From the NCBI RefSeq assembly GCF_030268085.1, contig NZ_BSDE01000001.1, forward strand, positions 434,001-498,000: 64,000 nt of DNA. The letters are read 5' to 3'. The notes beneath the pieces were generated by a model that worked only from the letters and a program-made list of their open reading frames with translations, made no database searches and had not been told where the DNA came from. The position numbers were made by a program, and so were the translations under genes. Shown here piece after piece: positions 1 through 64,000 of the stretch. Within the stretch, counting starts at the first letter, position 1. Every line of letters begins with the position of its first letter. This stretch comes from Geothrix limicola (GTDB taxonomy: Bacteria > Acidobacteriota > Holophagae > Holophagales > Holophagaceae).

Positions 1-2
1 TG

Positions 3-929
3 CGCCTGCACCTGGGCAACGCGGCCTTCGCCAAGGCCATGCAGGCCGTTCACGCACGCTTCGGCGGCAAGCCCGCCCGCACGGCCGATATCCTGAAGAC
101 CCTCTCGGAGGCCGCGGGACAGGACGTGTCGCCGATCCTGAAGCCCTGGCTCGAGCGCGCCGACCTGCCCACGCCCGCAGTCAAAGCTCGCATCGAAAAG
201 GCGGGGACCGGCTTCGACGTGAAACTCGACGTCGAACAGAAGGGCTTCGCCTATCCCTTCGTGGCCTTCGCCAGTCTCGAAACCGAGAAGGGCGCGAAGC
301 TGGAACGCGTCGCCGTGAAGGGCGCGAAATCGACCTTCACGTTCCACAGCGAAACCCGACCCACGCGCCTCGCCTTCAATGCGGGGCACGACGTCCCCGT
401 GGCCCGCGCCAACTTCTGGGTGCCGGGCAACGTGCTGGATGATTGGAGCGCCACGCTGCTGATCTACGGCACGGGCCGCGAGGTGGAGGCCCAGCGTACC
501 CTGGCCCTGAACTACCGCGAGGCCCTGGCCGACGCCATGACCGAAGTGCTGCTGCCCGTGAAGAGCGATGCGGAAATCGGCGACGCCGAGCTGGCGGCCA
601 GCGACCTGCTCGTCTTCGGTGGCGCCGCCGAGAACGGCCTCGTGGCGCGGCTCCAGGCCGAAGGCAAGCTGCCTCTGGATACCGGGTCCGGCTGGTTCAA
701 GTGGCAGGGACGGACCTACGGGCGTCCCGACGACGGACTCGTCGTCTCGCTGCCCAATCCCTGGAACCCCAAGCGGATGCTGCTGCTCGTGCTTTCCAAC
801 AGCCGCGTCCAACAGTGGGCGATGACGAAGACCGTCTCCCGCGGCCTACCCGGCTGGGCGCTCTACCGTGGCTCCGACGTTCAGCAGAAGGGGCACGCGG
901 AGGCTGAAGGGATGGGAATCGCCTTCTAG
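3..929 (+). CDS. M1-family aminopeptidase-like protein, C-terminal part (5' truncated)
   Basis: The reading frame is open at the left window edge, so only the last 308 codons are present and the true start lies upstream. The first residues (AKAMQAVHARFGGKPARTAD onward, then SPILKPWLERADLPTPAV) match the region after the catalytic domain in M1 (gluzincin) aminopeptidases, where a helical segment is followed by a beta-sandwich. The zinc-binding HEXXH site would be upstream and is not visible. The last ~150 residues, including a stretch of alternating charged and hydrophobic residues, are not a part I can assign. The family assignment rests on this C-terminal similarity only. Confidence 0.6.
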   Translation, partial: RLHLGNAAFAKAMQAVHARFGGKPARTADILKTLSEAAGQDVSPILKPWLERADLPTPAVKARIEKAGTGFDVKLDVEQKGFAYPFVAFASLETEKGAKLERVAVKGAKSTFTFHSETRPTRLAFNAGHDVPVARANFWVPGNVLDDWSATLLIYGTGREVEAQRTLALNYREALADAMTEVLLPVKSDAEIGDAELAASDLLVFGGAAENGLVARLQAEGKLPLDTGSGWFKWQGRTYGRPDDGLVVSLPNPWNPKRMLLLVLSNSRVQQWAMTKTVSRGLPGWALYRGSDVQQKGHAEAEGMGIAF

Positions 930-1095
930 CTCCGCGCCCGAAGAAGGTCCGTGTCTGATCTTCCGGCCTCGTTCCGCACCTCCGCGGGGCGAGGCCGGAT
1001 CGCTTGTCGCAGTCTCAGGCAGTCCGCGCAAGGAATCCTCCCCGGCCTGTTCCGAAGACGTACACTTCAGGACGCCAACGCCTCTGGAGGCGCCC

Positions 1096-2310
1096 ATGGG
1101 ACCCATGGAGCTGCTCAAGATCGCGATCCACGCCATCCTGCGGAACAAGATCAGGGCGCTGCTGACCATGCTCGGCATCATCGTGGGTGTGGGGGCGGTC
1201 ATCGCCATGATCGGCATCGGCGAGGGCTCCAAGCGCGCCTCCATCGCGATCATCCGGAACATGGGCTCCAACATGCTGACCATCTTCCCGGGGACGCACA
1301 CCCATCACGGGCCCCAAGCCATGGGTTCCGCCGAGATCCTGCAGCCGGATGACGCCGATCTCATCCAGGAGGAACTGGCCCTGTCCACGGTCCATGCGGC
1401 CACACCCCAGGTTCAGACCACGCGTCCGGTGGTCTACCAGAACGCCAACTACCTCACCCAACTCCAGGGCACGGGCCCGGAATTCCTGTGGATCCGGGGC
1501 TGGGAACTCCAGGCGGGCCGCTTCTTCACCAGGAGCGAAGTGCGGGGGATGTCCAAGGTCTGCGTCATCGGCCAGACGGTGAAGGACAACCTCTTCCCCG
1601 GGGGTGAAGACCCGCTCGGCCAGGTCATCCGCGTGAACCACCTCCCCTTCGAGGTGGTGGGGGTCCTCGAAAAGAAGGGGGCGGGCATGTGGGGGGATCA
1701 GGACGATCTGATCGTGGGTCCCTACACCACCGTGATGCGGATGGTCATGGGGCGGACCACCATCCAGCGCATCCTTGTGAGCGCCCACGAGGATGAGGCC
1801 GAACTCGCCGAAGCCGAGATCACGGCCCTGCTGCGCCAGCACCTGAAGGTCCCGCCCCAGGACGTGAACCCCTTTCAGATCCGCAAGCAGGACGACATCG
1901 TGCGGATGCAGAACGAGCAGGCCGGCATCCTGACGACGCTCCTGGCCGTGGCGGCCAGCATCTCCCTGGTGGTGGGCGGAATCGGGATCGCCAACATCAT
2001 GCTGGTGAGCGTCACGGAGCGCACCCGGGAGATCGGCATGCGCCGCGCCGTCGGGGCCACCCAGCACCAGGTCCTGTGGCAGTTCCTCACGGAGGCGGTG
2101 GCGCTCTCCACCCTGGGCGGCCTGCTGGGCGTGTTCTTCGGTCTCGCCGCCATCACGATCCTCCAGCGCTTCCAGTTCCCGGCGGTGGCCGAGGTCTGGG
2201 CCGTGATGCTGGGCCTCTTCTTCAGCGGCATGGTCGGCGTGGTGGCCGGATTCCTGCCGGCCCTCAAGGCGGCGCGGCTGGACGTGATCGACGCGCTCCG
2301 CTACGAGTAG
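1096..2310 (+). CDS. MacB/FtsX-type ABC transporter permease
   Basis: Product of 404 residues with the architecture of a MacB-type permease: one membrane helix near residues 20-42, a periplasmic domain of about 230 residues (MacB_PCD-like), then three helices near 280-305, 335-360 and 368-390. The cytoplasmic loop ERTREIGMRRAVGAT is the conserved FtsX-family signature. Such permeases work with a separate ATPase (MacB/LolD type) to move lipoproteins, peptides or drugs, or to do mechanical work on the periplasmic side. No ATPase gene is adjacent here, so the partner must be elsewhere. The ATG at 1096 is chosen because GGAGG at 1086-1090 sits 5 nt upstream; another in-frame ATG is at 1105. The reading frame stays open upstream to 868 but lacks a better start. 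Confidence 0.85.
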   Translation: MGPMELLKIAIHAILRNKIRALLTMLGIIVGVGAVIAMIGIGEGSKRASIAIIRNMGSNMLTIFPGTHTHHGPQAMGSAEILQPDDADLIQEELALSTVHAATPQVQTTRPVVYQNANYLTQLQGTGPEFLWIRGWELQAGRFFTRSEVRGMSKVCVIGQTVKDNLFPGGEDPLGQVIRVNHLPFEVVGVLEKKGAGMWGDQDDLIVGPYTTVMRMVMGRTTIQRILVSAHEDEAELAEAEITALLRQHLKVPPQDVNPFQIRKQDDIVRMQNEQAGILTTLLAVAASISLVVGGIGIANIMLVSVTERTREIGMRRAVGATQHQVLWQFLTEAVALSTLGGLLGVFFGLAAITILQRFQFPAVAEVWAVMLGLFFSGMVGVVAGFLPALKAARLDVIDALRYE

Positions 2311-2326
2311 CTGGGGTGGCCCCGCT

Positions 2327-2755
2327 TCAGATCGAGTAGCCCTGGCTGTCCACTTCGAGGGCCAGCTGCTTGGCGGCCAGGTCGGCGAGGGTGGTGGCCT
2401 GGAGGACGGCGCGGGCCGCGGCGGTGCTGCGGGCCCAGAGATCCCGCACGGCGCGGGCGCCGTGGCTGGCGTCCTCGGGGAGATCCTCGGTCCCCAGCTG
2501 GCCTTCGAGGGCTTCCAGCACCTCCAGGGCCGTGATGTGGCTGGGATGCTTCGCCAGTTCGCAGCCGCCGCTGGGGCCGCGCTGCACCTTGATGAGGCCG
2601 TCGGCCTTGAGGTTGCCAAGCAGCACCCGCACGAACTTGGCGGGCAGGCCCTGGCGCTCGGCGATGGTGTCCACCAGCACGGGCCCGCGCCCCGCCTGGA
2701 TGGCCAGCTCCACCATGAACTGCAAGCCGTAGCGTCCCTTGGCCGAACCTTTCAT
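2327..2755 (-). CDS. Rrf2-family transcriptional regulator (IscR/CymR-like)
   Basis: A 142-residue protein with an N-terminal winged helix (MKGSAKGRYGLQFMVELA start, LPAKFVRVLLGNLKADGLI recognition region, then RGPSGGCEL wing), typical of Rrf2 proteins. The cysteine trio that binds an Fe-S cluster in IscR is not evident, so it resembles the cluster-free CymR-like members. It is divergent from cysK, with a ~120-bp AT-rich spacer and overlapping promoters. In several bacteria Rrf2 proteins control cysteine synthesis, so control of cysK is a reasonable inference. The start at 2755 is preferred over upstream methionines because GGAGGGAGG lies just upstream. Confidence 0.85.
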   Translation of the reverse strand: MKGSAKGRYGLQFMVELAIQAGRGPVLVDTIAERQGLPAKFVRVLLGNLKADGLIKVQRGPSGGCELAKHPSHITALEVLEALEGQLGTEDLPEDASHGARAVRDLWARSTAAARAVLQATTLADLAAKQLALEVDSQGYSI

Positions 2756-2786
2756 GGCCGCCTCCCTCCACATGACCACTGAGTAT

Positions 2787-2815
2787 ATTACAAAACAAAT
2801 TAACAAACTTGACAA
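2787..2815 (-). promoter_or_regulatory. Candidate sigma-70 promoter of the Rrf2 gene
   Basis: On the minus strand TTGTCA (2815-2810) and TGTAAT (2792-2787) are separated by 17 bp, each one mismatch from consensus. The -35 box overlaps that of the divergent cysK promoter, so one bound protein could affect both. Confidence 0.5.
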
Positions 2816-2836
2816 TCTCGCAGGGGTTTCCATAAT
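2809..2836 (+). promoter_or_regulatory. Candidate sigma-70 promoter of cysK
   Basis: A perfect -35 TTGACA (2809-2814), 16-bp spacer and -10 CATAAT (2831-2836) lie in a markedly AT-rich stretch about 40 bp before the cysK start. It is the best-matching promoter seen in the window. Confidence 0.65.
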
Positions 2837-2874
2837 TCATCATCCGGCTCGGCCCGGACACCTAGGAGATCTCG

Positions 2875-3831
2875 ATGAGCCGCCCCACCGACCGCCCCAA
2901 TCGCGCCGAACACGCCTATGACCTGGTGGGCTACACGCCCGTCGTGCGCCTGAACCGCATCGTCCCGGCGGGTTCCGCCAAGGTCTACGTGAAGCTGGAA
3001 AGCGCCAACCCCGGCGGCAGCGTGAAGGATCGCATCGCCCTGAGCATGATCCAGGACGCTGAATCCCGCGGCACGCTGAAAGCTGGCATGACGCTGCTGG
3101 AGGCCACCAGCGGCAACACGGGCATCGGCCTCGCCTTCGTGGCCGCCGCCAAGGGCTACAAGATCACCCTGGTGATGCCCGACACCATGACCCAGGAGCG
3201 CCGCGCGCTGCTGAAAGCCTATGGCGCCGAGCTGGTGCTGACGCCCGGCTCCGGCGGCATGAAGGCCGCGGTGGACAAGGCCCAGGAGCTGGCGGATGCC
3301 GATTCCAAATACTTCCTCGTGCGCCAGTTCGACAACCCTGCCAACCCCGCCGTGCACCGCCGCACCACCGCCCTGGAGATCCTGGAGCAGGTGCCCGAGT
3401 TGGACGCCTTCGTGGCGGGCGTGGGCACGGGCGGCACGGTGACCGGCGTGGGCGAAGTGCTCGCCGAGAAGAAGCCCGGCACCCTCGTCGTCGCCGTGGA
3501 GCCCGAGACCTCGCCCCTGCTCAGCACCGGCAAGGCCGGTCCGCACAAGATCCAGGGCCTCGGCCCCAACTTCGTGCCGGGCATCCTGAACCGCGATGCC
3601 TTCCAGCGCGTCCGCCCCGTGGGTTACGACGATGCCATCGCCACGGCCCGCCGCCTGGCCCGGGAAGAAGGCCTGCTGGCGGGCATCAGCACCGGCGCCA
3701 ACGTCTTTGCGGCGCTCGAAGTGGCCAAGGAGCTGGGTGAAGGGAAGACCGTCGTCGTCATCCTCTGCGACACCGGCGAGCGCTACCTCACCCACCCGCT
3801 CTTCGCCGAGATCGACGGGCCCGCGATCTAG
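2875..3831 (+). CDS. cysK: Cysteine synthase A (O-acetylserine sulfhydrylase)
   Basis: A 318-residue PLP enzyme that converts O-acetylserine and sulfide to cysteine and acetate. NPGGSVKDR places the PLP lysine at K51. TSGNTG (residues 78-83) is the substrate loop, GTGGTVTGVG the phosphate-binding loop, and CDTGERY lies near the C terminus. The length is normal for CysK. AGGAG at 2864-2868 supports the ATG at 2875. It is transcribed divergently from the Rrf2 regulator, and no cysE or sulfate-assimilation gene is adjacent. CysM or cystathionine beta-synthase-like activity cannot be fully excluded from sequence alone. Confidence 0.93.
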   Translation: MSRPTDRPNRAEHAYDLVGYTPVVRLNRIVPAGSAKVYVKLESANPGGSVKDRIALSMIQDAESRGTLKAGMTLLEATSGNTGIGLAFVAAAKGYKITLVMPDTMTQERRALLKAYGAELVLTPGSGGMKAAVDKAQELADADSKYFLVRQFDNPANPAVHRRTTALEILEQVPELDAFVAGVGTGGTVTGVGEVLAEKKPGTLVVAVEPETSPLLSTGKAGPHKIQGLGPNFVPGILNRDAFQRVRPVGYDDAIATARRLAREEGLLAGISTGANVFAALEVAKELGEGKTVVVILCDTGERYLTHPLFAEIDGPAI

Positions 3832-3883
3832 CGTTTTCCAGCCGGCAGCGCGACTATCCTGGGAGCCCCTTCCGAGGTGCCCC

Positions 3884-4522
3884 ATGTGGATCGCCGCGCT
3901 GCCGCCCGCTGTCCCGCAGGTTCAGGCCCAACAAGCCCAAACCTCGGCACCCACGCCTGAAAAAGCCACGGCCTTCGAGCGCGCGGTGGTGCAGGAGATG
4001 AGCGACGCGCGGGTGCGCCCCCGGGCCTGGGCGAAGCTCCTGCGGGAATTCCGGGAGGGTTTCGAAGGCACGCTCTGGAAGCGGCCTGGGCGGACGGCCC
4101 TTCGCACCGAGGAAGGCCTGAAGGCCTTCGACGAGGCCATCGCCTTCCTCGAATCCGCCCGCCCCGTGGGACTGCTGCGCTTCAACGAGGGGCTGGCCCG
4201 GGCGGCCCGCCTGCACGCCCAGGACCTGGGGCCGCGCGGGGGCGTGGAGCACGCGAGTGCGGACGGCAGCCGCCTCTCCGACCGCCTGAACCGGCTCGGC
4301 ACCTGGCACGGTGTGATCGCCGAGAACATCGCCACCTTGGAGGAGGATCCGCGCCAGGTGGTGATCCAGCTGCTGGTGGATGACGGCATCCCCGGCCGAG
4401 GGCATCGGCGCAACCTCTTCAACCCCGACTTCCACCAGGCCGGCTGCGGCAGCGCGCCCCACCGAGACTACCGGATCGTGACCGTCATCGATTACGCTGA
4501 CGGGTTCGTTCCGAATCCCTGA
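3884..4522 (+). CDS. CAP-domain (SCP/PR1-like, YkwD-type) protein
   Basis: A 212-residue protein whose C-terminal half matches the bacterial CAP fold: LLRFNEGLARAARLHAQDLG, then a conserved histidine in GGVEHASADG, GVIAENIA, and RGHRRNLFNPDFHQAGCG. Bacterial members are usually exported and of unclear function, with suggested cell-wall or lipid binding. The N terminus (MWIAALPPAVPQVQAQQ) is only weakly signal-like because it lacks a basic region, so export is uncertain and the true start may differ. GAGGTG just upstream supports the ATG at 3884. It sits between cysK and the mla genes with no obvious functional link to either. Confidence 0.75.
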   Translation: MWIAALPPAVPQVQAQQAQTSAPTPEKATAFERAVVQEMSDARVRPRAWAKLLREFREGFEGTLWKRPGRTALRTEEGLKAFDEAIAFLESARPVGLLRFNEGLARAARLHAQDLGPRGGVEHASADGSRLSDRLNRLGTWHGVIAENIATLEEDPRQVVIQLLVDDGIPGRGHRRNLFNPDFHQAGCGSAPHRDYRIVTVIDYADGFVPNP

Positions 4523-4568
4523 GCGGCCCCAGGTCTGCTAGCCTGGGCCATCCCTTGGGTGAGACGTG

Positions 4569-5354
4569 ATGCGGTTCCTTGTGCGGCTGGGTGCGCCGGT
4601 TCGCGGGTTTCTGGAATTCCTGGGCGACCAGGCCCACCTGGTGCTGCGGACGCTGCGGCACGCCCTGCTGCTGCGCATGGATCAGCTGGCCGTGGTGGGC
4701 GGGCAGACCAAACTGCAGATCCGCTTCACGGGCCTGGATGCCCTGTGGCTGGTCAGCGGCACGGCCCTGCTGCTGGGGGCGGTGACGCTCATTCAGGCCT
4801 TCAGCCAGCTGTCGGGGCTGGGAGCCGAGAACTACATCGGTGTTCTGATGGTGCTCATCATCCTGCGGGAATTGGGGCCCCTGCTCACAGCCGTGCTGGT
4901 CATCGGGCGCAGCTCCACGGCCATTGCCGCCGAGCTGGGCGCCATGCAGCTGAACGGCGAGATCGATGCCCTGGCCACCCACGGCATCAACCCCTACCAG
5001 TACCTGCTGCTGCCCCGCTGGCTGGGCGTGCTCGTGTCGGTCTTCGCGCTGGTGGTGTTCTTCGACGCGATGGCGCTGGCGGGCGGGCTGCTCGTGGCCA
5101 AGCTGAAATACGGCGTCACCTTCGGCTTCTACATGGATTCGGTGCGACAAGCCCTGTCCAATCTCGACTTCGCCGCCACGCTCCTCAAGGTCGCGCTGTT
5201 CGCCGGCGCCATCACCTTCCACGCCTGCCACTTCGGCCTGCGCATCCAGCGCAGCCAGACCGAGATCCCCCAGGCCGTCACCAAGACCGTGGTTTCGGCG
5301 CTGGTGGCGGTATTCGCCCTGGACGGCCTCATCGCCGCCCTCTTCTACTTCTGA
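4569..5354 (+). CDS. mlaE: MlaE-family lipid ABC transporter permease
   Basis: A 261-residue MlaE/YrbE permease with about five or six membrane segments and the family features LRELGPLLTAVLVIGRS and GAMQLNGEIDALATHGINP (coupling helix region). It should form the inner-membrane channel of an MCE transporter moving phospholipids between inner and outer membranes. It is the first gene of a permease-ATPase-MCE set with mlaF and mlaD. A GTG at 4566 immediately precedes the ATG at 4569, and either could be the start. No strong ribosome site is visible. Confidence 0.9.
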   Translation: MRFLVRLGAPVRGFLEFLGDQAHLVLRTLRHALLLRMDQLAVVGGQTKLQIRFTGLDALWLVSGTALLLGAVTLIQAFSQLSGLGAENYIGVLMVLIILRELGPLLTAVLVIGRSSTAIAAELGAMQLNGEIDALATHGINPYQYLLLPRWLGVLVSVFALVVFFDAMALAGGLLVAKLKYGVTFGFYMDSVRQALSNLDFAATLLKVALFAGAITFHACHFGLRIQRSQTEIPQAVTKTVVSALVAVFALDGLIAALFYF

Positions 5355-5359
5355 TCCGC

Positions 5360-6025
5360 ATGATCGAGCTGCGCGACCTCGCCCTGGGTACCCCCGACGG
5401 AAGCTGGCTGCTGGAGGGGATCGAGCTGCTGGTGCCCAAGGGCGGAAACCATCTGATCACCGGCCCGAGCGGATGCGGGAAGAGCCGCCTGCTGAAGGTG
5501 ATCGCCGGAACCGAACGTCCCGCGCGGGGTCTCGTGCGGGTGGATGGACGGGAGATCTGGCCCGGCGACGGCGTCCTGTCGCTGACGGAGCGTGTGCGCG
5601 TGGGGTTCGCCTTTGCGTCCGGCGGCCTGCTCTCCAACCTGAGCGTGTGGCAGAACGTCGCGCTGCCCCTGCGGTTCCGCGGGATTCCGGCGGAAGAGGT
5701 GCGGGTGCGCGCAGGGGCCGCCCTGGAGCGGCTGGGCCTGCAGTCCGTGGCCGAACTGCGCCCGCATGCGCTGAGCGCCTCTGCGCGCAAGCTGGGCAAC
5801 CTGGCCCGCGTGATGGCCCTGGATGCCGAACTGATCCTGTTGGACGATCCGCTGGAGGGGCTGGATGCTGCGGATCGCGGCAGGGCCCTCGGCTTGGTGC
5901 GGGGCTGGATTGCAGATGCCACGAAGACCCTTCTGATCGCGCTGGAGGATTCCACACCCTTTGCGGAGCTCGCCTTGGATCGGCTTGAGCTGCGCGCGCC
6001 TTCGATCCCGCTGGAGTCGCCATGA
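5360..6025 (+). CDS. mlaF: MlaF-like ABC ATPase with degenerate catalytic motifs
   Basis: By position and overall sequence this 221-residue protein is the ATPase of the Mla transporter. Walker A is intact (GPSGCGKS). The other motifs have drifted: the Q-loop position in FAFASGGLLSNLSVWQNV has Ala instead of Gln, the signature is LSASARK instead of LSGG-x-x-[KR], Walker B reads LILLDDP with Asp where the catalytic Glu is expected, and the switch histidine after the next strand is replaced in LLIALEDST. Nucleotide binding looks retained but hydrolysis may be weak or absent. The gene is uninterrupted, starts 5 nt after mlaE and overlaps mlaD by ATGA, so it is not an obvious pseudogene. Confidence 0.82.
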   Translation: MIELRDLALGTPDGSWLLEGIELLVPKGGNHLITGPSGCGKSRLLKVIAGTERPARGLVRVDGREIWPGDGVLSLTERVRVGFAFASGGLLSNLSVWQNVALPLRFRGIPAEEVRVRAGAALERLGLQSVAELRPHALSASARKLGNLARVMALDAELILLDDPLEGLDAADRGRALGLVRGWIADATKTLLIALEDSTPFAELALDRLELRAPSIPLESP

Positions 6026-6987
6026 AATTCGAAAAGCAGGATGCCCGTTTGGGATTGCTGGTGCTGGTGGCGCTGGGGCTGTTCCTGGGCCTGGTGGCCT
6101 ACAAGAACGCCGCGGCGGTGACGGAGCGAACCTACCCGCTGCTCGTGCGCCTCGATCAGATGGAAGGTCTGGCGCCGGGCACGGACGTTCAGCTCAAGGG
6201 CTACCGCGTGGGGGCGGTGGAGCGCGTGGACATGAAGCAGGAGGGGAAGGACTACCACTTTCTGGCGCGCATCGCCGTGCGTCAGGACATCCAGCTCTGG
6301 CGCGGCACCCGTGCGAACCTGGCGCCCCGGGGTGTGGGCAGCGTGATGCTGGATCTGCGCCTGCCCGAACTGGCCGAGCGGACCGTGCTGCTGGCACCGG
6401 GCGACGAGATCCCGGGCGATACGGGCGTCTCCATCGCGGGCGTGCTGGAGCGCGCCGACCACCTCATGGGCAGCCTGCAGGCGGGCGTGGACGGGCTGCG
6501 CACGCGCATCGAAAAGAAGGGGCTCGGCGATGTGCTTGATCATCCCGCCGTGCATCAGGCGCTGCAGTCCCTGGACGGCACGCTGCGCGAGTTCCAGGCC
6601 CTGGCCAAGGAAAGTCGCGGCCTGGTGGGCCACGCCGATCGCAGCATGGGCGAGGCGGACAAGGCCCTGGACTCCCTCGACCACAGCCTGGCCACCGTGC
6701 GCGCCCTGCTGGACAAGCGCGGACCCGAGCTGGACCAGATCCTCGTGAGCCTGGCCGCCACGCTGAAACAGGCCGAAACCTTCATGGGCCGCTTCAACAC
6801 CCAGGATCATCCCGAACTCGAGCAGAGCCTCAAGAGCCTGCGCCGCTCGCTGGCCTCGGTGGAAGAACTGCTGGAGCTCCTCAAGCAGAAGCCCAGCCGC
6901 GCGGTCTGGGGCACGCCCAGCGAGGCCGAGCGCGAGCAGGCCCGGCAACGGACCGAAGCCGCGAAACAAAACCCTCCCAAACCCTGA
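6022..6987 (+). CDS. mlaD: MlaD-type MCE-domain protein
   Basis: A 321-residue protein with a short cytoplasmic N terminus, one membrane helix (about residues 10-27), an MCE domain (about 38-115, including DQMEGLAPGTDVQLKGYRVG), then a long helical region (about 150-290) rich in heptad-like leucines and a Pro/Lys-rich tail. It would be the periplasmic substrate-binding subunit of the MCE transporter. The long helical extension exceeds that of E. coli MlaD (183 residues) and is closer to MCE proteins whose helices bundle into a tunnel. Its ATG overlaps the mlaF stop by 4 nt. Confidence 0.88.
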   Translation: MKFEKQDARLGLLVLVALGLFLGLVAYKNAAAVTERTYPLLVRLDQMEGLAPGTDVQLKGYRVGAVERVDMKQEGKDYHFLARIAVRQDIQLWRGTRANLAPRGVGSVMLDLRLPELAERTVLLAPGDEIPGDTGVSIAGVLERADHLMGSLQAGVDGLRTRIEKKGLGDVLDHPAVHQALQSLDGTLREFQALAKESRGLVGHADRSMGEADKALDSLDHSLATVRALLDKRGPELDQILVSLAATLKQAETFMGRFNTQDHPELEQSLKSLRRSLASVEELLELLKQKPSRAVWGTPSEAEREQARQRTEAAKQNPPKP

Positions 6988-7001
6988 TCACAGGAGTCCC
7001 G

Positions 7002-7469
7002 TTGAACGATTCCATCCGCATCCGCAGCGTCATGAAGGCTGATTTCGCCGCCTGGAAGGTGCTGTGGGACGGCTACAACGCCTTCTACGGTCGGGCCGGT
7101 GAGACGGCCCTTCGGCCCGAAATCACCCAGTCGACCTGGTCCCGTTTCTTCGATGCCTACGAACCCATGCATGCCTTCGTGGCGGAAGGGCCCGAGGGGC
7201 TGGTGGGCCTGGCGCACATCCTCTACCACCGCAGCACCATCCAGCTCGGCCCGAACTGCTACCTGCAGGACCTCTTCACGTCCGAGGCTGCGCGTGGCCA
7301 GGGCGTGGGCCGCGCGCTCATTCAGGCCGTCTACGACCATGCGGCTGGGCTTGGGATCCAGCGGGTCTACTGGCAGACCCACGAGACCAACGCGGCGGCC
7401 ATGCGGCTCTATGACCAGGTGGCCGAAAAATCAGGTTTCATCGTGTACCGGAAGAGCCTCGGTACCTGA
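7002..7469 (+). CDS. GNAT-family N-acetyltransferase
   Basis: A 155-residue single-domain GNAT protein. The acetyl-CoA-binding motif A is seen in LQDLFTSEAARGQGVGRALI, with WQTHETNAAAMRLYDQVAE as the typical C-terminal helix region. The start is TTG at 7002, supported by CAGGAG at 6991-6996 with 5-nt spacing; an internal ATG would cut into the first strand. It lies 14 nt after mlaD and is probably the last gene of that operon, followed by a hairpin. The substrate is unknown. Confidence 0.82.
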   Translation: MNDSIRIRSVMKADFAAWKVLWDGYNAFYGRAGETALRPEITQSTWSRFFDAYEPMHAFVAEGPEGLVGLAHILYHRSTIQLGPNCYLQDLFTSEAARGQGVGRALIQAVYDHAAGLGIQRVYWQTHETNAAAMRLYDQVAEKSGFIVYRKSLGT

Positions 7470-7472
7470 TCC

Positions 7473-7504
7473 GCCGGGTGCGTGATCCGCATCACACACC
7501 CGGC
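7473..7504 (+). terminator. Hairpin, probable terminator after the mla-GNAT operon
   Basis: A 14-bp stem with one mismatch (7473-7486 against 7491-7504) and a 4-nt loop (ccgc) lies 3 nt after the acetyltransferase stop. The nearest T-rich run (ctttt) begins about 10 nt after the stem, so it is not a textbook intrinsic terminator. Confidence 0.5.
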
Positions 7505-7599
7505 GTGGAAAGGTCCCTTTTCTGCGTTTTCAGAAGAACCTTGAAGGATCCGATGCTCTGTGTCGTGACCCCCTACCGGAAGGAGGCGAGGTTCATCCC

Positions 7600-10500
7600 A
7601 TGGTCCTCCCAGCGTCGCCCCAGGGCGTGCTCTCCTCCGAAGCCGCCCGACGGCTGAGGACGGTGTTGTCTCTGGCGGCCGGAGTGGGGGCCTGCCTGGC
7701 CGCCATCAGCGCACTTCTGGGCAGGCCCGCCCTCGCGGCTTTTGGAAGCACCTTCGTGCCGATGTCCCCCCTCGCGGCTGTCGGCGTGGTCTTGCTGAGT
7801 GGCATTCTCCTGGCGATGGACCGGTGGCCCAGCTCTGCTTCTGCACGCCGTGTGGCCTGCGGCGTGGCTGGTGGGGTGGCGCTGCTGAGCTTCGGATTCA
7901 CCGCCGGGCATCTGCAGGGCGAGACGATGACGCTGGAACGGTGGCTGGTGCTGGGACGCTCCGATGTCCAGCTCACCTCGATGCTGACGGACCTCGCCAT
8001 GTTCGGGGCGGCCCTCTCGGCGCTCTGCCGCTGGGGCCGGCCCCACGCGTCCTGGGCGTCGCGGCAGGCAGCCGCCCTGCTTGCCCTGATCCCCCTGCTT
8101 ATCAGCACCGTGGTGCTGGTGAGCTATGCCGCGGGCGCCCCGCTGCTGTACGGATCCGGCCATATCCCCATGGCCCTGCCCACGGCGCTCTGCATGGCAT
8201 CGCTGGGTCTCGCCCTGCACTGGTCGGCCGGATGCGACACCTGGCCTCTGGCGGTTTTCGGGGGCGGGCCGGGACCCGCCGCCGAGTGGTCGATCTTCGG
8301 TTTTCCCGCCGGGGTCCTGACCCTGTTCCTGCTCATCGGCGGCCTCGTGGTCACCGGCGGAGCCTTCGTGCTGAGAAGCCAGATCCGGGCCGCACGCGGC
8401 CGCGTCCAGGCTGAACTCGAATCCATCGCGGATCTCAAGGCCCGGCAGATCGCGGCCTGGTACGGCGAGCGCCGGGCCGATGCGGATCTCATCTCCGGGA
8501 GCGACCTGATCCAGTCCCAGTTGCGGCGCTTCCTCTCGGGAGCCCGGGAGGCTCCAACCGAGAAGGACCTGAGCCTCTGGATGAGTGGATTCCAGAAGCG
8601 GGCCTACCGGTGCGTCGCCCTGTTCGACGGGCGGGGGAACCTTCGTGTCTCGGCGCCAGCCGGAGAGATTCCCGGTCTTCCCGATCTGTTGGAACGCACG
8701 CAGGCATTGGCTTTTGCAGGAGTGAGCGCTGCCGACTTCCGGGAGGAACCCAACCACGCGGGGATTCACCTGCGGTGGTGGGTCCCCATTCCATCCACGG
8801 CTGCCCAGGCCAAGGCGGTCGGAGTGCTGCTGCTGGAGGTGGACCCACGGGAGTTCCTCTATCCCCTGATCCAGTCCTGGCCGACCGCAAGCGCCAGCGC
8901 GGAGACCGTGCTGGTGCGCCGGGACCAGGGAGAGGTGGTGGTCCTGAACGAGCTTCGCCACCAGCCGGGCAGTGCCCTGAATCTCCGCTATGACCTGGCG
9001 ACGCAATCGAACCTTCCGGCGGTGCGGGCCGGCCAGGGCAGCGAAGGCCTGATGGAGGGCAGGGATTACCGCGGGCAGGAGGTCCTCGCGGTGCTGAAGG
9101 GGATCCCCGGTACCGGCTGGCACATGGTCGTGAAGGTGGATGAGACGGAAATATTCGGTCCTCTGCGCCAGCAGGTCTGGACGGGAGGCCTGAGCCTGGT
9201 CGGGCTGCTGGCCCTGGTGGGGGCGGGCCTCGGCCTGATGCTCCGCCGCCACGATGCCGAGATGGTGCGCAAGCAGCTGAACCTCGCCCAGCGTTTCGAA
9301 TGGCTCATGCGCGAAGCCAACGACATCATCCTGCTCACGGACGAGCAGGGCGCCATCCTCGAGGCCAATCGGCAGGCGGTGACCTGCTACGGATACGAAC
9401 TGCCTGAACTCCTCCGGATGAACATCGTGGACCTGCGCTCGTCGGAGTTCCGGGCCGAAGGTCGTGAGCTGTTCCAGCAGACCCAGAAGCTCGGCTCCCT
9501 CCGCTTCGAATCGGTCCACTGCCGCAGGGATGGAAGCACCTTTCCCGTGGATGTCAGCGCGCGGGCGGTGCCTCTCGACGGCGCCATGCGCGTCATCGTC
9601 TTCGTGCGCGACATCACCGCCCGCGAGATGCAGGAGGCCGAGCTGCTGAGAATGACCCGGCTCTATGCCGCGCTCAGCCAGGTGAACCAGGCCATCGTCT
9701 GGTCCACCTCCCGCGAAGCCCTGTTCAGCCGGATCTGCGAAATCATGGTCGAATTCGGGCGTTTCAGCATGGCCTGGGTCGGCGTGAGCGAGCCGCTCTC
9801 CAATCGGGTGTCCGTCGCCGCATCCTATGGGGATGCCACGGGCTACCTTCGGGGCATCCAGGTGGAGACGGGGGCTTCACGCCTGGGGACGGGCCCCGTG
9901 GGCACCGCCATCCGCGAGGGGCGGGCCTGTGTCGAGAACGATTTCCTCGCCTCCCTGGCGACCAAACCGTGGCACGCGGCCGCCGCGGGAACCGGTTACA
10001 GAGCCATGGCCGCCTTCCCCATCCGGCAGTCCGGGGAGGTCATCGGCGCGCTGGCGGTTTACGCCGTGGTGAGGGATTTCTTCGGCGACCGGGAATGCGC
10101 CCTGCTGGAGGAGGCGGCGGTGGACATCTCCTTCTGCCTGGATCACCTGGCGGGGGAGGCCCGGCGGCGGGATACGGAACGGGCGCTGCTGGAGAGCGAA
10201 CGGTTCCTCACAGAGGCCCAGGAGGCCGGTGGCATCGGCACCTACACCTGGTTCATCCCGGAGGACCGCTGGCGGAGCAGCCCCTTCCTGGATGGGATTT
10301 TCGGGATCGGGCCCGAGTATCCCCGTGACGAGAAGGGATGGCTCAACCTGGTCGCCCCGGAATTCCGGACCACCATGGAAGCCTACGTCGCGGGGATCAT
10401 CGAACGGCACGAGCGGTTCGACCTCGACTATCCGATCGTTCGCGTTTGCGACGGGGCCCGCCGCTGGGTCCATGGCCAGGGTGACCTTCAGTGGGATTCC

Positions 10501-12081
10501 GCAGGACGGCCTGTGGCACTGACGGGCATCATCCAGGACATCACGGTACGACGAGAGGCCGAGCGCTCGATCCGGAAGATCTCCGTGGCCATCGAGCAAA
10601 GCCCGCTCTCGGTCCTGATCACCAATCCCAAGGGCGACATCGAATATGTCAATCCGGCCTTCACCCAGGTGACAGGCTACCGGGCGGACGAGGTGCTCGG
10701 GCTGAATCCCCGCCTGCTGCGCTCCCCGCGGACGCCTCAAAGCCAGTACCAGACGATGTGGGACACCCTGGGACGGGGCGAGACGTGGGTGGGCGAATTC
10801 GAGAACCTCCGGAAGAACGGCGAGATCTTCTACGAGCGCGCCACCCTCGCGCCGGTGCGCGATGAGATGGGCGGGCTCGTGAACTACATCGCCATCAAGG
10901 AGGACATCACTCAGGAAAAGCGCGATGAAGCCGAGCGGCGTTCCCTCGAATCCCAGCTGCAGCAGTCGCAGAAGCTGGAGAGCCTGGGCAGCCTGGCCGG
11001 AGGCGTGGCCCACGACATGAACAACGTGCTGGGCGCCATCCTGGGCCTCGCTTCGGCCCTCCAGGAAACGGCGGTTCCGGATTCCCCGGCGCTGAAGAAC
11101 CTCGATACGATCATCAACGCCTGCCTCCGGGGTCGCGGCGTGGTGAAGAGCCTGCTCTACTTCGCGAAGAAGGATCTTCAGGAGGAGCGGCTTCTGGATC
11201 TCAACGAGCTTGTCCGAGAGATGACGCAGCTCCTGAGCCACACCACGCTCAAGCGCGTCGAGCTGAGCCTGGACCTGCAGGAAGGACTCAACCCGCTGCG
11301 CGGGGATCCGGGGGCGCTGAGCCACGCGCTCATGAACCTCTGCGTGAACGCCATCGATGCCATGCCCGGGGGCGGCCTGCTCCAGATCAAGAGCGAGCAG
11401 AGCGCCGAGGGCGACCTGCTGCTGCACGTGCGCGACAGTGGGGAGGGTATGAGCGCCGACGTGCTCTCCAAGGCCATGGAACCCTTCTTCACAACCAAGC
11501 CGAAGGGCAAGGGGACGGGGTTGGGCCTAGCCATGGTCTACGGCACGATGAAGGCGCACGAGGGCAGCTTCGATCTCATCAGCGCGCCTGGGCAGGGCAC
11601 CGAGGCCATCCTCTGCTTCCCCGCGAGCCGGGTGGAGGGAGCGGGGTCCCGCATGCCAGCGGCAAGTCCCGCCACGGCGGATCCAGGCGGACGTCTGCGA
11701 GTGCTGCTGGTCGACGACGACGAACTGATCCGGGAAGCCGTGGCCCCCATGCTCGAAGTGCTGGGGCACGACGTGGCCACGGCGAAGGATGGCTTCGACG
11801 CGGTCAAATGGCTGGAATCGGGCCATCAGGCCGATCTGGTGATCCTCGACATGAACATGCCGGTCATGAACGGGGCAGAGGCCCTGCCGCGGATCCTGGC
11901 CCTGCGGCCCGGTCTGCCTGTGATCATGGCCACTGGCTACAGCGATCACGAAGTGGCACCCCTGCTGGAGGGCCGCCCTTCGGTGTCGAGCCTGCGCAAG
12001 CCCTTCAGCCTGAAGGAGGTCCGGCACGCGATCGCGACCCTGGGGCCGAAGGCCTGCCAGCGCAGTGATTCCGCGGTGTGA
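7600..12081 (+). CDS. Membrane hybrid histidine kinase with PAS, GAF, PAS, PAS and receiver domains
   Basis: A 1493-residue sensor. Residues ~20-270 form a multi-helix membrane region of MASE type. About 275-530 is an extracytoplasmic sensor segment closed by a helix near 531-551. PAS domains start near 565, 867 and 990, with a GAF domain near 685-840. The dimerisation domain has the phospho-accepting H1138 in VAHDMNNVLGAILG. The ATPase domain shows N box (LMNLCVNAIDAMPGGG), DSGEGMS, FFTTKP and GTGLGLA. A C-terminal receiver has its phospho-acceptor at D1417 (LVILDMNMP). The signal is unknown. GGAGG at 7582-7586 is 13 nt before the ATG. A single-receiver protein follows 48 nt downstream and probably belongs to the same pathway. 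Confidence 0.92.
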   Translation: MVLPASPQGVLSSEAARRLRTVLSLAAGVGACLAAISALLGRPALAAFGSTFVPMSPLAAVGVVLLSGILLAMDRWPSSASARRVACGVAGGVALLSFGFTAGHLQGETMTLERWLVLGRSDVQLTSMLTDLAMFGAALSALCRWGRPHASWASRQAAALLALIPLLISTVVLVSYAAGAPLLYGSGHIPMALPTALCMASLGLALHWSAGCDTWPLAVFGGGPGPAAEWSIFGFPAGVLTLFLLIGGLVVTGGAFVLRSQIRAARGRVQAELESIADLKARQIAAWYGERRADADLISGSDLIQSQLRRFLSGAREAPTEKDLSLWMSGFQKRAYRCVALFDGRGNLRVSAPAGEIPGLPDLLERTQALAFAGVSAADFREEPNHAGIHLRWWVPIPSTAAQAKAVGVLLLEVDPREFLYPLIQSWPTASASAETVLVRRDQGEVVVLNELRHQPGSALNLRYDLATQSNLPAVRAGQGSEGLMEGRDYRGQEVLAVLKGIPGTGWHMVVKVDETEIFGPLRQQVWTGGLSLVGLLALVGAGLGLMLRRHDAEMVRKQLNLAQRFEWLMREANDIILLTDEQGAILEANRQAVTCYGYELPELLRMNIVDLRSSEFRAEGRELFQQTQKLGSLRFESVHCRRDGSTFPVDVSARAVPLDGAMRVIVFVRDITAREMQEAELLRMTRLYAALSQVNQAIVWSTSREALFSRICEIMVEFGRFSMAWVGVSEPLSNRVSVAASYGDATGYLRGIQVETGASRLGTGPVGTAIREGRACVENDFLASLATKPWHAAAAGTGYRAMAAFPIRQSGEVIGALAVYAVVRDFFGDRECALLEEAAVDISFCLDHLAGEARRRDTERALLESERFLTEAQEAGGIGTYTWFIPEDRWRSSPFLDGIFGIGPEYPRDEKGWLNLVAPEFRTTMEAYVAGIIERHERFDLDYPIVRVCDGARRWVHGQGDLQWDSAGRPVALTGIIQDITVRREAERSIRKISVAIEQSPLSVLITNPKGDIEYVNPAFTQVTGYRADEVLGLNPRLLRSPRTPQSQYQTMWDTLGRGETWVGEFENLRKNGEIFYERATLAPVRDEMGGLVNYIAIKEDITQEKRDEAERRSLESQLQQSQKLESLGSLAGGVAHDMNNVLGAILGLASALQETAVPDSPALKNLDTIINACLRGRGVVKSLLYFAKKDLQEERLLDLNELVREMTQLLSHTTLKRVELSLDLQEGLNPLRGDPGALSHALMNLCVNAIDAMPGGGLLQIKSEQSAEGDLLLHVRDSGEGMSADVLSKAMEPFFTTKPKGKGTGLGLAMVYGTMKAHEGSFDLISAPGQGTEAILCFPASRVEGAGSRMPAASPATADPGGRLRVLLVDDDELIREAVAPMLEVLGHDVATAKDGFDAVKWLESGHQADLVILDMNMPVMNGAEALPRILALRPGLPVIMATGYSDHEVAPLLEGRPSVSSLRKPFSLKEVRHAIATLGPKACQRSDSAV

Positions 12082-12129
12082 TCCAACCGAGGCTTGCTGG
12101 CGGGGTAGACTGCCGAAGGGAGTCTAGCG

Positions 12130-12501
12130 GTGTCGAAGATCGTCGTCGTGGAAGACAGCAAACTGATGCGCCACCTGCTGCGCCGTGTTCTGGAGCAGGC
12201 CGGCCACGAGGTGGAGGCCTGGGAGGACTTGGCGGCTTCCGAGATTCCTGAACGGATCAAGAACGGCGCGCCCGACCTGATCGTCTCTGACTACCAGATG
12301 CCCGGATGCAACGGGTTGACCCTCGTCCGCATGGCGCGGAAAGTGCGGCCCGAACTGCCGGTGGTGATGGTGACCTCCACCCGCGATCCGGATGTGATGG
12401 CCCCGCTTCGCCGCCTGGACGTCCAGCACATCCTTCACAAGCCGTTGCAGGAAGGCGAACTGATGGATGCGATCCGGCAATGCCTGGAGCCGGTCGACTA
12501 G
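12130..12501 (+). CDS. Single-domain (CheY-like) response regulator
   Basis: A 123-residue receiver without output domain. The acidic pair is E8-D9, the phospho-acceptor is D54 (IVSDYQMP), followed by VTSTRD and the conserved lysine in ILHKPL. The start is GTG at 12130 with GAAGGGAG upstream. It lies 48 nt after the hybrid kinase and may act as a diffusible or phosphorelay partner for it. Its stop overlaps that of the convergent YCII gene by 4 nt. Confidence 0.88.
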   Translation: MSKIVVVEDSKLMRHLLRRVLEQAGHEVEAWEDLAASEIPERIKNGAPDLIVSDYQMPGCNGLTLVRMARKVRPELPVVMVTSTRDPDVMAPLRRLDVQHILHKPLQEGELMDAIRQCLEPVD

Positions 12502-12791
12502 ATCCGGTCGAGGCCTTCCTTGCCCTGCCGGACCACCCAGGGGATCAGCTCGTAGTTGGCGAGTCCCTGCTGGTAGAAGGGGTCACCGTCGCGCAGCGTG
12601 TCCAGATCCGCCAGGGGATTCTCGTCCTGCACCCGCACGAGGATCATGCCGCCAGAACGAGGATCCATGGGGCCCGAGGCCACGACGATGCCCTGAGTCT
12701 CCAGCGTCTTCAGGTAGGCGCGATGCGCCTCGGTGGCGGCTTCGACCTCGGCCAGCGGACGGCGGTAGCGGACGATCATCATGGCGTACAT
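12498..12791 (-). CDS. YCII-related domain protein
   Basis: A 97-residue protein with the YciI fold pattern: MYAMMIVRYRRPLAEVEA, HRAYLKTLETQG, a conserved GPMDPRSGGMILV strand-turn-strand, and DGDPFYQQGLANYELIPW. YciI proteins are small ferredoxin-like-fold proteins; a few have hydrolase or dehydrochlorinase activity but most are uncharacterised. GGAGG precedes the ATG at 12791. It is probably independent of the kinase genes, since it is convergent to them. Confidence 0.82.
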   Translation of the reverse strand: MYAMMIVRYRRPLAEVEAATEAHRAYLKTLETQGIVVASGPMDPRSGGMILVRVQDENPLADLDTLRDGDPFYQQGLANYELIPWVVRQGKEGLDRI

Positions 12792-12812
12792 GGAGCCTCC
12801 TCGATCCGCCCC

Positions 12813-12833
12813 AGATGAACACAGACGAACGCG
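12813..12833. repeat. Half-copy of dispersed 'GATGAACAC' element
   Basis: Between the YCII gene and carbamate kinase, agatgaacacagacgaacg shares the core words of the inverted elements at 20993-21071, 32663-32708 and 55119-55192, but only one arm is present. Confidence 0.45.
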
Positions 12834-12850
12834 TATGAAAAGTCCGTCGC

Positions 12851-13798
12851 TCAGTCGCGGACGATGCGGGTGCCCACGGTGTCGGGATCTTCGGTGGCCA
12901 GGGCTTCGGCGGTGGTGATGAGCACCTCGTGTCCGCCGCCCTCCAGGTAGGCCAGGGCGCTTTCGATCTTGGGACCCATGCTGCCGGCGGGGAACTGGCC
13001 CTCGGCGAGGAGCTTGCGCGCCTCGCTGGCGGTGATGCGATCCATCCAACGCTGGGTGGGCTTGCCGAAATCGACGGCCACCTTGGCCACGCCCGTCAGG
13101 ATGATGAACAGGTCCGCCTCGAGCTGGGCCGCCAGCAGGGCGCTGAGGCGGTCCTTGTCGATGACGGCCTCGACACCCACGAGAAAGCCGCTGGCGTCAC
13201 GGATCACGGGGATGCCGCCGCCGCCGCCGGCGATGACGCTGTGGCCCTGCTGCAGCAGGGTCTTGATGGATTCCAGCTGCACGATCTCTAGGGGGCGCGG
13301 CGAGGGCACCACCTTGCGCCAGCCCCGGCCCGAATCCTCCTTCATCTTCCAGCGCTTGGCCCGCATCAGCTCCAGGGCGCGGAACTCGGGATAGAAGGGG
13401 CCCACGGGCTTGGTCGGATCCTGGAAGCCCTTGTCCTCCTTGTCCACCACCACCTCGGTGAGGATGGACGTAACCGAGGTGTCGAGGCCCAGAAATCGCA
13501 GGCGGTTGATGAGCATGCGTTCGAGCATGTAGCCCATGGAACCCTGGGTCATGGCGCCGCAGATATCCAGGCTGTAGGGCGGGATCTGGCCCGAGGCCGC
13601 CTCCTGCTGGATGAGCAGGTTGCCCACCTGGGGCCCGTTGCCGTGCACCACGCACAGCGCGTAGCCCTCGGAAACCACGCGCGCCAGCATCTCGGAGGTT
13701 TCGCGGGCGTTCTCCAGCTGCTCCTCCTGGAGCCCCCGTTCTTTCTCTTTCAGCAGTGCGTTGCCGCCGATGGCGAGGAGTGCGATCTTTCGGGTCAT
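12851..13798 (-). CDS. arcC: Carbamate kinase
   Basis: A 315-residue amino-acid-kinase-fold enzyme that transfers phosphate between carbamoyl phosphate and ADP. Diagnostic segments are LLAIGGNALLKEKERG at the N terminus, VHGNGPQVGNLLIQQE, ICGAMTQGSMGYMLE, IAGGGGGIPVI and a C-terminal GSMGPKIESALAYLEGGGHE. The start at 13798 is chosen because the protein aligns from MTRKIALLAIGGN; upstream codons in the same frame extend past the family N terminus. No arcA, arcB or other carbamoyl-phosphate genes are adjacent, so it looks like an orphan outside the usual arginine deiminase operon. Confidence 0.92.
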   Translation of the reverse strand: MTRKIALLAIGGNALLKEKERGLQEEQLENARETSEMLARVVSEGYALCVVHGNGPQVGNLLIQQEAASGQIPPYSLDICGAMTQGSMGYMLERMLINRLRFLGLDTSVTSILTEVVVDKEDKGFQDPTKPVGPFYPEFRALELMRAKRWKMKEDSGRGWRKVVPSPRPLEIVQLESIKTLLQQGHSVIAGGGGGIPVIRDASGFLVGVEAVIDKDRLSALLAAQLEADLFIILTGVAKVAVDFGKPTQRWMDRITASEARKLLAEGQFPAGSMGPKIESALAYLEGGGHEVLITTAEALATEDPDTVGTRIVRD

Positions 13799-13918
13799 GC
13801 CATACCCCGGGAAACGAGGATCATACAGGGCTGGCGCCACAGGGCAAAGGACAGTCGTCACAGAGTGCCCGGCGAGCCCCATGAACCCTGGTCGGAACCC
13901 CGGACCCTTTGCACCCTG

Positions 13919-14500
13919 TCAAAGGCGCGGCGGATGCCTGAACCCGGGTTCGACGGAGGAATCCTGCGAAAGGGTGGCATCCCGGGCATCGAGGGGCCGC
14001 ACCAGCAGCCGGTCCCGATCCACCTGTTCGCCGATGCGGAAGCTGACCTCCCCGGCATCCGTGAAGCCCATCTTGGCGTAGAAGCGGATGGCCCGGGGAT
14101 TCTGGTCCCAGACCTGCAGCCAGGCGCCGTCGTGGCCCCGCGCCGCCGCGTGGGACAGCGCGGCCGCCATGAGCTGCCCGCCCGCGCCCCGGCCGTGCAG
14201 GGACCGGTCAACGTAGAATCGGACCACTTCCATGGGGCGGACGAAGGGCACCTGCGCCCATTTGGAGGGGTGGTTCTGGAGCAGGGCATAGCCCAGGAGC
14301 TGCCCGGCTTCCTCAAGGACCAGCATCGTGCAGGCGGGGTCCGCCAGTTCCGCCGCCTGCTGGGCGAGCCCGAAGGTCTCGGCCAGGTGCAGGTTCAGAT
14401 TGGATTCGGGAATGAGCCCCGTGTAGGTTTCGCGCCACAGGCGCTCTCCCAGGAGCGCCAGCGCCTGGGCATCACGGGGAAGGGCGATCCTGACCGGCAT
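13919..14500 (-). CDS. GNAT-family N-acetyltransferase
   Basis: A 193-residue acetyltransferase. [19 protein letters not shown] opens the domain, [20 protein letters not shown] is the acetyl-CoA-binding motif A, and [16 protein letters not shown] is the canonical motif B. The ~25 residues after the domain are charged and unassigned. It is transcribed divergently from glyQ with a 58-bp spacer. The substrate is unknown. Confidence 0.82.
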
Positions 14501-14509
14501 CCCTCCAGC

Positions 14510-14538
14510 TTACCGAAGTGCCGAAAACCCGCTACAAT
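14510..14538 (+). promoter_or_regulatory. Candidate glyQS promoter
   Basis: A strong -10 box TACAAT (14533-14538) is preceded at 17 bp by a weak -35 TTACCG (14510-14515). It would give a very short leader before the glyQ ATG. No T-box leader or riboswitch fits in this space. Confidence 0.5.
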
Positions 14539-14558
14539 GCTCGTTTTGGCGAGCCTCC

Positions 14559-15500
14559 ATGCACATCCAGGAACTGATCCTCCGCCTGCAGCGGTTCTGG
14601 GCCGACCGGGGCTGCCTCATCGGCCAGCCCTACGATCTGGAGAAGGGCGCGGGCACCATGAACCCGCTCACCTTCTTCGGCGCCCTGGGCGACAAGCCCT
14701 GGAACGTGGCCTACGTCGAGCCTTCCCGCCGCCCGGCGGACGGCCGCTACGGCGAGAATCCCTTCCGCGTCTACAAGCACCTCCAGTTCCAGGTGATCCT
14801 CAAGCCGAGCCCGGCCAAGGTGCAGGAGCTCTACATCGAAAGCCTCGAAGCCCTCGGCATCGACCTCTCCAAGCACGATCTGCGCTTCGAGGAGGACAAC
14901 TGGGAATCACCTTCCCTCGGCGCCTGGGGTGTGGGCTGGCAGGTGGTGCTGGACGGCATGGAGATCAGCCAGTTCACCTACTTCCAGCAGGTGGGCGGCC
15001 TGGACTGTCGACCCGTCTCGGCCGAGCTGACCTACGGCATCGAGCGCATCTGCATGTTCCTGGGCGGCTATGACAATATCTTCGACCTGGTGCACGGCGA
15101 GGTGAAGACCGACGATGGCGTCTTCCCCGTCACCTACGGCCAGATGCGCCAGCGCGAGGAATTCGAACTGAGCGCCTACAGCTTCGAACACGCGGATCTC
15201 GACCTGCACCGCACGCTCTTCGAAGCCTACGAGAAGGAGGGCTGGCACCTGCTGAGTGACCTCGGCCACTTCCTCAGCGCCTACGAGCAGGCCCTCAAGA
15301 TGAGCCACACCTTCAATGTGCTGGATGCCCGCGGTGCCGTGAGCACCACCGAACGCCCCGGCATCATCAAACGCGTGCGCGACCTGGCTTGTGGATGCGC
15401 CAAGGCGTACCTGGAGTTTGAAAACGCAAAAACGCCAACCGCGGAGAACGCCGAGAGCGCGGAGAAAAGCGTGATGGCTGGGAAGGGAGGTGCGAAGTGA
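14559..15500 (+). CDS. glyQ: Glycine-tRNA ligase alpha subunit
   Basis: A 313-residue alpha subunit of the alpha2beta2 glycyl-tRNA synthetase. [35 protein letters not shown] and [19 protein letters not shown] are invariant family segments forming the class II active site. The last ~24 residues, rich in Ala, Glu and Lys (from about [15 protein letters not shown]), lie beyond the usual end of the protein and are encoded by a piece of a dispersed repeat (see 15430-15460). The stop overlaps the glyS start by GTGA, so the subunits are translationally coupled. Confidence 0.95.
15430..15460. repeat. Dispersed 'CGCGGAGAACGC' repeat inside glyQ
   Basis: These 31 bases are identical to the reverse complement of 31065-31095, one arm of an intergenic palindrome. 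Here the repeat is in frame and encodes part of the non-conserved GlyQ C-terminal tail. Confidence 0.7.
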
Positions 15501-17605
15501 GCGCGACCAAGACCTTCCTGTTGGAGCTGCACTGTGAGGAGATTCCGGCGCGGTTCCTAAAACCGTTACATTTTGAATTTAGTCAGCTGTTTTTCAAATT
15601 TCTCGAAAAGGAGTCACTGGTTCCTGCTGGAGCGTCGGTGTCAGCCAACGGATTCGTATCCGATGCGTTACCGGATTTCCTTTCACCACGAAAGCTCGCG
15701 TGGCGAATTTCAGGAATTCCGACCTCCCAACCCGACCAGACCGAAACCCAGGTGGGCCCGCCCCAGCGCATGTGCGTGGACGAGGCTGGCAAGCCCACCA
15801 TCCAGGGCGAGAAGTTCGCGGAGAAGTGGGGCGTGCCTTTCTCCGCCGTGCGCTTCGAGCAGCCCGCGGGCAAGAAGGAACCCTGCGCCGTGGTCACCCT
15901 CACGAAGCAGGGGCGGCCGACGGCGGATCTGCTGACGGAGGCCCTGCCGGGGCTCATCGCCGGGCTGCACGTGCCCAAGGCCATGCGCTGGGGCCGCTCC
16001 GAATTCGAATTCGTGCGCCCCATCCGCAACATCCTCTGCCTCCTGGGCGACCAGGTGGTGCCCCTCCAGGTGGATGGCGTCCAAGCCTCGAACACCACCT
16101 GGGGCCACCGCCTCTTCCATCGCGCGCAGCCCGCGCCCGTGGCCATTCCCGCGCCCGAGGCCTACGAGGCCGCGCTGGAAGCCGCCGGTGTCGTGGTCAG
16201 CGTCGACGTCCGCCGCGCGCGCATGGCAGAGCAGCTCGAAGCGCTGGCCACCGAGGTGGGCGGCCGCGTCGTCGCCGATGCGGAACTGCTGGACACCCTG
16301 GCCGAGATCGTGGAATTCCCGAAGATCGTGCGCGGCGACTTCCCCGCCAGCTTCCTGGAGCTGCCCAAGGAGGTGCTGGTCACCTCGCTGCGCGAGCATC
16401 AGAAGAGCTTCTGCATCGAGCAGGCGGACGGCACGCTGCTGCCCTTCTTCCTCACGGCGGCCAACCGCACGGACGACCCGGCGGGCTTCGTGAAGGCGGG
16501 CAACGAGTGGGTGCTCAAGGCGCGGCTCTACGACGCGCGCTTCTTCTTCGCCGAAGACCTCAAGCATCCCCTATCGGACCGCCTGGAGAAGCTCCAGGCC
16601 CTCACCTTCCAGCGCGACCTGGGCAGCTACCACGCCAAGACCGGCCGTGTCGTGGCCCTGGTGAAGGGCATAGCCACGCGCCTGTCCAGCGATGAGACGC
16701 ACGTCAACCGTGCCCTCGAAGCGGCTCGCATGGCCAAGTGCGACCTGCGCACGCTGATGGTGGGTGAGTTCCCCGAGCTGCAGGGCGTCATGGGCGGCGA
16801 ATACCTCAAGCATGAGGGCGCCCATGAAGATGTCTGGATGGCCGTGAAGGAGCACTACCGGCCCGTCGGCGCCGAGGATGCCATCCCCTCCACGCCCATG
16901 GGCTGCCTGCTGTCCCTCTGCGACAAACTGGACACCGTCGCCGGCTGCTTCGCGGTGGGCCTCATCCCCAGCGGTTCGAAGGATCCCCTCGCCCTGCGCC
17001 GCGCCGGGCAGGGCATCGTGCGCATCCTCTGGGAGCGCGGCTGGGACCTGAGCCCCAGCGACCTCATCACGGTCGCCCTCGGTGTCGTCGGCGCCAAGGC
17101 CACTAAGCCCGCCGCAGAAACGAAGGAAGCGCTCCTGGCCTTCTTCCGGGATCGCGTGGCCTACCAGCTTGAGGTGGCGGGATACGCGGGTTCCGTGCGC
17201 CGCTCCGCCCTGGCCGCGGGCTGGGAGGATCTGACGGATCTGAAGGCCCGCTGCGAGGCCCTCTCGGCCTTTGCCGAAGACCCCCGCTTCGCCTCCCTGG
17301 CCCAGAGCGCCAAGCGCATCGGGAACATCCTGAAGGACGAAACGCCCTCCACCACCTTCGATGCGGCCCTGCTGACGCAGGCCGAAGAAAAGGCGCTCGC
17401 CGAGCAACTGGGCCATCTGGAAGGCACGCCTGACCAGGCGGCCCTGCTCACCGCGCTGGCCGACTTGGCGGAACCCCTCGAAGCCTTCTTCAACGCCGTC
17501 ATGGTGAAGTGCGAGGATCCGGCCCTGCGCGCCGCGCGCCTCAGCCTGCTCCACCGCCTCCGCCAGGCCTTCCTGCGTGTGGCGGATTTCAGCCTCTGGC
17601 AGTAG
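15497..17605 (+). CDS. glyS: Glycine-tRNA ligase beta subunit
   Basis: A 702-residue beta subunit, the normal length. Family landmarks include [16 protein letters not shown] at the N terminus, [48 protein letters not shown] and the C-terminal anticodon-binding part ending [15 protein letters not shown]. The start is GTG at 15497, with GGGAGG upstream inside glyQ. Codons ~20-75 (about 15557-15720) are strikingly AT-rich (TTA, TTT, AAA, TCA, CGA codons) compared with the rest of the gene, although the protein there is still recognisable as GlyS. Confidence 0.95.
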
Positions 17606-17646
17606 GGCACAACCTATCCACCCGAACCCGCTGAGGGAGGCGCCCC

Positions 17647-19413
17647 ATGCATGCTGCGCGCTGGTTCCGGCTCCTGATGCTCCTTTCGGTGCTGGCCTAC
17701 GGACCCGTTCTCTTCGCCGGCCGCAAGGAAGCCTGGGTGGAGGTGAAATCCCCGCACTTCATCGCGTACAGCGATGCGGGGGAGGGGGAGGCGCGGGACG
17801 CGGTCAAGGGCTTCGAGGGGATCCGCAGCGTGTTCGACACGCTCTTTCCGGGTCTCCGGGTGGATCCGCCCAAGCCGATGATCCTTCTCGTGACCGAGGA
17901 TGAGGCATCCATGAAGCGCTTCATGCCGGAGGGCTGGGAGGGCAAGGATCCCACGCGGCCGGCCGGGGTCTTCGTGCAGGGGCAGGACCGCCACTACGCG
18001 ATCCTCCGGCTGGACGTCAACCAGCAGGTGGACCAGCCCTACTACGTGCTGTTCCACGAGTACACCCACAGCATCGTCCATCAGAATTTCCCGCGGTTGC
18101 CCGTCTGGCTGGATGAGGGTCTCGCCGATTTCTATGGCGCCACCGAGATCCGCTCCGAGCGGGTCTATCTGGGGCGCGTGCCGGAGGGGCGTCTCCTCAA
18201 GCTGCGGCACAGCGTCCGTCTGCCCCTCGAGACGCTGCTGACCGTGACCCATGACTCGCCGCACTACCGCGAAGGGGAGAAGACCGGGATCTTCTACGCG
18301 CAGAGCTGGGCCTTCGTGCACTACCTCTTCATGGACGATCAGGCCCGGAAGGCCGGACTCTTCCAGACCTACCTGAAGGCCCTCTCCCAGAACAGCGACC
18401 CGCTGGCCGCGGCCCAGGCCGGATTCGGGGATCTGGCCCGCCTGCAGGAAACGTTGACCTCCTATTCCAACCACTCCGCCTTCCATTTCTGGAACCTGCC
18501 CCTGGCCCTGAAGCTGACGGACAAGGATTTCCAGGTGCGCAAGATCGGTGAGGCCGAAGCCCTGGTGGTGCGGGCCGAATTCCTGCAGCACCACCACCAG
18601 GAACCGCAGGGCCGACCCCTGCTGGACCGGGCCCTCGCCCTGGCGCCGGAGCTGCCGGAAGTCCAGGCGGCGCTGGGCCACGGGTTCCTGCTCCAGGGGG
18701 AGGACGAGAAAGCGCGGCAGGCCTTCGAAAGCGCCCTCCGCCTGGGGAGCCGGGATTTCCGCGTGCCCTTTCAGTTGGCCCTGCTGGCTCAAAACCGGCG
18801 TGGTGGTGCGGCGGCAGAAGCGACCCAGATCCTGGCCTGGCTGGAGGCCGCGATCAGGCTGCGCCCGGACGTCCCGCCCGTTCACATGGCGCTGTGCCGG
18901 CAGTACACCCTGGAGCCCAGGGACCCGGCCAAGGCCCTGCAGGCGGGCCGCACGGCCCTGGAGTTGGAACCTCAGAACCTGGTCAACCGGGTCAACTTCG
19001 GCTACGCCTGCATCAGCCTGGATCTCGAACGGGAAGCCAAGGCCGTCGGGGATCAGCTGAACCAGCTCGCGGCCACCCAGTCGGAGAAGGAGATGGCGGG
19101 GTCGTACGCCGCGTCCCTGGCCCGCCTCCTGGAACGGAAGAAGGCCCTGGCCCTCGCCGCCGTGTCACCCACGGGCCCCGGAGGCGTTCCGTCCCGGTCC
19201 TCGAACGTGGCCAAACCCCTCAAGTTCAGCCTGTCCTCCCACCTGGCGCCCCTGGGCCAGGAGGTCATGCGCCTGTCGGGCGAGGGCCGGACCGAAGAGG
19301 CCATCCGGCTGGTGGAAAAGGCCCTGGCCAAGGCCAATAACGCCTATGACCGCAAGACCCTCCAGAGCCTGCTGGACACGCTCAAGGCCCGGATAGGGCA
19401 AACTGGAGGCTAG
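17647..19413 (+). CDS. Exported TPR protein with gluzincin metallopeptidase domain (DUF1570-like)
   Basis: A 588-residue protein. Residues 1-24 form a Sec signal peptide ending near LFAG. The N-terminal half carries the zinc motif HEYTH at 137-141 and a downstream LDEGLADFYGA that supplies the third ligand (the E of DEGLA), as in peptidase-MA-like proteins. From ~residue 310 there are several TPR-like helical pairs (for example LDRALALAPELPEVQAALGH). The substrate is unknown. GGGAGG upstream supports the ATG. It lies between glyS and guaA on the same strand, 41 and 46 nt apart, but without functional relation to either. Confidence 0.8.
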   Translation: MHAARWFRLLMLLSVLAYGPVLFAGRKEAWVEVKSPHFIAYSDAGEGEARDAVKGFEGIRSVFDTLFPGLRVDPPKPMILLVTEDEASMKRFMPEGWEGKDPTRPAGVFVQGQDRHYAILRLDVNQQVDQPYYVLFHEYTHSIVHQNFPRLPVWLDEGLADFYGATEIRSERVYLGRVPEGRLLKLRHSVRLPLETLLTVTHDSPHYREGEKTGIFYAQSWAFVHYLFMDDQARKAGLFQTYLKALSQNSDPLAAAQAGFGDLARLQETLTSYSNHSAFHFWNLPLALKLTDKDFQVRKIGEAEALVVRAEFLQHHHQEPQGRPLLDRALALAPELPEVQAALGHGFLLQGEDEKARQAFESALRLGSRDFRVPFQLALLAQNRRGGAAAEATQILAWLEAAIRLRPDVPPVHMALCRQYTLEPRDPAKALQAGRTALELEPQNLVNRVNFGYACISLDLEREAKAVGDQLNQLAATQSEKEMAGSYAASLARLLERKKALALAAVSPTGPGGVPSRSSNVAKPLKFSLSSHLAPLGQEVMRLSGEGRTEEAIRLVEKALAKANNAYDRKTLQSLLDTLKARIGQTGG

Positions 19414-19459
19414 GCCATCGCCTGGGATCCCCCGGGCCGCCCGACCTGACTGAGGACCC

Positions 19460-20989
19460 ATGCACCACGAACGCATCGCGATCATCGACTACGGCAGCCA
19501 GTACACGCGGCTGATCACGCGGCGCCTGCGTGAACTGGGGGCCTTCGGCCTGGTCTACAACAGCGGCGCCACCGCGAAGGAGATCGCCGGGGCGGATCTG
19601 AAGGGCGTGATCCTCTCGGGCGGACCCAATTCGGTGCTGGAAGAGGGCGCGCCGGACCTGGATGCGGCCATCCTCGACCTGGGTGTGCCCATCCTCGGCA
19701 TCTGCTACGGCCAGCAGCTCCTGGCCCGCAACCTCGGCGGGCAGCTGCACCGCTCCGCGAGCCGGGAATACGGCAAGGCGGAGATCCAGGCCATGCCCGA
19801 GCAGTCCATGCTCTTCGAAGGCCTGCCCCACGCCCAGCAGGTGTGGATGAGCCACGGCGACCATGTGGAAGTGGCCCCCGCGGGCTTCACCGTCACGGCC
19901 AAGACGCCCAGCGTGCCCGTGGCGGCCATGGAGGATCCCCAGCGCGGGATCTACTGCCTGCAGTTCCATCCCGAAGTCACCCACAGCGCCCAGGGCACGC
20001 CCCTGCTGCTGAACTTCCTCAAGCGCTGCGGCATGGCGCTGGACTGGAACGCGGGCAACTTCATCGACGAGAAGGTGAAGGCCATCCGCGAGCAGGTGGG
20101 CCAGGGCACGGTGGTGCTGGGCCTCAGCGGCGGCGTGGATTCCAGCGTGGCGGCGCTGCTGCTGCACAAGGCCATCGGCCGCCAGCTCACTTGCGTTTTC
20201 GTGGATCACGGCCTCATGCGCAAGGATGAGATGAAGCAGGTGCAGGCCTACTTCGCGCCCTTCGAACTGAACGTCATCTGGGTGGATGCGTCTGAAGAAT
20301 TCCTCGGCGCCCTCGCCGGCGTGACGGATCCCGAGCAGAAGCGGAAGATCATCGGCGGCAAGTTCATCGAGGTCTTCGAGCGCGAGGCGGGCAAGGTCAA
20401 GGCCGACTTCCTCGGCCAGGGCACCACGTACCCCGACGTGATCGAGAGCAGCGGCATCGGCGGCGCCATCCTCGTGAAGTCCCACCACAACGTGGGCGGC
20501 CTGCCGGAGCGCATGAAGCTCAAGCTGGTGGAGCCCCTCCGCGAGTTGTTCAAGGACGAGGTCCGCGCCACGGGCTTGGCCCTGGGCCTGCCCGAGGAAA
20601 TGAACCAGCGGCATCCCTTCCCGGGGCCCGGCCTGGCCGTGCGCCTGCCGGGCGCCATCACCCGCGAGCGGGCCACCATCCTGCAGAACGCCGACGCCAT
20701 CTTCATGCAGGAACTGCGGGAGAGCGGCTGGTACGCGCGCACCAGCCAGGCCTTCGCCGTGCTGCTGCCCGTGCAGACCGTGGGCATCATGGGCGACGAG
20801 CGCACCTTCGAATGGATGTGCGCCCTGCGGGCCGTGACCAGCGAGGACTTCATGACCGCCGACTGGGCGCGCCTGCCCTACGAGCTGCTGGACCGCATCG
20901 CCCAGCGCATCGTCCGCGAAGTGAAGGGTATCAACCGCGTGGTCTACGACATCACCTCGAAGCCGCCCGCGACCATCGAATACGAATAA
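19460..20989 (+). CDS. guaA: GMP synthase (glutamine-hydrolysing)
   Basis: A 509-residue two-domain enzyme converting XMP to GMP. The N-terminal glutamine amidotransferase has nucleophile C82 in GICYGQQLL and the His/Glu pair in LQFHPEVTHS. The ATP-pyrophosphatase domain has the P-loop GLSGGVDSSVAA near residue 220. The C-terminal dimerisation domain ends with the conserved DITSKPPATIEYE. Length is normal. A palindromic repeat follows the stop codon and may act as a transcription end. Confidence 0.96.
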   Translation: MHHERIAIIDYGSQYTRLITRRLRELGAFGLVYNSGATAKEIAGADLKGVILSGGPNSVLEEGAPDLDAAILDLGVPILGICYGQQLLARNLGGQLHRSASREYGKAEIQAMPEQSMLFEGLPHAQQVWMSHGDHVEVAPAGFTVTAKTPSVPVAAMEDPQRGIYCLQFHPEVTHSAQGTPLLLNFLKRCGMALDWNAGNFIDEKVKAIREQVGQGTVVLGLSGGVDSSVAALLLHKAIGRQLTCVFVDHGLMRKDEMKQVQAYFAPFELNVIWVDASEEFLGALAGVTDPEQKRKIIGGKFIEVFEREAGKVKADFLGQGTTYPDVIESSGIGGAILVKSHHNVGGLPERMKLKLVEPLRELFKDEVRATGLALGLPEEMNQRHPFPGPGLAVRLPGAITRERATILQNADAIFMQELRESGWYARTSQAFAVLLPVQTVGIMGDERTFEWMCALRAVTSEDFMTADWARLPYELLDRIAQRIVREVKGINRVVYDITSKPPATIEYE

Positions 20990-20992
20990 GCA

Positions 20993-21071
20993 GCCACGGA
21001 TGAACACAGATGGACACGGATGATCTCCATCTGAATCCCTAGATCTGTGTTCATCCGTGTTCATCTGTGGC
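20993..21071. repeat. Inverted 'GGATGAACAC' repeat element
   Basis: A 79-bp palindromic unit between guaA and the next gene. The left arm begins gccacggatgaacacagat and the right arm ends gttcatccgtgttcatctg plus tggc; the ~31-bp arms pair with a few mismatches around a short centre. Related copies are at 32663-32708 and 55119-55192. It could fold as a long RNA hairpin downstream of guaA. Confidence 0.75.
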
Positions 21072-21086
21072 GAAGCAAGAGGTTTC

Positions 21087-21533
21087 ATGGCGAAACGCAA
21101 CGAACCCGTCCGCAAGTCGGTGAAGGATGTGCTGGAGGATCTGCTGGCGGGGCACCGCGAGGCGGCTTTCAGCGGGCCTGAATCCGCGCTGAAGTACCTG
21201 CGCCGTACCTTCGAAAGCCAAGGTAGCCTGCCCAACGCCGTGAAGGCCGTGGCCTACGACCTCTGCGCTGACGCCCAGGCCCAGTGCGAGCAGTGGGAGG
21301 ACTGCGTGGCCTCCGTGGATCAGGCCCTGGGCTACCTTGGCGATCTGGAGACGGCCTTCCCGCACGAGTACCGGCGCATGCTGGAGGGCTTCAGCTGCTT
21401 TGAACGGGGCATTCAGGCCTACAGCGAACTGGGCGATTTCCACGGGGCTCTGGAGCTCTGTGAAAGGGCCATCGCTCTGGACCTCGGCGCGCACTACGCG
21501 GCCAAGCGGGATTCGCTGGAGTGGGCGCGGTAG
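21087..21533 (+). CDS. Hypothetical TPR-like protein
   Basis: A 148-residue soluble, probably all-helical protein. The C-terminal part (FERGIQAYSELGDFHGALEL followed by CERAIALDLG) reads like a TPR unit. There is no signal peptide or catalytic motif. The ATG at 21087 is preferred because the 10 codons upstream in the same frame are part of the preceding repeat element. No specific family recognised. Confidence 0.7.
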   Translation: MAKRNEPVRKSVKDVLEDLLAGHREAAFSGPESALKYLRRTFESQGSLPNAVKAVAYDLCADAQAQCEQWEDCVASVDQALGYLGDLETAFPHEYRRMLEGFSCFERGIQAYSELGDFHGALELCERAIALDLGAHYAAKRDSLEWAR

Positions 21534-21668
21534 GCATGCCAGATCCGTGCGGACCCGGGCCAGGTTCCGCCCCACCGGCAGTTGGTGATCCAGGTTTTTC
21601 CACCTGTGCCATCATCGGGTGGTACCGCTAGACCACATGGAATCCGTTGGGACCGCTACGGGGCAGCC

Positions 21669-22751
21669 ATGAACGACGATATCCAGATCGTGCCCGAGCA
21701 AGTCAGCGTGCTTGTGGTGGATGATTTGGCCATCGTGCGGCTGTCGCTTCAGCGGATCCTCGCCAAAGCCGGCTACCGCGTCCGCGAAGCCGAGGACGTG
21801 CCCAGCGCCCTGGCTGTGCTGAACGAGGACACCATCGACCTGATCCTCTGCGACATCCAGATGCCCGGGGCCTCGGGTCTGGATCTGGTGCGGGCGATCC
21901 AGGACCGCATCCCCGACACCTCAGTGGTCATGGTGAGTTCCATGGATGGGGCGGAAACGGCCATCGAGTGCCTGCAGGAGGGGGCCTTCGGCTACGTGCT
22001 GAAGCCCTACCAGCCGCGGGAAATCCTGGTGCAGGTCAACAGTGCTTTGCGCCGCCGCATGCTGGAGATCGCCTACCGTGACCGCGAGGCCCAGCTCGCC
22101 CAGAAGGTGCGCGAGCAGACGGTGGAGATCCGCAATTCACGGGAGGAGATCGCGCTCCGCCTCATCGCCGCCAGCGAGCACCGCGACAACGAGACGGGCA
22201 TGCACGTGCGCCGCATCGGCCTCTACGCCGCGGAGATGGCGCGGCTGCTGGGCTGGGATCCGGATCGCGTGGACACGATCCAGGCCGCGGCCCCCATGCA
22301 CGACATCGGCAAGATCGGCGTGCCCGATTCGATCCTGCAGAAGCCCAGTTCCCTCACGGAGGACGAGTGGGTGACGATGAAGCGGCACACCAGCATGGGC
22401 GCCACCATCCTCAAAGGCTCGGCGGTTCCCTTTATCCAGATGGGCGCTCGCATCGCCATCGGCCATCACGAGAAATGGGATGGCACGGGCTATCCCAAGG
22501 GCCTGAAGGGCGAGGCCATTCCACTGGAGGCCCGCATCACCGCCCTTGTGGATGTCTACGACGCCGTCAGCAACCGTCGTCACTACAAGGAGCCCTGGCC
22601 CGAAGATCGCGTGGTGGCGCTGATCGAGCAGGGCAGCGGCATGCATTTCGATCCCCATCTGGTGGGGCTGTTCCTCACTCACCTGGACCGCTTCCGCGCC
22701 ATCCTTCTCGCCAATCCCGACGAGACCCACGACGAGGATCCGGGGATCTAG
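21669..22751 (+). CDS. Response regulator with HD-GYP c-di-GMP phosphodiesterase domain
   Basis: A 360-residue protein. The N-terminal receiver has D18-D19, phospho-acceptor D62 (ILCDIQMP) and the lysine in LKPY. A coiled-coil linker (~140-180) leads to an HD-GYP domain with the metal-binding HD pair at 211-212 in HDIGKIGVP, the HHEKWDGTGYP signature and NETGMHVRR. The residues needed for c-di-GMP hydrolysis look intact. The ATG at 21669 begins just before the receiver domain. No cognate kinase is adjacent; the GAF-GGDEF cyclase at 37265 could be an opposing enzyme in the same cell. Confidence 0.9.
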   Translation: MNDDIQIVPEQVSVLVVDDLAIVRLSLQRILAKAGYRVREAEDVPSALAVLNEDTIDLILCDIQMPGASGLDLVRAIQDRIPDTSVVMVSSMDGAETAIECLQEGAFGYVLKPYQPREILVQVNSALRRRMLEIAYRDREAQLAQKVREQTVEIRNSREEIALRLIAASEHRDNETGMHVRRIGLYAAEMARLLGWDPDRVDTIQAAAPMHDIGKIGVPDSILQKPSSLTEDEWVTMKRHTSMGATILKGSAVPFIQMGARIAIGHHEKWDGTGYPKGLKGEAIPLEARITALVDVYDAVSNRRHYKEPWPEDRVVALIEQGSGMHFDPHLVGLFLTHLDRFRAILLANPDETHDEDPGI

Positions 22752-22793
22752 TCCGGGAATCCCTGGTGTAGGCTGATGGCCCTGGAGGCCGTC

Positions 22794-23876
<1,083 letters not shown>

Positions 23877-23902
23877 CAGCAGTGCCCATTCAAAAGGCGA
23901 TC

Positions 23903-24000
23903 AACCCCGAATGACGCGAATCGCCCTTCGGGCGCGCGAATAAAGAAGAAAACCACATCGGTGTTTCCTTTATTCGCGCTCACTCGCGTCAGTCGTGGTT
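23903..24000. repeat. Inverted repeat between convergent genes ('GACGCGAAT...GCGCGAATAAAG' arms)
   Basis: The left arm (around 23903-23947) carries cgaatgacgcgaat and gcgcgaataaag, split by a small hairpin cgcccttcgggcg. The right arm (around 23968-24000) is roughly its reverse complement (ctttattcgcgc, then actcgcgtcagtcg). It fills the space between the aldo/keto reductase and the convergent NrfD gene and could serve as a bidirectional transcription end. Confidence 0.6.
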
Positions 24001-24026
24001 CCCGTTTCAATGAGGTTATGGGGCCA

Positions 24027-25301
24027 TCAGGCCTGGATGGGATCGGCTTCCACGGGTTCAGATGCCTTCCGTCCCCTGGTGATGGTGAACTCGCCGAGCA
24101 TCATGGGCACGGCGGCCTTCAGCATGACGGTGAAGACGAGGGCGCCGAGGGAGAAGATGCCGGCGGCCACGGCGACTTCCGTGAAGGAGGGGCGGTAGAC
24201 GTAGATCTCGCCGAGGGCGTCGGGCGTGAGGCCCGGGATGATGAGACCCATGCCCTTCTCGATGTAGACGCTGGCGTAGATGAGGACGCAGCCGATGTTC
24301 AGCGTCGTCCAGTTCATGCGGGTCTTGGGGATGAGGAAGAGCAGGAAGGCGATGAAGCCCGTGATGATCGAGGCCCAGGCGAAGGGCACCAGCGTGTTGT
24401 AGTGCACGCCGTTCTTTTCGAGGCCGAACAGCAGGTACTGGAAGTAGACCATGTGCTCGGTGCCCGAGTAGAGCTCCTTGAAGGATTCCGCCGCCGTGAG
24501 GAAGAGGTTGAAGCCCATGGTGTAGGCCATCAGTTCGGCGATCTTGAAGATGGCCGCGTCGGTGATCTTGAGGCGCGTGGTGCGGCGCAACACCTGCAGC
24601 AGGATGAGCAGGACGGCGGGCCCCGAGCAGAAGGCCGAGGCGAGGAAGCGCGGTGCGAGGATGGCCGAATTCCAGAAGGGGCGGGAGGCCAGGCCGTTGT
24701 AGAGGTAGGCGGTGACGGTGTGGATGCTCACGGCCATGGGGATGGAAAGGAGCACCAGGGGCAGCACGATCTTCTTGTTGTAGTGCTTCTCCACGTAGGA
24801 GCTGAAGAGCAGGTAGGTCACGACGAACCAGTTCAGCAGCAGGTAGAGGTTCAGGACGATCACGTCCCAGGCCAGCATGGACTGGGGCCAGTTGAGGCGG
24901 CCCACGAGCGGCATGATGTGCCAGAAGCGGTCGGGCCGGCCGATGTCGACCATCACGAAGCCGAGGCACATGATGAGGGCCGTCACGGCGAGCATCTCGC
25001 CGAGGATGGTGATCTCCTTGATGGGCGCCCAATCATAGATGTAGGCCGGAATGACCAGCATGATCGAAGCCGCCGCCACGCCCACCAGGAAGGTGAAGTT
25101 GCCGATGTAGAAGCCCCACGAGACCTGATCGCGCATGCTCGTGACGATGAGGCCGCTGTTCAGCTGGTTGAGGTAGGCGATGCCGCCCACGGCGATGAGC
25201 AGAAGCAGGAAGCCCACCCAGGCGTAGTAAAGGCGGCTGCCGTGAACCATGAGGCCGACGGTGTCGACGATGAAGTTCTTGAAGTTCCGAAGAGAGATCA
25301 T
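24027..25301 (-). CDS. NrfD/PsrC-family membrane quinone-oxidoreductase subunit (DsrP-like)
   Basis: A 424-residue integral membrane protein with about ten helices, of the NrfD/PsrC superfamily. Characteristic parts are MRDQVSWGFYIGNFTFLVGVA, the ALIMCLGFVMVDIGRPDRFW segment and HTVTAYLYNGLASRPFWN. Such subunits exchange electrons with the quinone pool. The gene starts 4 nt after the ferredoxin-type subunit and is last in a four-gene operon. Similarity in order and type is to DsrOP of the DsrMKJOP complex or Cbc-type menaquinol:cytochrome complexes of metal reducers. No sulfite reductase is nearby, so 'dsrP' is not assigned. Confidence 0.87.
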   Translation of the reverse strand: MISLRNFKNFIVDTVGLMVHGSRLYYAWVGFLLLLIAVGGIAYLNQLNSGLIVTSMRDQVSWGFYIGNFTFLVGVAAASIMLVIPAYIYDWAPIKEITILGEMLAVTALIMCLGFVMVDIGRPDRFWHIMPLVGRLNWPQSMLAWDVIVLNLYLLLNWFVVTYLLFSSYVEKHYNKKIVLPLVLLSIPMAVSIHTVTAYLYNGLASRPFWNSAILAPRFLASAFCSGPAVLLILLQVLRRTTRLKITDAAIFKIAELMAYTMGFNLFLTAAESFKELYSGTEHMVYFQYLLFGLEKNGVHYNTLVPFAWASIITGFIAFLLFLIPKTRMNWTTLNIGCVLIYASVYIEKGMGLIIPGLTPDALGEIYVYRPSFTEVAVAAGIFSLGALVFTVMLKAAVPMMLGEFTITRGRKASEPVEADPIQA

Positions 25302-25305
25302 GGCC

Positions 25306-26231
<926 letters not shown>

Positions 26232-26235
<4 letters not shown>

Positions 26236-26768
26236 TTGGCACCCCCTTTCCGGATCTGCTCGGGCCGCATCGGCGGCGGCATGGGTTTCAAGGGCTTGAA
26301 GTGAGGCGAGTGCGGGTTGTGGCAGTGGACGCAGAGCAGGTACTGCTTGGGTCCGTTCCAGCTTCCGGTGCGCTTGCCGTGGACGCCCACGCGCCAGTCG
26401 CGCAGCTTGTCGCCGTGGCACTGGCCGCAGAGCTTGAAGGATTCAGTGAAGAGCACCTTCTCGCCGCTGGCGAGGTGGAGGTTGTCGCGGCTGTTGGCGT
26501 CGTGGCAGTCGAGGCACCAGCGGCTGTCGGGACCGTGCTTGAGCTCGATCTCGCTGTGCATGCCGAGTTCGCGGCGCTTGGTGTCGACCTTCATCTGCTT
26601 GCCGTCATGGCAGGAGGTGCAGGGGAAGATGCCTTCTGAGAAGGGCGGTTTCGGCACCTGGATGCCTTCTTGGGCCGCCGGTTCCTCCTTGGCCTTCGGC
26701 TCGCCCGCGAAGGCGGGCAGGGCCAGCAGCACGGCGAGGCCCAGATAATGGATCGCGCGTATGTTCAT
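26232..26768 (-). CDS. Exported tetraheme cytochrome c
   Basis: A 178-residue protein with a Sec signal peptide (residues 1-21, ending PAFAG) and four CXXCH heme sites: CTSCH, CLDCH, CGQCH and CVHCH. Extra histidines (for example HSEIELKHG) could be distal ligands, so bis-His hemes are likely. It is the periplasmic electron carrier of the module with the ferredoxin-type and NrfD-type subunits. Start and stop codons overlap those of both neighbours by ATGA-type junctions. Confidence 0.9.
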
Positions 26769-28576
26769 GGATGGACCTCCGGCATGTGATCGTTCGCATT
26801 CCTGTCCCTATCGGACGGGGTGGGGTTCTTCAGCAGGCGCGGCGCGAGCATGAGCGTTGCGCCGTAGCACATGAATCCGAGAAACAGCGTCAGTGGCCGT
26901 CCTACGGCCAGATCCTCGAAGAGGAATTTCAAAGCCGTGATGATCATCACGGGGTAGACGAGCCACTTCAGCTCCAGGTCCGGTGCCCGGCGGCCGAACC
27001 AGGCCAGCGAGATGATGAGGGCCGACAGCACGCCGGTCCGGACGGCGGCGAGCAGGCTGGGATCCACCGCGCCCGTTGAGAAGGCATGGCAGCAGATCCA
27101 GATGGCCAGCGCCCCGAGGCCGGCCGCCACGGCGGCGCCCAGGCACAGCACCAGTGGGCGGACCCGCGCGCTGACGAGGCCGGGAGCGCGCCGCCAGAGG
27201 AAGGCCGTGAAGGCGAGCGCGAGAAGGACCAGGCTCAGGGCCGCGGACCAGGGCAGAGAGGCGTCCGGCCCGGTCGGCGCCAGGAAGGCGCGGAGCGACC
27301 AGGCCGCGAAGCCCGAGGCGAGGGCCCCGGTTCCGAGGTACAGCGCGCTTTGAATGATGAAGACGGCGCGCCGCGACTGCAGCGCCAGCAGCATGGCGGC
27401 CAGGCCCAGCACGCTGCCCAGGGCGCCGGCGCCCGGCAGGGGCAGCAGCACGAGGACGCCAAGCAGCAGGAAGACGAGGCCGAAGAAGAGGAAGAAGATG
27501 AAATTCGCGTGGGTCTCCTCTTGATCGTCGCGGAAGGGGAAGGCCGTCGCGTAGCAGCCGAGGCCTGCCAGCGAAACCCCCGCGCCCAACAGCCCGGCAC
27601 CCGATCCGGAGATGAGGCTGACCCGCAGGGCGCCGCCGAAACCCAACAGCAGCACGAGGATGCTCTGGGCCACTTCGAAGGCGTTCACCACGCGGCGCCG
27701 CTGGAGCATCCGCACGGCGAAGCTGCCGAGGTAGATGAGCACGAGGGCGAGGGCAAACACCACGGTCCGGCCCGGCGTGATGCCGCGATAGGCCTCGGGG
27801 ATGCCTCCGGGCCACGCGGCGAGCGAGGTGAGGATCACCACGCCCAGGTCGGAGGCGAGGGCCGTGGGCCAGCGGAGGCTCTGCCAACGCCGGCCGTAGG
27901 TGACCCAGAGCGTGGTCGCGCCGAGGAGCAGCGAGACCGCGAGGAAGGGCTCGATGCTGCGGCGCGCCGACATCATGGCGAAGCCCGACAGGATCGAGGC
28001 CAGGGTGGCGGTCCAGATGATGGGCTGCAGGTCGCGTCGCCAAGCGACGACCCCGTGGATGCCCGTGACGGTGAAGAGGAGGAGGGCCGCGAGGACCGGC
28101 TCCAGGATGCCGAAGCGGGCCGTGGATTCCACGATGAGCGGGTAGGCGATCAGGATGGAGGCGAGGGCGTGGAAGGCCGAATCCAGCGGATGCTTGGCGC
28201 GCGCCGCGAGCAGGGCCCAGATGATGGCGTAGGCCAGGCCCAGCGCCACGCCCCATCCGCGATGGATGGTGCCGGCGTCCACCAGGGCCCGGATGAAGGT
28301 GGCTCCGCCGAGGATGAGGCAGGTGCGGCCGATGAGACCCATGAGGCGCACGGCGCTGGGAAGCCCGGGGGCGGGAACCATCGGATCAGAGACTGCCGTG
28401 CAGGGAATCGGCCTGGGGGAGGCGGCCGGTTGCTCTGGCACGGCACCTTCCAGCGCAGCGACCCGCGCCTCGAGTCTCGCGACCGTCTCAGCCAGGACGA
28501 CCAGGCGCGCTTCCAGGCCCTGGGGCAGGGCCTCCGCCGGATCGCGCCTGGAGGGATAGGCCTCGGCCGTGGACAT
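26765..28576 (-). CDS. DUF2339-like polytopic membrane protein
   Basis: A 603-residue protein. Residues ~10-50 form a short coiled coil (LEARLVVLAETVARLEARVA) followed by a Pro-rich linker and then around 14 or more membrane helices rich in Ala, Leu and Gly, the pattern of DUF2339 proteins, whose function is unknown. The ATG at 28576 is preferred because GAGG lies 8 nt upstream; a GTG at 28582 is possible. Its stop overlaps the cytochrome start (ATGA), so it is translated with the redox subunits. That coupling is the main hint to its role. Confidence 0.72.
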   Translation of the reverse strand: MSTAEAYPSRRDPAEALPQGLEARLVVLAETVARLEARVAALEGAVPEQPAASPRPIPCTAVSDPMVPAPGLPSAVRLMGLIGRTCLILGGATFIRALVDAGTIHRGWGVALGLAYAIIWALLAARAKHPLDSAFHALASILIAYPLIVESTARFGILEPVLAALLLFTVTGIHGVVAWRRDLQPIIWTATLASILSGFAMMSARRSIEPFLAVSLLLGATTLWVTYGRRWQSLRWPTALASDLGVVILTSLAAWPGGIPEAYRGITPGRTVVFALALVLIYLGSFAVRMLQRRRVVNAFEVAQSILVLLLGFGGALRVSLISGSGAGLLGAGVSLAGLGCYATAFPFRDDQEETHANFIFFLFFGLVFLLLGVLVLLPLPGAGALGSVLGLAAMLLALQSRRAVFIIQSALYLGTGALASGFAAWSLRAFLAPTGPDASLPWSAALSLVLLALAFTAFLWRRAPGLVSARVRPLVLCLGAAVAAGLGALAIWICCHAFSTGAVDPSLLAAVRTGVLSALIISLAWFGRRAPDLELKWLVYPVMIITALKFLFEDLAVGRPLTLFLGFMCYGATLMLAPRLLKNPTPSDRDRNANDHMPEVHP

Positions 28577-28582
28577 GGGCAC

Positions 28583-28868
28583 AACCTCAAAATGAGGAGG
28601 AATGTCGATGAATTGAGAAGGGTGTGATGCCCAAGCCTCGCTCCTGGCGGAGGAGCGTCAAGCGAAATAAAGTCATTCCAAGTGACGCATAAAGAGAATA
28701 ATGAAAGATGTTGGAACATAGAAGATTTGGACATCCTCCATTCCGCTTGAGGCTTCTGTGAGAAAACCGGCGCGAACCTTCGTCTCGAAATTTCAGGGGA
28801 CCTCGGGGTGATGTGCTGGGCGTCACAGCGGCAACCTCCCGATGGCAAGCTGATCAGGGGGTCTGCCC
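28583..28868. other. Low-GC intergenic region between divergent operons
   Basis: About 290 bp without a gene. The centre (roughly 28600-28760) is much more AT-rich than its surroundings and holds short inverted words such as gcgtca...tgacgc (28646-28664 area). Conceptual translation of the minus strand gives phrases like SLGMTLF and LLRQERGLGITPF, the kind seen when dispersed intergenic repeats are translated, and no real gene. Promoters for the DUF2339 operon and the histidine phosphatase should lie here, but none stands out. Confidence 0.4.
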
Positions 28869-29414
28869 ATGCTTCTTCCATTTCTTCGTTACCTGATCCG
28901 TTTCATCGCGGCCTGCGTCTTCGCCCTGGGCCTCGGAGCCCAGGACACGACGGTGGTCCTGCTCCGCCACGCGGAACGCCAATCCCTGTGGGACGGCGAT
29001 TCCCCTCTGGCCGCCGCCGGGCGGCGACGAGCCCAGGCCCTGGTGCCGCTGCTCACGCCCTTCAAGCCCGCGGCGCTCTACGCGTCGGACCTGGTGCGTA
29101 CCCAGCAGACGCTGGCGCCGCTGGCCACGGCCCTGGCCTTGAAGCCGCAGATCCGCGCCAGGGACGCGAGCGGAACCCTCGCCTCCGAAATCCTCCGCGA
29201 GCAGCGCGGCCATACCGTCATCGTCTGCTGGCACCACGACCTCATGAAGAAGCTCGTCCGCGGCCTGGGCGTGAAGGGGGCGGTGCCTTACTGGCCCCTC
29301 GACGTATACGACTGGCTCTGGATCGTGCGCGTGTCCGCGAAGGGCGAAGCCACCCTGGAGACGCGGCGGCAGGAGCTAGCGCCAGCTGCTGGTGGGGTGC
29401 CCCAGGCCCGCTAG
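28869..29414 (+). CDS. Exported histidine phosphatase (SixA/phosphoglycerate-mutase-like)
   Basis: A 181-residue protein with a signal peptide (to about residue 24, LGLGAQ) and a small histidine-phosphatase domain. LLRHAERQS holds the phospho-accepting histidine, YASDLVRTQQTLAPL the phosphate-pocket arginine, and VIVCWHHDLMKKLV the second catalytic histidine. The substrate is unknown; the periplasmic location argues against classical SixA. AGGGGG precedes the ATG. Its 3' end overlaps the convergent oxidoreductase gene by 39 bp. Confidence 0.82.
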   Translation: MLLPFLRYLIRFIAACVFALGLGAQDTTVVLLRHAERQSLWDGDSPLAAAGRRRAQALVPLLTPFKPAALYASDLVRTQQTLAPLATALALKPQIRARDASGTLASEILREQRGHTVIVCWHHDLMKKLVRGLGVKGAVPYWPLDVYDWLWIVRVSAKGEATLETRRQELAPAAGGVPQAR

Positions 29415-30983
29415 CACTTCCTCGGCGGCGCGAAGGCCGTGGTCCTGCGCCTCCTCGAAGAGGGCGAAGCCACTGAGTTCGGTGTGGGCGAAGTGGATCG
29501 CCCCGAAGGGACGTGACAGGGCGAGGAAGTCGGGATCCCAGATCAGGCCGGGCGCGGGCCGCACCATGGCGTGGCCCCAGCGCATCACGTCGAGGCGCGC
29601 CACCAGGCCTTCCAGATCGGGATGGGCCGGACGCAGGTCGTCCATCACCATGCGCGCGCAGGCCGGCCAGTCCAGGGCGCGCAGGCGGGCCCGTTCGGCT
29701 TCGCAATCGGGGCCGGTGAAGGGGCGGTACCAGGTCCAGACGGTGGGCCCGTAATCGTGCAGGCTCTGGTGTGTGGCCACCACGTAGCCCAAGGCCTCGC
29801 TGTCGCGCAGCACGTTGTCCCAGGCCGGAGGGAAGGTGGGCTCCTGAGGCCGCGCGCGCAGCGTGAGGTTGGCGACCATCCACGGTGCGTTGTGGATGCG
29901 GGCCGCGGCGGGCCGCGCGGCGGCAAAACCGTCGATCACGTGTTTCGCCACGTGCTGGGGTCCTGCGAAGATCACATGTTTCGCGCGCCAGCCGATTCGC
30001 CGCTGCGCGACCGCATCCCAGGCCGTGACGAGCAGGCCGTCCTTCTCCTGGCGGATGGCGGTGGCCATGACGCCGCAGTTCAGCCGCGTCCCGCAGGCCT
30101 GGCGCAGGTGCTCGATGAGGAAGCCGTTGCCCTGGGGCCAGGTGAGCAAAGGCCTGGAATCCTCGCCGGGGCCCTGCTTGCGCGCGGCGAAGTAGAAGAG
30201 GCCCGCCCAGGCGCTGGTGGTGTCGAGACGAGAACCATAGTCGTCGCGGCAGGCGTAGTCCAGCAGCCAGCGCAGCCGCGGCGAGCTGAAGCCACGCGCA
30301 TCCAGCCAGGCCGCGAAGGAGAGGCCATCCAGGGCGCGGGCCTCGGGCGCGTCGGAGCAGCGCGAGCGCGGGATGCTGAAGGCGGGACGGCCCTTCGCGT
30401 CGCGGAAGGCGGCCCAGCGGTCCACCTCCTGAAAGAAGGCGTGGTACTGCCGTTCGTCCTCGGCGCTGGCGCCGGCCCGCAGGTAGAGACCCTCCCACCA
30501 CTGGCCGTGGGCGAAGAGGCGCTCCTCAGGCGCGCGCACGGTGGCCTCCTCCGCGAAGCGGGGATCGCCCTTCGCGTCGAAGCCCTCCAGTACGCCGCAT
30601 TCGTCCAGCAGCCGCAGCACGGCATGGTTGCCGCGGTCCGGCACGGGCAGGTAGTGCGCGGCCCAGGGGAAGGCGCTCACGTGGTTGCGGCCGGATCTGG
30701 AGGTGCCGCCGGGTTCCGGTTCCAGCTCAAGCACGCGGACATCATCAAGACCCGCGCCCACCAGCCGCCAGGCGGCACTGAGCCCCGCCACGCCGCCGCC
30801 CACGACGAGCACGGAGACGGGTTCGAAACGCTCCGGATCCGGGAAGGCGCCGCCGCGCAGCCAGTGGCCCATCGGAAGGTCCGGGCCCACCAGCGCGCCC
30901 TGGAAGGGGAATTCGGGCTTGCGCCGGCAGGCGATGGGAAGCGTTGCCGCCGCCGAAGCCGCGAGGAAGCTGCGGCGCTTCAT
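29376..30983 (-). CDS. Tat-exported FAD-dependent oxidoreductase (amine-oxidase-like)
   Basis: A 535-residue flavoprotein. The N terminus KRRSFLAASAAATLPIAC has a twin-arginine motif and a possible lipobox. The FAD Rossmann motif is VLVVGGGVAGLSAAWRL with the downstream acidic residue in VLELEPEPGG. Residues ~95-130 (SGRNHVSAFPWAAHYLPVP) and a C-terminal FGAIHFAHTELSG match the substrate and FAD ends of flavin amine oxidases and phytoene-desaturase-like enzymes. The substrate is unknown. It lies downstream of the spermidine-synthase-like gene across a repeat, which makes a polyamine substrate thinkable but unproven. Confidence 0.75.
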   Translation of the reverse strand: MKRRSFLAASAAATLPIACRRKPEFPFQGALVGPDLPMGHWLRGGAFPDPERFEPVSVLVVGGGVAGLSAAWRLVGAGLDDVRVLELEPEPGGTSRSGRNHVSAFPWAAHYLPVPDRGNHAVLRLLDECGVLEGFDAKGDPRFAEEATVRAPEERLFAHGQWWEGLYLRAGASAEDERQYHAFFQEVDRWAAFRDAKGRPAFSIPRSRCSDAPEARALDGLSFAAWLDARGFSSPRLRWLLDYACRDDYGSRLDTTSAWAGLFYFAARKQGPGEDSRPLLTWPQGNGFLIEHLRQACGTRLNCGVMATAIRQEKDGLLVTAWDAVAQRRIGWRAKHVIFAGPQHVAKHVIDGFAAARPAAARIHNAPWMVANLTLRARPQEPTFPPAWDNVLRDSEALGYVVATHQSLHDYGPTVWTWYRPFTGPDCEAERARLRALDWPACARMVMDDLRPAHPDLEGLVARLDVMRWGHAMVRPAPGLIWDPDFLALSRPFGAIHFAHTELSGFALFEEAQDHGLRAAEEVLAGLGHPTSSWR

Positions 30984-31018
30984 GGTTCAGTCGTCCAGGA
31001 GGGGCGGGCGGTTGATTC

Positions 31019-31095
31019 ACCGCAGAGAACGCGGAGAACGCAGAGGGTATGTTTGTCTTTCTCTGCGCTCTCGGCGTTCTCCGCGGTTGGCGTTT
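31019..31095. repeat. Palindromic 'CGCGGAGAACGC' repeat element
   Basis: The left arm accgcagagaacgcggagaa (31019-31038) and a right arm with ctctcggcgttctccgcggt (31067-31086) are imperfect reverse complements around a T-rich centre. Bases 31065-31095 match 15430-15460 in glyQ exactly on the opposite strand. It lies between the spermidine-synthase-like gene and the flavin oxidoreductase. Confidence 0.7.
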
Positions 31096-31125
31096 GTCTT
31101 TCCCCGCGTGGAAGAGGGGCCAAGT

Positions 31126-32691
31126 TCAGGACCATCGCCGCCACTCGCGGGCGTAGAGGTGGACGAGCACCTGGTTGTCCAGACGGTTCACCTCGGTGGG
31201 CACGCGGTCCATGTCCTTCGGGAAGGCGAACATGGCGGCGGTGGCTTCATCCGACAGGTGGCGCAGGCCCGGCAGCACGCGGGTGGGTACGTCGAAGTCG
31301 CGCCTGGAGGCGAGGGCGAAGCCCCAGACGCCGAAGGAGGGCACGGCCAGATGGTAGGGGCGCACCTTGAGGCCCGCGGCCTCCATGGTGGCGGCGATGC
31401 ACCAGAAGGACTGGCGGGCCATGAGGGGCGAGGTGCTCTGCACGGTGATCATGGCGTCGTCCGTAAGGCGGCGCTGGAGCAGGCGGTAGAAGCGCGCGGT
31501 GTAGAGCTTCCCCAGGGCATAGGTGTTGGGATCGGGGAAATCCACGTAGGCCATGTCGAAGGGTGGCCCGCTGGTCTCCTGCAGCCAGACCATGGCGTCG
31601 GCGTTGATGATCTTCACCCGCGGATCGTCCAGGGAGGCGCCGTTGAGCTGGCGCACCATGGGCTGGCGGCGGGCCATGTCGGTCATGGCGGGGTCCAGAT
31701 CCACCAGCACGATCTCCTGCACGGAAGGGTGCTTCAGCACCTCGCGCACCGCCAGGCCGTCGCCGCCGCCGCAGATGAGCACGCGTTTCGCATCGGGCCG
31801 CAGGCCGAAGGCCGGATGCACCAGGGCCTCGTGGTAGCGGTACTCGTCGGCGCTGGAGAACTGCAGGTTGCCGTTGAGGAAGAGCTGGAAGCTGCCCCGG
31901 CCGCGGGTGAGCACGATGCGCTGGTAGGCGCTGTCCTTGGCGTAGACGATCTCGTCGGCGAAGATCTCCTCTTCCATGGCCAGGGTGAATTTCCCCGCGA
32001 ACCCGAGGCCCACGGCGAGTAGGGCCATCACGGCGAGGCAGCGCAGGCGGATGAGGCGCGTGGGGCCCAGTTGGGATTGCAGCAGGTAGGTGGACCAGAG
32101 CCCCACGGAAGCGTTCAGGAGGCCGAAGAGCAGGCTGGTGCGCACGAGGCCCAGCTTGGGCATGAACAGGAGCGGGAAGAGGATGGAGGCGAAGAGGGCG
32201 CCCACGTAGTCGAGGGTGAGCACACTGGCGATCAGATCCTTGAAGCGCACCTGGTCCTTCAGGATCCGCATGAGGATGGGGATCTCCAGCCCCACCAGCG
32301 TGCCCACGGCCATCACGACGCCGTAGAGCACGACACGGAAGGCGTGGGTGTGGGCGAAGGCCTGGAAGAGGATGGGTGCCGAGCAGCCTCCGACGAGGGC
32401 CACCGCCAGTTCCAGATCCACGAAGCGGCGGGCGAGGCCACGCTGCAGGAACTTCGACAGCCAGGAGCCGAGCCCCATGGCGCTGAGGTAGACGCCGATC
32501 ACCGTGGAGAACTGCGTGACCGAATCCCCCAGCAGGTAGCTCGACAGCGTGCCCGCCACCAGTTCGTAGATCAGCCCACAGGAGGCGATGAGCAGCACGC
32601 TGATGAAGAGCAGAGGCGCTTTCAGGGTGGGCTGGGGCGAGGCGGGTTCTGAAAAAGAATTAGCCACGGAGGACATCCGATCCGCGTTCAT
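31126..32691 (-). CDS. Membrane-fused spermidine-synthase-like protein (SpeE domain)
   Basis: About 521 residues. The N-terminal ~230 residues form around seven membrane helices (including LIASCGLIYELVAGTLSSYL and VGLEIPILMRILKDQ), followed by a polyamine-aminopropyltransferase domain: AYQRIVLTRG, LFLNGNLQFSSADEYRYHEA, RVLICGGGDGLAVREVL for the SAM-derived cofactor, VDLDPAM and YVDFPDPNTYALGKLY. The enzyme domain probably uses decarboxylated SAM, although the acceptor is unknown. The first ATG (32691) lies inside a dispersed repeat; the ATG at 32676 is an alternative. It follows DUF350 and DUF4178 genes in the same direction. Confidence 0.82.
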   Translation of the reverse strand: MNADRMSSVANSFSEPASPQPTLKAPLLFISVLLIASCGLIYELVAGTLSSYLLGDSVTQFSTVIGVYLSAMGLGSWLSKFLQRGLARRFVDLELAVALVGGCSAPILFQAFAHTHAFRVVLYGVVMAVGTLVGLEIPILMRILKDQVRFKDLIASVLTLDYVGALFASILFPLLFMPKLGLVRTSLLFGLLNASVGLWSTYLLQSQLGPTRLIRLRCLAVMALLAVGLGFAGKFTLAMEEEIFADEIVYAKDSAYQRIVLTRGRGSFQLFLNGNLQFSSADEYRYHEALVHPAFGLRPDAKRVLICGGGDGLAVREVLKHPSVQEIVLVDLDPAMTDMARRQPMVRQLNGASLDDPRVKIINADAMVWLQETSGPPFDMAYVDFPDPNTYALGKLYTARFYRLLQRRLTDDAMITVQSTSPLMARQSFWCIAATMEAAGLKVRPYHLAVPSFGVWGFALASRRDFDVPTRVLPGLRHLSDEATAAMFAFPKDMDRVPTEVNRLDNQVLVHLYAREWRRWS

Positions 32692-32708
32692 CCGTGTTCA
32701 TCTGTGGC
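32663..32708. repeat. Shortened 'GGATGAACAC' inverted repeat overlapping a gene start
   Basis: A 46-bp copy of the family at 20993-21071. The right arm (gcgttcatccgtgttcatct) is full, and the left arm is cut to gccacgga plus a degenerate part. On the minus strand it contains the first ATG of the spermidine-synthase-like gene. Confidence 0.65.
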
Positions 32709-32711
32709 CAA

Positions 32712-32930
32712 TCACCCATGGATCGCGGCGGCGATGATGATGCTGATGCCGAGGATGAGGCAGCCGAGGACGATGCCGAGGGCGGTGTTCTGGTCATCCT
32801 CCATCTCCTTGCGGAGCGAGAAGGGCAGCACCTTCACGAGGATCAGCCACACCACGCCGAGGATGACGAGGCCCAGGGCGGAGAAGACGGCGGCGACGAG
32901 GAGTTGATGGAGCAGCTGGTTCGTGAACAT
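32712..32930 (-). CDS. DUF350 family membrane protein (YjfL-like, single unit)
   Basis: A 72-residue protein with two membrane helices, the first around residues 10-35, the second ALGIVLGCLILGISIIIAAA. The loop EMEDDQNTALGI is the conserved DUF350 motif. The common form has two such units; this one has a single repeat. GGAGG with 6-nt spacing precedes the ATG at 32930, which overlaps the stop of the 59-residue peptide gene; an in-frame GTG at 32933 is possible. Members often lie with polyamine-synthase-like and envelope-stress genes. Biochemical function is unknown. Confidence 0.82.
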   Translation of the reverse strand: MFTNQLLHQLLVAAVFSALGLVILGVVWLILVKVLPFSLRKEMEDDQNTALGIVLGCLILGISIIIAAAIHG

Positions 32931-33109
32931 CACTTACCTCCGTGAAAGCCGTTGTTGTGAAGGAAGGTGCGGTAGGCCCCGGGCGTCTGGCGGACGCTGG
33001 GCGGAAGATCGGCGCGGCGCCGCTGGCCGAAGAACTCGCGGCCGAAGAAGCCGTTGGCGACCATGAGGCTGAAACCACCGCCGAGGAAGAGGGCGTAGAG
33101 GATGCGCAT
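32930..33109 (-). CDS. Small membrane peptide, 59 residues
   Basis: MRILYALFLGGGFSLMVANG is a single membrane helix, followed by a basic and polar tail (REFFGQRRRADLPPSVRQ). No family recognised. Its ATG overlaps the DUF4178 stop (ATGA) and its stop overlaps the DUF350 start (ATGA), and a good ribosome site for DUF350 sits in its 3' end. Tight coupling on both sides is the best evidence that it is a real gene. Confidence 0.65.
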   Translation of the reverse strand: MRILYALFLGGGFSLMVANGFFGREFFGQRRRADLPPSVRQTPGAYRTFLHNNGFHGGK

Positions 33110-35166
33110 CAGTCGTCTCCGCCAGAAGCTGCTCTCGGTGCGTACATGCTCTCCTGCCAGCGCCGGCTTTCGAAGGCCGCCATGCGGAAGACGAGCAGCA
33201 GGGGCACGATCAGGATGCCCACGAGGGCCAGCATCGGATACAGCCAGCGCATGACGCCCTGGCGCAGCTGCACGTCGATGGCGCGCACCGGCGGGAAGGT
33301 GCCATCCCACTGGGGGGCCAGGCGCAGCACGTAGTTGCCGGGCGGCACGGCGCTCAGGAACACGGTGGAGACCTGCTCACCTTCGGACCAGGATTCGCCG
33401 CCGTCCACGCCGTGGTAGTAGCTGCTTTCCAGAAGGAAGAGCTCGGCGACACCGGTGGTTTCGCTCACCAGGGCGCCGTCCAGGCTGACCCAGGCGTTGT
33501 TCACCGGCGCGCGGAGGGTGACGGCCAGGTTGCTGTGGCCGTCCTTGATCTCGATGGGATCCGAAAAGAAGACGGGCTCCTGGGCTTCCGTCGGCGGAGC
33601 ATCCGATGGTGCGGGCGCTGATGGTGTGGTCCCCAAGGTGGCTGGCGTGGCGGGCCTGCGCGCGGGGATGCCCCTGCGGGCGGTCTCGGGTGTGCCCGTG
33701 CGAAGGCCCGGGCTCATTTCGTAGAGATCGAGCTTGCGGCTGAACAGCTCTACGTTCCGATGCGTCACGGATTCGGCCATCACCAGGATGAGCAGCAGGC
33801 CCAGGGCCCCCATGATCCAGAGGCGGGACTTGGCGAGTGTGGTCTTGTGGGGGTTGGGCTGGAAGGAGGAGATGCCCTGGGGCGCGGAGGGCCGGCCCTC
33901 GAGCTTGAAGGCGGACCACACGGCTTCGGGTTCCAGGTAGACCGACCGGCTCCAGTTCACTTCCTGGCCGCCGCCCTTGTGGCGTTGCCACTCGCGGGTG
34001 AGGCTCTGGGGCGGGGAGACGAATTCCGTCACCTGCACCTCTTCGCCCTGCTCGACGGTCCAGTAGAACTCGCCCCACACCCCTTCCACGACGGCCACCA
34101 CATCCTGGAAGCGGCGCCAGTGCTGGCCCAGCGTCCACAGGTTCCGCTGAGCGCCTTCGACCTGTGGCACCTCGCCGGGGGGCACGGCCGTGGCCAGGCT
34201 CCAGTGGCCCTCGCTTTCCACCAGCCATTTGAAGCCGTGCTGGCTGTCCAGCAGCAGGTACTCGATCCACGGATAGCTCGTGCCTTCGATGCTGCAGCTG
34301 CGGCGCAGCTGGCCGATGCAGATGATTTTCTCGCCGTTCAAGGTGCCTTCGGCGCCGAGGGGGATCACCACATCCTGATGGGGTTGCTTCAGGCTCTTCA
34401 GGAAGGCCAGCTTGCCGTTCTCGGCGGACAGCAGGCTGCCGCAGCTGGGGCAGCCCACGCGCTGGGTCTGGTCCGGCGCGTGCAGGGACAGGGCCCCGCC
34501 GCACTTGGGGCAGTTGAGCGCCTGAGTCCCGACCTTGGCCGGTTTGCGTGTGCCGCCCTGAAGGTGCAGGTCGGCCAGGGGGATCTCGCGGCCCAGGAAG
34601 AAGAGTGGCGTATCCTCGCCGTAATCGAGGGTGGCGAATGCGCCGTTGCGCCCCGAGAGGTCCGCGAAGCGGTAGGTGGCACCGGGATCGAGGGCCCATG
34701 GGATCTCGCCTTCGGCGCTGTGGAAGGCGGCGTGGCTCACCTCGTCCACGGTCCAGGTGCCATCGGGGCCCAGGTCGACGCTGGCGCCGGCCTGGAGGCT
34801 GTCGACCGCAGGCAGCGCGCCGTGGGGCGTCTGCGTGAAGGTGAGGTAGAAGCGGCCCTGGGCTTCGGCCAGCCAGCCCCAGCGGCCATCGTCGAGGGCG
34901 AGGTACCACTCGTCCCACACGCCGCCCAAAGGGTGCTTGAGCTGCACGCGACCGGCCAGCGAGAAGGTCCGCCCGGCATAGGTGCCCGAGGCGCCCAGGC
35001 CCAGGGGGGAGCCCGTGTCCACCAGATCGGCCACCTTGCCGAGCTGTTCGACGTCGCGATCCTTGCGCGCCGCCAGGGCCTTGCAGTACGAGCAGACGGC
35101 GACCATCGTCCCGGGCCGGAAGCTCAGGGCGGCACCGCAGCTGGGGCAGGAGGCGAGGGTGCTCAT
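33109..35166 (-). CDS. DUF4178-domain protein with two zinc ribbons
   Basis: A 685-residue protein. It opens with a zinc ribbon (CPSCGAAL at ~8, CSYCKAL at ~26), then a DUF4178 unit (~55-190), a second zinc ribbon (CPKCGGALSLHA...CPSCGSLL, near 220-245) and a second DUF4178 unit (~265-400; WIEYLLLDSQHGFKWLVESE). A membrane helix near 455 (RLWIMGALGLLLILVMAES) leads to a Pro/Ala linker, a beta-rich external domain and a final helix near 650. The layout is a cytoplasmic zinc/DUF4178 half and an extracytoplasmic half. Function unknown; the neighbourhood with DUF350 and SpeE recurs in bacteria. Confidence 0.8.
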   Translation of the reverse strand: MSTLASCPSCGAALSFRPGTMVAVCSYCKALAARKDRDVEQLGKVADLVDTGSPLGLGASGTYAGRTFSLAGRVQLKHPLGGVWDEWYLALDDGRWGWLAEAQGRFYLTFTQTPHGALPAVDSLQAGASVDLGPDGTWTVDEVSHAAFHSAEGEIPWALDPGATYRFADLSGRNGAFATLDYGEDTPLFFLGREIPLADLHLQGGTRKPAKVGTQALNCPKCGGALSLHAPDQTQRVGCPSCGSLLSAENGKLAFLKSLKQPHQDVVIPLGAEGTLNGEKIICIGQLRRSCSIEGTSYPWIEYLLLDSQHGFKWLVESEGHWSLATAVPPGEVPQVEGAQRNLWTLGQHWRRFQDVVAVVEGVWGEFYWTVEQGEEVQVTEFVSPPQSLTREWQRHKGGGQEVNWSRSVYLEPEAVWSAFKLEGRPSAPQGISSFQPNPHKTTLAKSRLWIMGALGLLLILVMAESVTHRNVELFSRKLDLYEMSPGLRTGTPETARRGIPARRPATPATLGTTPSAPAPSDAPPTEAQEPVFFSDPIEIKDGHSNLAVTLRAPVNNAWVSLDGALVSETTGVAELFLLESSYYHGVDGGESWSEGEQVSTVFLSAVPPGNYVLRLAPQWDGTFPPVRAIDVQLRQGVMRWLYPMLALVGILIVPLLLVFRMAAFESRRWQESMYAPRAASGGDD

Positions 35167-35184
35167 GGGATTCCGGTGATTATG

Positions 35185-36342
35185 TCAGAGCAGGGAAAGG
35201 CCGCGCGCCAATCCTTCGCGGAAGGTGGATTCGGGCCCGAGGAGGCTGAGCACCAGGTGCCCGTCGCCCGGTAGATCGAAGAAGGAGCCGGGATGGGCCA
35301 GCACCGAGGCGTGTTCCAGCAGGCGCAGGGCGCAGGCATCGTCGCCATCCACGGCGGGGCGGCGCAGGAGGACGGACCAGCCGCCCTCCACGGGCAGCCG
35401 GGACAGGTGGGGATGCGCGGAGAGCGCCGCGTCGAGGGCGGCTAGGTTGGCGCGGAGCCGCTGGCGAATCTGATCCCGGATGGCGGGCGCCAGCTCCAGC
35501 AGCCGCGGCGCCGCGGCCTGGACGGGAGCGGACACCGAAAGGTACTGATCCGCCAGGAAGGCGAGGCCCTCCATGTGTTCGGCCGCTCCGGGACCGCGCA
35601 CGGCGATCCAGCCCAGCTTCAGCTGGGGCAGGGCCGCCACCTTGCTGAGGCCCGATAGCACGAAGACGGGGCAGGGGGGATCGGCATCCTGGAGGGCCGT
35701 GTCCAGGCGATCCGCGGGCGGCTCCAGCGCGTAGTCTGAGAACACCTCGTCGACGAGCAGCGCCAGCTTCCGTTCGGTGCAGAAGGCCGTCAGGTCCGAC
35801 CATTCCGTTTTGGACAGGAAATGTCCGGTGGGGTTGTTGGGGTTCACGACGACCACGGCCCGGGTGCGCGGCGTGACGGCGGCTTCCAGCGTGCCTGGAT
35901 CGAGGTGCCAGCGCTCGTGGAAGTAGGAAGGCACGGACCGGGCGGAGAGGCCTTCGAGCCGCGCCAGCCAGTCGAAGAGCGGATAGCTGGGGCTGGGCAC
36001 CAGGATGTCGTCGCCGGGATCGGCCAGCAGCTTGAACAGCAGGCCGTAGGCTTCGCTGGTGGAGGCCGTCAGCAGCAGGTCCTCGGCGCGAAGGCCGTGT
36101 CCGTGGTGGCGGGCGATGGCTTCCCGGGCGGTTCGGGAACCCTGCGGATCCGGGTCGTAGCTCAGCACCGTGGGGGCCGAAAGGGCCGTGCGGATCTCGG
36201 CTTCCGGGTAGGCGAAGCCGCAGCGGGTTGGGTTGGAAACCGTCAGGTCGAGGATCTCCCGGCCCCCGGCCTTCAGGGCGGCCAGCGAGGCCGTCAGGGC
36301 GTTCGGCGTGAATCCGTGCGGCAGGCGGGAGGAGAGGCGCAT
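35185..36342 (-). CDS. PLP-dependent aminotransferase, class I/II
   Basis: A 385-residue fold-type I enzyme. VVNPNNPTGHFLSKTEW is the classical NPNNPTG motif, LLVDEVFSDYAL carries the PLP-contacting Asp, and VLSGLSKVAALPQLKLGWI contains the Schiff-base lysine. The start IL-DLTVSNPTRCGF resembles aspartate/alanine-type aminotransferases. The substrate cannot be set. It ends 18 nt before the DUF4178 gene on the same strand, so it may head that operon. Confidence 0.87.
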   Translation of the reverse strand: MRLSSRLPHGFTPNALTASLAALKAGGREILDLTVSNPTRCGFAYPEAEIRTALSAPTVLSYDPDPQGSRTAREAIARHHGHGLRAEDLLLTASTSEAYGLLFKLLADPGDDILVPSPSYPLFDWLARLEGLSARSVPSYFHERWHLDPGTLEAAVTPRTRAVVVVNPNNPTGHFLSKTEWSDLTAFCTERKLALLVDEVFSDYALEPPADRLDTALQDADPPCPVFVLSGLSKVAALPQLKLGWIAVRGPGAAEHMEGLAFLADQYLSVSAPVQAAAPRLLELAPAIRDQIRQRLRANLAALDAALSAHPHLSRLPVEGGWSVLLRRPAVDGDDACALRLLEHASVLAHPGSFFDLPGDGHLVLSLLGPESTFREGLARGLSLL

Positions 36343-36464
36343 GGTTCCAGGGTAGACGAAGGGGCTGGATCCCCGGCTTCCGACGCCGCCTGCGGGGCCA
36401 ATTTATGATCCTGCGGTCGGGATTCGGTTTTCGCGCGATAATCCCGGAATCACAGGAGGCTCCC

Positions 36465-37142
36465 ATGGCGAAGGCGCTCAAGGTGGCAGTGTTGCTGGCC
36501 GGTTCGGGCCACCTCGATGGTGCCGAGGTCCGCGAAGCGGTGCTCACGCTGCTGGCCCTGGATCAGCATGGCGCGGCCTTCCAGTGCATCGCGCCCAACG
36601 CCGAGCAGCACCACGTCATCAACCACGTGACGGGACAGCCCGTGCCCGGCGCGGTGCGCAACATCCTTGAAGAAGCCAGCCGCATCGCCCGCGTGGGCCA
36701 GTGCCTGGATCTGGCGAAGGCCCGGGTCGAAGACTACGACGCCCTGCTGATGCCCGGTGGCTACGGGGTGGCCAAGAACCTCTGTAGCTTCGCCTTCAAG
36801 GGGGCCGAGGGCGAGGTGCGGCCCGACGTGGCGGCCTTCGTCCGCGGCTTCTTCAACGCGAAGAAGCCCGTGGGCGCCATCTGCATCGCCCCGGCCCTCG
36901 TGGCGCTGGCCCTGTCGGGCCGCAGTGCGGCGCGGCTCACCCTGGGCGGCGATCCGGGCTGCGCGGACGCCATGCGCAAGCTGGGCCACCTTCACCAGGA
37001 CACGCCCAGTGCCCGCGAAATCATCGTCGACGAGTCCCTCAACCTCGTCACGACACCCGCCTACATGTTCGACGACGCGCGGCTGAGCGACGTCTTCGTG
37101 GGCATCGACCGCTGCGTGACCGAGGTGCTGAAGCGGGTCTAG
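36465..37142 (+). CDS. elbB: ElbB-like glyoxalase (DJ-1/PfpI superfamily)
   Basis: A 225-residue protein matching ElbB ('enhancing lycopene biosynthesis protein 2'). Segments VAVLLAGSGHLDGAEVREAV, VTGQPVPGAVRNILEEASRI, DALLMPGGYGVAKNLCSFA and the nucleophile elbow GAICIAPALVAL are all conserved. E. coli ElbB has weak glyoxalase III activity; the physiological role is unclear. AGGAGG at 36454-36459 fixes the ATG at 36465, discounting an ATG 60 nt upstream. Confidence 0.92.
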   Translation: MAKALKVAVLLAGSGHLDGAEVREAVLTLLALDQHGAAFQCIAPNAEQHHVINHVTGQPVPGAVRNILEEASRIARVGQCLDLAKARVEDYDALLMPGGYGVAKNLCSFAFKGAEGEVRPDVAAFVRGFFNAKKPVGAICIAPALVALALSGRSAARLTLGGDPGCADAMRKLGHLHQDTPSAREIIVDESLNLVTTPAYMFDDARLSDVFVGIDRCVTEVLKRV

Positions 37143-37264
37143 ACCGGAGACCGCTCCGCCCCAGGGCCAGGGCCACTCGGAGCTCCTGGGCGGCCGCGCC
37201 TGCCCATTGACGGAGGCGGGGCCAGAATCGACGCTTGGGCCGGCACCTCTCAATGGAGGCTGGG

Positions 37265-38356
37265 ATGGCCAGCTGCGTGCCCATGGACATTTCCTCGGAG
37301 GGCGTCGCTCAGAGGGCGGTCTCGGCCCTGCCTTCGGCCCGTCTGCTGGGCATCATCCGCTTCCAGGCCGAACTGGCCAAGGTGGACCTGGACCCCGCCG
37401 AGGTGATCCGGCGGGTCGCGGGGCTTGCCCAGATGCTCACGGGGGCTTCGGGTGCCGTGGTCGAAATGGCGGAAGGGGACGACATGGTCTACCGGGCGGC
37501 CTCGGGGACGGCCGAGAACCAGCTGGGCCTGCGCCTTGCCCGGATCGGTAGTCTTTCAGGCCTGTGCGTGGCCCAGGGGAGCCCGCTCTACTGCGAAGAT
37601 TCGGAAACCGATCCCCGGGTGGATCGCCAGGCTTGCCGTGCCGCGGGGCTGCGCTCGATGGTCGCGGTGCCGCTCCGGCATGGCGACCAGACGGCGGGTG
37701 TGCTGAAGGTGCTTTCCCCGCATGAGAAGGCCTTCAGCGAGGCGGACCTCCTGACCCTGGAACTCATCTCCGACGTGGTGGCCAGCACCCTCGCCCACGC
37801 CCGAAGCTACATCGCCCAGGTCGAGACGGTCCGGGATCTCTTCCGCCGGGCCACCGAGGATTCCCTTACGGGCCTGGGGAACCACGCGCTCTTCTACGAC
37901 CGGCTCCACCAGGCCATGAAACTGGCCCGGCGGCAGGGGCAGGTGCTGGGCATTGCCCTGGTGGACATGGACGGGCTGAAGCACATCAACGACCTGCACG
38001 GGCACCTGGCGGGCAATGCGGCGCTCCGGACTCTGGCCGGGCGGCTGCGGGCCCTGGTCCGGGAATCCGATACGGTCGCCCGCCTCGGCGGAGACGAATT
38101 CGGGGTCCTGCTCGCGTCACTGACGGATTCCGCCGCGGTCCGGGGCTATGCCCGCAAGCTGGCGGACCAGGTCCGTGGGACCTTCTCCTACGACGGGCGC
38201 CTGCTTGACCTGAGGGTCAGTGTGGGGGCGGTGGTCTTCCCCGATGACGGCCTGGAGATCGAATCGCTCTTCCAGCTGGCCGATCAGGCCATGTACGAGA
38301 TGAAACGGTCGCATCACGCCGTGCACAGTCACACCAAACATTCGGCACAGACGTGA
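37265..38356 (+). CDS. GAF-GGDEF diguanylate cyclase
   Basis: A 363-residue soluble protein with an N-terminal GAF domain (~35-185) and a C-terminal GGDEF domain. The active site RLGGDEFGVL is intact, and RESD five residues upstream is a standard inhibitory I-site, so it should make c-di-GMP with product inhibition. TEDSLTGLGNHALFYDRL is the usual domain start. GGAGG at 37255-37259 selects the ATG at 37265 over the ATG at 37253 and a TTG at 37235. The GAF ligand is unknown. Confidence 0.9.
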   Translation: MASCVPMDISSEGVAQRAVSALPSARLLGIIRFQAELAKVDLDPAEVIRRVAGLAQMLTGASGAVVEMAEGDDMVYRAASGTAENQLGLRLARIGSLSGLCVAQGSPLYCEDSETDPRVDRQACRAAGLRSMVAVPLRHGDQTAGVLKVLSPHEKAFSEADLLTLELISDVVASTLAHARSYIAQVETVRDLFRRATEDSLTGLGNHALFYDRLHQAMKLARRQGQVLGIALVDMDGLKHINDLHGHLAGNAALRTLAGRLRALVRESDTVARLGGDEFGVLLASLTDSAAVRGYARKLADQVRGTFSYDGRLLDLRVSVGAVVFPDDGLEIESLFQLADQAMYEMKRSHHAVHSHTKHSAQT

Positions 38357-38457
38357 TGCCGGGGCTTACCCCAGACGTCTCATGGCAGCAGTAGAAGCGT
38401 GCAGAGCGAGCCTTGGCGGGCGGTCCATTCCTCCCTTACACAGCCACGCTCACCCAT

Positions 38458-39978
38458 TCACTGACCAGAGGCCGCCTTCCAAACCGCCAGGACGTCGGGC
38501 GAACCCTGGGAGCGGATCCCGTTGTCGGTGAGGATCTCTTCGGTGGCGGCGAGGGTCTGCGCCCGGGGGAAGATCATGGATTCGGCGCCGCTCCGGACGA
38601 AGGCCAGCACGATGAACTCGTCCTTCGCATCGCGCAGGACCTGGACCAGGTGCTTCAGGTTCTGGATGGGAAGGCCATTCACGCTTTTCACGACCTCGGT
38701 CATGGGGTTGGAGTACCCCTTGGCGAGGTTGTGAGGAAAGAAGGGCGAGGCGACGACGACCAGCTCTTCGCCTGGAAAGGCTGGATCCTGGCCGCTCCGG
38801 GTGACCAGGGGGCTTCCGGAATAGATGAAGTACCCCATCCGGTTGCTATTGCCACTGAGGAACTGCAGGGTCGCGGTGGAGAAGACGAGCGGGCCATAGA
38901 CGAAATAGGACGGGTAGGCGCCCTGGAGATCCGGGATCAGTGTCGGGTGGTTGGCGCTGACGGGCATCTGGATCGCCAGCTCCTTGCCTCCGCGCACCAC
39001 CGTGAGGGGGACCGTGCCCTGCTTGGCCAGCTTCTGGATGAGGTACTGGAATCGGACCCGGAGGTTGGCGCCGACCTTCACCATTCCCTGATCATCGATG
39101 GGCGTGCCTCCGATGCGGGTGATGACATCCCATTCCTTCAGGGGATTGGCCGGGACCGAACGGAACGGCTCGTGCACAACCATGCCCTGGACGGATCGGT
39201 CGAGCTTGAGGAAGGAACGGAGCGACGGATTCTCGAGGGTCTGCAGATGGTCGAACATGGCGGGCTTGCCGTCATAGCGGCCATCTTCGATGTCCTTGAG
39301 GAACAGGTCGATCTCTTCGCAGGGAATGATGTAGCCGATGTTCTGGGCGCCTCCGAGGGTGCTGAAGGCGAGGCCGATCATCTTGTCGCCGACGATGGCG
39401 GGGCCCCCGCTGTTGCCGGGGTTGATGGCCGCGTCGATCTGGATGCGGAGCCCCGAGACAGGCTGGTTGTACCGGGTGAATTCGATGCGGGAGACGATGC
39501 CCTTGGTGATGGAGAGGCTGGTGCCGCCGGTGGGGAACCCGTAGGCCATGACGGCGTCCTTCACTTCGGGGAGGACGCTGGCGCGCTTGAGGGGCGGGTG
39601 GCCGTCGAAGAAGGCCTCATCGTCGAGCTTGAGCACGGCGAGGTCGATGCCCGGCGCGACCGCCTCCACCTTGGCGGAGATCTTGTCGCCGGCCTGGTTC
39701 GCCTGGACCTGCACCTGGCTGGCATAGAGCACCACGTGCGCATTCGTGAGGATGCGCCGGCCTTCGATGACCACACCCGTTGCCGAGGCTTCCTCGGGGG
39801 CGTGCTTGCCCCAGGGTTTCGCGGTGTCGGGCTTCCGGATGGTGGAGAACACCTTGACGACCGAATCTTCGATGCGGGGTGCGGGATCGGTCTCAGGCGC
39901 GGCGGATAGGCCTGAGGCTCCGAGAAGGCCGGTCAGGCAGACGCGGAGGAGGAAGGCGGGGCGGCAGGCGTGAATCAT
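38458..39978 (-). CDS. HtrA/DegP-like serine protease with PDZ-type region
   Basis: A 506-residue exported protein with a signal peptide (to ~residue 27). The trypsin-like domain shows the triad: His in ILTNAHVVLYAS, Asp in GIDLAVLKLDDE and Ser in AAINPGNSGGPAIVG. A PDZ-like part follows (NPLKEWDVITRIGGTPIDD), and a second related segment may lie near the C terminus (GYSNPMTEVVKSVNGLPIQN). The spacing resembles plant-type Deg proteases with long C-terminal regions. It likely acts in periplasmic protein quality control. The next gene is convergent at 38356, with 100 bp between. Confidence 0.88.
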   Translation of the reverse strand: MIHACRPAFLLRVCLTGLLGASGLSAAPETDPAPRIEDSVVKVFSTIRKPDTAKPWGKHAPEEASATGVVIEGRRILTNAHVVLYASQVQVQANQAGDKISAKVEAVAPGIDLAVLKLDDEAFFDGHPPLKRASVLPEVKDAVMAYGFPTGGTSLSITKGIVSRIEFTRYNQPVSGLRIQIDAAINPGNSGGPAIVGDKMIGLAFSTLGGAQNIGYIIPCEEIDLFLKDIEDGRYDGKPAMFDHLQTLENPSLRSFLKLDRSVQGMVVHEPFRSVPANPLKEWDVITRIGGTPIDDQGMVKVGANLRVRFQYLIQKLAKQGTVPLTVVRGGKELAIQMPVSANHPTLIPDLQGAYPSYFVYGPLVFSTATLQFLSGNSNRMGYFIYSGSPLVTRSGQDPAFPGEELVVVASPFFPHNLAKGYSNPMTEVVKSVNGLPIQNLKHLVQVLRDAKDEFIVLAFVRSGAESMIFPRAQTLAATEEILTDNGIRSQGSPDVLAVWKAASGQ

Positions 39979-40048
39979 CTCGCTGGGATCCTTGGCGCAA
40001 AAGATTCTTCAAGCTACCTGCTGAAGGTTCCGGGTGTCCAATTCGAGT

Positions 40049-40750
40049 TCAGGGCTCCTCCCGCCGTGGGTGCACCAGCCGCCGCAGCGCGGGGGTGACG
40101 AGGCGGCTCGCGGTGAGGATGCGCGCCTCTTCGTTTAGGCCCCTGATCCAAGGCGCGGCGTGGCCGAGGGCAAGGCCCGAATCAGGCAGTCCGAGGCTGC
40201 GGTCCAGGGCCTGCAGCACCTGGTCGGCCACGGGTTCGGCTTCAAGCCAGCGCGATCCGGCCAGCGCCTCGGCCTGGCCGGGCCGAAGGGGCGGCTGGAT
40301 GAGGGCGACGAGGGCTTCCAGGCTGAGTTTGGGGTGCTGGAGGAAGGCCGCCAGCACGCTGGCCGAAGGCGTCCGCCAGACCAGGGGCCAGAGCGGGCGC
40401 GGCGCGTGCAGGGCCAGGCTCCGCCGCTCGCCGGTGGTCATGGTGGCCCAGAGCTGCTGTAGTTTTTCCGTGGCCTGCTGGCGGGCCTGGGGATGCGCGG
40501 CGGCGTCCGCTGTAACGGCCGCGAGGGCGCGCCAGGGCAGGCGTGCGAGGAGGTGGGCGCGCAGGTGGGCCGGGGCCTTGGGGTGCTGGGCGATCCAGCG
40601 CAGCAGCAGGGGGCGCTTCTTCAGTTCAGGCAGGTCGGCGGCGCATTCCAGCCAGCCCCGGGGCGGATCCGGCTGGCGCAGCAGCCGAAGGAAGCGGGGC
40701 CAGGGAACTTCGGGCGGAAGGGCCCAGGTCACGGGAGAAGGGTGGGGCAT
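40049..40750 (-). CDS. Hypothetical helical protein
   Basis: A 233-residue, Leu/Ala/Pro-rich protein with no signal peptide. Repeating amphipathic helices such as LLLRWIAQHPKAPAHLRAHL and LQHPKLSLEALVALIQPP suggest a HEAT-like or 'leucine-rich-repeat-variant' array. The ATG at 40750 is chosen since upstream codons overlap the divergent gene's leader; no clear ribosome site is seen. No function assigned. Confidence 0.6.
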   Translation of the reverse strand: MPHPSPVTWALPPEVPWPRFLRLLRQPDPPRGWLECAADLPELKKRPLLLRWIAQHPKAPAHLRAHLLARLPWRALAAVTADAAAHPQARQQATEKLQQLWATMTTGERRSLALHAPRPLWPLVWRTPSASVLAAFLQHPKLSLEALVALIQPPLRPGQAEALAGSRWLEAEPVADQVLQALDRSLGLPDSGLALGHAAPWIRGLNEEARILTASRLVTPALRRLVHPRREEP

Positions 40751-40803
40751 GGAGCCAGTGTAAGGAGTCCGGATTCTGGAGTCCTGGCTGAAGGCCGGGA
40801 GCG

Positions 40804-41469
40804 ATGTACGCCACACTGTCCCCCATGACCTCCGAGGGGACCGTCGAATTCACCATCCTGGGCCGGGGCCGCGCCGGGCGGGCCCTGGCAGAGGCCTGGG
40901 GCCCGCGGGCGGCGCTGCTGGATCATGGGGCCCGCCCCGAGGGATGGGTGCTGCTGGCGGTGCCGGACCGCGCGGTGCCCGAACTGGCGGGCGCCTTCCC
41001 GGGTCGCTGCGTGCATCTGGCGGGCGGCCTGCATCTGCCGGTAGTGCCCTGCGCCCATCCGCTGACGAGCTTCGACGGCAGGGCCCGCGACTGGAGTGGC
41101 ACGCCCCTGGCGATCACGGGACCGGTTCCCGATGACCTGCGGCGGGCCTTCGGCGACCTGGGCTTCGCGGCCTTCGATCTGCCGGGCGAACTCAAACCGC
41201 TCTACCACGCGGCGGCCGTGCTCACGTCCGGCCACGCCGCCACCCTCTGGCTGGGCGCCGAGGCTCTGCTGCGCTCCCGGGGTGTGGCGCTGCCGGGCCG
41301 GGGCCTGCTGCCCCTGGCCGAAGCCACCCTGCGCAACGTGGCCGAACTGGGTGCCGCAGGCCGCACGGGCCCCTTCGTCCGCGGCGACGAGTCCACCATC
41401 GCCCGCGACGCCGAGGCACTGCCCGAGCCCTGGCGGGAGATCTTCCTGAAACTGGGGCGGAGCCTCTGA
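40804..41469 (+). CDS. Rossmann-fold / DUF2520 protein
   Basis: A 221-residue protein. FTILGRGRAGRALAEAW is a nucleotide-binding motif, VLLAVPDRAVPELAGAF follows as in 6-phosphogluconate-dehydrogenase-like NAD(P) domains, and the C-terminal helical half (LKPLYHAAAVLTSGHAATLW) matches DUF2520. Family members are predicted oxidoreductases of unknown substrate, sometimes linked to pantothenate genes, but panB/panC are not here. ATG codons at 40804 and 40825 both fit; GGGAG is only 2 nt from the first, so the start is unsure. Confidence 0.78.
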   Translation: MYATLSPMTSEGTVEFTILGRGRAGRALAEAWGPRAALLDHGARPEGWVLLAVPDRAVPELAGAFPGRCVHLAGGLHLPVVPCAHPLTSFDGRARDWSGTPLAITGPVPDDLRRAFGDLGFAAFDLPGELKPLYHAAAVLTSGHAATLWLGAEALLRSRGVALPGRGLLPLAEATLRNVAELGAAGRTGPFVRGDESTIARDAEALPEPWREIFLKLGRSL

Positions 41470-41492
41470 TCGCCTGAAGGTCCTGGATCACC

Positions 41493-42341
41493 ATGCCGCT
41501 GCTGCTTCTCGTCTCGATCCTGTGGGCCCTCTCCTTCAGCCTCACGGCCCATGTGAGCGCCCTCGGCGCGCCCTTCGTCACGGCGGCGCGCAGCGTGCTG
41601 GCGGCCCTCGTATTCCTGCCCTTCCTGAATACGAAAGGCCTGGGACCTCGCCGGGCGCTCGCGTTCGCGGGCATCGGCGCCCTGCAGTTCGGTCTCATGT
41701 ACCTGCTCTACATCACCTCGTTCCGCTGGCTGCGGCCCTCGGAAGTGGCGTTGTTCACCATCTTCACGCCGATCTTCGTGACCCTGGCCGACGACCTCCT
41801 GGCGCGGCGCTGGTCCTGGCGCATCCTGCTGACCGCGGCGATCACCGTGCTGGGCACGGGCATCTGCGTGTGGACCGATCTGCGCCGCGCGGGGCTGATC
41901 CGCGGCTTCCTCGTGATGCAGGCCGCGAACGCCTGCTTCGCCCTGGGCCAGGTGCTCTATCGTCGTCTGGCGCCCCTTTCGGGCAAGCGGGACCGCGACT
42001 TGATGGGCCTGCTCTACCTGGGGGCCGCCGCGGTGGCGGTGGGCTCGGCGGCGCCGGGCCTCTCCTGGACCCGGGTGTCGGCCATGACCCTGCATCAGGG
42101 GCTGGTGCTGCTCTACCTCGGCGTCGTGGCGTCGGGCCTGGGCTTCTTCCTGTTCAACGCCGGGGCCCGGCGCTCGGACATGGGCACCCTGGCCATCTTC
42201 AACAACCTGAAGATCCCCCTGGCCATCCTGGCGGCGGGCCTGGTGTTCCGCGAAGTCGTGGACTGGTCCAGGCTGATGACGGGCGGGTTGGTCATCGCCT
42301 GTGCCTTTGGATGGAACGCCGTCATCGGAGCGCGATCATGA
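41493..42341 (+). CDS. EamA/DMT-family transporter
   Basis: A 282-residue membrane protein with about ten helices in two EamA repeats. LLLLVSILWALSFSLT begins the first, and VLYLGVVASGLGFFLFNAG-type sequence marks the end of the second. Substrate unknown (amino acids, metabolites and drugs are all known in this superfamily). Its stop overlaps the miaE start (ATGA), so the two are co-translated, though no functional link is obvious. Confidence 0.85.
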   Translation: MPLLLLVSILWALSFSLTAHVSALGAPFVTAARSVLAALVFLPFLNTKGLGPRRALAFAGIGALQFGLMYLLYITSFRWLRPSEVALFTIFTPIFVTLADDLLARRWSWRILLTAAITVLGTGICVWTDLRRAGLIRGFLVMQAANACFALGQVLYRRLAPLSGKRDRDLMGLLYLGAAAVAVGSAAPGLSWTRVSAMTLHQGLVLLYLGVVASGLGFFLFNAGARRSDMGTLAIFNNLKIPLAILAAGLVFREVVDWSRLMTGGLVIACAFGWNAVIGARS

Positions 42342-42931
42342 GTGATTTCAAACCTCCCCTTCCGCTTCGCGCCGAAACCCCGTCCGGCTGGGCTGCCGCG
42401 GCCCTCGCCGATCCCGAGGCCCTGTTGTCGGATCACGCCCACAACGAAAAGAAGGCCGCCCTCAACGCCCTGAACCTGAGCCTTTCCTTTTCGGACGCGC
42501 CGAGAGGATCGGTGCTGCTGGCCCGGTTGGCGGAAGAAGAGTTGAACCACTACCGGCGCGTGCTGGAAGCCCTCCAGGGATTCGGCTGGACCCTGCGGCC
42601 CGACCGCGGCAACGCCTACGCCAAGGCCCTGCACAAGCAGGCCTCCAAGGGGTTGCTGGACCGCCTGCTCATCGCCGCCCTCATCGAGGCCCGCAGCTGC
42701 GAGCGGCTGTGGATGCTGGAAAGGGCCGAAGCTTCCCACGCTGCGCTCGGCTCGGCCGGATGGCTGGCCTTCCTCCTGGAGCTCGAGCGCTGCGAGGCCG
42801 GCCACGCCCTGGGCTATCGCAGTCTCGCCGAGGAACGCTTCCGCACGGAGGCCACTTCCCGGCTCGATTGGTGGCTGGACCGCGAGGCCGAAGTGATCCA
42901 GAGCCTGCCCTGGCGGTCTGCGGTCCACTAG
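42338..42931 (+). CDS. miaE: tRNA-(ms2io6A)-hydroxylase
   Basis: A 197-residue ferritin-like diiron enzyme that hydroxylates the isopentenyl group of ms2i6A at position 37 of tRNAs. Iron ligands are likely in SDHAHNEKKAALNALNL, LAEEELNHYRRVLEAL, IEARSCERLWML and ELERCEAGHALGY. The match to MiaE along the whole length is good. MiaA and MiaB, which make the substrate, are not in the window. The ATG at 42338 overlaps the EamA stop. Confidence 0.88.
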   Translation: MSDFKPPLPLRAETPSGWAAAALADPEALLSDHAHNEKKAALNALNLSLSFSDAPRGSVLLARLAEEELNHYRRVLEALQGFGWTLRPDRGNAYAKALHKQASKGLLDRLLIAALIEARSCERLWMLERAEASHAALGSAGWLAFLLELERCEAGHALGYRSLAEERFRTEATSRLDWWLDREAEVIQSLPWRSAVH

Positions 42932-42991
42932 GTGGTTTAACCCCTGGTAAGGCCATTCGTGGCATTCTGGAAGGGTTCTCCGAGGCAATCT

Positions 42992-43693
42992 ATGTCAACC
43001 GTTCCAGACCATGGTCTCAAAGAAATGGTGCCGGTCTTCGGGCCCGAGGCCCTCGGCGTGGGCACCCACGGCAGCTTCCATGCGGCGCTCGAACGCCTCA
43101 GCGGCGAAGGCGATCTCAAGGCCCGTCTGCTGCTGTCGGCCCTGTCGCACTTCGCCGCCAAGGGCTATGACGGCGTGCAGGTGAAGGAAGTGGCCGAGGA
43201 GGCCGGCGTCTCGAAGCCGACCCTCTACTACCATTTCGGCAGCAAGGAAGGGCTCTTCCGGCAGCTCTGCCTCGTCTCGCTCTCTAGCATGGCCGTGCGC
43301 ATCCAGGCCATGGTGGAGCCCTTCCTGGCCGCGCCCATCAAGGGGACCGAGGCGGTGGAAGCCGCCTGTCTGAAGCTGTCCCATGCCTACCTCGGCCTCC
43401 TGCTGGAGAGCCAGGAATTCACGGGATTCATCCTGCGCTCCATCGCCGTGCCCTCGCCGGATTCCAGCTTCCGCGACCTCATGCCCCTCGTGGAGCGTGG
43501 CCTGAGCCCCCTGGGCCTCTTCGTGCATCACGTGTTCGGCACCAGCCTGGAGATGGCCCGCAAGGAAGTGCTGCTCTTCACCTCCCTGGTGGGATCGCTC
43601 ATCGAGGAGAAGCTGCGGGATCCGAACTACCAGATCACCGAGGCCGAAATCGACTGGGTCACCCGCCGCTGGCTGCACGGCGTCCTGGGCTGA
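42992..43693 (+). CDS. TetR/AcrR-family transcriptional regulator
   Basis: A 233-residue regulator. The helix-turn-helix is LLSALSHFAAKGYDGVQVKE then VAEEAGVSKPTLYYHFGSKE, the classical TetR pattern, beginning unusually late (around residue 45) after an N-terminal extension. The ligand-binding domain has no recognised ligand. CGAGG upstream supports the ATG at 42992 rather than a GTG at 42959. The M61 peptidase gene follows by 8 nt and may be co-transcribed. Confidence 0.87.
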   Translation: MSTVPDHGLKEMVPVFGPEALGVGTHGSFHAALERLSGEGDLKARLLLSALSHFAAKGYDGVQVKEVAEEAGVSKPTLYYHFGSKEGLFRQLCLVSLSSMAVRIQAMVEPFLAAPIKGTEAVEAACLKLSHAYLGLLLESQEFTGFILRSIAVPSPDSSFRDLMPLVERGLSPLGLFVHHVFGTSLEMARKEVLLFTSLVGSLIEEKLRDPNYQITEAEIDWVTRRWLHGVLG

Positions 43694-43701
43694 GGCCGGT
43701 C

Positions 43702-45516
43702 ATGGCCAAGCCAACCATGCAGAAGCCTGCATCCATCCGGGCCACCTTACGCCCCCTGGAACTGTCCCAGCACCTCTTCGAGGTGGAACTGGTCTTTCCC
43801 GCCGAAGCCCTGGGCCAGGGCGCCGTCGCGGCCATGCCCGCCTGGACGCCGGGCTCGTACCTGGTGCGGGATTACGCGCGGTTCGTGGACCGGATGCGCC
43901 TCGTGGAAGGCCGCAAGGAAAGCCCGCTGGAGAAGCTCGACAAGCAGCGCTGGAAGCTTCCGGCCTCGAAGCGGGAACTCACCATCCGTTACCGGGTGTA
44001 CGGCAACGACCTCACCGTGCGCACCAACCACGTGGATGCCACCCACGCACAAATCATCCCCGCCGCCACCTTTCTCTACCTGGAAGGGCAGCTCGATCGG
44101 CCCGTGGAGGTCCGTTTCGAAGGCTTTCCCGGCGACTGGAAGGTGGCCTCCGCGCTGCCGCAGAAGCAGGGCGCCTACCTGGCCAAGGATTTCGACACGC
44201 TGGTGGATTCGCCCTTCGAGTTGGGCACCTTCCGCACGCGGCGCTTCAAGTGCGGTGGCACCACCTTCGAGTTGGCCTTCACCGGCCTGCACAGCGGTGA
44301 CGAGGGCCGGATCACCGAGGCCACGGAAAAGATCGTCGATGCGGCGGGCGCCATCTTCGGCGGCTTCCCCTTCGACCGTTACGTGTTCCTCTTCACCTTC
44401 GCGCCCAAGCTGCGTGGCGGGCTGGAGCACAAGGACTGCACGAGCCTCATCTCAGACAGCCACGCCTTCGACAAGCCGGAGGGTTACTACGCTCTCTACC
44501 AGCTGGTGGCGCATGAATTCTTCCACGCCTGGAACGTGAAGCGCCTCCACGACACCGTGCTCGGGCCCTTCGACTACAGCCGCGAGAACCCGACGAAGAT
44601 GCTCTGGTTCCACGAGGGGCTCACGGCCTACATGGAACACGTGATCGTCCTGCGCGCGGGCGTCGTGCCCTGGAGCCACACATCGAAGGAGCTGGCCCGC
44701 TGCTGGGGCGAGCAGGTGCAGCGCCCGGGCCGCCTGGAGCAGAGCCTGGAGGAGTCCAGCTGGGACACCTGGATCCGCCTCTACAAGCCGCACGAGTTCA
44801 GCCCCAACAGCTCCGTGAGCTACTACGACAAGGGCGAGATGGTGGCCTGGCTCATGGACGCCACGCTTCGCGAAGGCAGCCGCGGCAAGGCAGGCCTGGC
44901 CGACCTCTTCAGCCTGCTTTGGACACGGCATGGCGAAACGGGCCTGCGGGACGCTGACGTGCGCCAGGCCTTCAAGGAACTTTCCCGAAAGGATCCAGCG
45001 GCCTTCTGGGAGGCCTACATCTCGGGCCGGACGGAACTGGATGCGGCGCCCCTGCTGCGGGCCTTCGGGCTGAGGATGGAAGCCCAGGCGCCTTGGGAAA
45101 CCCTTCCCGTGGATGAACGGCAGGACCCGGCCAGCCTTCGCCGCGCCCAGTCCTGGACGGGCCTCAGCCTGGCCGCCAACGGCCCCACCATCCAGAACGT
45201 GATTCCTGACAGCCCCGCGGCCGCGGCCGGCCTCAGCTTCGGCATGGAGATCCTGGCCGTGGACGGATGGCGCACCACCACCGCCGCCGAAGTTCAGCGC
45301 GGGTTCTCCCAGGCCGGGCCCGGCGCCATGGTGACGGTGCTGGCGGCGGACCGCGGGCGCGTGTTCGAAGCCCGCGTTCCGGTGATGCTGAGCCCTGAAC
45401 GCAGTCATCGCCTGGTGCCCGACCCCAGGGCCGGCGCCACGCCCCGGACCTCCTTCACGGCCTCCTACGGGCAGGCTTGGCCCGCGGCGCCCGTGAAGCG
45501 CGGCGGACGTCGGTGA
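43702..45516 (+). CDS. M61-family (glycyl aminopeptidase-like) metallopeptidase with PDZ domain
   Basis: A 604-residue peptidase. The N-terminal beta domain (LFEVELVFPA...WTPGSYLVRDYARFV) and the zinc motif VAHEFFHAWNVKRL are typical of M61, and LWFHEGLTAYMEH supplies the glutamate ligand. A C-terminal PDZ domain (TIQNVIPDSPAAAAGLSFGM) is standard. No signal peptide is visible, so it may be cytoplasmic. Members prefer N-terminal Gly or Ala residues. Confidence 0.92.
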   Translation: MAKPTMQKPASIRATLRPLELSQHLFEVELVFPAEALGQGAVAAMPAWTPGSYLVRDYARFVDRMRLVEGRKESPLEKLDKQRWKLPASKRELTIRYRVYGNDLTVRTNHVDATHAQIIPAATFLYLEGQLDRPVEVRFEGFPGDWKVASALPQKQGAYLAKDFDTLVDSPFELGTFRTRRFKCGGTTFELAFTGLHSGDEGRITEATEKIVDAAGAIFGGFPFDRYVFLFTFAPKLRGGLEHKDCTSLISDSHAFDKPEGYYALYQLVAHEFFHAWNVKRLHDTVLGPFDYSRENPTKMLWFHEGLTAYMEHVIVLRAGVVPWSHTSKELARCWGEQVQRPGRLEQSLEESSWDTWIRLYKPHEFSPNSSVSYYDKGEMVAWLMDATLREGSRGKAGLADLFSLLWTRHGETGLRDADVRQAFKELSRKDPAAFWEAYISGRTELDAAPLLRAFGLRMEAQAPWETLPVDERQDPASLRRAQSWTGLSLAANGPTIQNVIPDSPAAAAGLSFGMEILAVDGWRTTTAAEVQRGFSQAGPGAMVTVLAADRGRVFEARVPVMLSPERSHRLVPDPRAGATPRTSFTASYGQAWPAAPVKRGGRR

Positions 45517-46193
45517 GGCCGGTGAGGATCGCCGCGATCATCGCCGCCCACGACGAAGCCGACCACATCGCCCCGGTGCTGGAGGGGCTGAAACCTTACG
45601 CACTCCATCGTCTGCTGGTGGTGGACGACGGATCCACGGATGGCACGGGATCGGTGGCCGAGGCCCAGGGTGCCGAGGTGCTGCGCCTGGAGCCCGGGCA
45701 GGGCGGCGGCAAGGGCCAGGCCATGCGCGCGGGCATCGCCCATCTGCGCGGGGACGCCTTCGACTTCTATCTCTTCCTCGACGCCGATGGCCAGCATGAC
45801 CCCGCCGACCTGCGGTGCTTCCTGGATCATCTGGCGCGGCACCCGGATGCGGATTTCCTCATCGGCTCGCGTTTCCTGGATCGCGCGAAGATCCCGCCGA
45901 AACGGTGGCGCACCAATGCGCTGGGCAGCTGGACCCTGGGCCGCATCGCCGGTGTGACCTGGGAGGACAGCCAGAGCGGCTTCCGCCTCATCCGAAAAAA
46001 AGTGCTCGACCGCCTGGATCTGCGCGCCACGGGCTTCGCCATCGAAATGGAAATCGCCATGAAGGCCGCCGACTGGAAGCTGCGGTGGGCCCACATCCCC
46101 ATCCAGGCCATCTACCGGCCCGGGCCGCACCGGAGCCATTTCCGCGGCGTGATGGATACGTGGCTCATCGCATGGGAATCGCTGAAGTGCTGA
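45513..46193 (+). CDS. Glycosyltransferase family 2
   Basis: A ~226-residue GT-A enzyme. IAAIIAAHDEADHIAPVLEG, LLVVDDGSTDGT, the metal-binding FLDADGQHDP and EDSQSGFRLIRKKVLD are hallmark GT2 segments as in dolichol-phosphate-mannose-synthase-like proteins. No C-terminal membrane helices are present. The start is uncertain: GTG at 45513 (overlapping the peptidase stop) or GTG at 45522. Donor and acceptor unknown. Confidence 0.87.
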   Translation: MRPVRIAAIIAAHDEADHIAPVLEGLKPYALHRLLVVDDGSTDGTGSVAEAQGAEVLRLEPGQGGGKGQAMRAGIAHLRGDAFDFYLFLDADGQHDPADLRCFLDHLARHPDADFLIGSRFLDRAKIPPKRWRTNALGSWTLGRIAGVTWEDSQSGFRLIRKKVLDRLDLRATGFAIEMEIAMKAADWKLRWAHIPIQAIYRPGPHRSHFRGVMDTWLIAWESLKC

Positions 46194-46216
46194 GCCAGAA
46201 CTGGTAGCGTGGAACC

Positions 46217-47041
46217 ATGGTCAATCCGCTTGATTGGGATCTCGGCAACGTGCCACCGGGCGTGGCCTGGGGCGGTGTGGACGAGGCGGGGCGGGGCGCC
46301 TGGGCGGGACCTGTGGTGGCCGCCTGCGCGGTGCTGGATGGCGAGACCGTCCACAAGTGGGGCCACGTGCTGCGGGGTGTGCGGGACAGCAAGCAGCTCA
46401 AGCCCGAACGGCGGGAGGTGCTGGCCACCGAGCTCAAGGCCATCCTGCCGGCCTACGCCATCGCCGAGATGGATGCCATGGCCATCGACCGGGAGAACAT
46501 CCTCGAAGCCACCATGATGGCCATGCGACAGTCCGTGGCGAATCTGTCCCTGCGCCCGCGGATGCTGTTCATTGACGGCAATCGCGGGCCCAGGACGGGC
46601 TTGCCTGAGCGTCTCGTGGTGGATGGCGATGCCCTCAGTTGCGCCATCGGCGCCGCCAGCATCCTGGCCAAGGCCCACCGCGACGCGCTCATGATCGCCA
46701 TGGAGGCGGCTCATCCGGGCTACGGCTTCGATCAGCACAAGGGCTACGGCACACCTCTGCACCGGGCGCGGATCCAGGAGCTGGGCGTGAGCCCCATCCA
46801 CCGCATCAGCTACGCGCCCATCGCCGCGATGCAGAGGGTGGATGAGGCCCTGCGCGATGTGCTGCGCCACCGGCTGGACGCCTGCACCTCCGTGAGCGAG
46901 CTGCGGACCTGGGTGGACCAGGACCTCCGGCCTTCGTACGGTCGCCTGAAGCTGGTGTGGGTCGAAACGCTGCGCCGCCGCTATGCGGATCGCCTCGTGC
47001 AGCTCGCCGACGCGGAAGGACTGGTCGGAGAGGGGCCGTGA
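46217..47041 (+). CDS. rnhB: Ribonuclease HII
   Basis: A 274-residue enzyme that nicks RNA in RNA-DNA hybrids and single ribonucleotides in DNA. GGVDEAGRGAWAGPVV holds the first acidic residues and the GRG motif, GVRDSKQLKPERR follows, and CAIGAASILAKAHRDALM is diagnostic. The ~60 residues after the core are longer than in E. coli (198 residues). The stop overlaps the mutT start by GTGA. Confidence 0.94.
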   Translation: MVNPLDWDLGNVPPGVAWGGVDEAGRGAWAGPVVAACAVLDGETVHKWGHVLRGVRDSKQLKPERREVLATELKAILPAYAIAEMDAMAIDRENILEATMMAMRQSVANLSLRPRMLFIDGNRGPRTGLPERLVVDGDALSCAIGAASILAKAHRDALMIAMEAAHPGYGFDQHKGYGTPLHRARIQELGVSPIHRISYAPIAAMQRVDEALRDVLRHRLDACTSVSELRTWVDQDLRPSYGRLKLVWVETLRRRYADRLVQLADAEGLVGEGP

Positions 47042-47436
47042 AGGCCGTCGCCATCGGCCTCTTGAGGCACGGGAATCGCTGGTTCCTGCAGCGGCGCGAT
47101 CCATCCAATCCCGTGTTGCCGGGTCTGTGGGAATTCCCGGGCGGCAAGGTCGAGGAGGGCGAGACGCCCGAATCGGCCCTGATGCGTGAACTGCGCGAGG
47201 AACTGGGCGTGTCGCTCCACTTCGCGGAACCCATGCCCACGCTGGAAGGGGCCGTGCGGCTGCATCCTTTCCTCGTGCGGTCGGATGTGGCGCCCCGCAC
47301 GGACTTGGCTTGGGGCTGGTTCACGGCGGCGGACATGCTGCATCTGCCGGTACCGCCCCTGAACCTTCCCTTGATCGCCGCCCTGGCGCGGATCGCCGAC
47401 GAGTCCCAGCCTCCTCTTGCCGATCTGATAACCTGA
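47038..47436 (+). CDS. mutT: MutT-type Nudix hydrolase
   Basis: A 132-residue Nudix protein with a complete Nudix box, GGKVEEGETPESALMRELRE then ELGV, and the MutT-like N terminus KAVAIGLLRHGNRWFLQRRD. Probable 8-oxo-dGTP pyrophosphatase that sanitises the nucleotide pool; mutY, of the same repair pathway, lies at 50410-51504. The start is GTG at 47038 with GAGAGGGG upstream. Confidence 0.87.
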   Translation: MKAVAIGLLRHGNRWFLQRRDPSNPVLPGLWEFPGGKVEEGETPESALMRELREELGVSLHFAEPMPTLEGAVRLHPFLVRSDVAPRTDLAWGWFTAADMLHLPVPPLNLPLIAALARIADESQPPLADLIT

Positions 47437-47459
47437 AGCTTCCCAGGCCCGGAGATGCC

Positions 47460-48740
47460 ATGACGCGATTCCTCATTCGGACCTTCCTCTGCGCCCTGGC
47501 GGCGTCGGGGCTGTTCGCCCAGCAGACAGAGGTGGTGCTGAGCGCCACCAGCAGCGCGAAGCTCGTGTTGGGCATGACCTCGCCCAAGGTGACGGGGGTC
47601 GATGAAGCCTCCGTCGCCTCGGAGTTCACGGCCGTGCTCAAGCGGGATCTGGATGAGACGGGCGTCATCGCCATGCTGTCGGAACGGCTTCCCGCGAACT
47701 CGGCGCCGGTGAAGGCCTGGAAGGAAGCCGGGGCCCAGTGGCTGCTGAACACCAAGCTGACCAAGGCCGCCAACGGGGACCTCCAGCTGGAGGCCTCGGC
47801 GCTGGACACCGCGGCCGAGAAGGGCGTGTTCACCCGCACCTACAACGCCAACAAGATCGTGCCGCTGCGCTACCTCGCGCACTACCTGGCCGATGATCTG
47901 GTGGGCCGCCTGACGGGCGAAAAGGGCGTGGCCTCCAGCCGCATCGTCTTCGTGCGCCAGCTTTCGCCGGGCGTGAAGGAGATCTTCCAGGTGGACCGGG
48001 ACGGTGCGGGCCTGGTGCAGCTCACCCGGCACGGCAGCCTCACGCTGTCGCCCACGGTGGCCGTGGACGGCCGCCTGGCCTACATCACATACAAGGGTGG
48101 CGCGCCCGAGATCTGGGGCCAGCGCCGCAAGGACGGCCCCCACGAAAAGTTCTACCCCACCAGCGGGGCGGGGGGCATGCTCTCCTCGCCCGTGTGGTCG
48201 CCCGACGGCAAGCGCTTGGCCTTCGTCCAGGGCGACCGCCGCGGCAACACGGACATCATGGTGCTCGACCTGGCCACCAACCGGGCGCGGCGCCTGACGG
48301 ACGGCAACGGCATCAACACCGAACCCTGCTGGAATCCCAACGGGAACCAGATCGCCTTCACCTCGGATCGGGAGGGCGGCCCCCAGGTGTTCCTCATGCA
48401 GGATGACGGCTCGAACCTCCGCCGCCTCACCGGAGAGGGGCAGTACAACGCCAGCCCCGCCTGGAGTCCCAATGGCGCCATGGTCGCCTACGTTTCGCGT
48501 TTCGAGGGCAAGTTCGATCTTTTTGTCTACAAGCTGGGCGAAGGTAAGGCCTATCAGATCACCACGGGGGTGAGCACCTCCGAATCGCCCGCCTGGTCGC
48601 CGGACGAGCGCAGGCTCGTGTTCACGAGCAACCGCTTCGGCTCGTCCCAGCTCTTCACCAGCGATCTCTCGGGTCGGCAGATCCTGCGCCTGATGGACCT
48701 GGCGGGCTGCCAGAGCCCCCGCTGGATCAGGGGTAGATGA
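47460..48740 (+). CDS. tolB: Tol-Pal system protein TolB
   Basis: A 426-residue periplasmic protein with a signal peptide (to about residue 20, SGLFAQ), an N-terminal alpha/beta domain (~30-150) and a beta-propeller with repeats of the form SPVWSPDGKRLAFV, EPCWNPNGNQIAFTSDREGG, SPAWSPNGAMVAYVS and SPAWSPDERRLVFTSNRFG. It binds Pal and links the Tol energised complex to the outer membrane. GGAG 5 nt before the ATG marks the start. pal and cpoB follow; tolQ, tolR and tolA are not in the window. Confidence 0.93.
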   Translation: MTRFLIRTFLCALAASGLFAQQTEVVLSATSSAKLVLGMTSPKVTGVDEASVASEFTAVLKRDLDETGVIAMLSERLPANSAPVKAWKEAGAQWLLNTKLTKAANGDLQLEASALDTAAEKGVFTRTYNANKIVPLRYLAHYLADDLVGRLTGEKGVASSRIVFVRQLSPGVKEIFQVDRDGAGLVQLTRHGSLTLSPTVAVDGRLAYITYKGGAPEIWGQRRKDGPHEKFYPTSGAGGMLSSPVWSPDGKRLAFVQGDRRGNTDIMVLDLATNRARRLTDGNGINTEPCWNPNGNQIAFTSDREGGPQVFLMQDDGSNLRRLTGEGQYNASPAWSPNGAMVAYVSRFEGKFDLFVYKLGEGKAYQITTGVSTSESPAWSPDERRLVFTSNRFGSSQLFTSDLSGRQILRLMDLAGCQSPRWIRGR

Positions 48741-48773
48741 AAAAATATGGCAATGTCGTGAGTTCTGGCGTTC

Positions 48774-48779
48774 TATACT
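48774..48779 (+). promoter_or_regulatory. Candidate -10 box upstream of pal
   Basis: TATACT lies 26 bp before the pal start in an AT-rich spacer after tolB. No good -35 is seen at 16-18 bp, so a separate pal promoter is only suggested. Confidence 0.35.
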
Positions 48780-48805
48780 CGAGTCCATCCAGGAGGAACA
48801 ACCCC

Positions 48806-49525
48806 ATGCGATACGGAACCTACCTCGTCCCTGCAGCCGTCGTGCTCACCCTTGGCAGCTTGGCTTGCAAGCCCCCCAAGACCGCCGAGCAGATCAAGCA
48901 GGAGACGCAGGCTGCCTTCAACGAAGGCGTCCAGGCGTTCAAGGACGGGAAGGCTCGTGAGACGAACCCGTACGTGAACGACAAGGAAAACCCGCACAAG
49001 ATGCAGGGCTGGTACGACGGCTGGGACAAGGCCAAGGCCGACAAGGATGCCGCTGACAAGGCCGCCGCCGACAAGGCTGCCGCCGACAAGGCCGCCGCCG
49101 ACGCGAAGGCCGCCGCCGACCGCGCCGCCGCCGAAGAGGCTGCCCGCAAGGCCGCCGAGGCCGAAAAGGCTGCCGCCTTCAAGGCTGCCGCCGCCAAGGT
49201 GCTCGTGAACATCCACTTCGACTACGACAAGTCGGAGATCAAGGAGAAGGACCGCGCCATCCTGCAGGGCATCGCCGACTTCATGAAGGCCTACCCCGCT
49301 GCCAAGGTTGAGATCGAAGGCCACTGCGACGAGCGCGGCACCAACGAGTACAACCTCGCCCTCGGCAACAAGCGCGCCGCCGCCGCCCTCGCCTACCTGA
49401 AGACCCTGGGCGTCGACGAAGCCCGCTTCACCACCATCAGCTACGGCAAGGAAAAGCCCCTTTGCACCGAGGCGAAGGAAGCCTGCTGGAGCCAGAACCG
49501 CCGCGGCGAGTTCAAGCTCAAGTAA
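48806..49525 (+). CDS. pal: Peptidoglycan-associated lipoprotein Pal with RMF-like motif and Ala-rich coiled coil
   Basis: A 239-residue lipoprotein with lipobox LGSLAC (C21). Residues 41-76 have an unusual pattern, G-x2-A-x3-G-x5-NPY then W-x2-GW-x2-A, which matches the ribosome modulation factor motif spacing. Residues ~76-130 are near-identical KAAADKAAAD-type repeats forming a charged helix. The C-terminal OmpA-like domain (VNIHFDYDKSEIKEKDRAIL, IEGHCDERGTNEYNLALGNK) binds peptidoglycan. AGGAGG at 48791-48796 selects the ATG at 48806. It anchors the outer membrane to the wall with TolB. Confidence 0.93.
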   Translation: MRYGTYLVPAAVVLTLGSLACKPPKTAEQIKQETQAAFNEGVQAFKDGKARETNPYVNDKENPHKMQGWYDGWDKAKADKDAADKAAADKAAADKAAADAKAAADRAAAEEAARKAAEAEKAAAFKAAAAKVLVNIHFDYDKSEIKEKDRAILQGIADFMKAYPAAKVEIEGHCDERGTNEYNLALGNKRAAAALAYLKTLGVDEARFTTISYGKEKPLCTEAKEACWSQNRRGEFKLK

Positions 49526-49542
49526 CCTGGTCCGCATCGCGT

Positions 49543-49575
49543 GAAGCGGGGGCGAAAGCCCCCGCTTCTTTTCTT
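49543..49575 (+). terminator. Intrinsic terminator after pal
   Basis: An 11-bp GC-rich stem (49543-49553 with 49558-49568) closed by a GAAA tetraloop and followed by TTTTCTT. A textbook rho-independent terminator 17 nt after the pal stop. Confidence 0.85.
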
Positions 49576-49652
49576 CGGGGGTTCCCGATGACGCGCATAC
49601 CCCCGAACCCCCGCGCCGGGGCCTGGATGAACCCGGCCCCGGCTTTCATCAA
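49573..49652 (+). repeat. Diverged single copy of the 80-bp hairpin repeat
   Basis: It contains cgggggttc (49576-49584) pairing with gaacccccg (49605-49613), then gccggggcc (49615-49623) pairing with ggccccggc (49635-49643), ending tttcatc. The outer sequence and order match the reverse complement of the tandem unit at 51551-51819, but the inner stem has a different sequence that still pairs perfectly. Confidence 0.6.
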
Positions 49653-49696
49653 ACAACCACTTTTCGATTAGCATGAAGTCGAGTCCTGGAGTTCCC

Positions 49697-50413
49697 ATGA
49701 GCGCCCGCACGATGATGCTTCCCGCCCTGGCCGCGCTGCTTGCCATCGGATGCGGATCCGAGGAACAACTTCGCCGTGTGGAGCAGGAAGTAGGCGATCT
49801 CAAGCTGGAGGTCTTCAAGCTCCGCCAGGTGGTGGAGGAGGGCAACAAGAAGGCGCAGGCGGATCAGGACGCCGCCGCCGAGGCCCGCGTGCAGGATCGC
49901 CGCTTCCAGGCGGATCTGCAGGAGAGCCTGCGCCAGGTCCAGGACACCACCCGCGTGATGAACAACCGGCTCGGCAGCCTGCCCAAGGGCGGGACCCGGC
50001 CTCCCGTCGAAGGGCCCGCGCCGACCACGACCGCCGCCGAGGACGAGCGCGCCTACAACGCCGCGGTGCTGGACTACAACCGGGGCAACTATCCCCTCGC
50101 GGCCGAGGGCCTCGAACTCTTCCTGAAGACCTATCCGCAGAGCGCGAAGCGGCCCGACGCCCTCTTTTTCCTGGGCCTCTGCCACTACAACCAGCGCGCC
50201 TACGACAAGGCCCAGACGACCTTCGATCGCATCATCAAGGATCACGCGGCCTCGCCCCAGTTCCTCCCGGCGAAGCTCAAGCGCGCCCAGTGCCTGCTCA
50301 AGCAGGGCCTGAAGCCCGCCGCCGTGAAGGCCTTCCGCGAGCTGGTGGACGGGTTCTCCGGTAGCGCCGAGGCCCGCACGGCCCAGCAGGAACTGAGCGA
50401 CCTGGGGCTTTAG
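49697..50413 (+). CDS. cpoB: Tol-Pal system coordinator CpoB (YbgF-like)
   Basis: A 238-residue protein. A signal sequence ends LLAIGC, a lipobox, unlike soluble E. coli CpoB. Residues ~20-90 are a coiled coil (VEQEVGDLKLEVFKLRQVVE), a Pro-rich linker follows, and three TPR units fill the C-terminal half (YNRGNYPLAAEGLELFLKTY, then YDKAQTTFDRIIKDH). CpoB coordinates Tol with cell-wall synthesis at division. It follows pal across a terminator and a hairpin repeat, so it may have its own promoter. Its stop overlaps that of mutY on the other strand. Confidence 0.88.
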   Translation: MSARTMMLPALAALLAIGCGSEEQLRRVEQEVGDLKLEVFKLRQVVEEGNKKAQADQDAAAEARVQDRRFQADLQESLRQVQDTTRVMNNRLGSLPKGGTRPPVEGPAPTTTAAEDERAYNAAVLDYNRGNYPLAAEGLELFLKTYPQSAKRPDALFFLGLCHYNQRAYDKAQTTFDRIIKDHAASPQFLPAKLKRAQCLLKQGLKPAAVKAFRELVDGFSGSAEARTAQQELSDLGL

Positions 50414-51504
50414 ACCGCCGAGCAGGCCCGGATCAGCGCCGCGGGATCCGGGGCTTCCATGGGCACCTGTCCCGGCGTCTCCAGCAGGTCGCGCAGGCGC
50501 TGATCCCGCTTGCCCAGGGGGAGCGCCGCGAGCTCGGCGCGGGGCACCCAGCGCAGGCCTGGGGCGGGCGTGAAGCGGGCGTCCAGGCTGAGGTGCAGGG
50601 GGTTCACCGCTTCGCGACGATGGGTGTAAACCTGGGTCCAGCCCGGCCAGGCACGGACGGCCCCTGGAGCGGGCACCAGGGCCTGGAGGGAGGGCTCGGC
50701 GGCTTCGAGGGCGGGCCAGCGCCAAAGCCCCGCCAGCAGCCCCTTGGCGGCAGGCGGATGGAGCAGCACGTGGCCTTCCGCTTCGAGGGCGTAGAGCCAC
50801 AGGGTGGAGGCCTTCGGCTTCGGCCGTTTCGCCACCGGCGGGATGTCGCCGGTCCTCCCAGTGAGATGGGCTCCGCATCGCTCCGAAAGGGGGCAGGTCG
50901 CGCAGACGGGTGAGGGTAAACAAATCGTGGCGCCCAGCTCCATGAGGGCCTGGGTCATGCGGGAGGGGCCGTGCGCCGCGAGGGCGGGCTCAAGCCAGGT
51001 CCGGAAGCGGACGGCCTGGTCCTTGGGATCCCCTTCGATCAGCAGCAGGCGCGCCAGCACGCGGAAGGCGTTGCCATCGAGGGCCGGCGTGGGCCACTGG
51101 AACGCGATGGATCCCACCGCGGCGGCGGTGTAGGGGCCGAGGCCCGGTAGGCCGGTCAGCCCATCCAGATCGGTGGGCCAGCCCTCCGCGGCCACGGTTC
51201 CCGCGGCGGCCTTCAGGAAGCGCGCGCGGCGGTAATAGCCCAAGCCCTCCCAGGCCTTGTGGACGGCGTCTTCCCCGGCTTCGGCGAGGTGCTGCGGCGT
51301 CGGAAACTGCTCCATCCAGCGGTTGAAATAGGGCGTGACGGTGGCGACCTGGGTCTGCTGCAGCATCAGCTCCGAGACCAGCACCGCGTAGGGATCCGGA
51401 TGGGGCGCATCCAGATCCGCCGCCCGCCAGGGCAGATCGCGCCGCACCCGATCGAACCAGGGCGCCAGCGGCGCGAGAAGCTCAGGAGAAGGAATCCACG
51501 ACAT
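50410..51504 (-). CDS. mutY: A/G-specific adenine glycosylase
   Basis: A 364-residue base-excision-repair enzyme removing A opposite 8-oxoG. SELMLQQTQVATVTPYF contains the catalytic Glu, GLGYYRRARFLKAAA and LTGLPGLGPYTAAAVGSIAF are the helix-hairpin-helix region with LDGNAFRVLARLL after, and the Fe-S cluster cysteines are C-x6-C-x2-C-x5-C in CLPSPVCATCPLSERC. The C-terminal Nudix-like 8-oxoG-recognition domain is present. MutT is encoded 3 kb away. Confidence 0.94.
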   Translation of the reverse strand: MSWIPSPELLAPLAPWFDRVRRDLPWRAADLDAPHPDPYAVLVSELMLQQTQVATVTPYFNRWMEQFPTPQHLAEAGEDAVHKAWEGLGYYRRARFLKAAAGTVAAEGWPTDLDGLTGLPGLGPYTAAAVGSIAFQWPTPALDGNAFRVLARLLLIEGDPKDQAVRFRTWLEPALAAHGPSRMTQALMELGATICLPSPVCATCPLSERCGAHLTGRTGDIPPVAKRPKPKASTLWLYALEAEGHVLLHPPAAKGLLAGLWRWPALEAAEPSLQALVPAPGAVRAWPGWTQVYTHRREAVNPLHLSLDARFTPAPGLRWVPRAELAALPLGKRDQRLRDLLETPGQVPMEAPDPAALIRACSAV

Positions 51505-51550
51505 GTTTTGACGCTACCAGTTCTCGCAGGCCGAAAGCAGGATCGCGAGG

Positions 51551-51819
51551 GTATTCGCACAGCGAGGAACCCCCGGAGAGGATGAAAGCAGGATCTCGGC
51601 TTTGCCGAGATCCTGCGCGGGGGTCCGGGGGTGTTCGCGCAGCGAGGAACCCGCGGAGAGGATGAAAGCAGGAGCGCGGCTTTGCCGAGATCCTGCGCGG
51701 GGGCCCGGGGGTGTTCGCGCAGCGAGGAACCCCCGGAGAGGATGAAAGCAGGAGCGCGGCTTCGCCGAGATCCTGCGCGGGGGTCCGGGGGTGTTCGCGC
51801 AGCGTGGAACCCCCGGATA
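51551..51819. repeat. 80-bp tandem repeat with nested hairpins, about 3.4 copies
   Basis: Units start at 51551, 51631, 51711 and 51791 (partial), with a period of exactly 80 bp and few differences. Each unit contains gaacccccgga and tccgggggtgttc, which can pair, enclosing a second hairpin; in the first unit gcaggatctcggc and gccgagatcctgc pair perfectly over 13 bp around a TTT loop. The 80-bp period rotates the frame, so it does not code. It fills the gap between mutY and the tRNA terminator. It is not CRISPR, because units are contiguous with no unique spacers. Confidence 0.88.
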
Positions 51820-51825
51820 GAACTG

Positions 51826-51865
51826 CCAAAGAAAAAGCGCCGGAAGACCGGCGCTTTTTCTTTGG
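51826..51865. terminator. Bidirectional terminator of tRNA-Leu
   Basis: A perfect 18-bp palindrome (51826-51843 with 51848-51865, loop aaga) with A and T tracts on both sides (aaagaaaaagcgccgg...). It ends transcription of the minus-strand tRNA and overlaps its CCA end. Confidence 0.88.
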
Positions 51866-51948
51866 TGCCCGCGAGCAGACTCGAACTGCTACGGCTTGTG
51901 GCCACCACCCCCTCAAGATGGCGTGTCTACCAATTTCACCACGCGGGC
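51863..51948 (-). tRNA. leuU: tRNA-Leu (anticodon GAG)
   Basis: An 86-nt class II tRNA. The acceptor arms GCCCGCG and CGCGGGC pair fully, the D-loop has AATTGGTAGACAC, the anticodon stem CCATC/GGTGG encloses loop TTGAGGG (anticodon GAG), a long variable arm follows, and the T-arm contains GTTCGAGTC. CCA is encoded. It lies 61 nt downstream of secG on the same strand; the secG-leuU(GAG) order is also found in E. coli. Confidence 0.95.
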
Positions 51949-52009
51949 AACGTGGAAACCTAAGTGTCTCTCAAAGCGCGGATGCAGTCAATCACCCGTT
52001 TTGCAGAGC

Positions 52010-52345
52010 CTACTTCTTGACGGGTGCAGGCGCGGGAACGGCAGGCGCGGGAACCGCGGGAGCGGGCGTCGTGGCGACGGCCTTGTCCATCGTCTTGTCC
52101 AGCACCGAGCGGTTCTCGCGGATGATCAGGACTTCAATGAACAGGGTGGTGGCGAGGAAGCCCGCCGCCAGCCAGTAGGTGGCCTTGGAGAGGAAGGGCG
52201 TGGCGCCCTGGGCGCCGAAGGCCGAATTGGCGCCGCCCCCACCGAAGGAAGCCCCGAGACCGCCCTTGGTGCCGGGCTGCAGGAGCACCGTCCCGATGAG
52301 GAGGACACCGAAGAGAACGAGAAGTGTGATGGCGAGGCCGTTCAT
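52010..52345 (-). CDS. secG: Preprotein translocase subunit SecG
   Basis: A 111-residue SecG with two membrane helices ([20 protein letters not shown] and a second near residues 55-75) separated by the conserved loop [18 protein letters not shown] Pro/Ala tail ending APAPVKK is an extension. SecG assists SecYE-mediated export. GGAG precedes the ATG at 52345. tRNA-Leu follows and may share its transcript. Confidence 0.92.
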
Positions 52346-52383
52346 GGAAACTCCGAACCTCCTAGTCTGCCATGCCGGGCCGC

Positions 52384-53415
52384 CTACATCCATAGCCCCG
52401 TGAGGCTGGGGGCCTGCAGCACGCGGTGCACGGCCTCGGCCCGCTCCACCAGGCGGATGAAATCCGAGGGCAGAAGGGCCTGGGGACCGTCGCTGAGGGC
52501 TTTTTCGGGGTGGCAGTGGGTTTCGACCAGCAGCCCGTCCGCGCCCACGGCCACGCCCGCGAGGGCGCAGGGGATGACGAGGTCGCGCCGCCCGGTGGCG
52601 TGGCTCGGGTCCACCATCACAGGCAAGTGCGTGAGGGCCTTGGCGGCGGGAACGACGCTGACATCCAGGGTGTTGCGGGCGTGATCGGACCAGGTGCGGA
52701 TGCCGCGCTCGCAGAGCACCAGGTTCCGGTTGCCCTCACCCAGCACGTATTCGGCGGCGTAGAGCCATTCTTCGAGGGTCGCGGAAGGGCCGCGCTTGAG
52801 CAGCACGGGCTTGCCGCAGCGTCCGGCGCGGCGCAGCAGGGCGAAGTTCTGCATGTTGCGCGCGCCGATCTGCACCATGTCGGCGCTCTGCTCCACCGCA
52901 TCGAAGGTCTCGACCTCCGTGGCCTCGGTGACGATGCCCAGATCGAACTCGGCGCGCACTTCCTCCAATAGGCGCAGCCCTTCAAGTCCCAGGCCCTGGA
53001 ACGCGTAGGGGCTCGTCCGCGGCTTGTAGGCCCCGGCCCGCAGCAGCTTCACGCCGGCTTCGGCCACGTAGCGCGCCACGGTGAAGAGCTGTTCGCGGCT
53101 TTCCACGCCGCAGGGGCCGCCCACGAGCGCGAGGGCGGAGCCGCCGATCTTCACGCTTCGTACGTCCACCACCGTGCGGCCCGCCACGGCGTCCGCGCTG
53201 GCCAGCTTGTAGGGGCTGGTGATGGGTACCACGCGGCGCACGCCGTCCATGGGTTCGATGCGGTCGGGCTTCAGGGCCTTGGAGGCGTTGGGCGCCACGA
53301 TGCTGAGAGCCTCGGGTGTTTCATTCACCTGACAACGGATGCCGGCGGCCTCTAAGAGCGACAGAACCTCCTTCACCTGGTCCGGCGTGGCATGATTTTC
53401 CATAAGGATGAGCAT
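52384..53415 (-). CDS. aroF: 3-deoxy-7-phosphoheptulonate (DAHP) synthase, type I-beta
   Basis: A 343-residue enzyme of the first shikimate step. The N-terminal ~70 residues ([20 protein letters not shown]) form the ferredoxin-like regulatory domain of the I-beta group. The barrel shows [75 protein letters not shown] and [20 protein letters not shown] upstream supports the start at 53415; the much longer open frame upstream is antisense to the next gene. Whether it makes DAHP and not KDO8P is settled by the regulatory domain. Confidence 0.93.
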
Positions 53416-53511
53416 GGAGTGGCCTCGGAAGGCCATTCTACCGGGAGCCAGGAGGCCGCTCCTGGACACCTTCGCGCCAACGGACGCACACTTAGGCATC
53501 GGAGGTCTCCC

Positions 53512-54369
53512 ATGAGGCGCGCTCCCTGGCTGTTCCTTGCTCCCATCGTGTTCGTCATTGGATGCACCCGGCCCGAAGTGGAGGCGTTCCGGCAGCGCCC
53601 GGCGCCGGTCAGCGTGGCCGTGAGCCTGCCCGCGGGCCTGGAAGACCGCGAGGGCTTCCAGCGGGAGTACGCCTCGGCCCTGCGCGCCAGGCTTGCCACG
53701 CGCGTCGTCGTGGTGCCCGAAGGGGTCAAGCCACCGGTGGGCGCCGCCGAACTGCGTGTCGAGATCCGGAACATCTCCCCGGCGCCGAGCCAGCCCAGCG
53801 CCGCCGCCGTCGGCGTCGCCACAGGGGTGACCGTGGGCGCCTTCAGCACCATGTCGGGCAACCGCGGCTGGGGTGTGATGGATGGCCTCTTCTGGGGCCT
53901 CTGGGCCGGCACCCATGCGGCCATGCACCGCGATCGCGTGCAGGACCGCCTCGGATACGAACCCCAGGTGGTGCGGGCGGAGGTGAGCCTCCTGCAGGCC
54001 GGGAATCTCGAGCCCCTGTGGGTGGAATCCATCGGACCCGCCGAAGTGGTCGAAGCCATGGATCCCCTGCCGCCCGGATACCGCGACGACGACGGCCGCA
54101 TCCGCGAGGAGGAGGCCCGGGGCTTCGCCCGGGTGGTGGTGGCCAAGCTGTCTTCCTACTTCCAGTGGACGCGCTTCACGGATCAGCGCTTCTACGAAGA
54201 TCCCTCGGCGCCCAGAGAACGCACACCGGCCCCTCCGCCTCCGAAGCCGCAGACGCCGAGGACGCCGCAACCCACTGAACCGCCCCCGCCGCCTCCGGCC
54301 GTGCCGCCGCCCCCGCCGGGAACCTCGCCCGAGCCCATGGGTGAGCCCGGTCCGGAGCCGAAGCACTGA
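53512..54369 (+). CDS. Lipoprotein of unknown function with Pro-rich tail
   Basis: A 285-residue protein with lipobox FVIGC near residue 18. The middle contains a Gly-rich segment (VGVATGVTVGAFSTMSGNRG) and resembles DUF4136-type envelope lipoproteins only loosely. The last ~50 residues are almost entirely Pro with Glu, Thr and Lys (PPPPKPQTPRTPQPTEPPPP), suggesting a periplasm-spanning or flexible tail. GGAGG at 53501-53505 marks the start. It overlaps the zinc-ribbon gene by one base. Confidence 0.72.
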   Translation: MRRAPWLFLAPIVFVIGCTRPEVEAFRQRPAPVSVAVSLPAGLEDREGFQREYASALRARLATRVVVVPEGVKPPVGAAELRVEIRNISPAPSQPSAAAVGVATGVTVGAFSTMSGNRGWGVMDGLFWGLWAGTHAAMHRDRVQDRLGYEPQVVRAEVSLLQAGNLEPLWVESIGPAEVVEAMDPLPPGYRDDDGRIREEEARGFARVVVAKLSSYFQWTRFTDQRFYEDPSAPRERTPAPPPPKPQTPRTPQPTEPPPPPPAVPPPPPGTSPEPMGEPGPEPKH

Positions 54370-55112
54370 TGGAAACCCGCGTCATTCGCTGTTCCGGATG
54401 CGGCGCCTCAGTGCCTCCGGATGCCACCCAATGTCCCTACTGCCGGGCCCAATTGGCCACGGTGGCCTGCCCGGCCTGCTTCGCCCTGGTTCCGCTGAGC
54501 GCCAGCCATTGTCCCGGGTGCGGCGCGGCCCTGGCCCCGCGTGAGGCCGTGACGCCCGATGGCGCGCCCTGTCCCGCCTGCGCCAAGCCCCTGGCCTCGG
54601 CCAAGGTGGGTGACCTGGATTGCCGGGAATGTCTGGCCTGCGGCGGCCTTTGGCTGGAGCGGTCCGTCTTCGAACAGCTGGGATCCAGCCGCGAACGCCA
54701 GGGCGCCGTGCTGGGCGCACTGCCCGCGCCCGATGCGCCAAGCACGGGCCGGCTGGAGCCCGTGCAGTACCGACCCTGTCCGAGCTGCCGCCAGCGGATG
54801 AACCGCGTGAACTACGCCAAGCGGTCCGGTGTGGTGGTGGATGTCTGCAAGGCCCACGGCCTCTGGTTCGACAAGGATGAACTGCGCCGCGTCCTGGCCT
54901 TCGTCGAAGGAGGCGGATTGGACCGCGCGCGCGAACTGGAAATCGAAGAACTGAAAGCGGCGAAACGGGCCGCGGAGCTGCCGGGCCATCCCCATCCCGC
55001 CTCGTCCTATGAATTCCAGCAGCAGATGAACGCCCAGGGCCATTGGCTCAGCGGTGCGGGCCTGCTGGGCCTCGCCGCCGAGGTGGCGGGCATCTTCCTC
55101 GATCGGGAGTGA
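54369..55112 (+). CDS. Zinc-ribbon protein with TFIIB-type zinc finger
   Basis: A 247-residue protein with about five CxxC-type zinc sites: CSGCGA/CPYC, CPACFA/CPGCGA, CPACAK with CRECLACGGLWLER (zf-TFIIB signature), and CPSCRQRMN with VDVCKAHGLWFDKDEL. The C-terminal part has a charged helix (ARELEIEELKAAKRAAEL) and a hydrophobic end (LSGAGLLGLAAEVAGIFL). Function unknown. Its start overlaps the preceding lipoprotein stop (TGATG), implying co-translation. Confidence 0.8.
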   Translation: METRVIRCSGCGASVPPDATQCPYCRAQLATVACPACFALVPLSASHCPGCGAALAPREAVTPDGAPCPACAKPLASAKVGDLDCRECLACGGLWLERSVFEQLGSSRERQGAVLGALPAPDAPSTGRLEPVQYRPCPSCRQRMNRVNYAKRSGVVVDVCKAHGLWFDKDELRRVLAFVEGGGLDRARELEIEELKAAKRAAELPGHPHPASSYEFQQQMNAQGHWLSGAGLLGLAAEVAGIFLDRE

Positions 55113-55118
55113 TCTTCA

Positions 55119-55192
55119 GCCACGGATGAACACGGATGAACGCAGATAAGAACCTGCCCATTCATCCGTGTTGATCTGCGTTCATCCGTGGC
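55119..55192. repeat. Inverted 'GGATGAACAC' repeat element
   Basis: A 74-bp palindrome between convergent genes (zinc-ribbon and tpiA). The left arm is gccacggatgaacacggatg plus aacgcagat, and the right arm is ttcatccgtgttgatctgcg plus ttcatccgtggc. It is the most complete copy of the family in the window. Confidence 0.75.
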
Positions 55193-55198
55193 TAAAAA

Positions 55199-55933
<735 letters not shown>

Positions 55934-56007
55934 GGGATCTCCGGGGGGACGCAGGGCTGGTCGTCGGCCATGTTCGAGACGCGACCAGTGGGTAAACTTC
56001 GAGCCTA

Positions 56008-56817
56008 TCAGCCTTCCGGGCCCCTCGCATACACGGCGGGCGTCCTGCCCAGGTAGGTCCTGAAAGCCTTGATGAAGTGGGCCTGGTCGAAGAAGCCGAG
56101 GGCCAGGGCGAGGGCCGGAAGGTCCACCGCCTGATGGGCCTCCAGTTGCTCCATGGCCTCATGGAGGCGGTACCGCTGGATCACCCACTTGGGGCTGACG
56201 CCCACGTAGTCCTGGAAGAGCCGCTGCAGCGACCGGAGGCTCAACCCGGCTTCCCGCGCCACGGCTTCCGCCTGGGTCAGCTCGCGATCCTCCAGAATCC
56301 GGGCCACGATGCTGCGCGCCAACCGGGCCTTGGCATCGGGTCGGGGGAGGCGTTCGAGCAGAAAGGCCTCGACGTGCGTCACGGCGGTGCTCGCGTCCTC
56401 ACCGCAGCCCAGCACGGCGGCTTCGAGGGCCGCACCCGGCGGGCCCAAGGCGGTTGCCAAGGGAAGCACCTGATCCGTGAATTCGCTTACAGGCCGGCCC
56501 CAGAAGGGACGGAAACAGCCCGGGAGGAACTTGGTTCCGAGGACCCATCCCCGGCCCTCCAGCCTGCGGCTGAAGCGTCCGGTGTGAACGCCGGCGAGGC
56601 CGGATCGCCCTTCTTCAATCACCAGGTGCACCGAGGGGTGGGGCAGGGTCTCTCGGACCAGCGAAGGCTGTCCGCTCAGATCCCAGGACACGGTCCAGAA
56701 GTGCTCCACGAATTCGGCCAGAGGCCCCTCGGGAAGAAAGCGTCCGGCCGGGGATTCTCGGCGGATGGCCTCGGCGCCCACCACGCCCTTGGGTCGCCAC
56801 TCCGTGGGCTTCGCCAT
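56008..56817 (-). CDS. AraC-family transcriptional regulator
   Basis: A 269-residue regulator with an N-terminal domain (~25-130; PLAEFVEHFWTVSWDL, LPHPSVHLVIEEG) of the DUF6597 kind and a C-terminal double helix-turn-helix (AREAGLSLRSLQRLFQDYVG; LALGFFDQAHFIKAFRTYLG). It is divergent from the DUF3224 gene with an 89-bp spacer that includes a TACAAT box at 56847-56852, so it may control that gene. Confidence 0.87.
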   Translation of the reverse strand: MAKPTEWRPKGVVGAEAIRRESPAGRFLPEGPLAEFVEHFWTVSWDLSGQPSLVRETLPHPSVHLVIEEGRSGLAGVHTGRFSRRLEGRGWVLGTKFLPGCFRPFWGRPVSEFTDQVLPLATALGPPGAALEAAVLGCGEDASTAVTHVEAFLLERLPRPDAKARLARSIVARILEDRELTQAEAVAREAGLSLRSLQRLFQDYVGVSPKWVIQRYRLHEAMEQLEAHQAVDLPALALALGFFDQAHFIKAFRTYLGRTPAVYARGPEG

Positions 56818-56906
56818 GTGCTCCTCTCCCTGGGCTGTCGCGTTTCTACAATACTGTCATCACAGGCGGGCCGATGCTGGGATCAGCCTCAGCGACCGGA
56901 GCCGCC

Positions 56907-57443
56907 ATGCCCATTTCGCCCATCCCGACAGGCCTTGTCCTGCCTGTTCTCCTCGGCCTGGGATCCGGGCTCGCCGCCCAGACCGGCCCCCAAAACAATG
57001 CTCAAATTCGCGCCACTCAGCCAAAGGAGGTCCGCGTGACGGCCCTTGCGACAGGATCTTTCGATGTGAACGTGGTGCCCCTCACGGACGGGGTGCGGCA
57101 GGGTGTTTGGTCCCCGGGCCGGATGTCCATCGACAAGCAGTTCAAGGGCGACCTGGAGGCGACCAGCCAGGGTGAGATGCTGGCCGCGGGAACGGAGGTC
57201 CAGGGATCCGCGGGCTACACCGCCATCGAGCGGGTCAGCGGCAAGCTCCACGGCCGGGCAGGCACCTTCCTGCTCCAGCATTTCGCCGTGATGTACCACG
57301 GCGTGCCCGGCGAGTGGATCGTGATGGTGGTTCCCGATTCGGGCACCGGTGAGCTGAAGGGGCTCGCCGGCAGGATGACCATCACGATCACAGGAAAGCT
57401 GCACGCCTACGCGCTGAACTACACCCTTCCAGCCCAGCGCTAG
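56907..57443 (+). CDS. Exported DUF3224-domain protein
   Basis: A 178-residue protein with a probable signal peptide (to ~residue 26, GLAAQ). The rest matches DUF3224 (allene-oxide-cyclase-like beta barrel): MSIDKQFKGDLEATSQGEML, GYTAIERVSGKLHGRAGTFL and MVVPDSGTGELKGLAGRM. Most DUF3224 proteins are cytoplasmic, so an exported version is slightly unusual. GGAG precedes the ATG at 56907. Function unknown. Confidence 0.8.
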   Translation: MPISPIPTGLVLPVLLGLGSGLAAQTGPQNNAQIRATQPKEVRVTALATGSFDVNVVPLTDGVRQGVWSPGRMSIDKQFKGDLEATSQGEMLAAGTEVQGSAGYTAIERVSGKLHGRAGTFLLQHFAVMYHGVPGEWIVMVVPDSGTGELKGLAGRMTITITGKLHAYALNYTLPAQR

Positions 57444-57482
57444 GGCCGGGCTCAAGGTCCGGGCTGGAAGGGATTTCCCTGA

Positions 57483-58679
57483 TCAGCGCTGCAGGGCAGT
57501 GACGCCGGGGAGTTCGAGGCCGCTGAGGAATTCCAGGCTGGCGCCGCCGCCGGTGGAGACGTGGCTCATGCGGGAGGCGACGTCGGCCTTGTTCACGGCC
57601 GCGACGCTATCGCCGCCGCCCACCAGGACGAAGGCGCCCTTGTCCGCCGCTTCGGCCAGTTCTTCGGCCATGGTGAGGGTTCCGCTGGCGAAGGGGGCCA
57701 TCTCGAAGACGCCCATGGGACCGTTCCAAAGCAGGGTCTTGGCGGCGCGGATCTCGGCGGCGTAGGCGGCCACGGTTTCAGGGCCGATGTCCAGGGCCAT
57801 GCGGTCCGCGGGGATGTTCTGATCGGTGGTGATGGCGCAGTCCGTGTCTTCCTTGAATTCGGCCGCGGCCATGTGGTCGAGGGGCAGCATCAGGCGCGTG
57901 CCCTTGGCCTCGGCCTGTTTCAGCAGATCAAGGGCCAGGTCCAGCTTGTCCACTTCGCAGAGGCTCTTGCCGATCTCGAAGCTCTGGGCCTTGAGGAAGG
58001 TGTAGCTCATGGCGCCGCCGATGAGGATGGCGTCGGCCTTGCCGAGGAAGTTCTGGATGAGTTCGATCTTGTCGCTCACCTTGGCGCCGCCGAAGATGAC
58101 CACCAGCGGCTTGTCCGGGTTGTCCGTGACCTTGCTGAGGGCCTTCAGTTCCTTCTCCATGAGGAAGCCCGCGGCCACGCGGTCCTTGGGGAAATGGGCC
58201 ACCATGCCGCTGACGGAGGCGTGGGCGCGGTGAGCCGAGCCGAAGGCGTCGTTGACGTAGGTGTCGGCCAGCTTGGCGAGATCGGCGGCGAACTCCTCCT
58301 TGTTCTTCGTCTCGCCCTTCTCGAAACGCAGATTCTCCAGCAGCAGGATCTGACCCGGCTTCAGGGCCGCGGCCTCGGCTTCCACCGCCGCGCCGTTCAC
58401 GTAGCTGGCCAGGCGGCATTCGAAGCCCTGCTCCTTCAGCCAGGCGGCCACGGGCGCGGCGCTGTAGGCGGCCTCGAAGCCCTTGCCCTCGGGGCGCCCC
58501 AGGTGGGAGGCCAGCACCACGGAGGCGCCGCCTTCCAGCAGGCACTTCAGGGTGGGCAGGGTCTCGCGCACGCGGGTGGCGTCCGTGATCTTGCCGTCCT
58601 TCAGGGGCACGTTCAGATCCGCCCTCAGGAAGACGCGGCGGCCCTTCACATCGAGATCTTGCACCGATTGGAAACCCAT
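57483..58679 (-). CDS. pgk: Phosphoglycerate kinase
   Basis: A 398-residue glycolytic kinase. RRVFLRADLNVPLKDG, SHLGRPEG, LLLENLRFEKGETKN, FGSAHRAHASV, VVIFGGAKVSDKIELI and the nucleotide loop FVLVGGGDSVAAVNKA are the family landmarks. AAGGAG precedes the ATG at 58679; the frame stays open upstream to 58748 without need. It makes ATP from 1,3-bisphosphoglycerate. gap is not adjacent. Confidence 0.96.
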   Translation of the reverse strand: MGFQSVQDLDVKGRRVFLRADLNVPLKDGKITDATRVRETLPTLKCLLEGGASVVLASHLGRPEGKGFEAAYSAAPVAAWLKEQGFECRLASYVNGAAVEAEAAALKPGQILLLENLRFEKGETKNKEEFAADLAKLADTYVNDAFGSAHRAHASVSGMVAHFPKDRVAAGFLMEKELKALSKVTDNPDKPLVVIFGGAKVSDKIELIQNFLGKADAILIGGAMSYTFLKAQSFEIGKSLCEVDKLDLALDLLKQAEAKGTRLMLPLDHMAAAEFKEDTDCAITTDQNIPADRMALDIGPETVAAYAAEIRAAKTLLWNGPMGVFEMAPFASGTLTMAEELAEAADKGAFVLVGGGDSVAAVNKADVASRMSHVSTGGGASLEFLSGLELPGVTALQR

Positions 58680-58744
58680 GGCTGCTCCTTGCACTTGGAA
58701 GATTCCATTCTGACGGAAGATGACGGGGTCGGCTATGGGACTCC

Positions 58745-59470
58745 TCACCAGGCCTTCTCGAAGATGCCGATCCAGCGGGGACTGTCTGCGGTGAAGGCCT
58801 CGCCGGCGTAGGTGCCCATGACCCGGCGCAGGCGCAGACCCGCGCGGACGGCCATGTCCTGCAGGTCGGCGGGCTGGTAGAGGCGCACGCTTTCCAGGAC
58901 TTCGCGCACGTCGCCTGAGCCGAGGTTGAGCAGCGAGATGCGCTTCACGAGGCGGTCGCCTTCGAGGGCGCGGTGGCTGTGGGCCCGGATGCCGCCCTGT
59001 TCCACCGTGTCTTCGGGAATCAGGGTGCGCGCCACCAGATCGGCGTTCAGGTAGTCCATCACCAGCACGCCGTTGGCCTTGAGCAGGGCGCCGAAGCGCG
59101 TCATCAGGTCGCGGTTCTCCTCATCCGAGAAGTAGCCGAAGGGCGTGAACCAGAGGCAGATGCCGTGAAGGCTGCCTTCCTTCAAGGGCAGGTGCCGCAT
59201 GTCGGCCCGGAGCAGCCAGGGACGGAGGGAGCTGGGGGCCATGCCAAGCAGTACTCGCGAAAGGTCCATGCCGAAGGCGAGCGGGTTGGCGCGTCTCAGG
59301 ATCTCCAGATGCCGCCCCGCGCCGCAGGCCAGGTCAAGCACGGGGCCCTCGGCCAGTTCGGGCGCGACTCGCAGGGCCTTGTGCACGGCCACGCGCGCCT
59401 CTTCTGCGTCCCGGTGGGCGTAGAGCCGGGCGTAGTCCTCGTCAAACCATCTCTCGAACCACTCGGACAA
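58745..59470 (-). CDS. Class I SAM-dependent methyltransferase
   Basis: A 241-residue methyltransferase. Motif I is VLDLACGAGRHLEIL with the following acidic residue in AFGMDLSRVLL, and LRADMRHLPLKEGSLHGICL is motif II/III. Substrate unknown. Starts are TTG: 59470 has AAGGA 6 nt upstream, and 59485 is the alternative giving five more residues. It is divergent from rbfA. Confidence 0.82.
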   Translation of the reverse strand: MSEWFERWFDEDYARLYAHRDAEEARVAVHKALRVAPELAEGPVLDLACGAGRHLEILRRANPLAFGMDLSRVLLGMAPSSLRPWLLRADMRHLPLKEGSLHGICLWFTPFGYFSDEENRDLMTRFGALLKANGVLVMDYLNADLVARTLIPEDTVEQGGIRAHSHRALEGDRLVKRISLLNLGSGDVREVLESVRLYQPADLQDMAVRAGLRLRRVMGTYAGEAFTADSPRWIGIFEKAW

Positions 59471-59574
59471 CGGAGATCCTTCCAATAGCTCAGAGTATCC
59501 ACTGAGGCGGGCGGGCGCCGCATTTCAGAGTCGGAACGCCGGGTCGGGTAGAATGGATGCCGCAAAGGAAACCC

Positions 59575-59985
59575 ATGCAACGCCCTGAACGCCTCGAAGA
59601 CCAAGTCCACTTCCTCCTCTCCACCCTCGTGCAGCGGGATCTCCGGGATCCCGAACTGGGCTTCGTGACGCTCACCGCCGTGCGGCTTTCGCCGGATCGC
59701 AGCGTGGCCAAGGTCTACTTCACGGTGCTGCCGGCCAACGGCGGCGACCAGGAAGCGCAGGACCTTCTGACGCGCAAGGCCCTGGGCCGTGCCGCGGGCT
59801 TCCTGCGCAGCCAGCTCGCCTCCCGCCTCAAGATGAAACGGGTGCCGGAGCTGCGTTTCTTCCCGGACAGCACGCTGGAGGCGGGCAACCACCTGGAATC
59901 CCTCCTCTCCGAGATCGAGCGGGAGCGCGCCTCCAGGCCCGCCGATCCCGAGGTTGAAAACGGGACCGAGACGCCGGAATCCTGA
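59575..59985 (+). CDS. rbfA: 30S ribosome-binding factor A
   Basis: A 136-residue KH-like protein needed for 16S rRNA 5'-end maturation and cold growth. RLEDQVHFLLSTLVQRDLRD, GFVTLTAVRLSPDRSVAKVY and RVPELRFFPDSTLEAGNHLE match the family. AAAGGAA (59565-59571) selects the ATG at 59575 over the ATG at 59557. A -10-like TAGAAT is at 59549-59554. It overlaps truB by one base (TGATG); the rbfA-truB pair is widely conserved, although nusA-infB is not upstream here. Confidence 0.92.
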   Translation: MQRPERLEDQVHFLLSTLVQRDLRDPELGFVTLTAVRLSPDRSVAKVYFTVLPANGGDQEAQDLLTRKALGRAAGFLRSQLASRLKMKRVPELRFFPDSTLEAGNHLESLLSEIERERASRPADPEVENGTETPES

Positions 59986-60881
59986 TGGTCGAGTCGGGCA
60001 TCCACCTCGTCCACAAGACCGTGGGGCAGAGCAGCTTTGACGTGATCCGCGGCTTCAAGCACCGGGCCTACGAGGCCGGGCAGAAGAAGCTGGCCCTGGG
60101 CCACGGCGGCACGCTGGATCCCTTCGCGAAGGGCCTGCTGCTGGTGCTGGCGGGCCAGGCCACGCGGCTCATGGAACTCATGCATCCCCTGCCCAAGACC
60201 TACGTGGCCGAAGTGGCCTGGGGCGTGGAGACCGATACCTGCGATCTGCAGGGCCTTCCCTTGGGCGAGGCCGTCGTCGCCGACCTTTCACCAGAGCTGC
60301 TGGACGCGGCCCTGGCGCCCTTTCTCGGCTGGGCGGACCAGGTGCCCCCCGCCACCAGCGCCAAGAAGATCGACGGCGAAGCCGCCTACAAGAAGGCCCA
60401 TCGCGGCGAGATCGTGCTCATGAAGCCGAGCCGCGTCTTCCTGCTGTCGGCAAGGTGGCTCAGCCATGACCTGCCGCGCGCCAGCCGTCTGGAGATCACC
60501 TGCCGGGGCGGCTTCTACGTGCGCAGCCTGGCGCGGGATCTGGGCCGCGCCCTGGGTTGCGGGGCCCATCTGTCCGCGCTGCACCGCACGGCCATCGGCC
60601 CCTGGACCGATCCGGGCGAAGGCTGCGAAAGGCTGCTCAAGGGGACCGACCTGCTGCCCTGGTGCCCCTCGCGCCTGCTCAGCGAGGAGGAGGCCGAGCA
60701 CCTCTCCCATGGCCGCGCCATCCCCGTGGGCGAAAACCATCCCGCGACCTGGGTCCTTCCGGAAGGCTTCCCCGATCCCGGCGCGCCGCTGCGGGCCCTG
60801 AATGACGACCGTCTGGTGGCGCTGCTCAAGCCCGCCGAAGATGGGCTGCGCACCTTCGCGAACCTGCGGGGCGGGCTCTAG
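59985..60881 (+). CDS. truB: tRNA pseudouridine(55) synthase
   Basis: A 298-residue enzyme forming pseudouridine 55 in the T-loop. The catalytic Asp is in GHGGTLDPFAKGLLLVLAG, a variant of the usual GHTGTLDPLATG motif with Gly for the second Thr-site and Lys for Thr, but with Asp retained. TYVAEVAWGVETDTCDLQG, KKIDGEAAYKKAHRGEIV and CRGGFYVRSLARDLG are standard. Translationally coupled to rbfA. Confidence 0.92.
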   Translation: MVESGIHLVHKTVGQSSFDVIRGFKHRAYEAGQKKLALGHGGTLDPFAKGLLLVLAGQATRLMELMHPLPKTYVAEVAWGVETDTCDLQGLPLGEAVVADLSPELLDAALAPFLGWADQVPPATSAKKIDGEAAYKKAHRGEIVLMKPSRVFLLSARWLSHDLPRASRLEITCRGGFYVRSLARDLGRALGCGAHLSALHRTAIGPWTDPGEGCERLLKGTDLLPWCPSRLLSEEEAEHLSHGRAIPVGENHPATWVLPEGFPDPGAPLRALNDDRLVALLKPAEDGLRTFANLRGGL

Positions 60882-61048
60882 GCGGGCGGCCATCGTCGTG
60901 GGTTGCGCTGGGACTTTATCGGAGTGGACGGGTCTGCCGAACTCATTGATTCCCGTGTGGTCGTAAACGACACTGGGAGGGATGTCGACAAGCCTGATGC
61001 CGCAGCCCGCTCGGGCGGAGGCAGGATTGGCCTTCTCCGCGAGGTTCC

Positions 61049-61684
61049 ATGCTCCACCCCCACGTTCCCGAGGATCTCAAGCATTTCGGCAAGCATCTCT
61101 TCGCGACCTTCCTGGGCCTGATCATGGCCCTGGGGCTCGAACAGTGGCGGGAGCACCGGCAGGAGCTCCGCCTCAGCGAGGAGAGCCTCCATCGCATCGA
61201 GGCGGAACTCCGCCGGAACCGGGACGACACGGCCCAGCGGCTGGTTCGGCTGGAAACCGAGATCCCCGTCACCAAGGCCTATTACGAGGATCTGGAACGC
61301 GCGGTGGCCGAGCGTCGCGCGGGCCGCAAGGCTCCCCTGCCGGTTCGGCTCAAGACCCAGAACCCGGATTTCGGATTCACCTGGAGCGCCTGGGAGGGTG
61401 CGCGCGCCACGGGCGGGCTGCGCCACATCGATCCCACGCGGCTCCAGCGGATGTCGGAGGTCTATGCCGACATGCAGCGCTTCATCCCCATCCAGGACCA
61501 GCTGATGCTCAACCCGGCCTTTGCGGACCTGCTCACCTTCGCGCCCCTGGAGCCCGAATCCCTCAGGCCCCAGGAACTGGACCGGCTCCTGAACGGTTTC
61601 CGCTTCAATCAGACCTGGAATCAGAGCCGGATCCGCATCGGACGCGAGATGCTCAAGGAGCTGGACGAAGCGCTGAAGCCCTGA
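61049..61684 (+). CDS. Hypothetical single-pass membrane protein
   Basis: A 211-residue protein with one membrane helix (~residues 14-30; LFATFLGLIMALGLEQW) followed by a charged helix (REHRQELRLSEESLHRIEAE) and a largely helical C-terminal domain that includes FTWSAWEGARATGGL and MSEVYADMQRFIPI. This arrangement is seen in uncharacterised DUF6090-like proteins. GAGGTT upstream supports the start. No function assigned. Confidence 0.68.
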   Translation: MLHPHVPEDLKHFGKHLFATFLGLIMALGLEQWREHRQELRLSEESLHRIEAELRRNRDDTAQRLVRLETEIPVTKAYYEDLERAVAERRAGRKAPLPVRLKTQNPDFGFTWSAWEGARATGGLRHIDPTRLQRMSEVYADMQRFIPIQDQLMLNPAFADLLTFAPLEPESLRPQELDRLLNGFRFNQTWNQSRIRIGREMLKELDEALKP

Positions 61685-61713
61685 ACCTGTGGCCTCGGCG
61701 CTATGCTCGAATC

Positions 61714-63096
61714 GTGACTCATGCCCATCCGGAAACCCTCCAGGCGCTCTTCGGGCGGGGCGCGCGCTGTGTGGCGGAGGAGGATTTCCCGGGCGCCGTC
61801 GCGAGCTATGACCGGGCCCTGGAGATCGCGCCGGACCTGGCCGAAGCCCACGCGAACCTGGGCGTGGCCCGCGAACGCATGGGCGCCCTCGCTGAAGCGG
61901 AGTCCTGCTACCGGCGCGCCCTGGCGCTGGATCCCGATTTCCTGGAGGGCCTCCTCAACCTCGGCGCCCTGCTCATCCAGCAGAAGCGCTTTGAGGAAGC
62001 CGCGGCGATCCATGCCGCCGCGATGCGCAAGCACCCCGAGGCGCCGGGGCTCTGGTCGAGCCTCGGCGTGCTGCACGCCTGTTTGAAGGAGGATGAGGAG
62101 GCCGAGCGCTGTCTGCGCGAAGCCCTGAGGCTCAACCCGAACCATCACCGGGCGCGCTACAACCTCAGCTACATCCTCCTCCGCCAGATGCGCTTCATAG
62201 AGGGCTGGGAGGCCCTGGAGGCGCGGGCCTGGAGCCTGGCGCTGAACGATCAGATTCCCGCGCCGCGGTGGCAGGGTGAGGATCTGGCCGGGAAGGCGCT
62301 GCTCGTGGGCAGCGAGGCGGGTTTCGGCGACATGATCCACTTCGTCCGCTACCTCCCTCTGCTTAAGCAGTGCGGTGTGGCGCGCCTCGGCCTCGTGTGC
62401 CCCGCGCCCCTGAAGCGCCTCTTCGCGAGCCTGCCGGGCGTCGATGCCGTGGTGGCCCTCGGTGAGCCGGTGCCGGACCTCGGCTGGGATCTGTGGACGC
62501 TGCCGATGAGCGCGCCCCATCACTGCGGCACGCGGATGGAATCCATTCCGGCCTCGATCCCCTACCTGCGGGCGGATCCGGAGCAGGTCAGGACTTGGGC
62601 GGAGCGGCTGCCCGCTTCGGCGCTGAAGGTGGGCCTTGCCTGGAAGGGGAACCCGCGCTTCGAGAATGATGCCGACCGTTCGCTTCCGGGGCTGGAGACG
62701 CTGGCCCCGCTGGCTTCGGCGGGGATCCTGTTCGTGAGTCTGCAGAAGGGCGTGGCGGAAGCCGAGGCCCAGGATCCGCCGCCGGGCCTGGCGATCTTCG
62801 ATCCGAGCTCCTGGATCGACGATTTCGCCGATACGGGCGCGCTCATGATGAACCTCGATCTGGTGATCACGGTGGACACGGCGGCGGCCCACCTCGCGGG
62901 CGCCCTCGGCCGGCCCTGCTGGGTGCTGCTGCCCCATCACAAGACGGACTGGCGCTGGTTCACGGGGCGAGACGATTCGCCCTGGTACCCGGGTCTCATG
63001 CGGCTCTTCCGCCAGGGACCCGGCGGTTGGGAACCCGTCATCCGCGAGGTGGCCCAGGCCCTCCAGACGGTGGCTAAAGCCAAGAAGGAATCCTAG
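61714..63096 (+). CDS. TPR protein with glycosyltransferase-9-like C-terminal domain
   Basis: A ~460-residue protein. The first ~165 residues are four or five TPR units (YDRALEIAPDLAEAHANLGV, YRRALALDPDFLEGLLNLGA, CLREALRLNPNHHRARYNLS). The rest resembles the C-terminal half found in many bacterial TPR-glycosyltransferases: KALLVGSEAGFGDMIHFVRY, LKVGLAWKGNPRFENDADRS, DLVITVDTAAAHLAGALGRP and WRWFTGRDDSPWYPGLMRLF. The start GTG at 61714 lacks a clear ribosome site, so it is uncertain. Sugar and acceptor unknown. Confidence 0.75.
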   Translation: MTHAHPETLQALFGRGARCVAEEDFPGAVASYDRALEIAPDLAEAHANLGVARERMGALAEAESCYRRALALDPDFLEGLLNLGALLIQQKRFEEAAAIHAAAMRKHPEAPGLWSSLGVLHACLKEDEEAERCLREALRLNPNHHRARYNLSYILLRQMRFIEGWEALEARAWSLALNDQIPAPRWQGEDLAGKALLVGSEAGFGDMIHFVRYLPLLKQCGVARLGLVCPAPLKRLFASLPGVDAVVALGEPVPDLGWDLWTLPMSAPHHCGTRMESIPASIPYLRADPEQVRTWAERLPASALKVGLAWKGNPRFENDADRSLPGLETLAPLASAGILFVSLQKGVAEAEAQDPPPGLAIFDPSSWIDDFADTGALMMNLDLVITVDTAAAHLAGALGRPCWVLLPHHKTDWRWFTGRDDSPWYPGLMRLFRQGPGGWEPVIREVAQALQTVAKAKKES

Positions 63097-63206
63097 CGGC
63101 CGTGGAAGCCCGAGGGACGCCGGGCCTCCAGTTTTTGCTCGCCGAACCGGCGCGGCCATGGCCTCATATATCAGATGTTAGTTGCTGATTCCGTCTCGAG
63201 GTTTTC

Positions 63207-64000
63207 ATGCCCGTGCTCCGCTCCATTCTGATTCCGGCCGCCCTGGTGATCCTGGGGCTGCCTCTCACCGCTTCCGGGGAAGGCGCCACGACTTCGCCGG
63301 CCCGGCTGCCGCTGGATCAGGGCTGGAAGTTCATGCCCGGCGACAATCTCGCCTACGCGGCCAGCGCCTTCGATGATCGGGCCTGGAAGCCCATCAAGGT
63401 GGGCCTCGCCTGGCAGAAGCAGGGCTGGGAGCAGGTGCAGGGCTACGCCTGGTACCGCGTGAGCTTCACGCTGCCCGAGAAGCTCAGGGCGCAGGACCTG
63501 CTCAAGGACGGTCTGCGGCTCAGCATCGGCAGCGTGGCGGACTTCGACCAGTGCTTCCTGAACGGGCAGATGGTGGGGGCGAATGGCACCGTGGTGCCCG
63601 TGGGCAGCACGCCCGACGACCTCTTCTGGAAGGCTGACGAAAGCCTGCCGGGTCAGCCCCGCACCTACCTGCTTGACCTGGAGGATCCCCGCCTGAAGTG
63701 GGGCCAGGAGAACGTCCTGGCCATGCGGGTCTACATGGTCAGCGGCTGGGGCGGCCTCATGGGCGCGCCCCTGGTGCGCATGATGGAGCCTGCGGACTAT
63801 GTCACCTTGAACCCCGACCTCGAACCCTTCGCATTCAAGGGATCGAAACTCGCGAAGACTTTCACCGTCTCCAACACCTCGGCCACCCGTCCGCTGCGAG
63901 GCCAGTTGACCCTCACGGCCAAGGGGCTCGTTTCGGGCGCGCCGGTGCTTTCGAAGGTCATCGAGCTGGACCTCAAGCCGAAGTCCAGCCAGAGCATCGG
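63207..64000 (+). CDS. Exported protein with GH2-like sugar-binding jelly-roll domain (3' truncated)
   Basis: The frame is open at the right window edge, giving the first 264 residues. A signal peptide covers residues 1-24 (LILGLPLTASGE region). It then reads LDQGWKFMPGDN, FDDRAWKPIKVGLAWQKQGW, GYAWYRVSFTLPEKL, LRLSIGSVADFDQCFLNGQM and NVLAMRVYMVSGWGGLMG, the pattern of the N-terminal galactose-binding-like domain in GH2 beta-galactosidases and sialate O-acetylesterase-like proteins. The catalytic domain would lie beyond the window. GAGG 6 nt upstream supports the ATG. Confidence 0.72.
   Translation, partial: MPVLRSILIPAALVILGLPLTASGEGATTSPARLPLDQGWKFMPGDNLAYAASAFDDRAWKPIKVGLAWQKQGWEQVQGYAWYRVSFTLPEKLRAQDLLKDGLRLSIGSVADFDQCFLNGQMVGANGTVVPVGSTPDDLFWKADESLPGQPRTYLLDLEDPRLKWGQENVLAMRVYMVSGWGGLMGAPLVRMMEPADYVTLNPDLEPFAFKGSKLAKTFTVSNTSATRPLRGQLTLTAKGLVSGAPVLSKVIELDLKPKSSQSI

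Follow-up and report, generated by a model that had tools for sequence, protein, structure and literature searches.

The REP/PU/BIME sequences of E. coli and others, including the GTAG and CGTC families, are closest in kind to the element described here. Both are short, dispersed, palindromic, and extragenic, and both often lie near stop codons. GTAG REPs frequently provide the stop of the ORF beside them (PMC3733652), and a passage citing earlier work reports that REPs located at most 15 nt from a stop stall ribosomes and lower translation (PMC12306157). Different from REPs, the Geothrix element is ~80 bp long, has two hairpins, one of which is conserved in structure only, and shows a docking peak at exactly 6 nt. 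In the broad sense, in which REPs are palindromes present between genes in many copies, the element agrees with them, having 43 copies with stable hairpins, most of which lie past an ORF end. The GTAG/CGTC tag is not in the consensus of the element in two copy alignments, and the search for a RAYT/Y1 transposase gene found a 36-residue Y1_Tnp fragment in the source genome and nothing in 22 of 24 other Geothrix genomes, all of which have the element. Because neither the REP end tag nor a RAYT was found, the element is REP-like and not a classical REP. It is a new family, a variant and relative of the REPs rather than a member of the classical GTAG REPs.

Intrinsic terminators have in common with the element a 12–13-bp hairpin, corresponding to its inner one, a T-biased tail, and evolution by two-sided changes, as in the native pal terminator. 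In contrast to them, the inner hairpin of the element is joined to a sequence-conserved repeat, the T tract is short, and docking occurs at 6 nt. The integron attC site contains one hairpin conserved in structure over sequence and occurs in tandem arrays, and the element resembles it in both respects. However, the array units of the element have no genes or cassettes between them, and conserved boxes of the attC type are not seen by eye. MITEs and the pneumococcal BOX/RUP repeats, as non-autonomous, modular, intergenic, transcribed hairpins, are similar to the element in kind. The Geothrix element has no identified parent transposon and no clear terminal inverted repeats at its ends.

The pal–cpoB element belongs to a Geothrix-centered, dispersed family of ~80-bp, two-hairpin, REP/BIME-like repeats at gene 3′ ends, for which we regard a role in the 3′ UTR as fairly probable.

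The pal–cpoB copy and its dispersed family

The source genome has 4.23 Mb, and the window, meaning the whole 64,000-nt stretch analyzed here, spans positions 434001–498000 of its contig. The element lies between the stop codon of pal (49523–49525) and the start of cpoB (49697), the latter having orthologues at 56–87% identity in Geothrix and other Holophagaceae (Acidobacteriota), which identifies the genome as Geothrix-type. A sequence-only reading had proposed that 49573–49652 follows the reverse complement of the 80-bp unit of a tandem array in the window, and we confirmed this for 49574–49652 (Table 1). It had also noted an inner stem that differs from that of the array yet pairs. Both sequence and fold agree, with the stem gccggggcc/ggccccggc at 49615–49623 and 49635–49643; the arms of the outer stem are at 49574–49582 and 49599–49607. 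The copy folds at −42.8 kcal/mol, compared with −30.6 ± 3.3 kcal/mol for shuffles. The tip of its outer hairpin is no longer family-like in pairing, which marks it as a worn copy. It begins 49 nt past the stop, not 6, and sits behind pal's own terminator, which looks functional. Hence, it is atypical and the poorest witness of family function, and is probably a later, worn insertion behind the pal terminator that adds little. Within pal itself, imperfect 15-bp repeats (49025–49199, ~11 copies) encode an Ala/Asp/Lys-rich linker.

Table 1. Coordinates of the features in the window
Feature	Position	Strand	Basis
Element copy, diverged, single	49574–49652	+	Covariance model, 65.2 bits, E = 1.8e-9 (whole genome); BLAST, E = 4.5e-5
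Outer hairpin of the pal copy, TTCGGGGG ... CCCCCGAA, tip diverged	49574–49608	+	Fold, alignment
Inner hairpin of the pal copy, GCCGGGGCC ... GGCCCCGGC, then TTTC	49615–49643	+	Fold
Native intrinsic terminator of pal, GAAGCGGGGGC-GAAA-GCCCCCGCTTC-TTTTC, outside the family	49543–49573	+	Sequence; kept in relatives
CTTTTC, left copy, possible 6-bp direct repeat around the insert	49568–49573	+	By eye; weak, low-complexity, beside T tract
CTTTTC, right copy, possible 6-bp direct repeat around the insert	49660–49665	+	By eye
Tandem array, three full 80-bp units and a broken fourth	51547–51822	−	Tandem Repeats Finder, 3.4 copies; covariance-model matches
Terminator hairpin of the tRNA-Leu gene, adjoining the array, outside the family	51822–51864	−	Sequence

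A covariance model was built from 15 copies, excluding the pal copy. It has 54 matches in the source genome at E ≤ 0.1, of which 43 reach E ≤ 2e-4, and the array used as query has 50. The pal copy ranks 26th among the 54, and by BLAST it matches another dispersed copy. The model thus brought up further copies together with a pal copy that it had not been built on, and the proposed membership of the array in a dispersed family holds. A further model match in the window (27859–27931, E = 0.66) was taken as chance. The family plan consists of a stop codon, ~6 nt with the consensus TGYTNT, the outer hairpin CCGGGGGTTCC-NCGCTGCGCGN-ACACCCCCGG, the string RCCCCCGC, the inner hairpin, and a T-biased tail. 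The inner hairpin, with its three-base loop, begins ~9 nt past the first hairpin, whose sequence is conserved.

All Geothrix genomes searched contain the family (37 of 37 in one search and 47 of 47 in another), with 4–53 copies each. Among the Holophagaceae beyond Geothrix, it is patchy and occurs in seven other genera, one genome having 23 copies and the others 1–3, and it is absent from 23 of 23 genomes outside the Holophagaceae. A weak model match (E = 1.6e-4) before cpoB in a more distant relative (L084, 3286–3366) may be chance or a remnant. In the Rfam search of window positions 48800–52300 by cmscan, no family reached its gathering score, and a narrow literature search returned nothing pairing Geothrix with an intergenic repeat. 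At one locus, the outer-hairpin tip is short, carries an extra hairpin of ~35 nt, or carries a longer module. In L032, L033, L139/L199, L243, L268, and L323, the tip contains another palindromic module (GGAGGCTCCATGTCC...ACATGGAGGCGCGCAGCGC, in either orientation), at times beside the additional 35-nt hairpin. Nested repeats seem to favor the tip.

The array lies behind tRNA-Leu. The stem quoted for its unit in the sequence-only reading, gcaggatctcggc/gccgagatcctgc, is perfect in one of the three full units only, while the other two share two mismatches; that part of the description is therefore correct for a single unit. The element is also found behind the tRNA-Leu terminator in L043, L050, L067, L077, and L052 (partly masked), and L094 may keep a remnant there. 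Head-to-tail arrays with a period of ~76–80 bp occur at different loci across species, namely the one in the window, L241 6157–6465, and L077 6374–6615.

Spacing from stop codons and site occupancy

Docking at 6 nt is a feature newly found here; together with the genus-wide spread it is most telling on the role of the element, and neither was visible to the earlier reading. The outer hairpin starts exactly 6 nt past the stop of the upstream ORF in 63 of 142 distinct copies. As orthologous copies are not independent, the figure for the source genome alone (19 of 45 copies) is cleaner. Random anchors in the same DNA are at 6 nt in 10 of 3980 cases. Behind a fliN-like gene, the stop (TGA, TAA, or TAG) and the six spacer letters vary by species, while the spacing mostly stays at 6. 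Native terminator stems start 12–29 nt past the stop, mostly 16–20 and never 6, in a sample dominated by a few genes. By geometry, a stem located 6 nt behind the codon in the A site would be at the point where mRNA enters the ribosome. Stop usage beside the elements (TGA 67, TAA 18, and TAG 16, against a background of 63, 18, and 37) is shifted only slightly. In several copies between sucC and sucD, the last codon and the stop of sucC differ from those in species with an empty site, a sequence difference suggesting that the element can supply its own stop triplet.

Element positions are partly common to several species, and some sites are empty. The pal–cpoB site is filled only in the source genome; ~50 relatives having the interval lack the element and retain the pal terminator only, and this terminator is present in ~45 relatives without the element. 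The string CTTTTC, which flanks the pal insert on both sides, occurs once in relatives, so that a target duplication is possible but weak. The tRNA-Leu site is filled in a few relatives and empty in the majority. The sucC–sucD site is filled in 10 of 30 genomes (L285–L314), and the copies there, inside the operon, have the inner hairpin and no T tract. The genus hence offers a natural experiment on hairpins directly behind stops: each genome has dozens of copies, the site at a given gene may be occupied or empty, the 6-nt spacing is fixed, and one hairpin varies in sequence while staying paired. It makes the long-debated roles of REP-like elements in translation termination, transcription termination, and mRNA stability testable between species with and without the element.

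Covariation of the inner stem

We then inspected how the inner stem changes among copies. In a MAFFT alignment of 15 copies, which was not fitted to the structure, 10 of 13 inner pairs are changed on both sides. The same alignment contains 48 double-change cells; shuffling gave 12.4 ± 3.0, and slid structures no more than 14. Copies from other Geothrix genomes, analyzed as a separate set, have 103 such cells against 23.8 ± 4.2 shuffled, although this set was aligned to the model and so leans to the structure, and it includes a few weak reverse-strand matches. The outer stem is nearly invariant except at its tip, where the pair types are G–C, U–A, and C–G.

Orthologous copies were placed via their flanking genes in the source genome and in G006, G018, and G026. 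At one locus the inner stems read GCAAAA..TTTTGC and GAAGAA..TTCTTC, and further arm changes include GCGAAGG versus GAGAAGG and GAAGAAG versus GACCGAG and GAACGAG. Over ten orthologous loci, with stems picked by hand, there are 30 compensated two-sided changes, 10 one-sided changes, and six two-sided changes that yield no pair. Across relatives, two-sided changes are seen in the native pal terminator as they are in the inner hairpin. On the presumed transcript strand, G–U shows no excess over A–C (13 versus 23), a comparison that speaks neither for nor against the strand, since the native pal terminators, with two G–U pairs, have too few such pairs to calibrate it. The third loop base is A in 102 of 115 distinct stem-loops, while the mirror case, T at the first base, is found in 19 of 115.

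The kept pairing had been read as pointing to selection on secondary structure. The excess of two-sided changes over shuffled and slid controls, its recurrence in the independent set, and the orthologous loci all speak for this. Since template-switch correction of palindromes can produce two-sided changes as well, selection is likely, not proved, and part of the covariation could have been made by such correction of the arms. This concern applies to every covariation-based RNA claim on perfect palindromes, and the family provides a clean case for telling RNA selection from template-switch correction as the source of covariation.

A proposed role at gene 3′ ends and its rivals

In the role that we propose, the element would be transcribed within the 3′ UTR. 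Its first hairpin would be positioned at the mRNA entry of a ribosome whose A site is occupied by the stop codon, and may thereby affect termination, ribosome release, or stability of the 3′ end. Where a T tract follows it, the second hairpin would act as a moderate intrinsic terminator or block the 3′ end. Past the inner stem, T occupies the first three positions in 70, 66, and 54% of cases and ca. 30% thereafter. The best reading of the compared sequences is that the inner hairpin appears to evolve like a native intrinsic terminator. The role is favored by the orientation and spacing to the stop, the T-biased tail, the strand-specific loop, and this likeness to the evolution of the native pal terminator. 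Against it count the missing G–U excess, the shortness of the T tract, and the operon-internal copies without a T tract. Downstream genes are convergent in 12 cases and on the same strand in 10, which indicates that copies are not confined to operon ends; the element as a constant operon end is not supported.

Chance resemblance of two GC-rich palindromes is refuted, its probability being close to nil: the GC richness of the region and the frequency of hairpins at gene ends would favor it, but the pal copy reaches E = 1.8e-9 with a model made from other copies, 100 shuffles of the window gave no match to the family core even with three mismatches allowed, and the pattern read backward gave 0 matches versus 8. 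It is also improbable, in our judgment, that the two-sided changes arose mainly from DNA template switching, by which one arm of a palindrome is copied onto the other and pairing needs no selection. Homogenization of arms by this process is established (PMC8604942, PMC7202029). It predicts few one-sided intermediates, as observed (10 versus 30), and no G–U excess, and one orthologous set with the loop ttg versus aaa/aac (L263 versus L220/L230) could represent an inverted spacer. However, repeated spacer inversion would erase the orientation of the loop, which is kept, mismatched stems persist in two of three redundant tandem units, and template switching leaves the docking at stop codons and the T tail unexplained.

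A mobile element that targets gene ends and terminators, with hairpins read as single-stranded DNA as in IS200/IS605, REP, and attC, and with host function secondary, is possible, though we consider it unlikely as the main explanation. The patchy occupancy of sites, the repeated insertion beside terminators at pal and tRNA-Leu, the head-to-tail arrays at different loci in different species, and the interchangeable tip modules of the outer hairpin at one locus all fit an element moved by a yet-unnamed enzyme. On the other hand, a linked transposase was not found in the source genome, where Y1_Tnp is only the fragment mentioned above, and most of the other element-bearing Geothrix genomes searched have no Y1_Tnp. 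Moreover, two-sided changes maintain the stem long after insertion at one locus, where an idle insertion would decay. A RAYT as the mover was rejected because its gene was not found, and the mover may be a lost enzyme or one outside the Y1 type. The 3′-UTR role and mobility could be joined in a ribosome-docked 3′-UTR element, in which selection would fix the conserved hairpin exactly where mRNA enters the terminating ribosome, along with the hairpin whose structure alone is conserved, while non-RAYT machinery, aimed at stops or bringing its own stop, would have spread the copies. We put this fuller version forward tentatively, as a rather unlikely one in its entirety.

Known DNA uptake sequences have far more copies per genome than the tens found here, and a function as DNA uptake signal was set aside for this reason. 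As a separate observation, most of the other Geothrix genomes searched are without any IS200-type Y1 transposase, and one genome, G020 (L127), has six copies of a single such transposase, all with the same score.
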